Origin: Gammaproteobacteria bacterium
GTDB taxonomy: Bacteria > Pseudomonadota > Gammaproteobacteria > Steroidobacterales > PWYM01
DNA length: 43,040 nucleotides
Direction of reading: 5' to 3'
Assembly: GCA_007693855.1 (NCBI GenBank)
Contig: RECU01000024.1
Span: 1-43,040 of the forward strand
In this document: piece after piece, positions 1-43,040 of the stretch
Layout of the letters: each line of letters begins with the position of its first letter
How positions within the stretch are numbered: the stretch's first letter is position 1
Translations under genes and position numbers: made by a program
The notes under the pieces: generated by a model
What the model was told of the DNA's origin: nothing
What the model saw: only the letters and a program-made list of their open reading frames with translations
The model's database searches: none

Positions 1-1
1 G

Positions 2-55
2 GCTGCGGTGCTTCGGGCATTTCTCGATGAAGCGACGCAGGACCGCGCGCCGTGA
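2..55 (+). CDS. Possible C-terminal tail of an upstream gene (partial)
   Basis: Reading from base 2, an open frame of 17 codons ends at TGA 53-55 (AAVLRAFLDEATQDRAP). A GTG that overlaps this stop as GTGA could start a further 55-codon frame (52-219), which would run into the 3' end of the convergent cytochrome gene. The GTGA overlap is the kind seen between coupled genes. However, the sequence is too short to recognise a family and the second frame has no recognisable domain, so this is only a possible gene end cut by the window edge. Confidence 0.25.
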   Translation, partial: AAVLRAFLDEATQDRAP

Positions 56-190
56 ACGAGGGCGCCGCCGTCTCCGGGCTGCTGCGTGCCGGGCTCGGCA
101 GCCGTGAGACCGCGCTCGCGGGCTGGCGGCTGGCGGCGGGCTACGGGGGGCTGGCGTGGCTGCTTAGGTCCCGGTGTGTCGGCGCCAGGC

Positions 191-661
191 TCAGTCCTCC
201 GGCGCGACCAGCTCGGTGAAGACACGCTGCCGGTTCATGTACTCGACGTCTTCGGCGACATGACAGGCCATGCACGCCGAGCGTGCGCGCATGAAGGCGG
301 CCCAGCGGATGTCGGCATCGTCGCTGCGCAGCGCCTCGTGGACATCTGGCCAGATCACATCGAGGAAGATTGCATCGGAGTTGGCCTGGCGCGCAGGCCG
401 CTTCATGTAGCCGCCACGGATGGCATCGCGGATCTTCTCCCAGTGGTAGAGGGCAAGCTCCGGATTGTCGAGCGTCAGCGCTTCGTGCAGCATCTCGTAG
501 CGATGATGGGTCTCCCACATGGCCGCCGAGAACCCGCCCAGATACTGCTCGAGGCGTTCGTAGCGGGTGCCCTCGTCGGGGGCTTCGACCAGCCAGTCCG
601 CGGACGTGGCCTGGGCCCAGAAGAGGGTGGGCAGCAGGAGTAGCACACCGACATGTTTCAT
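191..661 (-). CDS. Cytochrome c'/c-556-like periplasmic c-type cytochrome
   Basis: A 156-residue protein with an N-terminal signal peptide (MKHVGVLLLLPTLFWAQATSA) and a single CMACH haem-attachment motif near the C terminus (SACMACHVAED). One CXXCH close to the C terminus, about 130 mature residues and a predicted all-helical body match class II cytochromes (c', c-556), which act in the periplasm in electron transfer or gas binding. The start is set at ATG 661 because the signal peptide begins there; the frame runs further upstream but has no secretion signal and overlaps the next gene. The gene is followed on the same strand by nothing clear. The redox partner and axial ligand cannot be told from sequence. 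Confidence 0.7.
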   Translation of the reverse strand: MKHVGVLLLLPTLFWAQATSADWLVEAPDEGTRYERLEQYLGGFSAAMWETHHRYEMLHEALTLDNPELALYHWEKIRDAIRGGYMKRPARQANSDAIFLDVIWPDVHEALRSDDADIRWAAFMRARSACMACHVAEDVEYMNRQRVFTELVAPED

Positions 662-713
662 TGCGGAACCTCCCTGAGGATGTCTGACCGTCTCCCGACG
701 ATACCATGCCATC

Positions 714-1172
714 TCAGGCGCGCTTTGCCAGCCAACGGTCGAGCTGCGCGGCAAACGCCTGCCGGTCCGCCTGGGTGAGTGCCGGAGGTCCACCGGACTG
801 CACGCCGCTCGCGCGCATCGTATCGAGAAAATCGCGCATGTTGAGTCGTGCGCGCACATTCTCCGGGGTGAACAGCTCGCCGCGCGGGCTGAGTGCGAGC
901 GCGCCCTTTTCGACCACCTCGGCGGCGAGTGGCACATCGCTGGTGATCACGAGATCCCCGGCCTCTACGCGCCGGACGATCTCATTGTCGGCCACGTCGA
1001 AACCCGCGCTGACCTGCAGCGTACGGATATGTGCGGACGGGGGGGTGCGGATCGGCTGGTTGGCGACCAGCGTGAGCAGCACGCCGGTGCGTTCGGCTGC
1101 ACGAAAGAGGATTTCGCGGACGACACCGGGGCAGGCATCGGCATCGACCCAGAGTTTCGAGGCGGGGTTCAT
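714..1172 (-). CDS. yaiI: YaiI/YqxD family (DUF188, UPF0178) protein
   Basis: A 152-residue cytosolic protein that begins [21 protein letters not shown], the hallmark N terminus of the DUF188/UPF0178 family. The family motifs [46 protein letters not shown] and the tail [12 protein letters not shown] are all present. The DADACP and TSDVPLA segments give a PIN-like acidic site; a nuclease-type role has been suggested for the family but is not established. Length is normal for the family. ATG 1172 is chosen because the family starts here; the frame extends upstream into a promoter region. It is divergent from the TonB receptor gene, and the approximately 180 bp between them carries the Pho-box-like repeats. 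Confidence 0.85.
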
Positions 1173-1251
1173 GGTGCCGAGGATAACGGCTTTGTCTGAA
1201 CCTTGCCGTGGTGATTCGTAGCGGCCGGGGAACCGATCGAGGTATCGGTCT

Positions 1252-1307
1252 TCGCAACCTGCCTGCAACCGGACTGAAAGGAGACTGCAAGAAACCCACT
1301 GCATGAT
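1252..1307 (+). promoter_or_regulatory. Pho-box-like array (four 7-mers at 11-bp period) and -10
   Basis: Four 7-mers recur at exactly 11-bp spacing: TCGCAAC (1252), CTGCAAC (1263), CTGAAAG (1274) and CTGCAAG (1285). PhoB binds tandem CTGTCAT-like 7-mers separated by 4 bp, which gives the same 11-bp period. Ten bases after the last unit is CATGAT (1302-1307), a 4/6 match to the -10 hexamer and at the distance expected when the Pho box replaces the -35. The downstream genes are a TonB receptor and PhoD phosphodiesterase, which fits phosphate control. The repeats differ from the E. coli consensus at the fourth and fifth bases, so the regulator is inferred. Confidence 0.5.
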
Positions 1308-1351
1308 GCGCGTGGATGTCCCCACGGCAAACATCGCAATGGAGTGCCCGC

Positions 1352-3658
1352 ATGTCCCGGATGACCCTGACCCCGATCGCCACCGCGGTCGCCCTCGCAC
1401 TCGCCGGCCAGGCGAGCATCGCACAGGACCGCCTGGTACTCGACGAGATCGTCGTCACCGCGCAGAAACGCGAGCAGGCGGTGCTGGAGGTGCCGATCAC
1501 ACTCACTGCCTACAGCGGCGCGTTTCTCGATGAAATCGGGGTCGAGGACTTCGAGCGGCTGTCCGCCTTCGTCCCCGGACTGGTGGTGCAGGAGCAGAGC
1601 CCGAACAATCCCGGCTTCGTGATCCGCGGGATCACCTCGGATTCCGGGTCGGCACAGATCGCGCCGCGCGTGTCGATCTTCCAGGACGGTATCGACATCA
1701 GCCGCTCGCGCGGCTCGATCGTCGAGCTCTACGATCTCGAGCGTGTCGAGGTGCTCAAGGGCCCGCAGGCGACCCTGTTCGGGACGGCGGCCAGTATCGG
1801 TGCGATCAGCCTGATCTCGGCTGCGCCGACCGACACCTTCGAGGCCCAGGTCTCCGCGGGTCTCGGCAACTACAGCCAGCGGCGCACGCGAGGGTACGTG
1901 TCGGGCCCGCTGGCCGGCGAGGGCACGCTGACCGGCCGGGTGGCCTGGTTGTACAACAAGCGAGACGGGTTCATCGACAACTTGGCCGGCGGCCCGGCGC
2001 TGAACGGCAAGGACACGCGTGCCATTCGCGGCTATCTGCGTTTCGAGCCGACGGACACCGTCCAGGCCGACCTCATCTGGAACTGGCAGAAGGACACGCC
2101 GCCGGGTACCTCGTTCAAGAGCGGTGTCGTGCCGCCGATCGGGGGTGATCTCGATCCCAACAGCCCGGCAGAGCTCGGTCCCTTCGGCGACCAGCCGAAC
2201 GAGTGGCTGGGCGGCCCGCTGGGCCTCGAACGCACGGTCCGCAGCCTCACCGGTCGCATCAGCTGGGATTTCGCGCCAGCCTGGCAGTTCACCTCGATCA
2301 GCAACTATCGCGAATTCGACTCGCTGGAGGTGTTCGATGCCGACGGTACCCGTGCCTACTGGCTTGAGTTCGCCGAGGATGCCACCGGCGAGCAGTGGAG
2401 CCAGGAGTTCCGCTTCAACTATGACGCTGGCGGTCGCCTGACTGCATTCTTTGGCGGCACTTATTTCCACGAAGAGGGCCAGCAGCGGGTGCCCTTCTCT
2501 ACGGACGAAGGTGTCTTCCTTGCCTGTACGGTCATTCTTGGCGTCGCTTGTTTCCTGCCTGATGGCAGCGTGTTCTCCCCGGCACCGGTGCCGCTGGTCT
2601 ACGAGGACTTCTTCGCCAACCTCGGCGAGACCGACGCCATCAGTGTCTATGCCGATGCCTCCTGGCAGTTCACCCCGCAGTGGCGCGGCACGGTCGGCCT
2701 GCGTTATGTCAGCGAGCGCAAGCGAAGTGGCTTCATCGGTGGCGGCACACCGGCGATCCTGACGGAAGGCCTGCCGCTGCTCTCGCTGTTCGGTCTGGGC
2801 AATACCGGTGGCCAGGCGGTGTTCTCGGGCCGCCAGAGCTTCGACGACTTCTCACCGCGGTTCGTGCTGGACTACGCCCCTGCTGAGAACTGGCGGCTGT
2901 ACGGTTCGATCGCGAAGGGTCGCCGCAGCGAGGTGATCAACGTGGGCGGGGTGCCGGGGCCACTGCCCAGCCTGGTGCCGGTGGTCAATGTGCTGCCCGC
3001 AGAGATCATCTGGAGTTATGAGCTCGGTGTGAAAACCGAGTTGCTGGATGGGCGCCTGCGCGCCGATGCAGGCGTGTTCTATCAGGACTATCAGAACTTC
3101 CAGACCAGCGTCTTCGACGAGGCTGGCCAGCTGATCAGTGTCAATGCCGGCGAGGCGACCAACGTCGGCGTAGAGGCGTCCGTCTCGGCGCGGCTGACCG
3201 ATACCCTGAACGTGTTCGCCAATGTAGGCTGGATCGACGCCAGTTTCGATGACACCGACAAGGACGGCAACCCGGCGCTGTTTGCCGGCAACCGCTTCCG
3301 CCTTCAGCCGACGTGGAGCTGGTCGGCGGGCGCCACCTGGGCGCAGCCGATCAGCGCCTCGCTGGAGCTGTTCACGACGTTCACCTGGAATTACCGCAGC
3401 CGTGTGTTCTTCGAAGAAGACAATGCCCCGGTGGCCGGCGTTGCCATCGCCCAGGACAATCTGCACCTGGTCGACGCGCGGATCGGGATCGGCGCGCAGG
3501 ACGGTCGATGGCAGATCGTCGCTTCGGCCAACAACCTGTTCGACGAGAGCTACATCATCGATGCCGGTAATACCGGGGCAGCTTTCGGCACACCGACACT
3601 GATCGCCGGGCCACCGCGCTTCTACGGGCTGGAGGCGATCCTGCGCTTCGGACGCTGA
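1352..3658 (+). CDS. TonB-dependent receptor, probably for a phosphorus compound
   Basis: A 768-residue outer-membrane receptor. A signal peptide ([19 protein letters not shown]...ASIAQ) is followed by the TonB-box-like [13 protein letters not shown], a plug domain ([48 protein letters not shown]) and a full beta-barrel ending in [11 protein letters not shown]. Length is normal and no break is seen. ATG 1352 is chosen because GGAG (1341-1344) lies 7 bases upstream and the signal peptide starts here; the earlier ATG at 1316 lacks both. The next gene, phoD, starts 7 bases after the stop, so the two are probably co-transcribed. Together with the Pho-box-like promoter this suggests uptake of a phosphoester or its product. 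The substrate is inferred from context only. Confidence 0.85.
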
Positions 3659-3665
3659 GGCGCGC

Positions 3666-5291
3666 GTGGCGGGCCGAATCAGGCGGCGTGATCTCCTCGC
3701 GGGGATCGCGCCGGCGTGCGCCCTCACGCTGGCCCCCGGATCGGCGCTGGCGGCGGGTGCCGCCCAGGACCGGGCTGCCCTCGGCGGTGGCGAATTCAGG
3801 CACGGCGTCGCGAGCGGGGATCCGCTGGCCAATCGGGTAATCCTCTGGTCCCGCGTCTCCGGTGGCCCCACATCACAGGCCGTCTACCGCTGGACGATCG
3901 CCGAGGATGCCGGGTTCACCCGCGCAGTGCGCAGTGGCCCGGTGCTCACCGGGCCGGCACGGGATTGGACGCTGAAGGTCGATGTCGCCGGCCTCGAGCC
4001 CGGGCGCACCTGGTGGTATCGCTTCGAGAGCGCGGATCACGTCTCGCCGGTGGGGCGCACCCAGACCCTGCCCGCGGGCCCGGTGGCGCGCATGGGCCTG
4101 GCGGTGTGTTCCTGCTCGAACTATCCGGCAGGCTTCTTCAACGCCTATCGCGCCATGGCCGAGCGCGATGACATCGACGTGGTCATGCACCTTGGCGATT
4201 ACCTCTACGAATACGGCGCCGACGGTTACGCGGGCACCCAGGGCCGCGCGCTCGGGCGGGTCGTCTCACCGGCACACGCGCTGGTCACGCTGGGCGACTA
4301 TCGCGCGCGGTATGCCCAATATCGCCGCGACCCGGACCTGCAGGCGCTGCACGCCCGCCACCCGGTGATCGCGATCTGGGATGACCACGAGTCGGCCAAC
4401 GACGCCTGGCGCGGCGGCGCCGAGAACCACGACCCCGACACCGAGGGCGACTGGTTTATCCGTCGCGAGGTCGCCACGCGGGCCTGGTACGAGTGGCTCC
4501 CCGTGCGCGAGCCTGCCGACCGCAGCCGGCTCGCCGCCTGGCGCAGTTTCGATTTCGGGACGCTGGTGACCCTCGCGGTGGTCGAGGCGCGGCATGTCGC
4601 ACGTGATCGCCAGCTCGCCTTCGATCCGCAGCGGCTGGACGAGGTGCAGGCGGCGCTGGCAGAGGACCGACGCACGCTACTCGGGGCCGAGCAGCTCGGT
4701 TGGCTGGAGAGAACCTGGGCGGCGGCGCGCGCCCGGGGCGTGACCTGGCAGCTTCTCGGCAGTCCGGTGGTGCTGGCCCCGCTGGCGACACCGGACCTGG
4801 CCGGCGGCCTGTCCGCCGACGAGCAGGCCCGCCTGCCCGGATGGCTGCGCGAGCGCCTGGAGGGCACGCGGCTGGGGCTGGCCTACAACCTCGACGCCTG
4901 GGACGGCTACCCGGCCGAGCGCCAGCGGCTCTACGAGCTGATGACCCGGCATACGCGCAACGCGGTGGTGGTCAGCGGCGACAGCCATACGGCCTGGAGC
5001 ATCGACCACGCCGCGGCAGGCGGCCCGGCGGGCCTGGTCGAAGTCGGTGTCACGGCGGTGACTTCCCCGGGCTTTGACGAGACGCTGGGTCTGCCCCCCG
5101 GGCGGGTGGCACCGCTGCTGCGCGCGGCCAACCCGCATGTCCGCTTCGTCGACACCTGGCGCAAAGGCTTTGCGCTGCTGGAATTCACTCCAGAGCGCCT
5201 GACCGCCAGGCATGTCCTGCTCAGCACCATCGCCCGGCGCAGTGTCGAGATGACCGAGGCGGGCGCCCTGATCGTCGCCTCGCGGACCTGA
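3666..5291 (+). CDS. phoD: PhoD family alkaline phosphatase/phosphodiesterase (Tat-exported)
   Basis: A 541-residue metallophosphoesterase. The N terminus carries a twin-arginine signal (RIRRRDLLAGIAP then a hydrophobic stretch to about residue 33), as usual for PhoD. Next comes an Fn3-like N-terminal domain (HGVASGDPLANRVILWSRVSG), then metal-site motifs: the Cys segment CSCSNYPAGFF, HLGDYLYEYG (Asp178), IWDDHESANDAW (Asp239, Asp240, His241, Glu242) and VVSGDSHTAWS (Asp439, His441). PhoD enzymes cleave phosphomono- and diesters with Fe3+ and Ca2+ in the periplasm or outside the cell. The start is GTG 3666, 7 bases after the receptor stop, so translation is probably coupled. Family assignment is firm; the substrate is not known. 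Confidence 0.9.
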   Translation: MAGRIRRRDLLAGIAPACALTLAPGSALAAGAAQDRAALGGGEFRHGVASGDPLANRVILWSRVSGGPTSQAVYRWTIAEDAGFTRAVRSGPVLTGPARDWTLKVDVAGLEPGRTWWYRFESADHVSPVGRTQTLPAGPVARMGLAVCSCSNYPAGFFNAYRAMAERDDIDVVMHLGDYLYEYGADGYAGTQGRALGRVVSPAHALVTLGDYRARYAQYRRDPDLQALHARHPVIAIWDDHESANDAWRGGAENHDPDTEGDWFIRREVATRAWYEWLPVREPADRSRLAAWRSFDFGTLVTLAVVEARHVARDRQLAFDPQRLDEVQAALAEDRRTLLGAEQLGWLERTWAAARARGVTWQLLGSPVVLAPLATPDLAGGLSADEQARLPGWLRERLEGTRLGLAYNLDAWDGYPAERQRLYELMTRHTRNAVVVSGDSHTAWSIDHAAAGGPAGLVEVGVTAVTSPGFDETLGLPPGRVAPLLRAANPHVRFVDTWRKGFALLEFTPERLTARHVLLSTIARRSVEMTEAGALIVASRT

Positions 5292-5320
5292 ATTCAGCGC
5301 TGATCGCTTGAGTGTCAATC

Positions 5321-5349
5321 TTGATTGCAATGCAATCATTGATTAATAT
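5321..5349 (+). promoter_or_regulatory. Promoter and palindromic operator of the FitAB-type module
   Basis: TGATTGCA (5322-5329) and TGCAATCA (5331-5338) form a perfect inverted repeat with 8-bp arms around one base. It lies inside a sigma-70-like promoter: TTGATT (5321-5326) as -35 and TAATAT (5344-5349) as -10, spaced 17 bp. FitA-type antitoxins bind short inverted repeats of this kind, so occupation would block RNA polymerase and give autorepression. The antitoxin ATG follows 24 bases after the -10. The AT-rich segment stands out from its GC-rich surroundings. Confidence 0.7.
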
Positions 5350-5373
5350 GCTGTATCGCGGCAGGGGCGTGGT

Positions 5374-5616
5374 ATGGCAAGCATCACCATCCGTAATCTT
5401 GATCAGGCGCTGAAGCGGCGCCTGCGTATCCGTGCAGCAGAGCATGGGCGGTCCATGGAGGAGGAGGTGCGGGCCATCCTGAAGGCTGCGGTGGATGCGC
5501 CCGTGCCCCCAGAGAACCTCGCCTCTGCCATCCGTTCGCGCATGGCCGGCCTGGGCGGCGTCGAGCTTGACATCCCTCCCCGAGAACCGATGCGCGAACC
5601 GCCACCCATGGACTGA
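5374..5616 (+). CDS. FitA-like ribbon-helix-helix antitoxin
   Basis: An 80-residue protein starting MASITIRNLDQALKRRLRIRAAEHGRS, the FitA-type RHH fold: a beta strand that contacts DNA (ITIRNL) then two helices. The C-terminal tail (LGGVELDIPPREP) matches the toxin-binding region of FitA proteins. It should bind the palindrome in its promoter and neutralise the PIN toxin encoded next. The toxin GTG lies 7 bases after the stop, as expected for a coupled operon. Length is normal. Confidence 0.85.
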   Translation: MASITIRNLDQALKRRLRIRAAEHGRSMEEEVRAILKAAVDAPVPPENLASAIRSRMAGLGGVELDIPPREPMREPPPMD

Positions 5617-5623
5617 ACGGGCG

Positions 5624-6055
5624 GTGGTGATACTGGACACGAACGTCGTCTCCGAGCTCCTGCGTGCAGCACCGGCGCGGCAGGTCGAAGCCTGGCTCGC
5701 TGCCCAGGCCGGTGCCGACGTCTACCTCACGGCGATCACCGAGGCGGAGCTTCGCTACGGCGCGGCACTGGTGCCGTCGGGACGACGGCAGAGGGGGCTC
5801 CTGCACGCGATCGACAGCATGCTGCGTGAGGACTTCTTCGGGCGCATTCTGGTCTTCGACAGCGTCGCCGCTGAACACTATGCGGAGATTGCAGTGGCCC
5901 GCAGGGCCGCCGGGCGCCCGATCAGCCAGTTCGACTGCCAGATTGCCGCCATCGCCCGGGCGCAGGGTGCCGTGCTGGCCACCCGCAATGTCGCGGACTT
6001 CGCGGACTGCGGTGTCGAACTCGTTGACCCCTGGCGGTACCGGGAAGACGCCTGA
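5624..6055 (+). CDS. FitB/VapC-like PIN-domain toxin
   Basis: A 143-residue PIN ribonuclease. The acidic site appears complete: VILDTNVVSELL (Asp5), ITEAELRYG (Glu), QFDCQIAAIA (Asp) and ATRNVADF (Asp). FitB-type toxins cut structured RNA such as tRNA and are held by FitA. GTG 5624 is chosen because it gives the canonical start M-V-I-L-D-T-N directly after the antitoxin; a longer frame from an ATG at 5495 overlaps the antitoxin gene. No mutation is visible, so the module looks functional. Confidence 0.85.
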   Translation: MVILDTNVVSELLRAAPARQVEAWLAAQAGADVYLTAITEAELRYGAALVPSGRRQRGLLHAIDSMLREDFFGRILVFDSVAAEHYAEIAVARRAAGRPISQFDCQIAAIARAQGAVLATRNVADFADCGVELVDPWRYREDA

Positions 6056-6067
6056 CTATCGATCTGC

Positions 6068-7402
6068 TCAGCGTCGTTCCAGTGAAAAGCCCAGTGCCGT
6101 GCCTGGTGCAAAGCCCTGTGGCGCCGGGTTCGCACCGTTGCGCCAGGGCCTCAGATAGGCCTCCATCGACACATCTTCGCGCAGGTGGCGGGCGAGAAAG
6201 GCGGTGATGAAGTGGCGGTTGAGATCGTTCAGCCGCTCGATGTCCCAGACCGGCTCGGCATAGTGCGCGAACTCCCGCGGGTACGCACGACTGGCCAGCG
6301 GCGGCGGCGTGGGGGCGACGTTATGGCGTGCCTGGTGGTAGGTGAGCAGCTTGACCGGTGCTCCGCCGTGGGTCTGCTCCCACAGCCAGCGCACGCCGCC
6401 CTGGTACCCTGAGATCGGATCCGCATCGCCGGCGACATAGAGCACGGGTGCGGTGATGCCGGTGAAGGCGCTGGGTTGCCAGAGCGACTCCGCGCCCGCG
6501 CTGGCGGCCGCGACGCCTGCGGCAGACAACGCCGCAGGCGCACCCCACGGTGCGAGCGCCACCACCGCGCGGATCCGGGGGTCGGCGTCGAGCGCGTCCT
6601 CGGCAAGCTTGGTCATCGCCCCGTGCGGCACGAAGCGCCCGTTCGCCACCGCGGGCGCCACCCCGGCGCCCGCCGCCACCAGTGCGCCGTAGCCGCCCAT
6701 CGAGTAGCCGATCACTGCGGTGCGCTCAGGATCGGCAAACGCCAGGCGCTCGCCGCGATAGCGGCCCTCGAGCAGCTCGTCGATCACGAACACGATGTCG
6801 CGTGGCCGGTGGTAGAGGGTGCTCGCGAACTCGTCGCGGTCCTGATGGGTGGAATGGGTATGGTCGATGGCTGCGACCAGGTAGCCGTGCGAGGCGAGGT
6901 GCTCGCCGAGATAGCTCATCAGTACGCGCGAGCCGGGGAAGCCATGCGAGAGCACCACCAGCGGCGCCGGACCGGCACGCTCATCCGGGCTTGCATTGCG
7001 GGTGGCCGGACCCTGGAATCGGAACGGCCGCAGCGGTCGCGCGGGATTGCCGGGTCCGCTGCCGAGTACGTCTTCATACACGGCCACGCTGTCAGGACAG
7101 CAGCGCGCCGGGTACCAGAGCTCGACGGTGAGCTCGCGGTCGTAGCGCGGTGGTGCCTCGCCATCGGCGAGGCCGTTCAGCGGGTCGATCTGGTCGGGGT
7201 GGGTGAGGCGCAGGGTGGTGACGCCGACGTTGTGCGGCCCGGGCAGCGCGAGAGCCGGGGCGTCGGGTCGCCGTGGCAGCGGCGGCTCCGGGTCCAGGGC
7301 CAGGGTGAGCGTCGGGGCCACCAGGCCGACGACGAGCAGGCAGCTCGCCGCCAGCCAGGCGCGCGGCGAGGACAGAGCGCGGTGAGGGTCAGTGCTGTTC
7401 AT
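6068..7402 (-). CDS. Secreted alpha/beta hydrolase (PAF-acetylhydrolase/dienelactone hydrolase-like)
   Basis: A 444-residue protein with an N-terminal hydrophobic segment (LAASCLLVVGLVAPTLTLAL, about residues 17-36), so exported or membrane-anchored. The fold signs are the oxyanion segment LVVLSHGFPGSR (about 148-159), HLASHGYLVAAIDHTHSTH, and the nucleophile elbow VIGYSMGGYGAL with Ser234; YVAGDADPISGY likely holds the acid and YHQARHNVAP the His. These resemble platelet-activating-factor acetylhydrolases and related ester hydrolases. It converges with the FitAB module and is divergent from the glycerophosphodiesterase gene. A lipid- or ester-processing role beside phosphorus genes is plausible but inferred. 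Confidence 0.75.
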   Translation of the reverse strand: MNSTDPHRALSSPRAWLAASCLLVVGLVAPTLTLALDPEPPLPRRPDAPALALPGPHNVGVTTLRLTHPDQIDPLNGLADGEAPPRYDRELTVELWYPARCCPDSVAVYEDVLGSGPGNPARPLRPFRFQGPATRNASPDERAGPAPLVVLSHGFPGSRVLMSYLGEHLASHGYLVAAIDHTHSTHQDRDEFASTLYHRPRDIVFVIDELLEGRYRGERLAFADPERTAVIGYSMGGYGALVAAGAGVAPAVANGRFVPHGAMTKLAEDALDADPRIRAVVALAPWGAPAALSAAGVAAASAGAESLWQPSAFTGITAPVLYVAGDADPISGYQGGVRWLWEQTHGGAPVKLLTYHQARHNVAPTPPPLASRAYPREFAHYAEPVWDIERLNDLNRHFITAFLARHLREDVSMEAYLRPWRNGANPAPQGFAPGTALGFSLERR

Positions 7403-7546
7403 GCGCCTGAAGATGCCACATCGAGCTTGCCAATGTGTGACAGTAGCGTGTGCGGATGATTCCGGCCGCCGGGTGTGGCAGGGTATGGCGTGTCACTGCT
7501 TCGACACACGGGCCTGCTGTAATCCAGTGCGATTCATGCGTCCAAC

Positions 7547-7564
7547 AGGAGGTGACCTGAGATG
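7547..7564 (+). promoter_or_regulatory. Very strong Shine-Dalgarno site of the glycerophosphodiesterase gene
   Basis: AGGAGGTGA (7547-7555) matches the 16S anti-Shine-Dalgarno complement over nine bases and lies six bases before ATG 7562. It is by far the best ribosome site in the window and fixes the start. High translation of this secreted enzyme is implied. Confidence 0.8.
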
Positions 7565-8659
7565 ACCCGCTCGACGTTGGCACCGTTCCCCCGGTGGGCG
7601 TGCGTGCTGCTGCTGGCTGGCCTGTTGAGCGCATGGGCCAGTAATGCGCCGGCAGCAGAGCGGGCTGCGCTGGAGACGGCGTCCGCACCCCTGGTCATCG
7701 CCCACCGCGGTGCCTCAGGTTATCTGCCCGAGCACTCGCTGGCGGCCTATGCCTTCGCCTACGCGCTGGGTGCGGACTATCTCGAGCCCGACATCGTCAT
7801 CACCCGTGACGGCCACCCCATCGCCCTGCACGACCTCACGCTGGACGCCACGACCAACGTGCGCGAGGTCTTCCCGGGGCGCGCCCGAGACGACGGGCTG
7901 CACTACGTCGTGGACTTCACGTTGGCCGAGATCCGCCAGCTGCGCATGTTCGAGCGTATCGAACCCGAGACCGGCGAGCAGCGCTACCCGGCGCGGTTCT
8001 CGGCGGCGCTTGGAGACTTCCGGGTAGTGACGCTGGCCGAACTGATCGAGCTCACCCAGGGGCTGAATGCCAGTACGGGTCGCGACGTCGGCATCTACCC
8101 TGAAACCAAGTTCCCGGCCTTCCATGAAGCCGCCGGCCATGACATCGCGGCGATCGTACTCGAGGTGCTGGAAGGCCATGGCTACCGCGAGCGCGAGCAC
8201 CGCGCCATCATCCAGTCCTTCGAGCCCGAGCCCTTGCGACGGCTGCGCGAGGAGGGGGTGCGTTTGCGCCTGGTGCAGCTGCTGGGCGAGAACGACTGGG
8301 AGATGAATCACGTCGACTATGCGCCGATGTATACCGTCGAGGGCCTGGCGGAGATCGCCGCGTACGCCGACGGCATCGGTCCGCCGATCACCCGCATCAT
8401 TCTCGGCGTCGACGCCAACGGTGCCCCGCAGTTCAGCACGCTGGTGGCCGATGCCCATGCCGCCGAGTTGGCCGTCCATCCCTACACGGTGCGCACCGAC
8501 GCACTGCCCGAGGGGATCTCGATCGGCGATCTGCTGTATCTGCTGCTGGAAATTCAACAGGTCGACGGCCTGTTCATCGATCAACCCGATGTGATGGTGG
8601 AGTTCCTGCGGCTACTGAGATCCCCGCAGCGCGCCACCTGGCCAAGGGACATGCGCTGA
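7562..8659 (+). CDS. glpQ: Glycerophosphodiester phosphodiesterase, periplasmic (GlpQ-like)
   Basis: A 365-residue protein with a signal peptide (WACVLLLAGLLSAWASNAPAA). The GDPD domain starts LVIAHRGASGYLPEHSLAAYAFA (His48, Arg49), then GADYLEPDIVITRDGHPIALHD (metal-site Glu and Asp; His90 as second catalytic His), VGIYPETKFPAFH (metal-binding Glu), and the later barrel strands IIQSFEP, LRLVQLL and VHPYTVR. This is the complete secreted GlpQ layout. It hydrolyses glycerophosphodiesters to glycerol-3-phosphate and an alcohol in the periplasm, liberating usable phosphorus. It stands alone on its strand, divergent from the hydrolase, in a region with phoD and the phn transporter. Confidence 0.9.
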   Translation: MTRSTLAPFPRWACVLLLAGLLSAWASNAPAAERAALETASAPLVIAHRGASGYLPEHSLAAYAFAYALGADYLEPDIVITRDGHPIALHDLTLDATTNVREVFPGRARDDGLHYVVDFTLAEIRQLRMFERIEPETGEQRYPARFSAALGDFRVVTLAELIELTQGLNASTGRDVGIYPETKFPAFHEAAGHDIAAIVLEVLEGHGYREREHRAIIQSFEPEPLRRLREEGVRLRLVQLLGENDWEMNHVDYAPMYTVEGLAEIAAYADGIGPPITRIILGVDANGAPQFSTLVADAHAAELAVHPYTVRTDALPEGISIGDLLYLLLEIQQVDGLFIDQPDVMVEFLRLLRSPQRATWPRDMR

Positions 8660-8690
8660 GCCTGACGGTCAACCGACCAGGAGACGCAGG

Positions 8691-8801
8691 CTGTCCGGAC
8701 AGTTCGTGGGCGTTTCAGCCTGTGATGTCCGTCAGCCCCGTGCGGCAGCCGCGCGTATAGGCTTCAGCCTGGGTTCAGGGTTCCGAGGCATACTGAACCC
8801 A
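8691..8801 (+). repeat. Palindrome and hairpin between glpQ and the DUF1800 gene
   Basis: CTGTCCGGACAG (8691-8702) is a perfect 12-bp palindrome. Further on, TGGGTTCAG (8770-8778) and CTGAACCCA (8793-8801) form 9-bp inverted arms around 14 bases. They lie between the glpQ stop and the probable GTG start of the DUF1800 gene at 8853. They may be an operator plus a terminator or leader hairpin; neither is followed by a T-run. Confidence 0.4.
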
Positions 8802-8852
8802 ACCTGGCCGCCCAGCGGAGGCTGGGCGCGCAGTCGCAGAGGACCTCCAGCG

Positions 8853-10559
8853 GTGACCGACGCGCCACGGACAACTCGATCCCGACGCCTGCCAGGCCGC
8901 GCCAGCGGCGGCCTGCTGGTGTTGTTGCTCGCGCTGGGGCTGGCGGCCTGCGGGGGCGGCGACGCTGGCGGTGGGGCTGGTGGTGGGTCTGGTAGTGGTG
9001 CATTGCCACCGCCCTCGCCACCGCCGGTCTCGCAGGCCGAAGCCTTTCGGCTGCTCAACCAGGCCACCTTCGGCGCCACCGAAAGCGAGGCCGAGCGGGT
9101 GCGGGCCCTCGGTGTCGAGGTCTGGATCGACCAGCAGATTGCTGAGCCGGCCTCGTTGCAGTTGCCGCACCTGCTGGAGGTCACCTCCAACAATCCTCTG
9201 CTCGGGTTCCGCTACCAGGGCGATCGCGTCGATGTCTGGTTCCGCAACTCGGTGAACGGTCCCGACCAGCTGCGCCAGCGCGTCGCTTTCGCCCTGTCGC
9301 AGATCATGGTGGTCTCGCAGCAGGGCGTGCTGGTGATCGCGCCCTGGGCGCTGGCCGATTACTACGACACGCTGGCCGAGCATGCCTTCGGCAACTTCCG
9401 CGAGCTCATGGAAGCGGTCACGCTGCATCCGGCGATGGGCACCTATCTCAGCATGCGTGGCAACCGTCGCCCCGATCCCGAGCGCAACATCCGACCCGAC
9501 GAGAACTACGCGCGCGAGCTGATGCAGCTGTTCACCATCGGGCTGGTCGAGCTCGAGCCCGACGGGACGGTCCGCACCGATTCGTCCGGGCAGCCGATGC
9601 CGACCTACGACCAGGCCGTGGTCGAGGGCTTCGCGCACGTGTTCACGGGGTGGAATCTCGCGGGGCTGGCGAACTTCGAGACTCCGCGGCCGACCATCGC
9701 CAACCAGACGCAGCCCATGCAGCACTACCCCGAGTTTCACGACACGGGTGCCAAGCAGCTGCTGAATGGGGTGGTACTGCCCGCAGGCCAGGGCGGCGAG
9801 CAGGATCTGGCCGCCGCCCTGGACAACATCTTCGAGCACCCCAACGTCGGCCCCTTCATCGCGCGTGCGCTGATCCAGCGGCTGGTCACCAGCAATCCCT
9901 CGCCGGCGTATCTCGCCCGCGTGGCAGGGCGCTTCGATGACAACGGCGCAGGTGTGCGCGGTGATCTGGCCGCGGTCGTGCGTGCGATCCTGCTCGATCC
10001 GGAGGCCCGCCCGGCCACCCCGACGGACACCACCGGCAAGCTCAAGGAGCCGCTGCTCCGGGTCACCCAGCTCTGGCGGGCCTACGACGGTGCCTCGGCC
10101 AGCGGACGCTTCCCGATGGAGTTCTCGTCGATCATGTTCGGCCAGGGTCCGCTGCAGTCGCCATCAGTGTTCAACTTCTTCAGTCCGGACTATGCGCCGC
10201 CGGGCGAAATCGCGACCCGCGGCCTGGTTGCCCCTGAGCTGCAGATCGCCACGGAATTCCAGAACACCTTCATCACCAACATTATGGCCTCCTATACCTT
10301 CGTACAGAACTCGGCGAACCCCGAGCTCGAGCCCGACCAGGTGGCGATCGACATCACCGAGGAGCTGGCCCTGGCCGATGACATCGACGCGCTGATCGAT
10401 CGCGCGGCCGACAAACTGCTGGGCGGCGAGATCTCGCCGACACTGCGTAGCGAGATCGCCGGCATGCTGGCACGCATCCCGGCTGCGGAACCTGTAGCGC
10501 GAGTCGCCGAGACGCTGTACTTCATCGTCACCTCACCCGAATACGCCTACCAGCGCTGA
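8853..10559 (+). CDS. DUF1800 family secreted lipoprotein
   Basis: A 568-residue protein with a lipoprotein signal (GGLLVLLLALGLAAC, lipobox Cys33) and a Gly/Pro-rich linker. The DUF1800 hallmarks follow: AFRLLNQATFGATESEAERVRALGVEVWIDQQI at the N side, QLRQRVAFALSQIMVVS, ENYARELMQLFTIGL, GFAHVFTGWN and LKEPLLRVTQLWRAYD. GTG 8853 is preferred because AGAGGA (8838-8843) lies upstream and the lipoprotein signal starts here; an ATG at 8706 would add 49 arginine-rich residues. The DUF1501 gene starts 12 bases after the stop; such pairs recur in many bacteria. The biochemical role of the family is not known to me. Confidence 0.85.
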   Translation: MTDAPRTTRSRRLPGRASGGLLVLLLALGLAACGGGDAGGGAGGGSGSGALPPPSPPPVSQAEAFRLLNQATFGATESEAERVRALGVEVWIDQQIAEPASLQLPHLLEVTSNNPLLGFRYQGDRVDVWFRNSVNGPDQLRQRVAFALSQIMVVSQQGVLVIAPWALADYYDTLAEHAFGNFRELMEAVTLHPAMGTYLSMRGNRRPDPERNIRPDENYARELMQLFTIGLVELEPDGTVRTDSSGQPMPTYDQAVVEGFAHVFTGWNLAGLANFETPRPTIANQTQPMQHYPEFHDTGAKQLLNGVVLPAGQGGEQDLAAALDNIFEHPNVGPFIARALIQRLVTSNPSPAYLARVAGRFDDNGAGVRGDLAAVVRAILLDPEARPATPTDTTGKLKEPLLRVTQLWRAYDGASASGRFPMEFSSIMFGQGPLQSPSVFNFFSPDYAPPGEIATRGLVAPELQIATEFQNTFITNIMASYTFVQNSANPELEPDQVAIDITEELALADDIDALIDRAADKLLGGEISPTLRSEIAGMLARIPAAEPVARVAETLYFIVTSPEYAYQR

Positions 10560-10571
10560 ACGGAGAGCCCC

Positions 10572-11933
10572 ATGCGCAGAGACCGCAGATCGATGCGACT
10601 GAACCGGCGGCAGCTGTTGGCAGGCGGTGGTGCCGCGCTGCTCGGTACCGGCTGGCCCGCGCTGCGTGCGGTGGCGTCACCCGGGCCGTTCAACGATTAC
10701 CGTGCGCTGGTCTGCGTATTCCTGTTTGGTGGCAATGACGCCTGGAACACGCTGGTGCCACGCAGCCCTGCGGAGCACGCGGTGTATGCAAGCTCGCGGC
10801 AGAATCTTGCCCTCGAGCGCGAGGTGCTGCTGCCAATCCAGCCGCTGGACAGCGACGGCACCGACTACGGTCTGCATCCCGAGATGGCCGGGCTCCAAGG
10901 CCTCTTCGAGCAGGGCCGGCTCGCGTTCGTGAACGATGTCGGCCCCCTGGTGCGGCCGATCTCGCTGGATGAATACCTCAGTGGTGGCGCACCGCTGCCA
11001 CCGCAACTGTTCTCGCACAACGACCAGCAGGACCAGTGGCACACCCTGAAGGGCCAGGCACCGCTGGCCACCGGTTGGGCCGGACGCATGGCGGACCTGA
11101 TGCGTACGCAGGTTGCCGGACAGCGGCTGGCCACCAACGTGTCGCTGTTCGGCAACTCGCTGTTCCAGGCAGCCGAGGACACCGTGGCCTATGTCATGGG
11201 CGCCGGGGGTCCGCTGGAGTTCATCGGCTTTGAGGATGCGGGTTTCGGCCTGGAGCAGCGTCGCGCCTTCGAGCGTGTGGTCGATGCCGACTACGCCTCG
11301 GTCTACGAACGGGCATTCGCCGCCGTGCAGCGCCGCGCGATCTCGACAGTCGACGTGGTCACCGACGCGCTCGCCCGCGCGCCCGCGGTCGCAACGCCGT
11401 TTCCGTTCTCACAGCTCGGCCAGCAGCTCGAGACCGTCTCCCGTGTAATTGCGGCGCGCGACGAGCTGGAGGTTCGCCGCCAGGTGTTCTTCGTGGCGAT
11501 CGGAGGTTTCGATACCCACGACGACCAGAACGAGCTCCAGCCCGGGTTGCTCGGGGACGTGAGCGAGGCGATGACCGCGTTCTACGAAGCCACCGAGGCA
11601 CTGGGTGTGGCCGAGCAGGTGACCACGTTCACGCAGTCGGACTTCGGGCGCACGCTGACCTCCAATGGGACCGGCACCGACCACGCCTGGAGCTCGGTGC
11701 AGATGGTCATGGGCGGCGCGGTGCTGGGTCGGCGCTTCTACGGCAACTATCCGCTGCTGGAACTTGGCGGTGCGGGTGACGTTGGCGGCGGGCGCTTCAT
11801 TCCAAGCCTGTCCTCGGACCAGTACGCCGCAACCCTGGCGCGCTGGTTCGGTATCGAGGAAGCTGCCCTCTCGCAAGTGGCGCCCAACCTCGACAATTTC
11901 GTGCTGCGCGACCTCGGGTTCCTCGGCGCGTAG
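10572..11933 (+). CDS. DUF1501 family Tat-exported protein (sulfatase/alkaline-phosphatase-like fold)
   Basis: A 453-residue protein with a twin-arginine signal (RLNRRQLLAGGGAALLG). DUF1501 marks are ALVCVFLFGGNDAWNTLVP, GLHPEMAGLQGLFEQGRLAFVNDVGPL, HNDQQDQWHT, FVAIGGFDTHDDQN, TFTQSDFGRTLTSNGTGTDHAWSS and MGGAVLGRRFYGNYP. The Asp and His spacing (GGNDAW, GGFDTH, SDFGR, GTDHAW) resembles metal sites of the alkaline-phosphatase/sulfatase superfamily, so a secreted hydrolase is plausible but not shown. GGAG (10562-10565) precedes ATG 10572. It forms a two-gene unit with the DUF1800 gene; Tat export of a folded, perhaps metal-loaded protein fits. Confidence 0.85.
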   Translation: MRRDRRSMRLNRRQLLAGGGAALLGTGWPALRAVASPGPFNDYRALVCVFLFGGNDAWNTLVPRSPAEHAVYASSRQNLALEREVLLPIQPLDSDGTDYGLHPEMAGLQGLFEQGRLAFVNDVGPLVRPISLDEYLSGGAPLPPQLFSHNDQQDQWHTLKGQAPLATGWAGRMADLMRTQVAGQRLATNVSLFGNSLFQAAEDTVAYVMGAGGPLEFIGFEDAGFGLEQRRAFERVVDADYASVYERAFAAVQRRAISTVDVVTDALARAPAVATPFPFSQLGQQLETVSRVIAARDELEVRRQVFFVAIGGFDTHDDQNELQPGLLGDVSEAMTAFYEATEALGVAEQVTTFTQSDFGRTLTSNGTGTDHAWSSVQMVMGGAVLGRRFYGNYPLLELGGAGDVGGGRFIPSLSSDQYAATLARWFGIEEAALSQVAPNLDNFVLRDLGFLGA

Positions 11934-11943
11934 CCGCACACCC

Positions 11944-11969
11944 GGCCATCCTCGTCCGAGGCGATGGCC
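11944..11969. terminator. Hairpin between convergent genes (possible bidirectional terminator)
   Basis: GGCCAT plus CCTCG (11944-11954) pairs with CGAGG plus ATGGCC (11957-11969) across a TC loop, with a two-base CG bulge. It lies in the 46-bp gap between the convergent DUF1501 and phnE genes. There is no T-run, so intrinsic termination is uncertain. Confidence 0.4.
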
Positions 11970-11979
11970 CAGATGCCGC

Positions 11980-12795
11980 TCAGGTCACCGCAGCGCGAAG
12001 TTTGGCCGAGATCCACTCACTGATCAGCACGGTGCCCAGGATCAGCAGGAACAGGGTCGCCACACGGCCCCAGGCCAGCGTGTTCACCGAGGCCATGAGT
12101 TCCAGGCCGAGGCCACCGGCGCCGACCAGCCCCAGGATGGTGGCCTCACGGATATTGATGTCCCAGCGATAGACGCTGATGCCGGCGAACGCCGGCATCA
12201 CCTGCGGCACGACGCCATAGACCCGCAGCTGCGCCGCCGTCGCTCCCGTGGCGGTGATCGCCTCCACGGGACGGCGGTCGATCTCCTCGATGGCCTCGTA
12301 CAGCAGCTTGCCGATGAAACCCACCGAGCGCAGCGCGATGGCGATCACGCCGGCCAGCACGCCCGGCCCGAGGATCAGCACCAGCAGCAGCGCCCAGATC
12401 AGCGAATTGATCGAGCGCGAGGTGACGATGATCAGCAGTGCCAGCGGACGCACCAGCGGGAAGCGTGGCGTGGTGTTGCGGGCCGCGAGGAAGGCCAGCG
12501 GCACAGCCAGCACCAGCGCGATCAGCGTGCCCAGGGTGGCCATGTTGATGGTGTCCCACAAGGGCCGCCAGAGCGCGTTCAGGTAGGCGAAATCCGGCGG
12601 GAACATGCGCGAGACCAGGTCCGCGCCCTGCGCGGGGGCATCGAGCACGAAGTCCCAGAGGGTCCGCTCGGAGATGACCTGCCAGCTCGCCAGCAGGACG
12701 ACAGCGAAGCCGAACATCCACGCCCAGTGCAGCAGCGCGCCGCGGCGGTCACGTCGCTGCCAGATCAGCCGCTCGCCCTGCTGCCGGACCGGCAT
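11980..12795 (-). CDS. phnE: Phosphonate-type ABC transporter permease (second PhnE)
   Basis: A 271-residue inner-membrane protein. Hydrophobic segments begin at LLHWAWMFGFAVVLLASW and continue through LGTLIALVLAVPLAFLAA, LALLIIVTSRSINSLIWALLLVLILGPGVLAGVIAIAL to VATLFLLILGTVLI. The cytoplasmic EAA loop that docks on the ATPase is clear: EAIEEIDRRPVEAITATGATAAQLRVYGVVPQVMPAFAG. This is a typical PhnE. It is the last gene of phnD-phnC-phnE-phnE, 37 bases after the first permease. Two different PhnE proteins would form a heterodimeric channel. The ligand could be phosphonate, phosphite or phosphate esters; no C-P lyase genes are in the window. Confidence 0.9.
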   Translation of the reverse strand: MPVRQQGERLIWQRRDRRGALLHWAWMFGFAVVLLASWQVISERTLWDFVLDAPAQGADLVSRMFPPDFAYLNALWRPLWDTINMATLGTLIALVLAVPLAFLAARNTTPRFPLVRPLALLIIVTSRSINSLIWALLLVLILGPGVLAGVIAIALRSVGFIGKLLYEAIEEIDRRPVEAITATGATAAQLRVYGVVPQVMPAFAGISVYRWDINIREATILGLVGAGGLGLELMASVNTLAWGRVATLFLLILGTVLISEWISAKLRAAVT

Positions 12796-12832
12796 CAGCG
12801 GGCGCCCGCACGAGAAGTCAGCAGGGCGCCCA

Positions 12833-13642
12833 TCAGCGCAGCCGCCCGCGCAGCCAGCCCGAGGCGTATTCGGCGGCCAGCACGATGACGATGATCACCA
12901 GCAGGATGGCCGCGGCGGTGTCGAATTCGTAGCGGTCGAAGGCGGTGTTGAGCGTGGCGCCGATGCCGCCGGCACCGACGATGCCGATGATCGCCGACTC
13001 GCGGAAGTTGATGTCCAGCCGGTAGAGGGTGATGCCGGCCACCCGCGGCAGCACCTGCGGCTGCACCGCCCAGTGCACGCGCTGCAGCCAGCTGCCACCG
13101 GTGGCGCGGATGGCTTCCAGTGGGCGCGGGTCCATGGCCTCGATTTCCTCGGCGGCGAGCTTGGCGATGAAACCGATGCTGGCGAAGGCCAGGGTGGCCA
13201 CGCCGGCCAGCGGACCGAAGCCGAGCATGGCGACCAGCAGGATGGCGATGATGATTTCCTGGAAGCTGCGCGAGATGGCGATGATCGCGCGGCAGAAGAG
13301 GTACACCGGCGCTGGTGCGAGATTGCGCGCCGCACCCAGGGCAATCGGCACGGAGAGCAGGAACCCCAGGAAGGTCGCGACCACGGTCATGGTCAGGCTC
13401 TCGAGCACCCCATCGATGATCTGGTCGCCGCGGGAGACGAAATCGGGCGAGGCGAGTGCCCCGAGAAACTCGAGTGCCCGCGGCATGCCGGCGGCGACGC
13501 GCGCCCAGTTGATCTCGAGCGTACCGAAGGCGACGAAGAGATACAGGGGCACGCCGATGAACAGGCCGCGACGCAGCCACGGGTTGGTGATCAACGGCGG
13601 CCGGCGCCAGGGCACGCCGACCACGGCCGCTGTCCGGTTCAC
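12833..13642 (-). CDS. phnE: Phosphonate-type ABC transporter permease (first PhnE)
   Basis: A 269-residue permease with transmembrane stretches [72 protein letters not shown] and [18 protein letters not shown]. The EAA loop reads [41 protein letters not shown]. It starts at GTG 13642, which overlaps the phnC stop as GTGA, so the two are translationally coupled. It shares the EAA pattern and [15 protein letters not shown] motif with the second permease gene, which suggests an old duplication. Confidence 0.9.
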
Positions 13643-14436
13643 GACGGGCGTGCTCCCGGCGATGCCGGCGACTCAGCCCCGGCCATCTTCTCCCAGTCCT
13701 CGCCGCCGTAGATACGCGTGAGCACCGCCGCATCGAGGTCCCTGGACGGCCCGTCGTAGACCACGCGACCGGCAGCCAGGCCCACCACCCGTGGACAGAA
13801 CTGTCGGGCCAAGGGCACGTCATGCAGGTTGATGATGGCCGGCAGGCCGCGCTCGCGGCAGAGTTCGTCGATGAGCCGCATGATCTGGCGGGCGGTGCGC
13901 GGGTCGAGACTCGCCGTGGGCTCGTCCACCAGCAGCAGGTCGGGCGCCTGCATCAGCGCCCGGGCGATGCCCACGCGCTGGCGCTGGCCGCCGGAGAGCG
14001 CATCGGCGCGACGGTCGGCGTAGCCCGCCAGCCCCACGCGCTCGAGCAGCTGGAAGGCCATGTCGATGTCGCTCTGCGGGAAGCGTCGCAGCGTCGAGCG
14101 CCAGAAGCCGACGTAGCCGAGCCGCCCGGAGAGCAGGTTCTCCATCACGCTGAGTCGATCGACCAGCGCGAACTCCTGGAACACCATGCCGATGCGCCGG
14201 CGCGCCTGGCGCAGCTGGCGGGCGCCCAGGCCGGTGAGCTCCTGGTCGCCGAGCAGCACCCGCCCGCTGGTCGGTTCGACCAGGCGGTTGATGCAGCGGA
14301 TGAGCGTGCTCTTCCCGGCCCCCGAGGGGCCGATCAGGGCGACGATGTCGCCGGGTCCGACCTCGAGGTCGATATCGCTGAGGGCCGCGGTCTGGCCGCC
14401 TGGGTAGCGTTTGCCCAGGCCTTCGAGGCGCAGCAT
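13639..14436 (-). CDS. phnC: Phosphonate-type ABC transporter ATP-binding protein PhnC
   Basis: A 265-residue ATPase with Walker [11 protein letters not shown]-loop [23 protein letters not shown], signature [17 protein letters not shown], Walker [14 protein letters not shown] and switch His (IINLHDV). The segment [25 protein letters not shown] is characteristic of PhnC. ATG 14436 sits one base after the phnD stop (TGACATG), giving a tight operon order D-C-E-E. A longer frame upstream is a shadow across phnD. Confidence 0.92.
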
Positions 14437-14437
14437 G

Positions 14438-15466
14438 TCAGCGGCAGTCGTAGCGCGTGCCGCTGAGGCGGTCGATGTCGCGGATGACGGCCCAGTGCTC
14501 GCGGTAGGTGATGGGGATGAACTGGGCTTCGCCGGATTCGCGGAACTCCGCGGCCAGCGCCGAGCCTTCCCAGTCGTAGCTGAAGAACGCCTCCTGGATG
14601 CGCGCGGCCAGCGCAGGCTCCAGGTTGTGGGCATGGCCATAGGCGGTGGTCGGGAAGGTCTCCGAGCGGTAGACCGTGACCAGCTGGTCCTCGCGCACCA
14701 CGCCGCGCGCCAGCATGCGCCTGAGCACCGAATTGGCGACCGCGGCGGCCTCGTAGTCGCCGTTGACCACGCCGAGCACCGAGTTGTCGTGCTTGCCGGA
14801 GAACGCCGCCTGATAGTCGCGGCCCTCGCGCAGACCGCCCTCGCGCTCGAGCAGGAGGGTCGGGGCCTTGTAGCCGGAGTTCGAGGTGGGCTGGGTGAAG
14901 GCGAGTGTACGCCCGCGCAGCTCCGCCAGCGTGGTGATCCCGGAATCCGGCCGCGTGATGATCTCCATCTCGTAGCCGAAGCTCCCATCCTCCCGCGCCA
15001 TCATGGCGAAAGGCACGAAGCCCGCGCAGTTCACCGCCAGCGGGGTGGAGCCGGTATTGAACCCGGCGACGTGCAGGCGCCCGGCGCGCATCGCCTCGAG
15101 CTGGGCGGCGTTGGACTGCACCGGGAAGAACTGTACCCGCTTGCCGGTGACCTGCGAGAGGTGGCTGATGAAGCCGTCCCAGACCCGGGCGTAGATGGCG
15201 GGGTCTTCGACCGGCGTGTAGGCGAACACCAGCACCCGGGGGTCGCGCAGGCCGCGCTCGGGCGGATCGGCGACCATGTCACCGCTGCGGTCGCAGAACT
15301 GTGCGGCGAGGTCGCCGGGCTGGCAGGGCGCATCAGCCGCGCTGGCCGTTGCCGCCGTCGGCAGGCCCAGCGCGAGGGCCACCACGATGGCGGCAGCGCC
15401 CAGGGTCGCCGCGCGCGCCAGTGCGCCGAACCGCGGGCGGAGTGTCAAGACAGGGTGCCTATGCAT
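14438..15466 (-). CDS. phnD: Phosphate/phosphite/phosphonate ABC transporter substrate-binding protein PhnD
   Basis: A 342-residue periplasmic binding protein with a long signal peptide ([25 protein letters not shown]). PhnD features include [76 protein letters not shown] split over the first lobe, then [19 protein letters not shown] and [14 protein letters not shown]. First gene of the phnDCEE operon. ATG 15466 is chosen for its signal peptide; the frame upstream is antisense to the EF-hand gene. The two cysteines near the mature N terminus ([11 protein letters not shown]) are unusual and may form a disulfide. Ligand not determinable from sequence. Confidence 0.9.
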
Positions 15467-15509
15467 TGATCGAATGTTCTCAACAGGGCCAGGACATCGT
15501 TGCGAAAGG

Positions 15510-15541
15510 GTGACAGCGGAAAGTGACAGCGTGGTGACGAA
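15510..15541 (-). promoter_or_regulatory. Pho-box-like repeats upstream of phnD
   Basis: Reading toward phnD, the repeats are TCGTCAC, then CTGTCAC after 4 bp, then CTGTCAC after 6 bp (plus-strand TGACAG at 15511 and 15524, TGACGA at 15535). The first two have the 11-bp period of PhoB sites and two of the three match CTGTCA exactly. The site ends about 44 bases before the phnD start. The 13-bp spacing of the last pair departs from consensus. Control by phosphate starvation is inferred. Confidence 0.5.
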
Positions 15542-15655
15542 CTGCACAGCACAGCCGGGGCGCGGCCGTCGATGGCCAGGTCGAGGGTATCGCCAGCGTC
15601 GACGGCGCGGCATACACTCCAGCCTGCCACCGCACAATACAAAGGAATAGCAGGT

Positions 15656-17893
15656 ATGGCGAATGACAGCATCACGGGAACCCACCGATGGACGTTCTTT
15701 CGCTCCGGGGGCTTCGACCAGGTCGCCCTCGACAGCGGCGAGGACCTGCGTCATCTCGGCGAGCTCGACCCGAAGCTCTGGAGCGTCCTGAACTGTCCCA
15801 CCACAGGGCTCGAGTTCGATCCCCGCACGGCGGCCCTGCTGGACGCGGATGGTGACGGTCAGATCCGGGTGCCGGAGATCCAGGCGGCCGTGCGCTGGGC
15901 GTGCGAGCGGGTGACCGATCCGGCGGTGATGTTCGCCGACGGGGGGCTGCCGGTCAGCGCCATTGCCGAGGACAGCGAGGAGGCGGCTCGCCTCAAGGCG
16001 GCTGCCGTCAAGGTGCTGAGCTATGTCGGCAAGGCCGAGGACCAGGCCCTGACCGTGGACGATTTCGCCGACATGACCAGGCTGTTTTCGGTCGATCACT
16101 TCAACGGCGACGGGGTGGTCCCCGGTGGTCTGACCAGCGACGAGGCCCTGCAGCAGCTCATCGGCGAGATTGTCGAGACCCAGGGCGGTGTGCCGGATCG
16201 CAGTGGTGAGCCCGGGGTGTCGGCCGATACCGTTGCGGCTTTTTTCGAGCAGGCCCAGGCCGTGCTGGATTGGCACGCCGCCGCCGCCGCGGATACCGAT
16301 GGGGTCCGTCCTTTGGGCGAGGCGACGGATGCGGCTGCCAAGCTGTTCGACAGCGTTCGCGCCAAGGTCGATGACTACTTCGCGCGCTGCCGGCTGGCGG
16401 CCTTCGATGCGCGGGCGACTGCGGCGTTGAACCCTGCGGAGAGCGTCTATGGCGCGCTGTCGGCTCGGGCCATCGCGGCCGGTGACGAGGAGGTTGCCGC
16501 GCTGCCGCTGGCCGCGATCGAGGCCGGCCAGCCGCTGCCGCTGATCGAGGGCCTCAATCCTGCCTGGGCCGACGCGATCGCGAGCTTGCGGGAAGAGGTC
16601 GTCGTGCCGCTGCTCGGGGAGCGCGATGCGCTGTTGCCGGAAGACTGGGCGGCGCTGTCGGCACGGTTTACCGCCTGGCAGAGCTGGCAGGCGGCCCGCC
16701 CGGACACCGCCGTGCACGGCATCGATGGCGCGCGCCTGCGTGAGCTGGTCGACGGCGACCTCCGCGCTCGCCTGGCCGCGCTGATCGAGCAGGACCTCGC
16801 CGCCGAGACCTCGGCAGCGACGGTCGATGCGGTGGAACGGCTGGTGCGCTACCAGCGTGACCTGGTCACTCTGCTGCGCAACTTCGTGACGCTGAGTGAC
16901 TTTTACCGCGGTGATCGCAAGGCGATTTTCCAGGCCGGTACGCTGTATCTCGACCAGCGCAGCTGCGAACTGGTCATGCGGGTCAGCGACATGGGGCGAC
17001 ATGCGAGCATGGCGCCGTTCAGCGGCTGCTACCTGCTCTATTGCACCTGCGTGCGCCAGGGCGAGGCACCGATCACCATTGTCGCCGGCCTGACCGGTGG
17101 CGAGGTTGACGAGCTGATGGTGCCGGGCCGCAACGGCGTGTTCTACGACCGCGCCGGGCGCGACTGGAAGGCCTCGGTGGTGAAGGTGGTCGAGCAGCCG
17201 GTGAGTATCCGTCAGGCGTTCTGGTCGCCATACCGGCGGCTGGGGCGGTTCATCGAGGGCCAGCTGCAGAAGTTCGCCGCCTCGCGCGACAAGGCGGTCG
17301 AGGCCCAGACCAGCGCCGGCGTGACCGACGCGGCGGCCAGTGCCGGCAGCGGCCAGACGGCGGCCGCGCAGGCCTTCGACATCGCCAAGTTCGCCGGTAT
17401 CTTCGCGGCCATCGGTCTGGCCATCGGCGCGATCGGCACGGCGCTGGCGGCCGTGGTGGCGGGCATGTTCTCGCTGCCGTTGTGGCAGGTGCCGTTGGTC
17501 ATCCTCGGCGTCATGCTGCTGATCTCGGCCCCCTCGATGCTGATGGCCTTCCTGACGCTGCGCCGCCGCAACCTCGGGCCGTTGCTCGACGCGAATGGCT
17601 GGGCGGTCAACGTGCGCGCGAGGATCAACGTCCCCTTCGGCGCCGCCCTGACGGGTCTGGCTACGCTGCCGGCCGGCGCCAGCCGCTTACTGCGCGATCC
17701 GTACGCCGAGAAGAAGCGGCCGTGGAAGACCTGGCTGTTCCTGCTGGCGGTGCTGATCGTCGCGCTGGTGCTGTGGCGCGAGGGCGTGTTCGATGGCTTG
17801 TGGGGTGGCGGGGGTGAGGCGGACGTCGATCCTGCCGCTGCGGTGGAGCCCGCGCTCGAGGCGCCGCCTGGGGAGCCGCCGGCGGCGCCCTAG
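15656..17893 (+). CDS. EF-hand membrane protein of unknown function
   Basis: A 745-residue protein. There is no signal peptide. One canonical EF-hand loop is present (DADGDGQIRVPE, residues 63-74), with a second weaker calcium-type segment (FSVDHFNGDGVVPGG, near 145). A long helical middle follows with few landmarks. Near the C terminus are a hydrophobic pair (FAGIFAAIGLAIGAIGTALAAVVAGMF and VPLVILGVMLLISAPSMLMAFL, about 579-636), a third membrane span (WLFLLAVLIVALVLW, about 693-707) and an acidic/Pro tail. So the bulk is probably cytoplasmic and tethered to the membrane. ATG 15656 follows AAAGGA; an upstream ATG at 15572 lies in the promoter. It is divergent from phnD. I do not recognise a characterised family. 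Confidence 0.75.
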   Translation: MANDSITGTHRWTFFRSGGFDQVALDSGEDLRHLGELDPKLWSVLNCPTTGLEFDPRTAALLDADGDGQIRVPEIQAAVRWACERVTDPAVMFADGGLPVSAIAEDSEEAARLKAAAVKVLSYVGKAEDQALTVDDFADMTRLFSVDHFNGDGVVPGGLTSDEALQQLIGEIVETQGGVPDRSGEPGVSADTVAAFFEQAQAVLDWHAAAAADTDGVRPLGEATDAAAKLFDSVRAKVDDYFARCRLAAFDARATAALNPAESVYGALSARAIAAGDEEVAALPLAAIEAGQPLPLIEGLNPAWADAIASLREEVVVPLLGERDALLPEDWAALSARFTAWQSWQAARPDTAVHGIDGARLRELVDGDLRARLAALIEQDLAAETSAATVDAVERLVRYQRDLVTLLRNFVTLSDFYRGDRKAIFQAGTLYLDQRSCELVMRVSDMGRHASMAPFSGCYLLYCTCVRQGEAPITIVAGLTGGEVDELMVPGRNGVFYDRAGRDWKASVVKVVEQPVSIRQAFWSPYRRLGRFIEGQLQKFAASRDKAVEAQTSAGVTDAAASAGSGQTAAAQAFDIAKFAGIFAAIGLAIGAIGTALAAVVAGMFSLPLWQVPLVILGVMLLISAPSMLMAFLTLRRRNLGPLLDANGWAVNVRARINVPFGAALTGLATLPAGASRLLRDPYAEKKRPWKTWLFLLAVLIVALVLWREGVFDGLWGGGGEADVDPAAAVEPALEAPPGEPPAAP

Positions 17894-17915
17894 CGGGTCG
17901 TCCCAGGGCTCGAGC

Positions 17916-17987
17916 CTACAGCAGCGCCAGGGCCGCGCGGCTCTTGGAACCGCGGGGGTTGTGATAGATGCGGGCGGGCTGGAACAT
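17916..17987 (-). pseudogene. arsC remnant: 5' end of an arsenate reductase-like gene, active-site Cys lost
   Basis: A 23-codon frame (ATG 17987 to TAG 17916) reads IYHNPRGSKSRAALALL after MFQPAR. Thioredoxin-fold ArsC/YfgD proteins begin IYHNPRCSKSR with the catalytic Cys at the position here occupied by Gly. A Shine-Dalgarno GGAGAG lies about 8 bases upstream, so the original 5' end is intact, but the match stops at the TAG and the following bases encode nothing ArsC-like. The fragment is too short to be an enzyme. It lies directly behind the EF-hand gene on the opposite strand. The similarity covers only 17 residues but includes the family's most specific motif. Confidence 0.65.
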
Positions 17988-18175
17988 CGTGATCTCTCCA
18001 GAGACGGCGCTTCGGTCCGCGAAAAGCGGTGCTATTGTCGCTTATGCGGCTGGGGCCGGACAGCCTGAATGATCGTTTGCCGATGCATCTCGCGCCCCGC
18101 GCAGGGCTGGCAAGTTGTGCGGTCTGGTGTGACTCAATGACTATCGAGCCAGCTAGAGATATGAGCGATCCAGTC

Positions 18176-18427
18176 ATGAAGTTCGTTGCGCTCTACGAAG
18201 CGAAAAACCGTCTCTCCGAGCTGGTCGCGATGGTCGAGCGGGGCGAGGAGGTGGCAATCACCCGCCGCGGCGTGCCAGTCGCGCGCCTGGTCGCCTGCGA
18301 GGACGAGGAGGCCGTCGATCCGCACCAGCGTACCGATGCTGCGCTCTCGCGCCTCAGGGTGCTGCGCGAAGAGATTCGTCTTGATGGAGACCTGAAAACG
18401 CTGGCCCGCGAAGGCCTGGACGAATGA
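18176..18427 (+). CDS. Phd/YefM-type antitoxin
   Basis: An 83-residue protein: KFVALYEAKNRLSELVAMVERGEEVAITRRGVPVARLV is the DNA-binding Phd/YefM domain, followed by a charged toxin-binding tail (RVLREEIRLDGDLKTLAREGLDE). The start at ATG 18176 fits the family best; ATG 18161 is also in frame. The stop overlaps the ATG of a PIN-domain remnant (ATGA), the normal antitoxin-toxin coupling. Since that toxin is truncated, the antitoxin is now effectively solitary and could act only as a repressor or as a decoy for related toxins. Confidence 0.8.
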   Translation: MKFVALYEAKNRLSELVAMVERGEEVAITRRGVPVARLVACEDEEAVDPHQRTDAALSRLRVLREEIRLDGDLKTLAREGLDE

Positions 18428-18513
18428 GCTTCGTGCTCAACAACTCGGTGCTGACCGGTTGGTTCGCGGCCAACCAGGCCGATGTTTATGGTGATGCGAT
18501 CGCCGCGCCCTAG
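18424..18513 (+). pseudogene. vapC remnant: PIN toxin cut to 29 codons with Asp-to-Asn change
   Basis: The frame starts MSFVLNNSVLTGWFAANQ, the N terminus of PIN toxins that pair with Phd antitoxins (normally MSFVLDNSV). The first catalytic Asp (residue 6) is Asn here. The frame then ends at TAG 18511-18513 after IAAP; a complete toxin has about 130 residues. The break coincides with the stop codon of the antisense coiled-coil gene at 18510 and with the 11-bp repeat, so the loss looks like a recombination junction rather than a simple point mutation. Confidence 0.8.
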
Positions 18514-19409
18514 CGATCCTCCATCTGGCGAGGCTGGATCTGCGCCTGGCGTTCTTCCTCGTGACGTTCGGCCATCTGCACCGACTGCTGGCGGAAGACC
18601 TCTTCCTGGCGCTCGACGAGTTTGCCGATCTCCGCCTCCGGCCTGTTGAGCGCCTGCTGGGATTCCACCAGCTCGGTGCGTAACTGCTCCTGCTGCTGCG
18701 AGAGGTCGACGATTTCCTGGCGCTGTCGCTGCTGCAGTTCGGCCATCGGGTCGGGTGGCTCGGGCGCCGGTGCGGCTCCCGGGGGCGAGCGCTCCGGTTC
18801 GGGCGTGGGTGGCACGGGCGTGTCGGGCCCAGCCGCCGTGTAGCCGGGCACGACGGCCTCGGCCGCGCGGCCCACCCACTCGTTCACCCTGTCGACGGTG
18901 CCGGCGATGCTGACGGCAGCGTCATCCAGCGCCTTTGGATGCATCTCGGCAGCGGTCTTCGCCGCGTCGACCGCCAGCCGCGCAGCCTCGGCGACCTCTG
19001 ACACAGGCACGCCCTTGGTGGTGGTGCTGAGTGTCAGATCGACCACGTCGATCACCTTGTGGGCGGCCGCATGCGCCCTTTCTTCCCAGCTGGGTGGCTC
19101 CGGGGCGCGAAGGTCCTGCTCCAGGCTGTGGTTCCGGTCCTCGCCATGCCGGGCGACAATCTGGGCCTTGTGATCGTCCAGCGCCTGCTCCGTCGCCATC
19201 ACCCGGGTTTCCGCTGCGGATACCTCCGACCTGAGCTCATCGATCCGCTGGGCCTTCTGCTCCAGGGGTTCATTCCAGTGCGTCTGCTGTCCGTTGTCCA
19301 GGTCGCTGCGGGCCTGCTCCAGCGTCTCGCGCGCCTGCGCCACGGCCGCCTGCAGGATCTTGCGCTCGTCGAGTTGTAGCGCGTAAACAGCTTTCTCGTG
19401 TTCGTCCAC
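18510..19409 (-). CDS. Coiled-coil protein downstream of the coupling protein (conjugation-associated?)
   Basis: A 299-residue soluble protein with no signal peptide or membrane span. Residues 1-80 and 215-299 are charged, Gln/Glu-rich heptad-like helices (for example RQRQEIVDLSQQQEQLRTEL). Between them is an Ala-rich helical part (AAHKVIDVVDLTLSTTTKGVPVSEVAEAARLAVDAAK), then a Pro-rich linker (PVPPTPEPERSPPGAAPAPEPPDP). It starts 13 bases after the coupling-protein stop on the same strand, so they are likely one operon. The layout resembles accessory or C-terminal regions of mobilisation proteins, but no relaxase motif is visible. I do not recognise the family. Confidence 0.6.
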   Translation of the reverse strand: MDEHEKAVYALQLDERKILQAAVAQARETLEQARSDLDNGQQTHWNEPLEQKAQRIDELRSEVSAAETRVMATEQALDDHKAQIVARHGEDRNHSLEQDLRAPEPPSWEERAHAAAHKVIDVVDLTLSTTTKGVPVSEVAEAARLAVDAAKTAAEMHPKALDDAAVSIAGTVDRVNEWVGRAAEAVVPGYTAAGPDTPVPPTPEPERSPPGAAPAPEPPDPMAELQQRQRQEIVDLSQQQEQLRTELVESQQALNRPEAEIGKLVERQEEVFRQQSVQMAERHEEERQAQIQPRQMEDR

Positions 19410-19422
19410 GGCGGGCCTCGTC

Positions 19423-21489
19423 TCAGAGACTGCCCATGCGGGCGCTCAGGGCTTCGTCCTGCCAGGCAAAGTGCTTCTTCAGCCGCAGCGGCTTGCAGCC
19501 CGAGGCCATGACGATGACGTTGTCACGGAACTCCGGGCCTGCGAGGACTGCGGGCTCGACCACGGCCTGGCGGCTGCGGTCCATCACGCCCTCCTGTATG
19601 CCGATGTCCTCGGAGATCTTCTTCGCCGTCTCGTCGTGCAGGCTGGGGTTCATGTACATGCGCACGGCGCAGGAGCCGATCATGCCGTCGGCGTTCTCGT
19701 AGGCCGTGCGCAGCTGGCCGATGCTCTGGGTGAACATCCACAGCTTGATGCCGTACTGGCGGCCGATCTCCAGCGCTTCCTCCACCGGTGGCATCTGCCG
19801 CAGCCGTGGCAGCTCATCCAGCAGGAACAGGATGGGCGACTGGCCGCGTGGCGGGAGCTCTGTGGTCAGTTGTCGGATGTGCTGGGCGATGAACACGCGC
19901 AGCACGGAGATGTAGCTCTCGACCTCGTTGGGGGACAGGCAGATGTAGATCGTCGGGTTGTCGCCCTTGCGCAGGTCCAGCGGCGTCCAGTCGGAGCGCC
20001 GCGTGGCCCGTTCGATGCGATCGCCGTCCCAGGCCGAGAGGCTCGAGAGCCCGGTCTGCAGCACGCCGTCGCGGGTCTTGGGTTCCATGCCGGCCAGCGA
20101 ATGTCCCGCACGGGTCATCGAGCGGAGGTCGACGCGTGCCTGCAGTGCGGTGACGAACTCGTTCCAGCCGACGCCATGGAAGACGTCGATGACGGAGCCG
20201 AGCGGGCGCTTCTCCGGGTCGTCCTGCAGGCAGACCCGGGCGATGGCGGCCGTGAGCACGTCGCGTGCGCGGTTCTCCCAGAACGGATCCTTGCCGCCCG
20301 AGGGCACCATCATCATGTCGGCCAGGAAGCGGGAGTCTTCCCACAGGTAATCCGGGTGGGAGCGCACGGTGGTCAGGGGGTTGTAGTGGTGGCTGTTGTC
20401 GGGATTCAGCGGTGAAAACTTGTAGACCGGCCCTACGTTCTCCGAACGCCACTTGCTCGTGCCCTCGTAGATTTCACCCTTGACGTCGAGGATGACCGCT
20501 GGCCCCGGCCAGCTGAGCAGCGTTGGGAATACATGGCATTGCGTCTTGCCAGAACCCGGTGGGGCCACGGTGATCATCGAGCCCTCGCCCGCGTAGCGCA
20601 CCATGCGGCCCGATTCCGGGAAGTCGCCGAGCAGTGCGCCGGGCACGGCTTCGAGTGTGAAGGGCGTGTCGTCGATCTCGTCCTCGTCGAGCCAGGTGTC
20701 ACCGCCGTGGATACGCTTCTGGACCTTCTGGACAGCCTTCGGAAGCTGCTCCTTCGGGATCTGCTCGAGGACGCCGAACATCGCGTTCACGGCCCCCTCG
20801 ACCGTTGCGTCGGCCTGTCCGCAGTAGAGCCGTACCGCATCCGCGCCGCTTTTCACCTGCGAGAGCAGTTCCTTGGTCAGGAAGACATCCCACTCGTCCA
20901 CCGAGCCCTTGCCGTCACCGAAGATAAGGGCGGTCCGGTAGTACTGCCACGCCGGCTCCTCGAAGATGTCGGCGTTGTAGAGATGGTAGGCAATTCGGAG
21001 AATCTCGCGTTCCCGGGGTTCCATGGCCGAGAGGCTGCGACTGACCCGGAACTGGATATGGCAGAACTCAGGTTCGGTTCGCGTGCCTCCACCGTGCATC
21101 GGCTTTTCGACGGTGTCTTCGAAGTCCACTCGCTGGCCGACGCTCAACACCGCCTTCTGCCCGTCGAACAATGCATCGATGGCCGCAGCGCGCTCCCTCG
21201 GGTCGCTGCCGAGACTGGCCCAATGCGCGCGGTCCGGCGCGGCGACCTGGCCGGCCCGCGCCCGCGACATGCGTTCGCCGAGCTTTTTCCGACCGATGAC
21301 CGCGCCGGCGAAGAATGCCCAGCCGATCAGCGCGCCAAGCAGCGGCTCGTCGCCGAAGACTGCCAGCAGCGTGTAGATGACCATGAATAACGCCAGAAGC
21401 ATCAGCACGACCACCATGACTTTCTGCACAACGCGCTGTCCCATGTTCAGCAGGCTGTTGGTGATAAGGGCACTCATCGTGTTGGCCAT
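19423..21489 (-). CDS. Type IV secretion coupling protein (VirD4/TraG/TraD family)
   Basis: A 688-residue membrane ATPase. Two N-terminal spans (VMVVVLMLLALFMVIYTLLAVF, about 24-45, and LLGALIGWAFFAGAVIG, about 50-66) anchor it. Walker A is VAPPGSGKTQ (309-317), followed by AVILDVKGEIYEGTSKWR and VYKFSPLNPDNSHHYNPL; Walker B is ILFLLDELPRL, with FTQSIGQLRTAYE and RMYMNPSLHDETAKKISEDIG after it. These are the motifs of coupling proteins that feed DNA or protein substrates into type IV secretion channels. GGGGAGGA precedes ATG 21489. No relaxase, VirB or pilus genes are nearby, so it is either an orphan from a decayed conjugative element or serves a system elsewhere. Confidence 0.9.
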   Translation of the reverse strand: MANTMSALITNSLLNMGQRVVQKVMVVVLMLLALFMVIYTLLAVFGDEPLLGALIGWAFFAGAVIGRKKLGERMSRARAGQVAAPDRAHWASLGSDPRERAAAIDALFDGQKAVLSVGQRVDFEDTVEKPMHGGGTRTEPEFCHIQFRVSRSLSAMEPREREILRIAYHLYNADIFEEPAWQYYRTALIFGDGKGSVDEWDVFLTKELLSQVKSGADAVRLYCGQADATVEGAVNAMFGVLEQIPKEQLPKAVQKVQKRIHGGDTWLDEDEIDDTPFTLEAVPGALLGDFPESGRMVRYAGEGSMITVAPPGSGKTQCHVFPTLLSWPGPAVILDVKGEIYEGTSKWRSENVGPVYKFSPLNPDNSHHYNPLTTVRSHPDYLWEDSRFLADMMMVPSGGKDPFWENRARDVLTAAIARVCLQDDPEKRPLGSVIDVFHGVGWNEFVTALQARVDLRSMTRAGHSLAGMEPKTRDGVLQTGLSSLSAWDGDRIERATRRSDWTPLDLRKGDNPTIYICLSPNEVESYISVLRVFIAQHIRQLTTELPPRGQSPILFLLDELPRLRQMPPVEEALEIGRQYGIKLWMFTQSIGQLRTAYENADGMIGSCAVRMYMNPSLHDETAKKISEDIGIQEGVMDRSRQAVVEPAVLAGPEFRDNVIVMASGCKPLRLKKHFAWQDEALSARMGSL

Positions 21490-21514
21490 CGTGTCGTCCT
21501 CCCCATGTGACTGC

Positions 21515-21847
21515 TCAAGGCCTGCTTCGCTTCAGTACCAGGCCCATCGGCCCGTGGAGTTGATCGTCGTGTCGGGTCAGTACCAGCGTCCCCTGCGGCC
21601 CGCTGACCAGCACACGGTCCTGGTCCAGCCGGTACTCGGCCACCACGGTGGTGCCGAGCACCGAGATGTGGACCTGGCCCTGGCCGAAGAACTCGTAGCG
21701 GGTCATGCCCAGCTCGTCTTCATAGCGGCCGCGCAGCTCGTCGCGTCCGCAGGCGACCAGCACGAGCGAGGCGGTCAGCACCAGCATTGCGGTGGCATTG
21801 GCGCCAATGACGGTTCCCCTGGTGTTCACGACGCTCCCCCTTGCCAT
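21515..21847 (-). CDS. Small putative lipoprotein
   Basis: A 110-residue protein with an N-terminal hydrophobic segment ending in a lipobox (MLVLTASLVLVAC), then a small beta-rich domain (RYEDELGMTRYEFFGQGQVHISVLGTTVVAEYRLDQDRVLVSGPQGTLVLTRHDDQLHG). Entry-exclusion or outer-membrane lipoproteins of conjugative systems have this size and form, and it lies 25 bases upstream of the coupling protein on the same strand. The function is otherwise unknown. An internal ATG just before MLVLTAS could be the true start. Confidence 0.6.
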   Translation of the reverse strand: MARGSVVNTRGTVIGANATAMLVLTASLVLVACGRDELRGRYEDELGMTRYEFFGQGQVHISVLGTTVVAEYRLDQDRVLVSGPQGTLVLTRHDDQLHGPMGLVLKRSRP

Positions 21848-22069
21848 GTTGCCGCTGTGTCCCCGCGCTGGCGGGCGTCTGGGGTGGGCGGCTGCAGTGG
21901 CTTGTATGAATGCCCCATCGGCACCGCTGGCGCATCGACAGCTAGCGGGAGTTATTGAGGGTTAACGCAGGATAAGCCGCGGCGAACCTGAGCCCGGCCT
22001 GCGGCGTCCTGTGGTATACCTATGGGTCTAAGGTCCGCGACTGCGGGCGTCGCAAGGGGTGGCCCGGGG

Positions 22070-24166
22070 GTGGCAACCCGCAAGCGCAACCAGAATGGCA
22101 GCCGAAAGCGGGGCGTCCGCGCCTCTCGGGCTCGCCTGTATCACGCGCTGACCGAGGCCGGCTTCCGCAGCCAGGCCGCGCTCGCCGAGCGCATGGCCGA
22201 GCTCGAGGGTCTCGAGCAGGCCCCCAAGGACCTGGTCAACCGCGTGTTCCGCGAGCAACCGGTCGAGCTGCAGACACTCGAGCGGGTGGCCCGGGCATTG
22301 GGTGTCGAGGCCTGGGAGCTGTACCTGACCAGCGACGAGCCGCCGGAGGCGGTCGATCCGGCGCTTCGCCTTCCGCAGACCGCGACTCACCAGCCGCCGC
22401 CGTCCCCGCGGCGGCGCTCGCCGTCGGTGCCGCTGCTGATGGCGATCGGTCTGTTGGCGCTCACCGGGCTCGCCGGCGCAGTATGGTGGCTCACCCCTGG
22501 GGACGGTCCTTCAGGTGGCACGGGTGCTGACGGTGATGACCGGATGGTCTTCACGACGCCGAGCCCTGCCTGGCTGTCGCGGCCCACGCTGGTGGTCATG
22601 CCTACGTTCGACGAAGAAGAGGACGCGCTGACCGAGGCCTTGCGCGAGGCCCTGTCGCAGCACTTTCGGCTGGCGTCGCCCACGGCGGAGCTGCTGGCCC
22701 ACGGGCGGGAGGCGGGGGAGGTGGCGGCCCAGCTGGGCAGCGACGCGGTGGTTGAAGGCGAGATCGTCCGCGTGGGGCGTCTGGCCGGTGTGCGCATTCA
22801 CCTGTTCCGGGGCGGGGTTCGCCAGCAGGTGTGGGGGGAGACCGTCGACGTCGCGCGTCTGGACCACTTGCTGGCCGACGTGGCCACCAATGCGACGGCT
22901 GCGGTCGGCCGCGCACTGGGCCTGCCGGTGGGCGAGCCCATGGCGCACTATCCCTTGGCGCCGGTGCAGGACTATTACCTCGAGGGGCGACTGTACCTCG
23001 ACGGTCCGGCCAGTGAACTCAACATCCGGCGCGCCCAGGGACGCTTCGAGGCCACCCTGCGCCTGGACGCCAACTACGCGGATGCCCAGGCCGGGCTGTG
23101 CGAGGCGCTGCTGGAAGAGTACTGGATGGAGGACGCGCAACGTGCCCTGAACGATGCGTCGCTGGCCTGCAGTCGTGCGATCCAGCTGGCGCCGTGGGCG
23201 GCGAGCACCCGGATTGCCCATGCCCACCTGCTGCGGGTCACGGGCCGCGCCGACGAGGCCGTCGCGATCCTTGAGGACCTGCTGCTGGAGGATCCGGACG
23301 ACGCCGATGCACTGGTGGGCCTGGTGGCCAGCCGGCTGGCGCTGTATCGCGGCAGCGGCGAGGTCGCACAGCTCGAGCTCGCCCTGGCGGCCGCGCAGCA
23401 TGGCACGGCCGTCGATCCCGGGTTCTGGAAGCCGCCGTTCTGGCAGGCGAGCCTGGCCTATTTCGCCGGCGACCTGGCGGCCGCGATCGAGGCCGCCGAG
23501 GAGGCCCGGCGCCGCGACGAGAATGAATACGTGCTCGCCAATCTCGGCACCTTCTATTTCTGCGCCGAGGAGCTTGAGCGCGCCCGCGAAGTGTACGAGC
23601 GGGCCCGCGTCGTGGCCCCGCACTCCTATGTGGGCGACGAGTTTCTCAGCATCATCCATTACCTGACCGGTGAATTCGATATGGCCGCCGAGCTGCGTGC
23701 CCGGGCGATCGAGCGGTTGAGCGGGGCCGGCGAGCCGGAAATCCACGAGATGTGGGGCAACCTCGGCGACGCTTATCTCGCCAGCGGGCGGCGCGAGGCG
23801 GCAATCGAGGCCTATCAGCGTGCCGCCGAGATTACCGAGCGCGACGTGCTGCAGGGGATCGACTCGCCGGCCGATCGTGCGTCGCGGGCCTACTACTACA
23901 GCCGCCTGGCGAAGCTGGCGCCGGAGCGACTGCCCCCCGGGGCGACGGCCCGGATCGAGCGCGATCTGCGCGCCGCGCTGGACGAGCCGCTCGAGGCGGG
24001 GGCCGCAGTACGGGTGGCCAAGGCCTGGCTGCAGCGTGAGCGCCCGGAGCTCGCGCTGCGCGCCTTCGAGCAGGCGGTGGCGCGTTGCGGGGGCTACGCG
24101 AGCACGCCGGCGCTGGCGACCTTGCGCCCTATGCTCGGGACAGGTGAGCTCAGCGCTTCGCCGTGA
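22070..24166 (+). CDS. TPR-repeat membrane protein with helix-turn-helix-like N terminus
   Basis: A 698-residue protein. The N terminus is basic (ATRKRNQNGSRKRGVRASRARLYHAL) and followed by an HTH-like helical part (FRSQAALAERMAELEG...LVNRVFREQPVELQTLERVARALGVEAWELYL). One membrane span follows (VPLLMAIGLLALTGLAGAVWWL, about 120-141). Then comes a TolB/adenylate-cyclase-type domain (VVMPTFDEEEDALTEALREALSQHF...SDAVVEGEIVRVGRLAGVRIHLFRGG) and many TPR units (YADAQAGLCEALLEEY, AASTRIAHAHLLRVTGRADEAVAILEDLL, AYLASGRREAAIEAYQRAAEI). This CadC-like plan suggests a membrane-bound sensor-regulator. GTG 22070 is preferred (AAGGGG upstream); ATG 22022 is an alternative. Target genes are unknown. Confidence 0.7.
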   Translation: MATRKRNQNGSRKRGVRASRARLYHALTEAGFRSQAALAERMAELEGLEQAPKDLVNRVFREQPVELQTLERVARALGVEAWELYLTSDEPPEAVDPALRLPQTATHQPPPSPRRRSPSVPLLMAIGLLALTGLAGAVWWLTPGDGPSGGTGADGDDRMVFTTPSPAWLSRPTLVVMPTFDEEEDALTEALREALSQHFRLASPTAELLAHGREAGEVAAQLGSDAVVEGEIVRVGRLAGVRIHLFRGGVRQQVWGETVDVARLDHLLADVATNATAAVGRALGLPVGEPMAHYPLAPVQDYYLEGRLYLDGPASELNIRRAQGRFEATLRLDANYADAQAGLCEALLEEYWMEDAQRALNDASLACSRAIQLAPWAASTRIAHAHLLRVTGRADEAVAILEDLLLEDPDDADALVGLVASRLALYRGSGEVAQLELALAAAQHGTAVDPGFWKPPFWQASLAYFAGDLAAAIEAAEEARRRDENEYVLANLGTFYFCAEELERAREVYERARVVAPHSYVGDEFLSIIHYLTGEFDMAAELRARAIERLSGAGEPEIHEMWGNLGDAYLASGRREAAIEAYQRAAEITERDVLQGIDSPADRASRAYYYSRLAKLAPERLPPGATARIERDLRAALDEPLEAGAAVRVAKAWLQRERPELALRAFEQAVARCGGYASTPALATLRPMLGTGELSASP

Positions 24167-24211
24167 GTGTCCTCAGATGCCCCGGCCGGCCGCGCGAGCT
24201 TTACCTCAGGT

Positions 24212-25897
24212 TTAGCGCTCGAACTGTGGCGCCGGCTCGTCCAGCGCGCCGATGGGGTCGTCTGCGATGTCCGGTGCGACTTCGGCCAGCCGGCGGCGCC
24301 AGCCCTCGGGCAGGTCTTCCCAGCGGCTGCACTTGCGCCCCACCGAGCGTGAGGTGAGGGTGCCGGGTCGCTCGTCCATGTTCATCCAGCGCTGCCAGTC
24401 GGTGATCTCGCCGAAGAACACCGTGGCCTCGCCCATGGTCACGGCGGGGTCTGCGAGGTTGCGCAGGCTGCCGTGGTAGACGGCGATGTCGTTCACCTGG
24501 AACGGGCGCTCGCGCCCGGGCGTGAACACGCGGGCCACCGACTCGTCCTGCACGAACACGTCATCGTTGACGATCAGGGGCGGATGGGATTTCGCACTCG
24601 CCTCGAGTGGCGTGCCGCCGATGTCCGTTGGCAGGACCCGGGAGTTGTCCGGGCGATATCGCACCTTGAAAGGTCCGGCCGGGCGGAACCGTACGGGGAT
24701 CTCCTCGCCCGTGTAGGGATTGCGCCAGCTCTCCAGCGGCTCCCCGGTGTCCAGGTCGAACAGCAGCACCATCTCCAGCATGGTCATCTCGAGGCCGCCG
24801 TCCTGGAGCTGGCGGATGCGCTGCTTCTGGGTGCTGGCGATGGCGGTCAGGGTGTAGCCTGGCTGGATCTCCCAGTCCGCGCTGCCCGACAGGAGGTCGT
24901 GGTCCAGCAGCAGCTTGTGTTCGTCGAAGGGCAGGATGCCCAGCGACTGCTCCGGCAGTTCGTTGTTGATTGCGAACGGCCCGTCGGGCGTGCGCAGGGC
25001 GCCGCAGAAGGCGCGCCGTGCCTGCTCCAGGGTGAAGCCTTCAGGCAGCCCGAAGAGGGGGCGCGGCTGGAACCCGGGGAACGGTCCGCAGTTGTGCTCG
25101 TCGGAGCGGGCGATCAGGACGCTCGCCGCCGGCCCGTCCTTGTCGCGGCGCACCGAGTACCGCACTCTGGCCGAGAACTGGTCGGCCGGCGTGAAGGAGA
25201 GCGACCCGGCATAGAAGCGTTGGCGCGACTGGCCCAGGCGGCCGCCGAATTCGTTGGCGTAGAAGCCGTCGAAGTCACTGTAGTCGGCGACCAGGCGCCC
25301 GGCCAGCAGCCCCTCGAGCAGCGGGCCCTCGACCGAGCCGCTGATCCGCCGGTCGCCGTAGGAGCCCCCGGTCGCGCTGACGCGGCCGAGGAACTCGTCA
25401 CCCGGCGTGGTGGTGATCATGCTGATGGCACCGCCGAAGGTGGCGCGGCCGAACAGTGCGGACTGCGGCCCCTTGATCACCTCGACCCGCGCCAGGTCCT
25501 CCGTGCCCACGCCGGCCGGGTTGCCGATGTAGGGGACACCGTCGATGAACACGGTGACCAGGTCGCGCCGGTTGTCGCCGGGCGCTGAGCTCTGGGTCAT
25601 CCCGCGGATCGAGAAGTCGCTGGAGAAGCGCGCGTTGCCCTGGTTGTAGGTCAACCCCGGCGTGAACTTCGAGAGCTCCGGCAGATTGGTGATGCCGCGC
25701 TGCTCAAGCTGCTCGCTGCTGAACACCTGGACAGTGAGCGGAATCTCCTGGATCGACTCCTCACGCTTGCGGGCAGTGACCACGATTTCGTCCAGCAGCG
25801 AGCTCGCGCGCTCGCCTGTCTGGGCATGTGAGATGGCGGGGGCGGCCATCGCAGGGGCCAGAACGAGGCAGGCGATAGGCATCCGATATCCGTGCAT
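24212..25897 (-). CDS. Chimeric protein: TonB receptor plug and partial barrel fused to a DUF1838-like domain
   Basis: A 561-residue protein. Residues 1-368 are a TonB-dependent receptor: signal peptide, [15 protein letters not shown] box, plug (LTVQVFSSEQLEQRGI, VEVIKGPQSALFGRATFGGAISMI) and the first barrel strands. From about residue 369 (base 24793 downward) the sequence changes to the pattern of DUF1838 proteins: VLLFDLDTGEPLESWRNPYTGE, a VNDDVFV strand, VNDIAVYHGSLRNLADP, ITDWQRWMNMDERPGTL and a DDPIGALDEP tail. There is no C-terminal barrel signature. GGAGG nine bases before ATG 25897 fixes the start. An in-frame deletion joining two adjacent genes would explain it. The receptor function is probably lost; DUF1838 has no known activity to my knowledge. 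Confidence 0.65.
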   Translation of the reverse strand: MHGYRMPIACLVLAPAMAAPAISHAQTGERASSLLDEIVVTARKREESIQEIPLTVQVFSSEQLEQRGITNLPELSKFTPGLTYNQGNARFSSDFSIRGMTQSSAPGDNRRDLVTVFIDGVPYIGNPAGVGTEDLARVEVIKGPQSALFGRATFGGAISMITTTPGDEFLGRVSATGGSYGDRRISGSVEGPLLEGLLAGRLVADYSDFDGFYANEFGGRLGQSRQRFYAGSLSFTPADQFSARVRYSVRRDKDGPAASVLIARSDEHNCGPFPGFQPRPLFGLPEGFTLEQARRAFCGALRTPDGPFAINNELPEQSLGILPFDEHKLLLDHDLLSGSADWEIQPGYTLTAIASTQKQRIRQLQDGGLEMTMLEMVLLFDLDTGEPLESWRNPYTGEEIPVRFRPAGPFKVRYRPDNSRVLPTDIGGTPLEASAKSHPPLIVNDDVFVQDESVARVFTPGRERPFQVNDIAVYHGSLRNLADPAVTMGEATVFFGEITDWQRWMNMDERPGTLTSRSVGRKCSRWEDLPEGWRRRLAEVAPDIADDPIGALDEPAPQFER

Positions 25898-26038
25898 TGG
25901 CAAGTTCCTCCAGCGGAAAGAGAGGCCGGCGAGCCCGGCCGCTGAAACCAAGGATTGGCCGTTGTTCGCTCCCGGCGCCACCGGATTTTCGTCGGCCCGG
26001 CCGTTTCTTCGCCAGCGGCGCTCCACGCAGCACAGGTT

Positions 26039-26067
26039 TTCGCGAATCACGCTTCGCGATACGCGAA
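26039..26067. promoter_or_regulatory. TTCGCG repeat cluster in a divergent promoter
   Basis: The palindrome TTCGCGAA (26039-26046) is followed by TTCGCG-ATA-CGCGAA (26053-26067), a perfect inverted repeat. CGCGAATC also recurs 21 bp apart (26041 and 26062), two helical turns. The cluster sits in the 233-bp gap between the divergent receptor chimera and the SnoaL-like gene. It resembles an operator for a dimeric regulator; the regulator is unknown. Confidence 0.4.
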
Positions 26068-26117
26068 TCTGCAGGCCGCCGCGCGATACTGATTGCCCGT
26101 GGCTCAAGGTGCTCGAA

Positions 26118-26133
26118 AAGGAGAAACCCTTTG
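26118..26133 (+). promoter_or_regulatory. Shine-Dalgarno site that points to a TTG start
   Basis: AAGGAG (26118-26123) stands seven bases before TTG 26131. No ATG or GTG with a ribosome site exists in this frame between the promoter region and the signal peptide, so TTG is the best start of the SnoaL-like gene. Confidence 0.55.
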
Positions 26134-26925
26134 ATTTCGTTGACTCTGTTGAATCTGCCGGGGGGCTGTTCAGAGCTGGCCCCCACTGGCACTCCCACCC
26201 GGGCTCCAAAACCGGCTCCCACTCGGACTCGGTCGCCGACTCGGGCACTGCGGCTGGCGCTGCCCCTGGTGCTCGCGATCGTCTGCTTGCCTGCTGCAGC
26301 GCAGCAGAGCGCCGAGGAGGCCATCGCACTGGTCGATGTCTACATCAAGGCGCATAACGCCCACCAGCCCGAAGAGGTGCTGGCGATGTATCACCCCGAC
26401 GCCGACTTCCACCTCAGCATGGGTCGCGGCGTGGTCTCCGGCAGGGACGATATTGCCCGGCTGGAGTACTTCGACGCCGCGGCCGGCTCCACCCTGTATC
26501 CCCAGGCCCTTACCGCCCGGCCGGAGGGAGACCGCTGGGTGGTCGGCTTCGGCTACGTGATCGAATACAGCGATATCTTCGCCGCCATGGGCCTGAACAT
26601 CGTCCTGGCGGAAGGCATGGAGCGAGGCTTCGTGTTCGAAAACGGCCGGATCCGGACGATCTACCAGCCCGATCTGCTGCCGGCCTGCATGGAGGTCATG
26701 GCCCCGGGGTTCGTCGCGCTGGTCGCCTGGCTGCAGGAGACCGGTGATCCGAGGGCCGATACCCTGCTCTCGGACGGCGCACTGGAGCTCACCGAGGTGA
26801 CTGCCCCACTGCTGGTGGAGGCCGCCGTGGACTGGCGTCGCGACACGGGCTGGGGGCCTTCGCGCGAGCAGGCCTTCCGGTGTGCGCAGGTGCCGGCGCA
26901 GGGGCGGGGTGCCGCCCTCCCGTGA
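26131..26925 (+). CDS. Secreted SnoaL/NTF2-like protein with unusual TTG start
   Basis: A 264-residue protein if started at TTG 26131. A long n-region with imperfect Pro-Thr-Arg repeats (GTPTRAPKPAPTRTRSPTRA) precedes the hydrophobic signal core LRLALPLVLAIVCLPAAAQQ. The mature part has a SnoaL/NTF2-like beginning: ALVDVYIKAHNAHQPEEVLAMYHPDADFHLSMGRGVVSGRDDIARLEYFDAA, then WVVGFGYVIEYSDIF and FVFENGRIRTIYQPDLLP. This cone-shaped fold binds small ligands or acts as an isomerase, here probably in the periplasm. It is divergent from the receptor chimera. Substrate unknown. The repeat-rich leader is odd; it may be untranslated if a further start lies closer to the signal. Confidence 0.55.
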   Translation: MISLTLLNLPGGCSELAPTGTPTRAPKPAPTRTRSPTRALRLALPLVLAIVCLPAAAQQSAEEAIALVDVYIKAHNAHQPEEVLAMYHPDADFHLSMGRGVVSGRDDIARLEYFDAAAGSTLYPQALTARPEGDRWVVGFGYVIEYSDIFAAMGLNIVLAEGMERGFVFENGRIRTIYQPDLLPACMEVMAPGFVALVAWLQETGDPRADTLLSDGALELTEVTAPLLVEAAVDWRRDTGWGPSREQAFRCAQVPAQGRGAALP

Positions 26926-27003
26926 CTGCTGCTGCCGGCTACGCTCAGCCTCCGGCGGGAAGCGTTCGCAGGTGGCCGGAGTCTGCGTAGGCCAGCAGCG
27001 CAG

Positions 27004-27237
27004 TTACTGCATCGGCTGCCACGGGGCATCGACTGGCGAGATGATGTCGTTCTCGTGCAGCACGCTGCCGGCCAGCGCGCCGAACAGCTCGCCGGGCGGC
27101 GGCATGGGCACCAGTTGGGCGACTGGCTTGCCATGCTTGGTGATGATCAGTGGCTCGCGGGTGTCTGCCACCTCATCGAGCAATTTGAGGCAGCGCGATT
27201 TGAACTCGCCGGCGCCGATCTGTTTGCTGTCTGTCAC
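27004..27237 (-). CDS. Orphan Phd/YefM-type antitoxin
   Basis: A 77-residue protein: SKQIGAGEFKSRCLKLLDEVADTREPLIITKHGKPVAQLVPM is the Phd/YefM DNA-binding domain, then a tail typical for VapC-neutralising members (LFGALAGSVLHENDIISPVDAPW). GTG 27237 is chosen because GAGGG stands 7 bases upstream; an ATG at 27279 would place the start inside the operator. In intact loci a PIN toxin follows at once, but the 78 bases between this stop and the SnoaL-like gene contain no such frame. It is therefore a solitary antitoxin. Confidence 0.8.
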   Translation of the reverse strand: MTDSKQIGAGEFKSRCLKLLDEVADTREPLIITKHGKPVAQLVPMPPPGELFGALAGSVLHENDIISPVDAPWQPMQ

Positions 27238-27254
27238 TGGTTGACCCTCGATAC

Positions 27255-27277
27255 GACTATGGTCACAAGCTATAGTC
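27255..27277 (-). promoter_or_regulatory. Inverted repeat upstream of the orphan Phd antitoxin
   Basis: GACTAT (27255-27260) and ATAGTC (27272-27277) are perfect inverted arms 11 bases apart, 18 bases upstream of the GTG start. Phd-type antitoxins bind such sites to repress themselves, and the AT-rich arms overlap the likely -10 region. Confidence 0.45.
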
Positions 27278-27408
27278 ATTTTTTTCCCCTGATGTGGCGG
27301 TTGCCACTCCCACGCTATCCGGCGGTGGCCGCCTGGGCCAGCGGCGTTTCCCGGTGACTGCGCCGCAATCCATCATCCACCCCGGCCGCGCCGGCGTATT
27401 GCCTTGGC

Positions 27409-29034
27409 ATGACGAGCCTCCTCTGGTTCAAGCGCGACCTGCGCCTCGCCGACCACCCGGCGCTCGCGGCTGCGATGCAGCATGGCCCGGTGCTGCCGCT
27501 GTACATCGTCGAGCCCGGGTACTGGCGCGGCACCGACACCTCGGCCCGCCAGTGGGTGTTCACCGCCGAGTGCCTGGCCGACCTGCAGGCGGCCCTCGGC
27601 GCCTTGGGCCAGCCGCTGGTGGTGCGCACCGGCGAGGCGGTGGCCATCCTGCGCGAGCTCTGCGCGCGACACGGCATCCGCCGGCTGTTCTCGCACGAGG
27701 AGACCGGCAACCTCTGGACCTATGCCCGCGACCGGCGGGTCGGCGCCTGGGCGCGCGCGGCGGGCATCGAGTGGCGGGAGCTGCCGCAGTCTGGCGTCGT
27801 GCGTCGCCTGCAATCACGCGACGGTTGGGCGGCGCGGCGTGAGCGCTTCGTCTCGGCGGGAGTGCTGCCGGGGCCTGCGGCGCTGGCGCCCCTGCCGGGC
27901 ATCGAACCGGGGCGGATCCCGACCGCGGCTGAACTGGGCCGGGTGCCAGACGTCTGCCCGGGCCGCCAGCAGGGCGGTCGCAGTGCTGCGCTCGAGCTGC
28001 TCGAGAGTTTCCTTACCGAGCGTGGCGAGGACTATCGCGCCGCCATGGCCTCGCCGGTGACCGGCGAGCAGGCCTGCTCGCGGCTCTCGCCGCACCTGGC
28101 GCTGGGCACGCTGTCGGTGCGCGAGGCGGTGGACGCGGTGAAGGCCGCGCGGGCGCAGGGGGGCACGCTGGCGCAGGGGGGCGGCGCGCGCGCAGCAGGC
28201 GATCGCGCCGAGGCCGCCATCGCCCGCGCCTGGCGCGCGTCGCTCAAGAGCTTCGAATCACGCCTCGCCTGGCGCGATCACTTCATGCAGAAGCTCGAGG
28301 ATGAGCCGGCGATCGAGACCCGCTGCCTGCACCCGGCCACCGAGGGGCTGCGCCCGCGCGAGCCCGATGCCGCGCGTCTGGCGGCCTGGCAGCGCGGCGA
28401 GACCGGCATCCCCTTCGTCGATGCCTGCATGCGCTACCTCACCCACACCGGCTGGCTGAATTTCCGCATGCGCTCGATGCTGATGGCGGTGGCGTCCTAT
28501 CACCTCTGGCTGGACTGGCGCGCAACCGGCCCGCATCTCGCGCGCCTGTTCACCGACTACGAGCCCGGCATCCACTGGAGCCAGTGCCAGATGCAGTCCG
28601 GCACCACCGGCATCAACACGCTGCGCATCTACAACCCGGTGAAGCAGGGCCTGGAGCAGGATCCCGACGGGCAGTTCACCCGTCGGTGGGTGCCCGAGCT
28701 GGCCGAGGTGCCGGACAGCTTTCTGCAGCAGCCGTGGCTGTGGCCCGCGGCCGGCAGGCTGCTGGGCACGACATACCCGGCGCCGATCGTCGACGTCGCC
28801 GCCGCGGCGCGGGCCGCCCGCGAGCAGATGTGGGCACTGCGCAAGGATGGCGCCTTCGCCAGCGAGGCCGCCCGCGTGGCGCGTCGGCACGCGAGTCGCA
28901 AGGACCGCCAGGGGCACTTCGTCAATGATCGCGAAGGGCAGACATCCCGGCCGGCGGCGACCGACGGCAAGCCGAAGCGCCAGCGCAGCCCGCGGTCTCG
29001 CGCGAATGATGCCCAGCTGGGACTGGACTTCTGA
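27409..29034 (+). CDS. phrB: Cryptochrome/deoxyribodipyrimidine photolyase family protein
   Basis: A 541-residue flavoprotein. The N-terminal antenna domain begins [20 protein letters not shown]. The C-terminal FAD domain shows [78 protein letters not shown] and [30 protein letters not shown], which include the residues that cradle FAD and the Trp chain. It repairs UV-induced pyrimidine dimers using blue light or, in related members, senses light. The stop overlaps the next ATG (TGATG), linking it to the DUF2256 gene. The exact lesion (CPD or 6-4) cannot be told from this reading. Confidence 0.85.
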
Positions 29035-29174
29035 TGCCGCGCGGCGTGAAGAAAGCCGACCTGCCGGTGAAAACCTGCGCGAGCTGTGGGCGGCCGTTCA
29101 CGTGGCGGAAGAAGTGGGCGCGCGTGTGGGAAGAGGTGCGCTACTGCTCGGACAGGTGTCGGGGGCGACGCTGA
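29034..29174 (+). CDS. DUF2256 zinc-finger microprotein
   Basis: A 46-residue protein, [20 protein letters not shown] at the start, then [26 protein letters not shown]. The CASC and CSDRC pairs form a four-Cys zinc site and the PFTWRKKW core identifies DUF2256. Members are commonly found beside photolyase genes. The ATG shares its A with the photolyase stop (TGATG), so it is translated by coupling. The function is unknown; a zinc-ribbon partner of the photolyase is a fair guess. Confidence 0.85.
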
Positions 29175-29187
29175 GATCCCGACCGTG

Positions 29188-29562
29188 TCAGGTTTTCCGC
29201 CTCAGCCGGACACCTTCGAGTCCGTCGAAATCGGCATCCTGAGTCCAGAACAAGGCGCCGTGCGCTCGCGCCGTCGCGAGCATGATGCTGTCGGCCATCG
29301 CCAGCCGGGTGGCGACACTCAGCTCGGCCGCATCGAGTGCCACCCGATCGTCGAGTTCCACGACGCTGCCGCGGCGCATGGCCGCAATGACCCTCAGGGC
29401 ATCATCCCGGCCGAGGTTGCGGAGCAGGTGTCGATAAACCTCGAACAGGCTCAGCGTCGGCACCAGCAAGGTCTGCGGGCTTTCGATGGGCTCGCTGAAG
29501 AAACTGGCACCGGCCCCTCCGACCAGATACTCGATCCAACCGCTGGAGTCGACCAGATTCAC
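29188..29562 (-). CDS. vapC: VapC-type PIN-domain toxin
   Basis: A 124-residue PIN ribonuclease with its acidic site intact: NLVDSSGWIEYL (Asp5), SLFEVYRHL (Glu), MADSIMLATARAHG (Asp) and WTQDADFDGL (Asp). Its ATG overlaps the stop of the AbrB-type antitoxin by four bases (ATGA). VapC toxins cleave tRNA or rRNA when the antitoxin is degraded. It converges with the photolyase/DUF2256 genes, 13 bp apart. Confidence 0.88.
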   Translation of the reverse strand: MNLVDSSGWIEYLVGGAGASFFSEPIESPQTLLVPTLSLFEVYRHLLRNLGRDDALRVIAAMRRGSVVELDDRVALDAAELSVATRLAMADSIMLATARAHGALFWTQDADFDGLEGVRLRRKT

Positions 29563-29762
29563 AGCCTGTCCAGCTCGCGCTCGAGCGGCGGCAGCTGCGG
29601 AAATTTGCCTCGAAAGGTCTCTATCGGCTCCACCGGGACCAGTTCGATCCGGTTGCCGACGGCGAATGCCTCGACTTTCTGCCCGGGATGAATCCCCAGC
29701 TTGTCGCGAACGTCCTTCGGGATGACGACCTGGTACTTGGGTGAGACCGTGACCACAGACAT
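29559..29762 (-). CDS. vapB: AbrB-type VapB antitoxin
   Basis: A 67-residue protein: SVVTVSPKYQVVIPKDVRDKLGIHPGQKVEAFAVGNRIELVPV is a swapped-hairpin AbrB/MazE-type DNA-binding domain, followed by the toxin-binding tail TFRGKFPQLPPLERELDRL. ATG 29762 is preferred because AAGGA lies 8 bases upstream and the domain starts at once; a longer frame from 29825 crosses the AT-rich promoter (about 29765-29815). It forms a coupled operon with vapC. Confidence 0.85.
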   Translation of the reverse strand: MSVVTVSPKYQVVIPKDVRDKLGIHPGQKVEAFAVGNRIELVPVEPIETFRGKFPQLPPLERELDRL

Positions 29763-29884
29763 ATCCCGGTTCCTTGATCGATGTAAATATCGTAATACCT
29801 TAAGGTTGAAGGGCGCGCTGGTCAACCGGTCATTGCTTCAGAGGCCGTTATCGCCCACGCTGAGCCATTACCGGAGGGCATGCC

Positions 29885-30664
29885 ATGCAGGACCATCCCA
29901 AGTCGCTTCACTATGCCCTGCGTCTCGCCCCGCTGCTGGCCATCATCGCGGTGCTGGCGGTGAATGCCGCGGCGAACATCCTGCCGATCAACGACTTCCG
30001 GACCGGCCAGCTGGCGGCGATGTATCCCACCGGCTTCACGCCGCCCGGCTGGGTGTTTCGCATCTGGAGCCTGATCTATCTCGGCCTGCTGGCCTTCGCG
30101 ATCGCGGCCATCTTCGCCGGCCCGGCGATCCGCGCGCGTGCCGCGGCGATCACGCCGCTGTTCCTGGTCAACGCCGCGGCCAACGTGGGCTGGGTGTTCG
30201 CCTGGCATTACCGTCAGGTGGGGTTGAGCCTGGTGCTCATGGCGGTGATCCTGGCCACGCTCATCGCCATCACGATGCGCCTGCGCCGGCGGCCGCGCCA
30301 CGGCTGGGCCGAACGGCTGCTGATCGATGCCCCGTTCAGCCTCTACTTCGGCTGGATCACCACCGCTTCGCTCGCCAACCTCGGGAACTGGTTCTACGCG
30401 CTGCAGGCCTGGCCGCTGGGCCTGGCGATGGACGACTGGGCGCTGGTCACTGTGGTGGCGGCCACCGCCGTGTACGTGTGGATGACCACGGTGACGCGTG
30501 ACCTGGTCTACGGCGCGGTGTTCGTCTGGGTGGCGGCGGGCATTTATCTGCGCCCGGAAGGCATCGTCGATGCGGTGCAGCTGGCGGCCGCGGCGGGTGG
30601 GGTGATGGTGGCGGTGGCGATTGTCATCGCGGCGCTGCCGACGAGACTAACGTATCCGCAGTAA
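29885..30664 (+). CDS. TspO/MBR-like tryptophan-rich membrane protein
   Basis: A 259-residue integral membrane protein with about seven spans (for example LLAIIAVLAVNAAANIL, SLIYLGLLAFAIAAIFAG, PLFLVNAAANVGWVFAW, LVLMAVILATLIAIT, VTVVAATAVYVWMTTV, AVFVWVAAGIYL and GGVMVAVAIVIAAL). The segment FTPPGWVFRIWSLIYLGLLAF is the TspO-type signature (PPGWVFxxWxxxY), but the protein is about 100 residues longer than classical five-span TspO. GGAGG precedes ATG 29885. TspO proteins bind tetrapyrroles and are often light- or oxygen-linked, which fits the photolyase nearby. Exact role unknown. A 30-bp part of this gene is repeated at 31411-31440. Confidence 0.8.
   Translation: MQDHPKSLHYALRLAPLLAIIAVLAVNAAANILPINDFRTGQLAAMYPTGFTPPGWVFRIWSLIYLGLLAFAIAAIFAGPAIRARAAAITPLFLVNAAANVGWVFAWHYRQVGLSLVLMAVILATLIAITMRLRRRPRHGWAERLLIDAPFSLYFGWITTASLANLGNWFYALQAWPLGLAMDDWALVTVVAATAVYVWMTTVTRDLVYGAVFVWVAAGIYLRPEGIVDAVQLAAAAGGVMVAVAIVIAALPTRLTYPQ
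30487..30516. repeat. 30-bp direct repeat, copy 1 (inside the TspO-like gene)
   Basis: The 30 bases starting CACGGTGACGCG and ending GGTCTACGGCGC are identical to 31411-31440, in the same orientation 924 bp away. This copy encodes TVTRDLVYGA of the TspO-like protein, so it is the probable source. Confidence 0.9.
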
Positions 30665-30681
30665 AGCACCGGATTGGTCGC

Positions 30682-30711
30682 TTGACCTCTAACCATATCG
30701 TCGATATGGTT
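30682..30711 (+). promoter_or_regulatory. Promoter and 21-bp palindromic operator of the RHH-type VapBC
   Basis: AACCATATCG (30691-30700) and CGATATGGTT (30702-30711) are perfect 10-bp inverted arms around a single T. TTGACC (30682-30687) and TATGGT (30705-30710), 17 bp apart, make a fair sigma-70 promoter, so the operator covers the spacer and -10. The predicted transcription start is at or next to ATG 30718 and no Shine-Dalgarno site fits, so the transcript is probably leaderless. Confidence 0.7.
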
Positions 30712-30717
30712 TTCCAT

Positions 30718-30951
30718 ATGAAGACTACGCTGAATATCGACGACACGGTCATGCAGCGGCTGCGCGAGGAGGCGGCCCGCCAGGGGCGGACGATGTCCGA
30801 GCTGGTCGAGGCGGGTCTGCGCCGCGTGCTCGATGAGCCGGCCGCCCCGCCGGCCGAGCCGCTGCCGGCACTGCCCAGCTGGCACAGCGGCGGCGCCCGC
30901 GTGGATGTCGCCAACCGCGACACCCTGCACGATCTGCTCGATCAGAACTGA
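30718..30951 (+). CDS. vapB: Ribbon-helix-helix VapB-type antitoxin
   Basis: A 77-residue protein: MKTTLNIDDTVMQRLREEAA then RQGRTMSELVEAGLRRVLDE is an RHH (Arc/CopG) domain; the Pro-rich linker and LPSWHSGGARVDVANRDTLHDLLDQ form the toxin-binding tail common to VapB partners of PIN toxins. ATG 30718 is chosen since the upstream ATG-containing frame (30682) would run through the operator. The toxin starts 5 bases after the stop. Confidence 0.88.
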   Translation: MKTTLNIDDTVMQRLREEAARQGRTMSELVEAGLRRVLDEPAAPPAEPLPALPSWHSGGARVDVANRDTLHDLLDQN

Positions 30952-30956
30952 CCGCG

Positions 30957-31394
30957 GTGTTCGTCGTCGACACCAACGTGCTGCTGTACGCCGCCGATGC
31001 CAGCAGCGAGTTTCATGCACCCTGCGCTCAGTTGCTGGAGCGCACGCGCCGCCAGCCCTCGCCGTGGTTTCTCACCTGGGGGATCTGCTATGAGTTCCTC
31101 CGTGTGAGCACCCATCCGCGGGTGTACGCCACCCCGTGGAGCGCACCGGAAGCCTGGCGGTTCATTGCGACGCTGCTGAACTCGCCCGGTGCCAGCATGC
31201 TGACCCCCACGCCGCGCCATACCGGCGTGCTTCAGCAATGTATCGACGAGATGCCCGAGCTGCGCGGTAATCTTGCCCATGATCTGCATACCGCGGTGCT
31301 GATGCGTGAGCATGGTATTGGCCGTATCGTGACACGCGATGCGGATTTCCATCGCTTCGGCTTTCTGCAGGTGATCGACCCGCTGCGTAGCTGA
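30957..31394 (+). CDS. vapC: VapC-type PIN-domain toxin
   Basis: A 145-residue PIN ribonuclease starting at GTG: FVVDTNVLLYAADASS (Asp5), ICYEFLRVSTHPRV (Glu), LAHDLHTAVLMREHGI (Asp) and IVTRDADFHRFGF (Asp) complete the site. FLRVSTHPRV is typical of the TA-system VapC subgroup that pairs with RHH antitoxins. No lesion is visible. Copy 2 of the 30-bp repeat lies 16 bases after its stop. Confidence 0.88.
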   Translation: MFVVDTNVLLYAADASSEFHAPCAQLLERTRRQPSPWFLTWGICYEFLRVSTHPRVYATPWSAPEAWRFIATLLNSPGASMLTPTPRHTGVLQQCIDEMPELRGNLAHDLHTAVLMREHGIGRIVTRDADFHRFGFLQVIDPLRS

Positions 31395-31410
31395 GCGGTG
31401 GGCGCGTGAT

Positions 31411-31440
31411 CACGGTGACGCGTGACCTGGTCTACGGCGC
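31411..31440. repeat. 30-bp direct repeat, copy 2 (downstream of VapBC)
   Basis: Identical to 30487-30516. Here it is non-coding debris; similarity to the TspO-like gene ends within a few bases on either side. The two copies bracket the end of that gene and the complete VapBC module. Confidence 0.9.
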
Positions 31441-31506
31441 AGGTGAGGAGCCTGCCGGCCGCTGTCGCAGTTCGGAGTCGCGAATCTAGAGAGCAGAAAA
31501 AATTGA

Positions 31507-31550
31507 TATAATAATAGCGATATAAAGCGTGGAATGCGTCATAATCGCTA
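31507..31550 (+). promoter_or_regulatory. AT-rich promoter and inverted repeat of hipBA
   Basis: TATAAT (31507-31512) is a perfect -10 hexamer, though no good -35 is seen. TAGCGAT (31515-31521) and ATCGCTA (31544-31550) are 7-bp inverted arms 29 bp apart, just after the -10 and just before ATG 31553. HipB repressors bind spaced inverted sites in their own promoter, so this is the likely operator. Confidence 0.5.
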
Positions 31551-31552
31551 CT

Positions 31553-31861
31553 ATGGTATCACTTCTAACCCCCGCCAGAGCCCAGGTCAAGCTCGCGGAA
31601 AACCTGCGGGAACGCCGCCTGGCGATGGGGCTGACTCAGACGGGCCTCGCCGCCCGCTCCGGCGTTGCGCTCGGGACGCTGCGCAAATTCGAGCGCACCG
31701 GGGCTGCCTCGATCGAAACCTTGCTAAAGCTCCTGGCGGTTGTCGGCGGCCTGGAGGAGGTGATCGAGGCGACAGCGCTGATGGAACGCGAGTTCAGTTC
31801 CATCGATCAGGTGATCAAGGCCGACGCCAGGCCCAGACGCAAGATCGGCTGGCGTTCATGA
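31553..31861 (+). CDS. hipB: HipB-like antitoxin and repressor
   Basis: A 102-residue protein with an Xre-type HTH: LAENLRERRLAMGLTQTGLAARSGVALGTLRKFERTGAASIETLLKLLAVVG. The tail (EREFSSIDQVIKADARPRRKIGW) is typical for HipB-type partners that contact HipA. ATG 31553 is preferred over GTG 31529, which would lie inside the operator. Its stop overlaps the hipA ATG (ATGA). It should repress the operon and neutralise the kinase. Confidence 0.85.
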   Translation: MVSLLTPARAQVKLAENLRERRLAMGLTQTGLAARSGVALGTLRKFERTGAASIETLLKLLAVVGGLEEVIEATALMEREFSSIDQVIKADARPRRKIGWRS

Positions 31862-33093
31862 GCTTCACACCCGTCAGCACACTCAAGGTCGGGATCGATT
31901 TCGGCGAGGGCCCGCTCGCTGTCGGCCGCCTCGCGATTCGTGAACGGATCCTCTATTTCGAATACGAACGCAGCTTCATCCGGCGGGGATTGGAGATCTC
32001 GCCGCTGCGTCTGCCCTTGCAGCCTGGCCTGAAGCGTCTTGATGCTGGCCCCTTCGATGGGCTCCCAGGCGTCTTCAATGACAGCCTGCCCGATGGCTGG
32101 GGCCGTCTTCTGTTTGATCGTGCGTTACGCACCAGAGGCTTGACACCTGCGCAGGCAAGCCCGCTCGACCGGCTCGCCCATGTTGGCATCGGTGGCATGG
32201 GCGCGCTCACCTACGAGCCTGCGACAGACACCGATCCAGCGAGCGAGGAGATCGATCTCGACTGGCTGGCAGGTCAGGCGCTCGAGGTGCTGGAAGGTCA
32301 GGCCGATGAGGTCATCGGCGAACTGCTCGCCCTCAACGGCTCCTCGGCAGGCGCACGCCCGAAGGCGATGATCGGCTACGATGCGAAGACCGGCGCGATG
32401 ACGCACGGGCAGAGCCCACTGCCGGAGGGCTTCGAGCCGTGGCTTGTCAAATTCCCGAACACGCAGGACGGTAACGATGCAGGCGCGATCGAATATGTCT
32501 ACGCGCTGATGGCGCGCGCCGCCGGCATCGAGATGACGCAGACGCAGCTGTTCCCCGCGCGCAGCGGCGCAGGCTTCTATGCGACGCGCCGCTTCGATCG
32601 CATTGGTCGGAGAAGACTGCATGCGCATACGGCATCGGGCCTCCTCCATGCCGATCATCGCATGCCGAGCCTCGACTATGAGGATCTGATCGCACTGACG
32701 CTGCGGCTCACCCGCGACGTGCGCGAAGCCGTGAAGATGTTCCGCCTCGCCGTCTTCAACGTGCTCGCCCACAACCGCGACGATCACGCAAAGAATTTCA
32801 CCTGGCTCATGGACGAGGCAGGTCACTGGTCGCTCTCCCCTGCCTACGACCTCACGTTCTCGTCCGGCCCGGGCGGAGAGCAGACCACGATGGTCAAGGG
32901 TGAAGGCCGAGCGCCGGGTGAAACCCATCTGCTCGCTCTCGCCACAGAGGCAGGCCTCGCCCCGCACGCCGCGCAGGCGATCATCGATCAGACACGCGAG
33001 GCGCTTGGTCAGTGGACACGCCTCGCCAAAGCGCATGGCGTATCCGCTTCCCGCGTCAAGCTCATTGCGGAGCGCCTGCGCCGCGCGACGTAG
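31858..33093 (+). CDS. hipA: HipA-like Ser/Thr kinase toxin
   Basis: A 411-residue protein. The N-subdomain (VGRLAIRERILYFEYERSFIRRGLEISPLRLPL...GPFDGLPGVFNDSLPDGWGRLLFDRAL) and the ATP-site region (LNGSSAGARPKAMIGYD, PWLVKFPN) are HipA-typical. The catalytic loop is NVLAHNRDDHAKNFTWL and the metal-binding Asp is in LSPAYDLTFS. E. coli HipA phosphorylates glutamyl-tRNA synthetase and induces persistence; the target here is unknown. All key residues seem present. The operon is complete with HipB and its own AT-rich promoter. Confidence 0.88.
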   Translation: MSFTPVSTLKVGIDFGEGPLAVGRLAIRERILYFEYERSFIRRGLEISPLRLPLQPGLKRLDAGPFDGLPGVFNDSLPDGWGRLLFDRALRTRGLTPAQASPLDRLAHVGIGGMGALTYEPATDTDPASEEIDLDWLAGQALEVLEGQADEVIGELLALNGSSAGARPKAMIGYDAKTGAMTHGQSPLPEGFEPWLVKFPNTQDGNDAGAIEYVYALMARAAGIEMTQTQLFPARSGAGFYATRRFDRIGRRRLHAHTASGLLHADHRMPSLDYEDLIALTLRLTRDVREAVKMFRLAVFNVLAHNRDDHAKNFTWLMDEAGHWSLSPAYDLTFSSGPGGEQTTMVKGEGRAPGETHLLALATEAGLAPHAAQAIIDQTREALGQWTRLAKAHGVSASRVKLIAERLRRAT

Positions 33094-33103
33094 AGTCTTC
33101 TCC

Positions 33104-33138
33104 CAGGCGGCCGCGATCGCCGCGCCGGCGTCCGCCTG
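33104..33138. terminator. Hairpin between convergent hipA and ligase genes
   Basis: CAGGCGG (33104-33110) and CCGCCTG (33132-33138) form 7-bp arms around a GC-rich loop that can fold further. It lies in the 61-bp gap between convergent genes. There is no T-run, so terminator function is uncertain. Confidence 0.35.
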
Positions 33139-33154
33139 CGCCCGGAGGCCATCG

Positions 33155-34786
33155 TTATCCTTCCAGCCGGTACTCCGCGAACCTCTCCCTCAGCGTGAGC
33201 TTGGAGATCTTGCCGGTGGCGGTCAGCGGCATGTCCTCGATGAACTCCACGGCATCGGGAATCATCCAGCGGGCCACCTTGCCCTCGAACGCCGCGAGGA
33301 TCTCCTCGGCCGAGGGCTGAGCGCCGGCCGCCGGCACCACCAGCAGCAGCGGGCGCTCGTCCCACTTCGGATGCGCCACGCCGATCACCGCGGCGCGCGA
33401 GACCGCCGGATGCGACACGGCGATATTCTCCAGCTCGATCGAACTGATCCACTCGCCGCCGGACTTGATGACATCCTTGGTGCGGTCGGTGATGGTCATG
33501 TAGCCGCGCGGGTCGATGGTGGCGACATCGCCGGTGTCGAACCAGCCCTCGGCGTCGTGCGCCGCACTCTCACCTTCCATGCGGTAATAGCTGCTGGCTA
33601 CCCACGGCCCGCGCACCTTCAGTGCTCCGAAGGCCTTGCCATCCCAGGGCAGCGCCTGGCCGTCCGGCCCGACGATCTTCATCTCCACGCCATACACCGG
33701 CTGCCCCTGGCTTGCGCGCAGGCGATCGCGCGCCTCGCGCGGCAGGCTGTCGTAGTCCGGCGGCGGGGTGTTGTAGGTGCCCAGGGGGCTCAGCTCGGTC
33801 ATGCCCCAGGCGTGGTGGGTCCACACGCCATGGCGCTGTTCGAATTGCTCCATCATCGACAGCGGGCAGGCCGAGCCGCCAACCACCGTGCGCTTGAGCG
33901 TCTTCAGGCGTCGCCCGGCCTGCTCGAGAAACTCCAGCAGGCCCTGCCAGACGGTCGGCACGCCCAGCGCCACGGTGACCGCTTCCTCGTCCATCAGGTT
34001 GGCGAGCGTCTCGCCATCGCCCATCTTCGGGCCGGGCATCACGAGCTTTGCGCCCACCATCAGCGCCGAGTAGGGAATGCTCCAGGCGTTGACGTGGAAC
34101 ATCGGCACCACCGGCAGCACCACCTCGCGGGCCGAGAGGTTCATCGCATCCGGCAGCCCACAGGCCCAGGAGATCAGCACCATCGCCCGGTGGCTGTAGA
34201 GCACGCCCTTCGGATGCCCGGTGGTGCCCGAGGTGTAGCACAGCGAGGCGGCCGCGCGCTCGTCGAGCGCCGGCCATGCGAAATCCTCGTCGGCCCCGGC
34301 CAGCAGGGTCTCGTAGCAGAGCAGCTCGAGCCCGTCGGCCGCCGGCATGGCCGCTTCGCTGCAGAGCACGATCACCTGTTCGAGCGTGGGCAGCTGCGGG
34401 CGCAGCTTGGCGACCAGCGGCAGGAACATCGGGTCGATCACCAGCACCCGATCTTCGGCGTGGTTGACGATCCAGGCCAGCTGCTCGGCGAACAGTCGCG
34501 GATTGATGGTGTGACATATCGCGCCCGAGCAGGCCACGCCGTAGTACACCTCCATGTGCCGGTAGTCGTTCCAGGCCAGCGTGGCGACGCGGTCGCCAGG
34601 GCCGATGCCCAGGCCGGCCAGGACCGAGGCCAGGCGCCGGGCACGGGCGAAGCACTCCCGATAGGTGTAGCGATGCCGCGGCGACTCGGCCGTGACCGAG
34701 ACAATCTCCTGGTGGCCATGTATCCGCTCGGCATGCTCGAGCACCGAGGTGATCGTCAGTGCACCGTCCATCATCAAACCTTGCAT
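33155..34786 (-). CDS. AMP-forming fatty-acid-CoA ligase (AlkK/FadD-like)
   Basis: A 543-residue member of the ANL superfamily. Motifs in order: the P-loop [49 protein letters not shown] split around residues 230-265, [46 protein letters not shown] and the catalytic Lys tail [17 protein letters not shown]. These fit medium/long-chain acyl-CoA ligases that activate a fatty acid via acyl-adenylate in the cytosol. ATG 34786 is two bases after the CapA-like gene, so it is the third gene of an operon with a TonB receptor. A longer frame is an overlap with that neighbour. Confidence 0.85.
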
Positions 34787-34788
34787 CG

Positions 34789-36204
34789 CTATGTTCCCCC
34801 TGAAAGATCGATCACGCCGCGACCGCGCTGCCAGCGCAGCTGTGTGCCGAAAGCGGCGGAGAGTTCGGCGAGTTCCTCGATGATCCTGCGCCCATCCTCG
34901 GCGGTGGCGAGCAGTGGGCGGCCACGCACGCTGCGCGGCTGTTCCGGGCCGAGACTGATCGGGTGGAGCTCGATGGCCGCCAGGCGTCCGTCGCGCCACA
35001 CCGGCAGCGCAACCACCGACTCCCAGTAACCGCGCTTGTCCCGGAAGCTGTAGAGCGGGTGCTCGCCGCGCGCGTCGTTGAATGCGCCCACGCCGGTCAC
35101 GTCGTCGAGTCCCAGCAGCGCAAAGGTGTCCGCGGGCAGCCGCTGCGTGGTCTCGTTCTGAAAGATGAAGTTGCCGAGGCTGTAGAACACCGGGCGGCCG
35201 CGGTAGAGCTCGATGCCGCGCAGCACGTGTGGGCCATGGCCGACCACGACGTCTGCGCCCGCATCGATCATGGCGTGGGCGAACTCGCGCAGAAACGCCG
35301 GCACCTCGTGGCGCAGGCCATCGGTCTCGTGCGCATGCACCGAAACGACCACCAGGTCGGCCTGCCGACGGGCATCCGCCACCAGTCGGGCAAATGCCGC
35401 GACATCGCCCGGGTGAGCGGTCGAGCCGGTGCGCGGCTGATCGCCGCGACGGAATTCCCGACCGAGCAGGCGCAGCCGATCCTCGCCGAGCAGTACCGTG
35501 GGCTCGAAGCCGCCCGGCCGGTTGACGGGTTCCAGGCGTCGGCCGTCCTGGGTGGTGAACAGGCCGAGCGACTCGGCGGTCTCGCGCAACGCCTCGAACC
35601 GTGGGCTGTCCAGTTCGTGCCACACCTGATGGCGCAGCGTGCTCACCCCGGGGCGGGGCAGGTGATCCTCCAGCGCGCTGCCGGCGCGCATGAAGGCCGG
35701 ATAGGTGGCGGTGGTCGCGATCAGTGCGATGCGCGCCGCGCGGGTTTCGAGGAACCGTGGCTCGCGCGCGATCCGCTCGCTGGCCCCGGTGCCGGCGTAC
35801 ACGATGCCGGCGGCGTCCAGCGCCCGCTGGGTGGCGAACATGCCGTCCTCACCCCAGTCGAGGGCGTGGTTGTTGGCGGTGCTGGCAAGATCGATGCCCA
35901 TCCAGGCGAGCTCGTCGGCCATCGCCGGTGAGCCGCGCAGATGGATGCCGCCGCTTTGTGCGGCGGGCGGCATTTCATGGTCGTGCAGGTTCAGCTCGAG
36001 ATTGGTGAACGCGGCATCGGCGCCGCGCAGCAGTTCGACGAGCCCGAGAAACCCGGGCTCGTCGTAGGCCTGCAGGCTGCGCGTGATGATGCTGTCGCCG
36101 GTCAGGGCCAGCGAGGTGTTTTCCAGCGGCGCCCGGTGCTGGGCGGACACCGGCACTGCCAGTGCCAGTGTCAGCGCCAGCAGACTCCGAAGTGAGGATT
36201 TCAC
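34789..36204 (-). CDS. CapA/PGA_cap family metallophosphatase-like protein
   Basis: A 471-residue secreted protein with a signal peptide (SLRSLLALTLALAVPVSAQ). CapA-domain motifs: LALTGDSIITRSL, ADAAFTNLELNLHD, GSPAMADELAWMGIDLASTANNHALDWGEDGM, LVVVSVHAHETDGLRH, ADVVVGHGPHVLRGIELYRGRPVFYSLGNFIFQ. The Asp, Asn and His residues make a calcineurin-type metal site. Related proteins act in poly-gamma-glutamate capsule metabolism, but many members serve other pathways. GTG 36204, 11 bases after the receptor stop and with AGGG upstream, is the likely start. As middle gene of a receptor-CapA-ligase operon, it may process an imported substrate in the periplasm; that is inference. Confidence 0.8.
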   Translation of the reverse strand: MKSSLRSLLALTLALAVPVSAQHRAPLENTSLALTGDSIITRSLQAYDEPGFLGLVELLRGADAAFTNLELNLHDHEMPPAAQSGGIHLRGSPAMADELAWMGIDLASTANNHALDWGEDGMFATQRALDAAGIVYAGTGASERIAREPRFLETRAARIALIATTATYPAFMRAGSALEDHLPRPGVSTLRHQVWHELDSPRFEALRETAESLGLFTTQDGRRLEPVNRPGGFEPTVLLGEDRLRLLGREFRRGDQPRTGSTAHPGDVAAFARLVADARRQADLVVVSVHAHETDGLRHEVPAFLREFAHAMIDAGADVVVGHGPHVLRGIELYRGRPVFYSLGNFIFQNETTQRLPADTFALLGLDDVTGVGAFNDARGEHPLYSFRDKRGYWESVVALPVWRDGRLAAIELHPISLGPEQPRSVRGRPLLATAEDGRRIIEELAELSAAFGTQLRWQRGRGVIDLSGGT

Positions 36205-36215
36205 AGACACCCTGC

Positions 36216-38429
36216 TCAGAAGTCGTAGCGCAGTTCGACCCCGTAGGTGCGCGGGTCGTTGTACTTCGCCCACTGGTTGCCCAGGAAGTCACGCCCGCGG
36301 CGGATGAAGGCGTCGCGGTCGAACAGGTTGTTGCCCCAGAGCGAGACGCTCCAGTTGCCGTCGGCCGGGTACCAGGTCGCCCGCGCATTCACCTGGTTAC
36401 GGCTCTCGAGCCGGTCGAGCGGCTGGTTCTGCGGCTGCTGGAAGGAGCTTGCGCGATAGCTGAACTCGCCGTACAGCGCGAGCTCGCCCGGCGCGAAGTC
36501 CAGCGAGTAGTCCACCGACAGCGAGCCGGTGGTGCGTGGCGCGGACTGCAGGCGGTTGCCGTCGAGATCGACGCCCGGGCCGCCGCCGTCGGGGAAGGCA
36601 CGGTATTTGGCGTCCACCAGGCCGAGATTGGCGGCAAGCGTGAGCCTGTCCGCCGGGCGTGCCAGCACGCTCAGCTCCACGCCGCGTGCCCGGGCGCGCG
36701 CGGCGTTGGTCAACGCGAAGACGCTGGTGCCCGACGGCAGCTGCACGCTCTGGAACACCTGGTGATCCTTGTAGTCGGCAGTGAACACGGCGGCCTCGAA
36801 GGACACGATGCCGAGATCGCTCTTGATGCCAAGCTCCCAGGCCTTGACGGTTTCGTCCTCGAAGGCGAAGCCGGCGGCGGCCTGGCCCACGTTGAGGAAA
36901 TCGAGGTTCCAGCCGCCGCTCTTGAAGCCGGTGGAATACTTGGCGTAGAGGTTGACCGCATCGGTCAGGGCGTACTGCAGGCCAAGGCTCGGGGTGAAGG
37001 CGCTGTCCTTGCGCTCGTCGGTGAAATCGCGGACCACGGCGATCCGGAAGCCGCCACTGAGCGAGCCGTCGAGGTCGTAGTAGAGGTCTTTCTTCTCGTC
37101 GGTGTAGCGCAGGCCGACGTTCAGCGTCAGCCGCTCGGTGAGGTCGTAGTCCAGCGAGGCGAACAGCGCCCAGGAGCGCGTGTCGATCTGGCCGATGGCA
37201 GGGTTCACGCTGCCGGCGACGAGGCCGAAGGCGGGGCCTACCGGAAACCGTGCACCGCCCGGCACCGGTACCACCGTGTCCATGTCCTGGCCGATCACGG
37301 CACGGCGATTGCTCTTGGCGGTCTCGTCCAGGTAGTAGATGCCGGCGAGCCAGCGCACGGCACCGTCATCGGGCGAGGCCAGGCGCAGTTCCTCGGAGAA
37401 CTGCCGGAAGCGTTCCTGGTAGTTCACCCAGAGGATGTCGGCCGGGCTGTAGTCGGAGTCGTTCTGGCGTTCCTGGTCGGTATCGCGCCAGGCGCTGATC
37501 GAGGTCAGCCCCAGCCCGTTGTCGAACTGGTAATCCACCGTGAGGCTGGCGCCCCAGAGCGTCACGTCCTCGAACGACGGGGTGTTGTTGTTGACCACGC
37601 GCGGGCTGCGCGGGATGCCGTCGGCCGGCGTATCGAAGAAGTCGGTCAGCGGTTCACCGGTGACGATGAGGTCCTGTTCGATGTTGGCGTAATCGGCGTG
37701 CAGGTCGATGGTCAGCGCATCGGTGGGCATGAAGCTCAGCTGCCCGCGCAGGCTGGCGCGGTCGATGCCGTCGAGATCACTGCCGTCGAAGAGATTGCGG
37801 GTGAAGCCATCGCGGGATTCCCAGGAGGCGCCAAGCTTGCCGCCGACCCGCTCGCCGAGGGGGCCGCTGGCGCTGGCCTGGAGTTCGTAGAGCCCGCCGT
37901 TGCCGGCGCCGGCCATCACGTAGCCGGCGAACTCGTCACCCGGCGGCCGGGTGACGATGTTGACCGCCCCGGAGACGGTATTGCGCCCGAACAGGTGGCC
38001 CTGCGGTCCACGCAGTACCTCGACGCGCTGGACATCGAACAGCGGCACGCCCAGTGCCTGGGGCTGGCCGATGTAGACGCCGTCGATGTAGACACCGGCG
38101 CGGGTCTCGAAACCGATGTTGCGGCCACCGCCGCCCACGCCGCGGATGGCGATGTTGTTGTAGCCCTGGACCTTCTCGAAGGAGAAGTTCGGCACCAGCT
38201 GCTGCATGCCCTCGAGGGTGCGGGCGCGGGTCTTGTCCAGCGCGTCCTCGCCGATCACGGACATCGAAATCGGCACATCGATCAGCACCTGCTGGCGGCG
38301 CTGGGCGGAGACCACGATTTCTTCCAGCATGCCCCCGGCAGCGGGCTGGGCCATGGCCACGGGCAGGCCGGCCGGCGAGGCGAGCGCGAGCAGGATCGCG
38401 CTCGAGAGGGCGTGACGACGTGACAGCAT
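36216..38429 (-). CDS. TonB-dependent receptor
   Basis: A 737-residue outer-membrane receptor with signal peptide (HALSSAILLALASPAGLPVAMAQ), TonB-box-like MLEEIVVSAQRRQQ, plug (DVPISMSVIGEDAL, VPNFSFEKVQGYNNIAIRGVG, VEVLRGPQGHLFGRNTVSGAVNIVT) and a complete barrel that ends with YGVELRYDF, the terminal Phe needed for outer-membrane assembly. ATG 38429 is the first Met before the signal. It heads a probable operon with the CapA-like protein and acyl-CoA ligase. The ligand is unknown; the ligase suggests a compound with a carboxylic acid or acyl group. Confidence 0.87.
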   Translation of the reverse strand: MLSRRHALSSAILLALASPAGLPVAMAQPAAGGMLEEIVVSAQRRQQVLIDVPISMSVIGEDALDKTRARTLEGMQQLVPNFSFEKVQGYNNIAIRGVGGGGRNIGFETRAGVYIDGVYIGQPQALGVPLFDVQRVEVLRGPQGHLFGRNTVSGAVNIVTRPPGDEFAGYVMAGAGNGGLYELQASASGPLGERVGGKLGASWESRDGFTRNLFDGSDLDGIDRASLRGQLSFMPTDALTIDLHADYANIEQDLIVTGEPLTDFFDTPADGIPRSPRVVNNNTPSFEDVTLWGASLTVDYQFDNGLGLTSISAWRDTDQERQNDSDYSPADILWVNYQERFRQFSEELRLASPDDGAVRWLAGIYYLDETAKSNRRAVIGQDMDTVVPVPGGARFPVGPAFGLVAGSVNPAIGQIDTRSWALFASLDYDLTERLTLNVGLRYTDEKKDLYYDLDGSLSGGFRIAVVRDFTDERKDSAFTPSLGLQYALTDAVNLYAKYSTGFKSGGWNLDFLNVGQAAAGFAFEDETVKAWELGIKSDLGIVSFEAAVFTADYKDHQVFQSVQLPSGTSVFALTNAARARARGVELSVLARPADRLTLAANLGLVDAKYRAFPDGGGPGVDLDGNRLQSAPRTTGSLSVDYSLDFAPGELALYGEFSYRASSFQQPQNQPLDRLESRNQVNARATWYPADGNWSVSLWGNNLFDRDAFIRRGRDFLGNQWAKYNDPRTYGVELRYDF

Positions 38430-38449
38430 GGTGGTTCTCCCCGAATGGA

Positions 38450-39481
38450 TTAGGTGGTGATGACCTGAGGCAGATCGGCGGCGGCGGCGTCGAGCACCTT
38501 GCGATAGGCGGGCAGCACCTGCGCGCCGCCGGTATGCAGGAACACGACGCGCTGATGGCTGGTGAATTCCCCCTGGCGGATGCGGCCGATGAGCCCGGCC
38601 ATGCCTTTGCCGGAATACACCGGGTCGAGCAGCACGCCTTCGGTGCGGGCGGTGAGCACGATGGCCTCCAGCGTCCGCTCGTCCGGGACGCCATAGCCGG
38701 GGCCGACGTAGCCGGCATCCACCAGCACCTCGTCCGGCGTGATCCCGGCTGGGCAGCCGGCCCAGGTGGCCGTGTCCCGCGCAAGCTTCAGCACGTTCGC
38801 ATGCTGGCGTTCGTGGGGTGCCCGGACACTGATGCCGAGCACCGGAAAGCCGAGCCGGTAGTGGCTGACGCCGACCACCAGGCCGGCCTGGGTCCCGGCA
38901 CTGCCGGAGCCGTGGACCAGGCAGTCGATCACCAGCCCCTGCTCGCGTGCCTGGTCGGCCAGCTCCAGCGCGGCGGTGACATAGCCCAGCGCACCGACCG
39001 GATTGGAGCCGCCGCCCGGGATGATGTAGGGCCGCCGGCCCTCGGCTCGCAGTTGCTCGGCGAGCTCGACCATGGCGGCGGCCATGTCGGTGCCCCCGGG
39101 GCGGTACTGCAGTTCGGCGCCGAACAGCCGATCGAGCAGGACGTTGCCGTTGCCGGCGTAGTCCTCGTCGGTGTCGGCGATCCGCTCTTCCAGGATCACG
39201 TGGCAGGCCAGGCCCAGCGAGGCGGCCACGGCTGCGGTCTGGCGGGCGTGGTTGGACTGCACGGCGCCCTGGGTGATCAGCGTATCGGCGCCCTGGGCCT
39301 GGGCGTCGGCGACCAGGAACTCCAGCTTGCGCATCTTGTTGCCGCCCCCGGCCATGCCGGTGCAGTCGTCACGCTTGACCCAGATCTCCGGCCCACCGAG
39401 CAGGCGGCTCAGCCGCGGCAGCGGATGCAGCGGGGTGGGGAGCTGCGCCAGGCGCAGGCGGGGAAAGCGGGCGATCTGCAT
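38450..39481 (-). CDS. cuyA: L-cysteate sulfo-lyase/D-cysteine desulfhydrase family PLP enzyme
   Basis: A 343-residue fold-type II PLP enzyme. ARFPRLRLAQLPTPLHPLPRL, WVKRDDCTGMAGGGNKMRKLEFL (PLP Lys49), TQGAVQSNHARQTAAVAA, IPGGGSNPVGALGYV, GSGSAGTQAGL, DYxxGYG-like GYVGPGYGVP and LLDPVYSGKGMAGLI follow the ACC deaminase/DcyD group. The opening FPR...LPTPL and the phosphate loop resemble CuyA, which splits L-cysteate to pyruvate, ammonia and sulfite; DcyD splits D-cysteine. Sequence reading cannot separate the two. Divergent from a LysR regulator, which probably controls it. Confidence 0.75.
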   Translation of the reverse strand: MQIARFPRLRLAQLPTPLHPLPRLSRLLGGPEIWVKRDDCTGMAGGGNKMRKLEFLVADAQAQGADTLITQGAVQSNHARQTAAVAASLGLACHVILEERIADTDEDYAGNGNVLLDRLFGAELQYRPGGTDMAAAMVELAEQLRAEGRRPYIIPGGGSNPVGALGYVTAALELADQAREQGLVIDCLVHGSGSAGTQAGLVVGVSHYRLGFPVLGISVRAPHERQHANVLKLARDTATWAGCPAGITPDEVLVDAGYVGPGYGVPDERTLEAIVLTARTEGVLLDPVYSGKGMAGLIGRIRQGEFTSHQRVVFLHTGGAQVLPAYRKVLDAAAADLPQVITT

Positions 39482-39540
39482 ACCGGCTCCGGGTCGATGT
39501 CACGAGACAGTCACGCTAGCAGCGCCGCTGAGTTCCACCT

Positions 39541-39575
39541 AGCCAATACCGAAAATACCACCCATAATCCTGGCT
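39541..39575. promoter_or_regulatory. Candidate LysR-type operator in the cuyA/LysR divergent region
   Basis: AGCCA (39541-39545) and TGGCT (39571-39575) are short inverted arms, and AATACC repeats at 39545 and 39554. They abut the LysR ATG at 39577, in the 95-bp space between divergent genes where LysR regulators normally bind. The arms are short, so this is tentative. Confidence 0.3.
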
Positions 39576-39576
39576 T

Positions 39577-40515
39577 ATGGCAGATCGTAACTCCCCGCCC
39601 GATCTCAACCTGCTGAGGGTGTTCGACGCGATCATGGGCGAGGGCAGCCTCACGCGCGCGGCCGAGCGCCTCGATCGCTCACAGCCGGCGATCAGCCTGG
39701 CCCTGGGGAAGCTGCGGCGGCTGACCGGCGACCCCCTGTTCGAGCCCCACGGCCGGGGCATGCGCCCGACGCGCCGCGCGCTGGAGATGCGTGAGGGCGT
39801 GCGCCGCGTGCTGGAGCAGAGCGAGCAGCTGCTCGTCAGCCAGCCGCGTTTCGATCCGGCCACCAGCGACCGCGAGTTCCACCTCGTGCTGCATGAATAT
39901 GCCGACCTGCTGGTGCTGCCGCGGCTGGTCACCATGCTCGCCTCGCTGGGCTCGTCCATCCGCCTGCGGCTGCACCCCTGGACCGCGGATACGCCCGAGG
40001 CCCTGCGCACGGGCGAGGTGGATCTGTGTTTCGATGCCATGCCGAGCAGCGAGCCGCGGGTGACCTGTGAACTGGTGGTGCGCGAGCCCTATGTGGTCAT
40101 CCTGCGTGCGGATCATCCTGCGGCCACCGCGCCCATGACGCTGCAGCGCTACCTTGCGCTGGAACACGTCTCGCTTGCCTGGCCGGCCGGGCACCAGCCG
40201 TTCATCGACAACTGGCTGATGAGCCACGGTCATCGGCGACGCGTGCGCATGCGGGTGTTTTCGCTGTCGGTGCTCAAGGCGCTGGTGTCCTCGAGCGACC
40301 TGATCTGCGCGCTGCCGCGCGGTCTCGCCGGGCAGTTTACTGATCACACGGCCTACGTGGTGCAGCCGGCGCCGTTCCTCGAAGTGGAGTTCTGCGGCTA
40401 TCTCAAGTGGCGCGATTCGATGCGTGCGGAGGCCGGCCACCGCTGGCTGATCGGCACGTTCCGGGAGGTGCTCGCCGCCACCCGCGCCGCCGCCAGGATG
40501 CCGGCATCCGCTTGA
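39577..40515 (+). CDS. LysR family transcriptional regulator
   Basis: A 312-residue regulator. The N-terminal winged HTH is classic: DLNLLRVFDAIMGEGSLTRAAERLDRSQPAISLALGKLRRLTGDPLFEPHGRGMRPTRRA broken over residues 9-68. The C-terminal half is a periplasmic-binding-like co-inducer domain (LVLHEYADLLVLPRLVTMLA, GEVDLCFDAMP, VVILRADHP). It starts 95 bp from the divergent PLP lyase gene, the usual arrangement for a LysR regulator and its target. Inducer unknown. Confidence 0.88.
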   Translation: MADRNSPPDLNLLRVFDAIMGEGSLTRAAERLDRSQPAISLALGKLRRLTGDPLFEPHGRGMRPTRRALEMREGVRRVLEQSEQLLVSQPRFDPATSDREFHLVLHEYADLLVLPRLVTMLASLGSSIRLRLHPWTADTPEALRTGEVDLCFDAMPSSEPRVTCELVVREPYVVILRADHPAATAPMTLQRYLALEHVSLAWPAGHQPFIDNWLMSHGHRRRVRMRVFSLSVLKALVSSSDLICALPRGLAGQFTDHTAYVVQPAPFLEVEFCGYLKWRDSMRAEAGHRWLIGTFREVLAATRAAARMPASA

Positions 40516-40571
40516 CGCCGCCGGCCAGCGCGTGCAACCGTCGCGCGCTCCAGACCCACCGGAACCGCGCC

Positions 40572-41648
40572 ATGAACTCACCCCGCAACGTCTTGCCTGC
40601 CCTGGTACTGGCTCTGTTTGCCGCCACCGCGACGGCTGTCGCCGCCGACTGGGAGACCATCGAGCCGGGCGGTGAGACCGTCTGTTCCCAGGGCACACCG
40701 TTTCGCTTCTACGTGCGCGAGGCCGATCCGCAGCGGTTGCTGATTTTCTTCAACGGCGGCGGGGCCTGCTACTCGGCCGAGACCTGCGCCGTCGGTCGTG
40801 AGGGTGATGCGCCGACCTATCGGGTGGATGCCACGGCGGAGTGGGGCAACGATCCGCGCGTGCACTCGGGCGTGTTCGATCTGGCCCATCCGGAGAACCC
40901 GCTGCGGGAGTGGTCGCAGGTGTTCGTGTCGTACTGCACGGGCGATGTGCACCTCGGCGACGCCGAGCAGGTCTATGTCCGCGAGGATGGCAGCGAGTTC
41001 ACCCTCCAGCACCGCGGCATGGTCAACGCCCGCGTGGCGCTGGAACACGTGTTCGAACGCTTCGCCGCGCCGGGCAAGGTGATGGTCGCCGGCGGCAGCG
41101 CGGGCGCGATCGCCTCGCCGGTGATGCTAGCGGAAGTGGCCGACGCCTATCCCGATGCCCGCCTGCTGCATTTCGCCGGCGGCGGCTTCGGCTATCGCAT
41201 GCCCCCGCCCGTGCAGCTGTGGCGTCACTGGGGCACGATCGACGCACTGCGCGGCCCGGTCGCGGCCGGCGGCTTCACCGAGGAGACCATGACGCTGGTC
41301 GATCCCTACCTGGCCGTGGGCAAGGCGTTGCCGGAGGTCACCTTCCACATCTTCGACCATGCCTACGACGCCATCCAGGAAGGCTGGCAGCGCCTGCTCG
41401 GCTACCCCGCCGACCTGCTGCCCGGACTGGATGCAAATCTCGCGGACCTGCGCGAGACGCTCCCCAACGTGCGAAGCTTCGTGGCCCGCGGCGAGTTCCA
41501 CACGCTGCTGCGCTACGATGAGCTGTATGCCCACGTGACCAATGGTGTCCGGGCGGTCGACTGGGTGGCTGCCATTGCGCGGGGCGAGGCGGTCGAGGAC
41601 GTGCACTGCGGTGAGCCTGCGCACTGCCGGAGTCTGCCCTCAGAGTGA
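40572..41648 (+). CDS. Secreted pectinacetylesterase-like alpha/beta hydrolase
   Basis: A 358-residue protein with a signal peptide (VLPALVLALFAATATAVAA). The oxyanion segment LLIFFNGGGACYSAETC, the acceptor region VFVSYCTGDVHLGD and the nucleophile GGSAGAIASPVM (Ser in GGSAG) match the pectinacetylesterase/Notum family, with GEFHTLLRYDELY likely giving the catalytic His. The four or more Cys residues suggest disulfides and extracytoplasmic location. ATG 40572 is chosen for the signal peptide. These enzymes remove acetyl or acyl groups from polymers or other esters; the substrate is unknown. Confidence 0.8.
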   Translation: MNSPRNVLPALVLALFAATATAVAADWETIEPGGETVCSQGTPFRFYVREADPQRLLIFFNGGGACYSAETCAVGREGDAPTYRVDATAEWGNDPRVHSGVFDLAHPENPLREWSQVFVSYCTGDVHLGDAEQVYVREDGSEFTLQHRGMVNARVALEHVFERFAAPGKVMVAGGSAGAIASPVMLAEVADAYPDARLLHFAGGGFGYRMPPPVQLWRHWGTIDALRGPVAAGGFTEETMTLVDPYLAVGKALPEVTFHIFDHAYDAIQEGWQRLLGYPADLLPGLDANLADLRETLPNVRSFVARGEFHTLLRYDELYAHVTNGVRAVDWVAAIARGEAVEDVHCGEPAHCRSLPSE

Positions 41649-41692
41649 GGGCGCGCCGCTGCGCACGGTGAGCTTGCCGCGTCGCCGCGGTA

Positions 41693-42412
41693 TCAGCCTG
41701 CCCGGGCGGTCGCGACTGTCGCCTGCACAAGCAGATCGAGCGTATCGAGCACCGGCAGTGCGGGCGCTGAGGCGGGCGTGGGCGCCGGCAGCACCGAGAG
41801 CTCCGAGCAGGCCACCAGCAGGGCGTCGGCGCCGTCCTCCGCCAGTGCGGCGGCCACCTGGTGATAGTCGCGGGCCAGGGCTTCCAGCGGTCGGCCCGCC
41901 TTGACGCCGCGGATGACCTCCAGCAGCCGACGCTGCCCGGCCTCGGCCGGATAATGGAGCTGGAACCCGGCGTCGCCCAGGCGTGCGTCGAACAGACCGA
42001 CCCGCTGCACGGCAATCGAGCCGAGCAGCCCGACGCGGACCGGGCGAGGTGAGCACGCGCTCAACGCCGACGCCGTCAACGCCACCACGTCCAGCACCGG
42101 CACCTCGACGGCGCCGCGCACGGCCGGCAGGTACCAGTGCGCGGTATTGCAGGGGATGACCAGTAACTCCGCACCGGCGCTCACCAGTCCGCGCGCCATC
42201 GCGGCCAGCGTGGGCGAGGGGTCCTCGCCGTCACCATCGATCAGCGCACGAATGCGCGAGGGCACCTTGGGGTTGTTGTCCACCAGCAGGCGCAGGTGGT
42301 CGGCGTCGTCGTCGGCCGGGGTGGCCGCGATCACCCGCCGCATGAATTCGACGGTAGCCTCCGGGCCCATGCCGCCGAGTACGCCAATGGTCTTGTCGCT
42401 GCGCGTGTTCAT
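41693..42412 (-). CDS. Aspartate/glutamate racemase family protein
   Basis: A 239-residue enzyme: KTIGVLGGMGPEATVEFMRRVIAATPADDDADHLRLLVDNNPKVPSR is the N-domain, with the two catalytic cysteines in LLVIPCNTAHW (Cys88) and LLVACSELSVL (Cys202). It fits cofactor-independent aspartate racemases (YgeA/RacX type) that interconvert L- and D-amino acids. ATG 42412 gives the family start; a TTG at 42430 with AGGA upstream would add six residues. It follows efpL on the same strand. Confidence 0.85.
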   Translation of the reverse strand: MNTRSDKTIGVLGGMGPEATVEFMRRVIAATPADDDADHLRLLVDNNPKVPSRIRALIDGDGEDPSPTLAAMARGLVSAGAELLVIPCNTAHWYLPAVRGAVEVPVLDVVALTASALSACSPRPVRVGLLGSIAVQRVGLFDARLGDAGFQLHYPAEAGQRRLLEVIRGVKAGRPLEALARDYHQVAAALAEDGADALLVACSELSVLPAPTPASAPALPVLDTLDLLVQATVATARAG

Positions 42413-42450
42413 GGTGGAAGCGTAATTCAATTTTCCTGCCGCTTCGCCTG

Positions 42451-43017
42451 TCAGGCCCGGCTCATGAACTCGCCGGTTTCGGTGTTGACCTTGATCTTTT
42501 CGCCCGGCGTGATGTAGTCCGGCACCATGACATCCACCCCGGTCTCCAGCCTGGCCGGCTTGGCCGAGCGCGACGCCGTCGCGCCCTTCATCACCGGCGC
42601 GGTATCGGCCACCGCCAGGATCACCGACTGCGGCAGCTGGATGGCCACCGGCTGCTCGGCGATGATCAGCACGTAGATGCCCGCCTGCCCTCCGAGCAGA
42701 TAATCGGCCGCATCGCCGACATCCGACTCGGACAACACATACTGGCTGTAATCCGCACTGTCCATGAACACGAAGCCATCGGCGTCACGGTAGGAGTACT
42801 CGCACAGCCTGCGGGTGAGGTCGGCCTCTTTCAGGACGTCATCGCCCTTGAAGGTCAGCTCGCGCCGCTCGCCGCCGGGAATCGACTCGAGCTTGAACCG
42901 ATACAGGGTGCTGCCGCCACGTGCGGTGGGCGCCGACCGATCGATCTGGCGCACGGCATACACCGTGCCATCGTGCTCGACCACCTGGCCGCGCTTGATT
43001 TCATTGACTTTGGGCAT
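42451..43017 (-). CDS. yeiP: Elongation factor P-like protein EfpL (YeiP)
   Basis: A 188-residue EF-P paralogue with the three-domain plan: KOW-like N domain (VNEIKRGQVVEHDGTVYAVRQIDRSAPTARGGSTLYRFKL), central OB domain (ELTFKGDDVLKEADLTRRLCEYSYRDADGFVFMDSADYSQYVL) and C-terminal OB domain (GATASRSAKPARLETGVDVMVPDYITPGEKIKVNTETGEFMSRA). The loop tip has Arg in TARGGS in place of the modified Lys of EF-P, as in YeiP/EfpL. It relieves ribosome stalling at proline-rich and related motifs. YeiP occurs mostly in Gammaproteobacteria, supporting that origin. Confidence 0.9.
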   Translation of the reverse strand: MPKVNEIKRGQVVEHDGTVYAVRQIDRSAPTARGGSTLYRFKLESIPGGERRELTFKGDDVLKEADLTRRLCEYSYRDADGFVFMDSADYSQYVLSESDVGDAADYLLGGQAGIYVLIIAEQPVAIQLPQSVILAVADTAPVMKGATASRSAKPARLETGVDVMVPDYITPGEKIKVNTETGEFMSRA

Positions 43018-43040
43018 GGACTCTCAACACTCTGGGCTGG

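Follow-up and report, generated by a model that had tools for sequence, protein, structure and literature searches.

A 23-codon fragment of a glutaredoxin-type arsC gene probably marks a chromosomal breakpoint beside an intact Phd antitoxin gene

A very short reading frame on the minus strand of the analysed DNA (43,040 nucleotides of a gammaproteobacterial contig, hereafter the window) is most probably, at roughly 0.9, the dead 5′ remnant of a glutaredoxin-type arsenate reductase gene (arsC) that marks a breakpoint and was left there by ordinary decay. This reading is adopted because an intact orthologue sits in matching gene order in a genome of the same genus (G002), because the similarity to ArsC ends at about codon 23 and because the PIN toxin gene at the other end of the same block is also broken. 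A fossil 5′ end of arsC and a lost gene at this junction had both been proposed in the first-pass annotation of the sequence, and these three observations support the two proposals alike.

Results

Identity of the arsC remnant

The coordinates of the remnant and of its neighbours are collected in Table 1. The first-pass annotation had placed the remnant without giving a strand; its position proves exact, the strand is minus, and the ribosome-binding-like site and the stop that had been described are where they should be. Read on the plus strand in the corresponding frame, 17916–17987 gives a translation with no resemblance to ArsC. Searched alone, the 23-mer matches the NCBIfam arsC family TIGR00014 (E = 3e-5, 24.5 bits, profile positions 2–19 of 114) and, up to E = 0.1, nothing else in NCBIfam; with a peptide this short, Pfam has no match at E up to 1. 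The arsC model also recovered the remnant in a six-frame scan of the window's whole genome (E = 3.7e-4, 22.3 bits, one TAG inside), with an alignment that runs about 4 codons beyond the last homologous Leu and across the TAG. This stop may be a point change immediately ahead of the joint, or it may belong to the joint itself.

Table 1. Features of the arsC–phd–toxin block and its flanks in the window.
Feature	Coordinates	Strand	Remarks
773-aa gene, unnamed family	15572..17893	+	Converges on the arsC remnant; left junction flank; start codon uncertain
11-bp direct repeat, left copy	17885..17895	+	Exact; spans the stop of the 773-aa gene
arsC 5′ remnant	17916..17987	-	23 codons and TAG stop; Gly at codon 13, the catalytic Cys position
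Intergenic region between arsC remnant and divergent phd	17988..18160	.	
GGAGAG, ribosome-binding-like hexamer	17994..17999	-	6 nt before the ATG of the remnant
Phd-family antitoxin gene, intact	18161..18427	+	88 aa; in-frame upstream ATG at 18137
vapC-like PIN toxin gene, truncated	18424..18513	+	28 homologous codons remain, then a stop two codons later (vs intact G002 gene)
11-bp direct repeat, right copy	18505..18515	+	Covers both the toxin remnant's end and the 299-aa gene's stop
299-aa gene, unnamed family	18510..19409	-	Right block flank; relative adjoins the toxin gene in G002 too
Type IV secretion coupling protein gene (TraG/VirD4-like)	19423..21489	-	Conserved right flank; PF02534 6.2e-66

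An ArsC-like signature with Gly in place of the catalytic Cys was part of the original description and is borne out both by the TIGR00014 match and by intact genes, since Cys occupies this position in 14 out of 14 distinct intact ArsC loci retrieved with a search pattern that left the position free. The similarity to ArsC on which the first-pass annotation had made its reading depend is thus present. Cys12 is named as the catalytic residue of R773-type ArsC in excerpted text of PMC5593903.

At 24.5 bits the remnant lies below the curated TIGR00014 cut-off (106.05 bits), and its frame, stopping after 23 codons, is shorter than the full-length ArsC domain of about 115–120 residues. It is a fragment of an ArsC member by descent and not itself a member, and it cannot work as an arsenate reductase, because it has lost the catalytic Cys together with some 97 of 120 residues. 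A frameshift or recoding event that would carry ArsC past the stop was considered and rejected, as no further arsC-like stretch rises above noise in any frame of 17501–18600.

The intact block in a congeneric genome

A comparison with close relatives had been suggested in order to look for an intact arsC, and when it was run G002 supplied one (L030, 6836–7198; 120 aa; TIGR00014 1.2e-35), whose product finds its best matches among solved structures in named arsenate reductases. The remnant aligns with this gene over 59 nt at 84.7% identity (E = 4.5e-11) and at the syntenic place. In G002, arsC is divergent from a Phd antitoxin gene and a PIN toxin gene (PF01850, 6.3e-6; no match among solved structures at E up to 0.01), all of them complete frames, and the order arsC, phd, PIN toxin, 299-aa-like gene and TraG-like gene is the order of the window, with equal orientations. 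Window DNA is collinear with one G002 stretch at 17920–17978 (arsC), 18140–18508 (phd and the toxin start), 19131–21213 (the 299-aa and TraG-like genes) and 21522–24150 (mostly a TPR gene), and a GGAG motif also stands upstream of the intact G002 arsC.

Within the block of the window both outer genes are broken, arsC after 23 codons and the toxin gene after 28, and phd alone is intact. The latter is a complete antitoxin frame, scores above its cut-off with TIGR01552 (4.2e-10, 38.8 bits against 20.8), matches PF02604 (3.8e-10) when read from 18137 and is 85% identical to its G002 counterpart (NG86: dN 0.09, dS 0.46). Codon 6 of the toxin remnant specifies Asn where the G002 gene has an Asp that we take to be catalytic in PIN domains. 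Eight codons of the arsC remnant differ from G002, of which five change the amino acid, one of them at the active site; the 23 codons give dN 0.15 and dS 0.54 (NG86), part of which predates the break. Relaxed selection was considered from the dN/dS of the remnant and set aside, the substitution pattern alone being insufficient with so few codons.

The closest genome and the sequence of events

The genome closest to that of the window is G001, whose 773-aa gene shows 89% identity (73% for G002) and whose TraG-like protein shows 87% (79% for G002). There the 773-aa and 299-aa genes are adjacent, separated by 77 bp as aligned and by 51 bp from frame to frame; blastn finds no trace of the truncated arsC–phd–toxin block at this place, and no phd is found in the whole G001 genome at E up to 0.001. 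The 773-aa gene of G002 has as its next neighbour a gene that, judging by its sequence, is AlkB-like. Two of the five genus genomes have a match to it and G000 and G001 lack it, an absence fitting a loss of DNA on that side.

These comparisons allow a history to be proposed, though few taxa bear on the order and direction of its events: the neighbourhood is known from three genomes, and a strong TraG-like match is found in three of the five genus members. Comparison with G002 shows that the ancestor held the G002-type block, with arsC divergent from the phd–PIN pair and beside the TraG-like gene. A deletion or rearrangement would then have brought the 773-aa gene's end up against arsC near codon 23, with loss of the remaining arsC, and a second break, earlier or later, would have taken most of the toxin gene, whose truncated state is plain from the alignment. 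The catalytic Cys may have changed to Gly as selection dropped, and the scrap would persist through its position just upstream of the intact phd, adjoining the phd promoter region. In its simplest form, this history would place the joining of the 773-aa gene and arsC in the common ancestor of G001 and the window, after which G001 would have lost the remaining block and the window most of the toxin gene.

Two other sources of an intact arsC arrangement were tried and dropped. Of the five genomes in the genus sample, two (G002 and G003) carry an arsC above the curated cut-off, and the G003 gene was rejected as a positional orthologue since its gene neighbourhood is unrelated. A large single deletion from an arrangement like that of G014, where a single contig bears both arsC and, about 32 kb away, a relative of the 773-aa gene, was set aside; G014 belongs to another family and has no TraG-like match.

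Whether the 23-codon frame might instead still be in use, encoding a short functional peptide or a leader that regulates the divergent phd, depends on much the same comparisons. Its start codon and the GGAGAG hexamer are intact, features that would permit translation of the 23-mer, and the stop follows at once. However, descent from arsC fully accounts for the sequence, a consensus scan of 17700–18600 finds no sigma-70-like promoter, and the frame is not conserved as an independent gene, a possibility raised in the first-pass annotation: there is no trace of it at the corresponding place in G001, and among 369 genomes of the class, that of the window alone has the Gly form of the motif. We would regard either a functional peptide or a leader as very improbable.

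A similarly poor prospect is an assembly artefact that fused the start of arsC to an unrelated end. The genome is a draft of 114 contigs and the two breaks lie close together, both of which would speak for a misjoin, but the two flanking genes are neighbours in the separate genome G001 as well, the toxin gene is also broken, and the substitution of the catalytic Cys sits within the remnant, away from the joint. Little credence can be given to it.

The direct repeat at the block edges

The block is bordered by an exact 11-bp direct repeat that is absent from the rest of the window on either strand. When the two 45-nt junction stretches were shuffled with dinucleotides preserved, 33 of 20000 shuffles shared at least 11 bases (about 0.17%), a figure that is indicative only, as the stretches were placed after the repeat had been seen. 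It may have arisen by chance or during repair, or it may be the target duplication of an insertion that brought the block in. Two independent deletions, as proposed above, do not explain why an exact 11-bp repeat stands at both ends.

This brings in a different origin of the block, as a 609-bp G002-like fragment inserted between the 773-aa and 299-aa genes with an 11-bp target duplication, a view under which the scrap is an arsC fossil all the same. Besides the repeat itself, which contains the tetramer CTAG, rare in the window, the adjacency of both flanking genes in G001 without the block is what an insertion would predict. Yet no terminal inverted repeat pairing the block ends was seen and no transposase frame lies between the repeats, and G002 has the intact block adjoining a relative of the 299-aa flanking gene, oriented as in the window, so that the landing place would be a coincidence; a target duplication sits badly with that arrangement. 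We therefore consider the insertion unlikely. Equally doubtful is its broader form, a captured fragment inserted by an unspecified mechanism and bearing one antitoxin gene with stubs of the genes beside it, which together with the antitoxin near 27 kb described below would suggest a process or selection, acting in this lineage, that purges PIN toxins and keeps antitoxins. Base composition would predict about 127 copies of CTAG in the window, but there are 8, and two of these lie inside the 11-bp repeats.

Other truncated genes and the unnamed 773-aa family

A second antitoxin-like frame, intact, is found at 27004–27279 on the minus strand and resembles the frame that precedes the PIN gene of G001. 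The PIN toxin frame overlapping it (26945–27007, minus strand) retains roughly 5 codons at its start and 15 at its end, a reading taken from the peptides, which the DNA alignment did not resolve. Over about 9 kb of the window, two antitoxins are thus retained and two PIN toxins gutted.

Also on the minus strand, 24212–26329 is a single open frame that unites a TonB-dependent receptor plug domain (PF07715) with a C-terminal DUF1838 part (PF08894). The DUF1838 protein of G001 is encoded by a separate gene of 287 aa, and the frame in the window looks like an in-frame deletion fusion.

The 773-aa protein has no Pfam match at E up to 1, and nothing in NCBIfam matches it convincingly. Its relatives (121 found, of which 80 were kept) range from Thauera to Bacteroidales, and the family is thus widespread and nameless in Pfam and NCBIfam.

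Arsenic genes elsewhere in the genome

The only other match to PF03960 in the genome is C107 (56.3 bits), which was considered as a second ArsC or a donor and rejected: with the arsC model it scores 26.1 bits, where the cut-off is 106.05, and it is without the HNPRCSKSR signature, which makes it a paralogue, presumably of the Spx/YffB kind. A gene for the Acr3 arsenite pump is kept (C110, above cut-off), as it is in four of the five genus genomes. The glutaredoxin-type arsenate reductase of the 18 kb locus is gone from the genome of the window. The arsC fossil, otherwise a case of routine gene decay, is of interest as a very short coding scrap whose origin in one particular lost gene is revealed by synteny and which would mark a chromosomal breakpoint.

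Comparison with known systems

With the glutaredoxin-dependent ArsC (TIGR00014, the type of E. coli plasmid R773) the remnant shares the N-terminal active-site signature, the start codon and the place in the gene order seen in G002; it differs in having Gly for the catalytic Cys and in keeping 23 of about 120 residues, the remainder being absent. Set against a Phd/VapC-type module with a PIN toxin (PF02604, PF01850), the window keeps an intact Phd and a toxin start that overlaps the antitoxin stop, whereas its toxin is cut after 28 codons and has the early Asp replaced by Asn, so that Phd is an antitoxin left orphaned. Pseudogene fragments are a general class of remnant at deletion breakpoints in bacteria. 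Like them, the window has truncated gene ends flanking a retained gene, and it differs from them by the exact 11-bp direct repeat at both edges.

Follow-up and report, generated by a model that had tools for sequence, protein, structure and literature searches.

TonB-dependent receptors, recognized by a plug domain (PF07715) and a barrel domain (PF00593), require a complete 22-strand barrel around the plug. DUF1838 proteins (PF08894) are almost unmentioned in the open literature that we searched, where the single paper to mention them concerns a Streptomyces antibiotic cluster, and no solved structure related to the DUF1838 protein was found. In the window (the whole stretch of 43,040 nucleotides that was analyzed), a single reverse-strand open reading frame begins as the first family and ends as the second. 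The features referred to below are as follows.

24212 to 25897, reverse strand: chimeric open reading frame of 561 amino acids, frame open, with Plug and DUF1838 Pfam matches
24824 to 25897, reverse strand: 5' part of a TonB-dependent receptor (signal peptide, TonB box DEIVVTARK, plug, and early barrel), assigned by identity to an intact congener receptor
25427 to 25753, reverse strand: plug domain (Plug Pfam coordinates)
24805 to 24823, reverse strand: junction zone, a short stretch in which the two parents resemble each other, from a codon comparison with both
24212 to 24823, reverse strand: 3' part of a DUF1838 gene (residues 85 to 287 of the intact congener protein), assigned by nucleotide identity to the congener gene
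24242 to 24826, reverse strand: PF08894 match (Pfam)
22022 to 24166, forward strand: TPR protein (Pfam TPR) flanking the DUF1838 gene here and in the congener G001 (78% nucleotide identity to locus L049, 6857 to 9057)
26215 to 26925, forward strand: SnoaL-like exported protein (Pfam SnoaL_2), divergent upstream neighbor of the fusion, with homologs on contigs C70 and C225 of the congener G002

The chimeric frame runs from 25897 down to 24212 with no stop or frameshift across its 561 codons, and a Shine-Dalgarno-like GGAGGAAC lies immediately 5' of its ATG. Residues 49 to 157 matched Plug PF07715 (E value, 1.7e-20; 74 bits) and residues 358 to 550 matched DUF1838 PF08894 (E value, 3.5e-12; 47.1 bits), the curated Pfam cut-offs being 23.9 and 25 bits, respectively; the DUF1838 half scored by itself still reached 45.2 bits against PF08894. 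Both matches support the proposal of the sequence-only reading that the N-terminal part of a TonB receptor is joined to a DUF1838-like C-terminal part, and its recognition of DUF1838 was correct. The same reading had the barrel closure strands missing, which is confirmed by the barrel model PF00593, for which the Pfam search gave no match in the chimeric frame but a match at residues 319 to 750 of the intact congener receptor.

This intact receptor, a protein of 795 amino acids on contig C172 of G002, is 62% identical to residues 7 to 366 of the fusion. The receptor half corresponds to residues up to about 370 of this protein; the C-terminal stretch of roughly 420 residues, with the closing strands, is absent, leaving under half of the 22-strand barrel. 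No close copy of the missing half was found elsewhere in the fusion's genome, where the best relative is 35% identical.

The intact relatives of the DUF1838 half are found in the same two congeners. G001, recorded as a gammaproteobacterial MAG (isolate T3Sed10_171R1) of the same genus as the fusion genome, has on contig C19 (PWZL01000082.1) an intact DUF1838 gene of 287 amino acids that is ca. 90% identical at the protein level to fusion residues 340 to 561, with 91.4% DNA identity between window positions 24205 to 24823 and the gene (L049, 9819 to 10437). It is the positional ortholog, because it adjoins the same TPR gene and the same upstream genes (window 15774 to 21767). The N terminus of the TPR protein looks by eye like a helix-turn-helix. 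In G001 the TPR gene and DUF1838 are separated by an additional toxin-antitoxin pair, and in the window a Phd/YefM-type antitoxin gene without an obvious adjacent toxin gene is found at 27004 to 27279 on the reverse strand; its G001 relative (L049, 9421 to 9706), located between the TPR gene and DUF1838, adjoins an open reading frame that by eye is PIN/VapC-like. In G002, contig C70 encodes an intact DUF1838 protein of 288 amino acids (71% identity).

The fusion aligns to these two proteins from about residue 68 to 85 of 287/288, and lacks the 82 to 83 residues that they have in front of the profile match. Relative to the G001 protein, the first 84 residues are missing, with its Tat-like signal (MELDRRSLLG...) and about 50 more. 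The PF08894 positions covered are nonetheless practically the same, 32 to 215 of 232 in the fusion and 31 to 217/218 in the intact sister proteins. A structure predicted for the intact DUF1838 protein with a six-row alignment was poor (mean pLDDT, 48) and placed strands at residues 59 to 69 and 72 to 89, which hints that strands near residues 59 to 89 may have been lost or cut in the fusion. Fusion residue 508 (window 24374 to 24376) is Asp, whereas Gly occupies this position in the two close DUF1838 relatives and in most of the other aligned proteins, so that the motif reads WMNM-D instead of WMNM-G. This substitution is possibly an early sign of relaxed constraint.

The in-frame join stands, but not its earlier placement near base 24793, since homology at the DNA level with the separate DUF1838 gene sets in ca. 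10 codons upstream, at 24823 (codon 359). The junction codons are CGC ATC CGC CAG CTC in the fusion, CGC ATC CGA CAG CTC in the DUF1838 parent, and GAA ATT CGC AGG CTC in the receptor parent. By this codon comparison, the likeness of the parents amounts to only a dozen or so bases, and because both are alike around 24805 to 24823, the exact breakpoint is blurred.

Within the DUF1838 part, 8 of 193 residues differ from the G001 protein (dN, 0.021; dS, 0.342; dN/dS, 0.06), and with G002 used for polarization, the fusion has 9 base changes of its own and G001 has 25. The receptor part had no excess of unique residues (27, versus 32 and 23). Judged by these comparisons, neither half has decayed, and the join must be recent, or under selection, or present only in the assembly. 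The pairwise figures cannot separate these three cases, since the sequences may have diverged for the most part before they were joined.

Regarding gene order, contig C172 of G002 carries the receptor, an opposite-strand LytTR gene, and a DUF1838 gene, with receptor and DUF1838 on the same strand. In G001 a LytTR gene precedes DUF1838 in divergent orientation, and the contig ends just past the LytTR start. The locus L048 (JAGRJB010000235.1) contains four DUF1838 genes, one LytTR gene, and one receptor, and in the fusion genome itself contig C49 carries a receptor, a beta-lactamase-like gene, and two DUF1838 genes, in that order, the receptor and DUF1838 again sharing a strand. Neither a LytTR gene of that group nor DNA of the lost stretch was found in the fusion genome, and the exact predeletion order was not found in any genome examined. 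The island that holds the fusion differs between congeners. On contig C70 of G002 the SnoaL gene directly adjoins the intact DUF1838 homolog, with no receptor between them; the receptor fragment may therefore instead have been translocated.

Searches for a second fusion were negative. No match spanned both halves among 59 relatives, a query made of the junction and the DUF1838 half matched only DUF1838 proteins in 369 genomes of the class, and no place in 72,556 plasmid records covered 80% of the fusion query. Among the DUF1838 matches listed for 296 genomes of the order, screened by open-frame length, the unusually long frames and two others of interest were inspected and none was a second fusion, and the collection scan returned only one relative of each half. 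Seven DUF1838 frames of relatives (including long ones of 468 to 1,481 amino acids) were considered as candidates and rejected as ordinary DUF1838 genes whose frames are spuriously prolonged on the upstream side in GC-rich sequence. The many full-length homologs in the same domain order that would have spoken against a recent deletion did not appear among the relatives, the class genomes, the plasmids, or the order matches listed.

Taken together, a recent deletion or rearrangement in one lineage probably fused a receptor gene in frame to a neighboring DUF1838 gene on the same strand. This reading is favored because the full-length parents are separate in congeners, no second fusion was found, and the lost parts are absent from the genome. 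The receptor gene would have been cut after about codon 358 and the DUF1838 gene before about codon 85, with loss of the remaining barrel, the DUF1838 export signal, and everything between. If receptor and DUF1838 were neighbors in the ancestral order, as we infer, a deletion that took the second half of the receptor gene, LytTR, and the beginning of DUF1838 would account for the missing parts. The position of the breakpoint within a few bases of parental similarity suggests illegitimate (microhomology-type) recombination. The receptor's signal is predicted to direct the product through Sec. The gene is most likely a nonfunctional chimera, since a 22-strand barrel should be unable to close and the start of the DUF1838 domain is lost; the likeliest product would be a misfolded, degraded periplasmic polypeptide, or none. 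Of the two possibilities raised by the sequence-only reading, an in-frame deletion between neighbors therefore holds up better than a novel fusion, which was found in one genome only, and we favor a chimeric gene from local rearrangement in one lineage over a new class of protein.

The main rival of a local rearrangement is an assembly chimera, in which the organism, or strains living alongside it, has both genes whole and the metagenome assembler left out what lies between. We regard it as unlikely, though a serious contender. The genome resembles a draft metagenome assembly (114 contigs), the fusion lies in the variable island, and the absence of decay in either half fits; moreover, any same-strand join has a one-in-three chance of being in frame, so the open frame is weak evidence of function. 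However, the dozen or so bases shared at the junction fall short of the k-mer lengths that assemblers normally use, neither lost half is on another contig of a genome estimated as 100% complete, and the join is internal to a 43-kb contig.

A real, selected fusion, in which the receptor front exports the DUF1838 domain and positions it at the outer membrane, coupling uptake with substrate processing, is improbable. The fully open frame of 561 codons, the low dN/dS of the DUF1838 part, and the neighborhoods shared by both families in the genus, as expected if they serve one pathway, would agree with it, but the low dN/dS can predate the join and only one genome has the fusion. Furthermore, no barrel can form once over half of its strands are missing, the DUF1838 protein has lost its first 84 residues, including roughly 30 Pfam positions and the first strands of the low-confidence model, and the fusion-specific G508D falls in an otherwise mostly conserved M-G motif. 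Least probable of all is a newborn expressed fusion whose truncated receptor front would re-route DUF1838 from Tat to Sec and tether it at the outer membrane.

Outside the fusion, DUF1838 genes formed tandem islands, with three or four copies within about 7 kb (L051, 914 to 6565; L048, 871 to 4834; L053, 637 to 7712). Their partners are TonB receptors, LytTR regulators, and SnoaL-like, alpha/beta-hydrolase, beta-lactamase-like, and DUF3604 genes, together with genes that by eye resemble sulfatase-modifying factors. The family is patchy in the order (93 of 296 genomes, some with 10 or more candidates each) and absent from 14 control genomes. Whether DUF1838 genes are enriched beside receptors across the genus was also considered, but ca. 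8 of ca. 33 genes in G000 to G002 lay <5 kb from a plug (by eye), a share that does not clearly exceed the receptor gene density, and no enrichment is claimed. The variable islands shared in this genus with receptors, LytTR, SnoaL-like genes, and hydrolases hint that DUF1838 may serve uptake or degradation pathways. The fusion matters little as a protein, and an annotation as a chimeric or truncated gene would suit it better than one as a TonB receptor or a novel architecture, but it has some use as a pointer to the surroundings of this uncharacterized family.

Compared with TonB-dependent receptors (PF07715 plus PF00593), the fusion has the signal peptide, TonB box, plug, and beginning of the barrel, but differs in having no PF00593 match and ca. 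420 C-terminal residues replaced. It resembles the DUF1838 family (PF08894) in its near-identical profile extent and ca. 90% identity to the G001 ortholog, and departs from it in lacking the ortholog's first 84 residues, Tat-like signal included, and in standing behind a receptor fragment. Like chimeric pseudogenes arising by deletion between neighbors, it combines truncated members of two neighboring-gene families in one frame and in a single lineage; unlike them, it is still open and undecayed and would be, if real, young.
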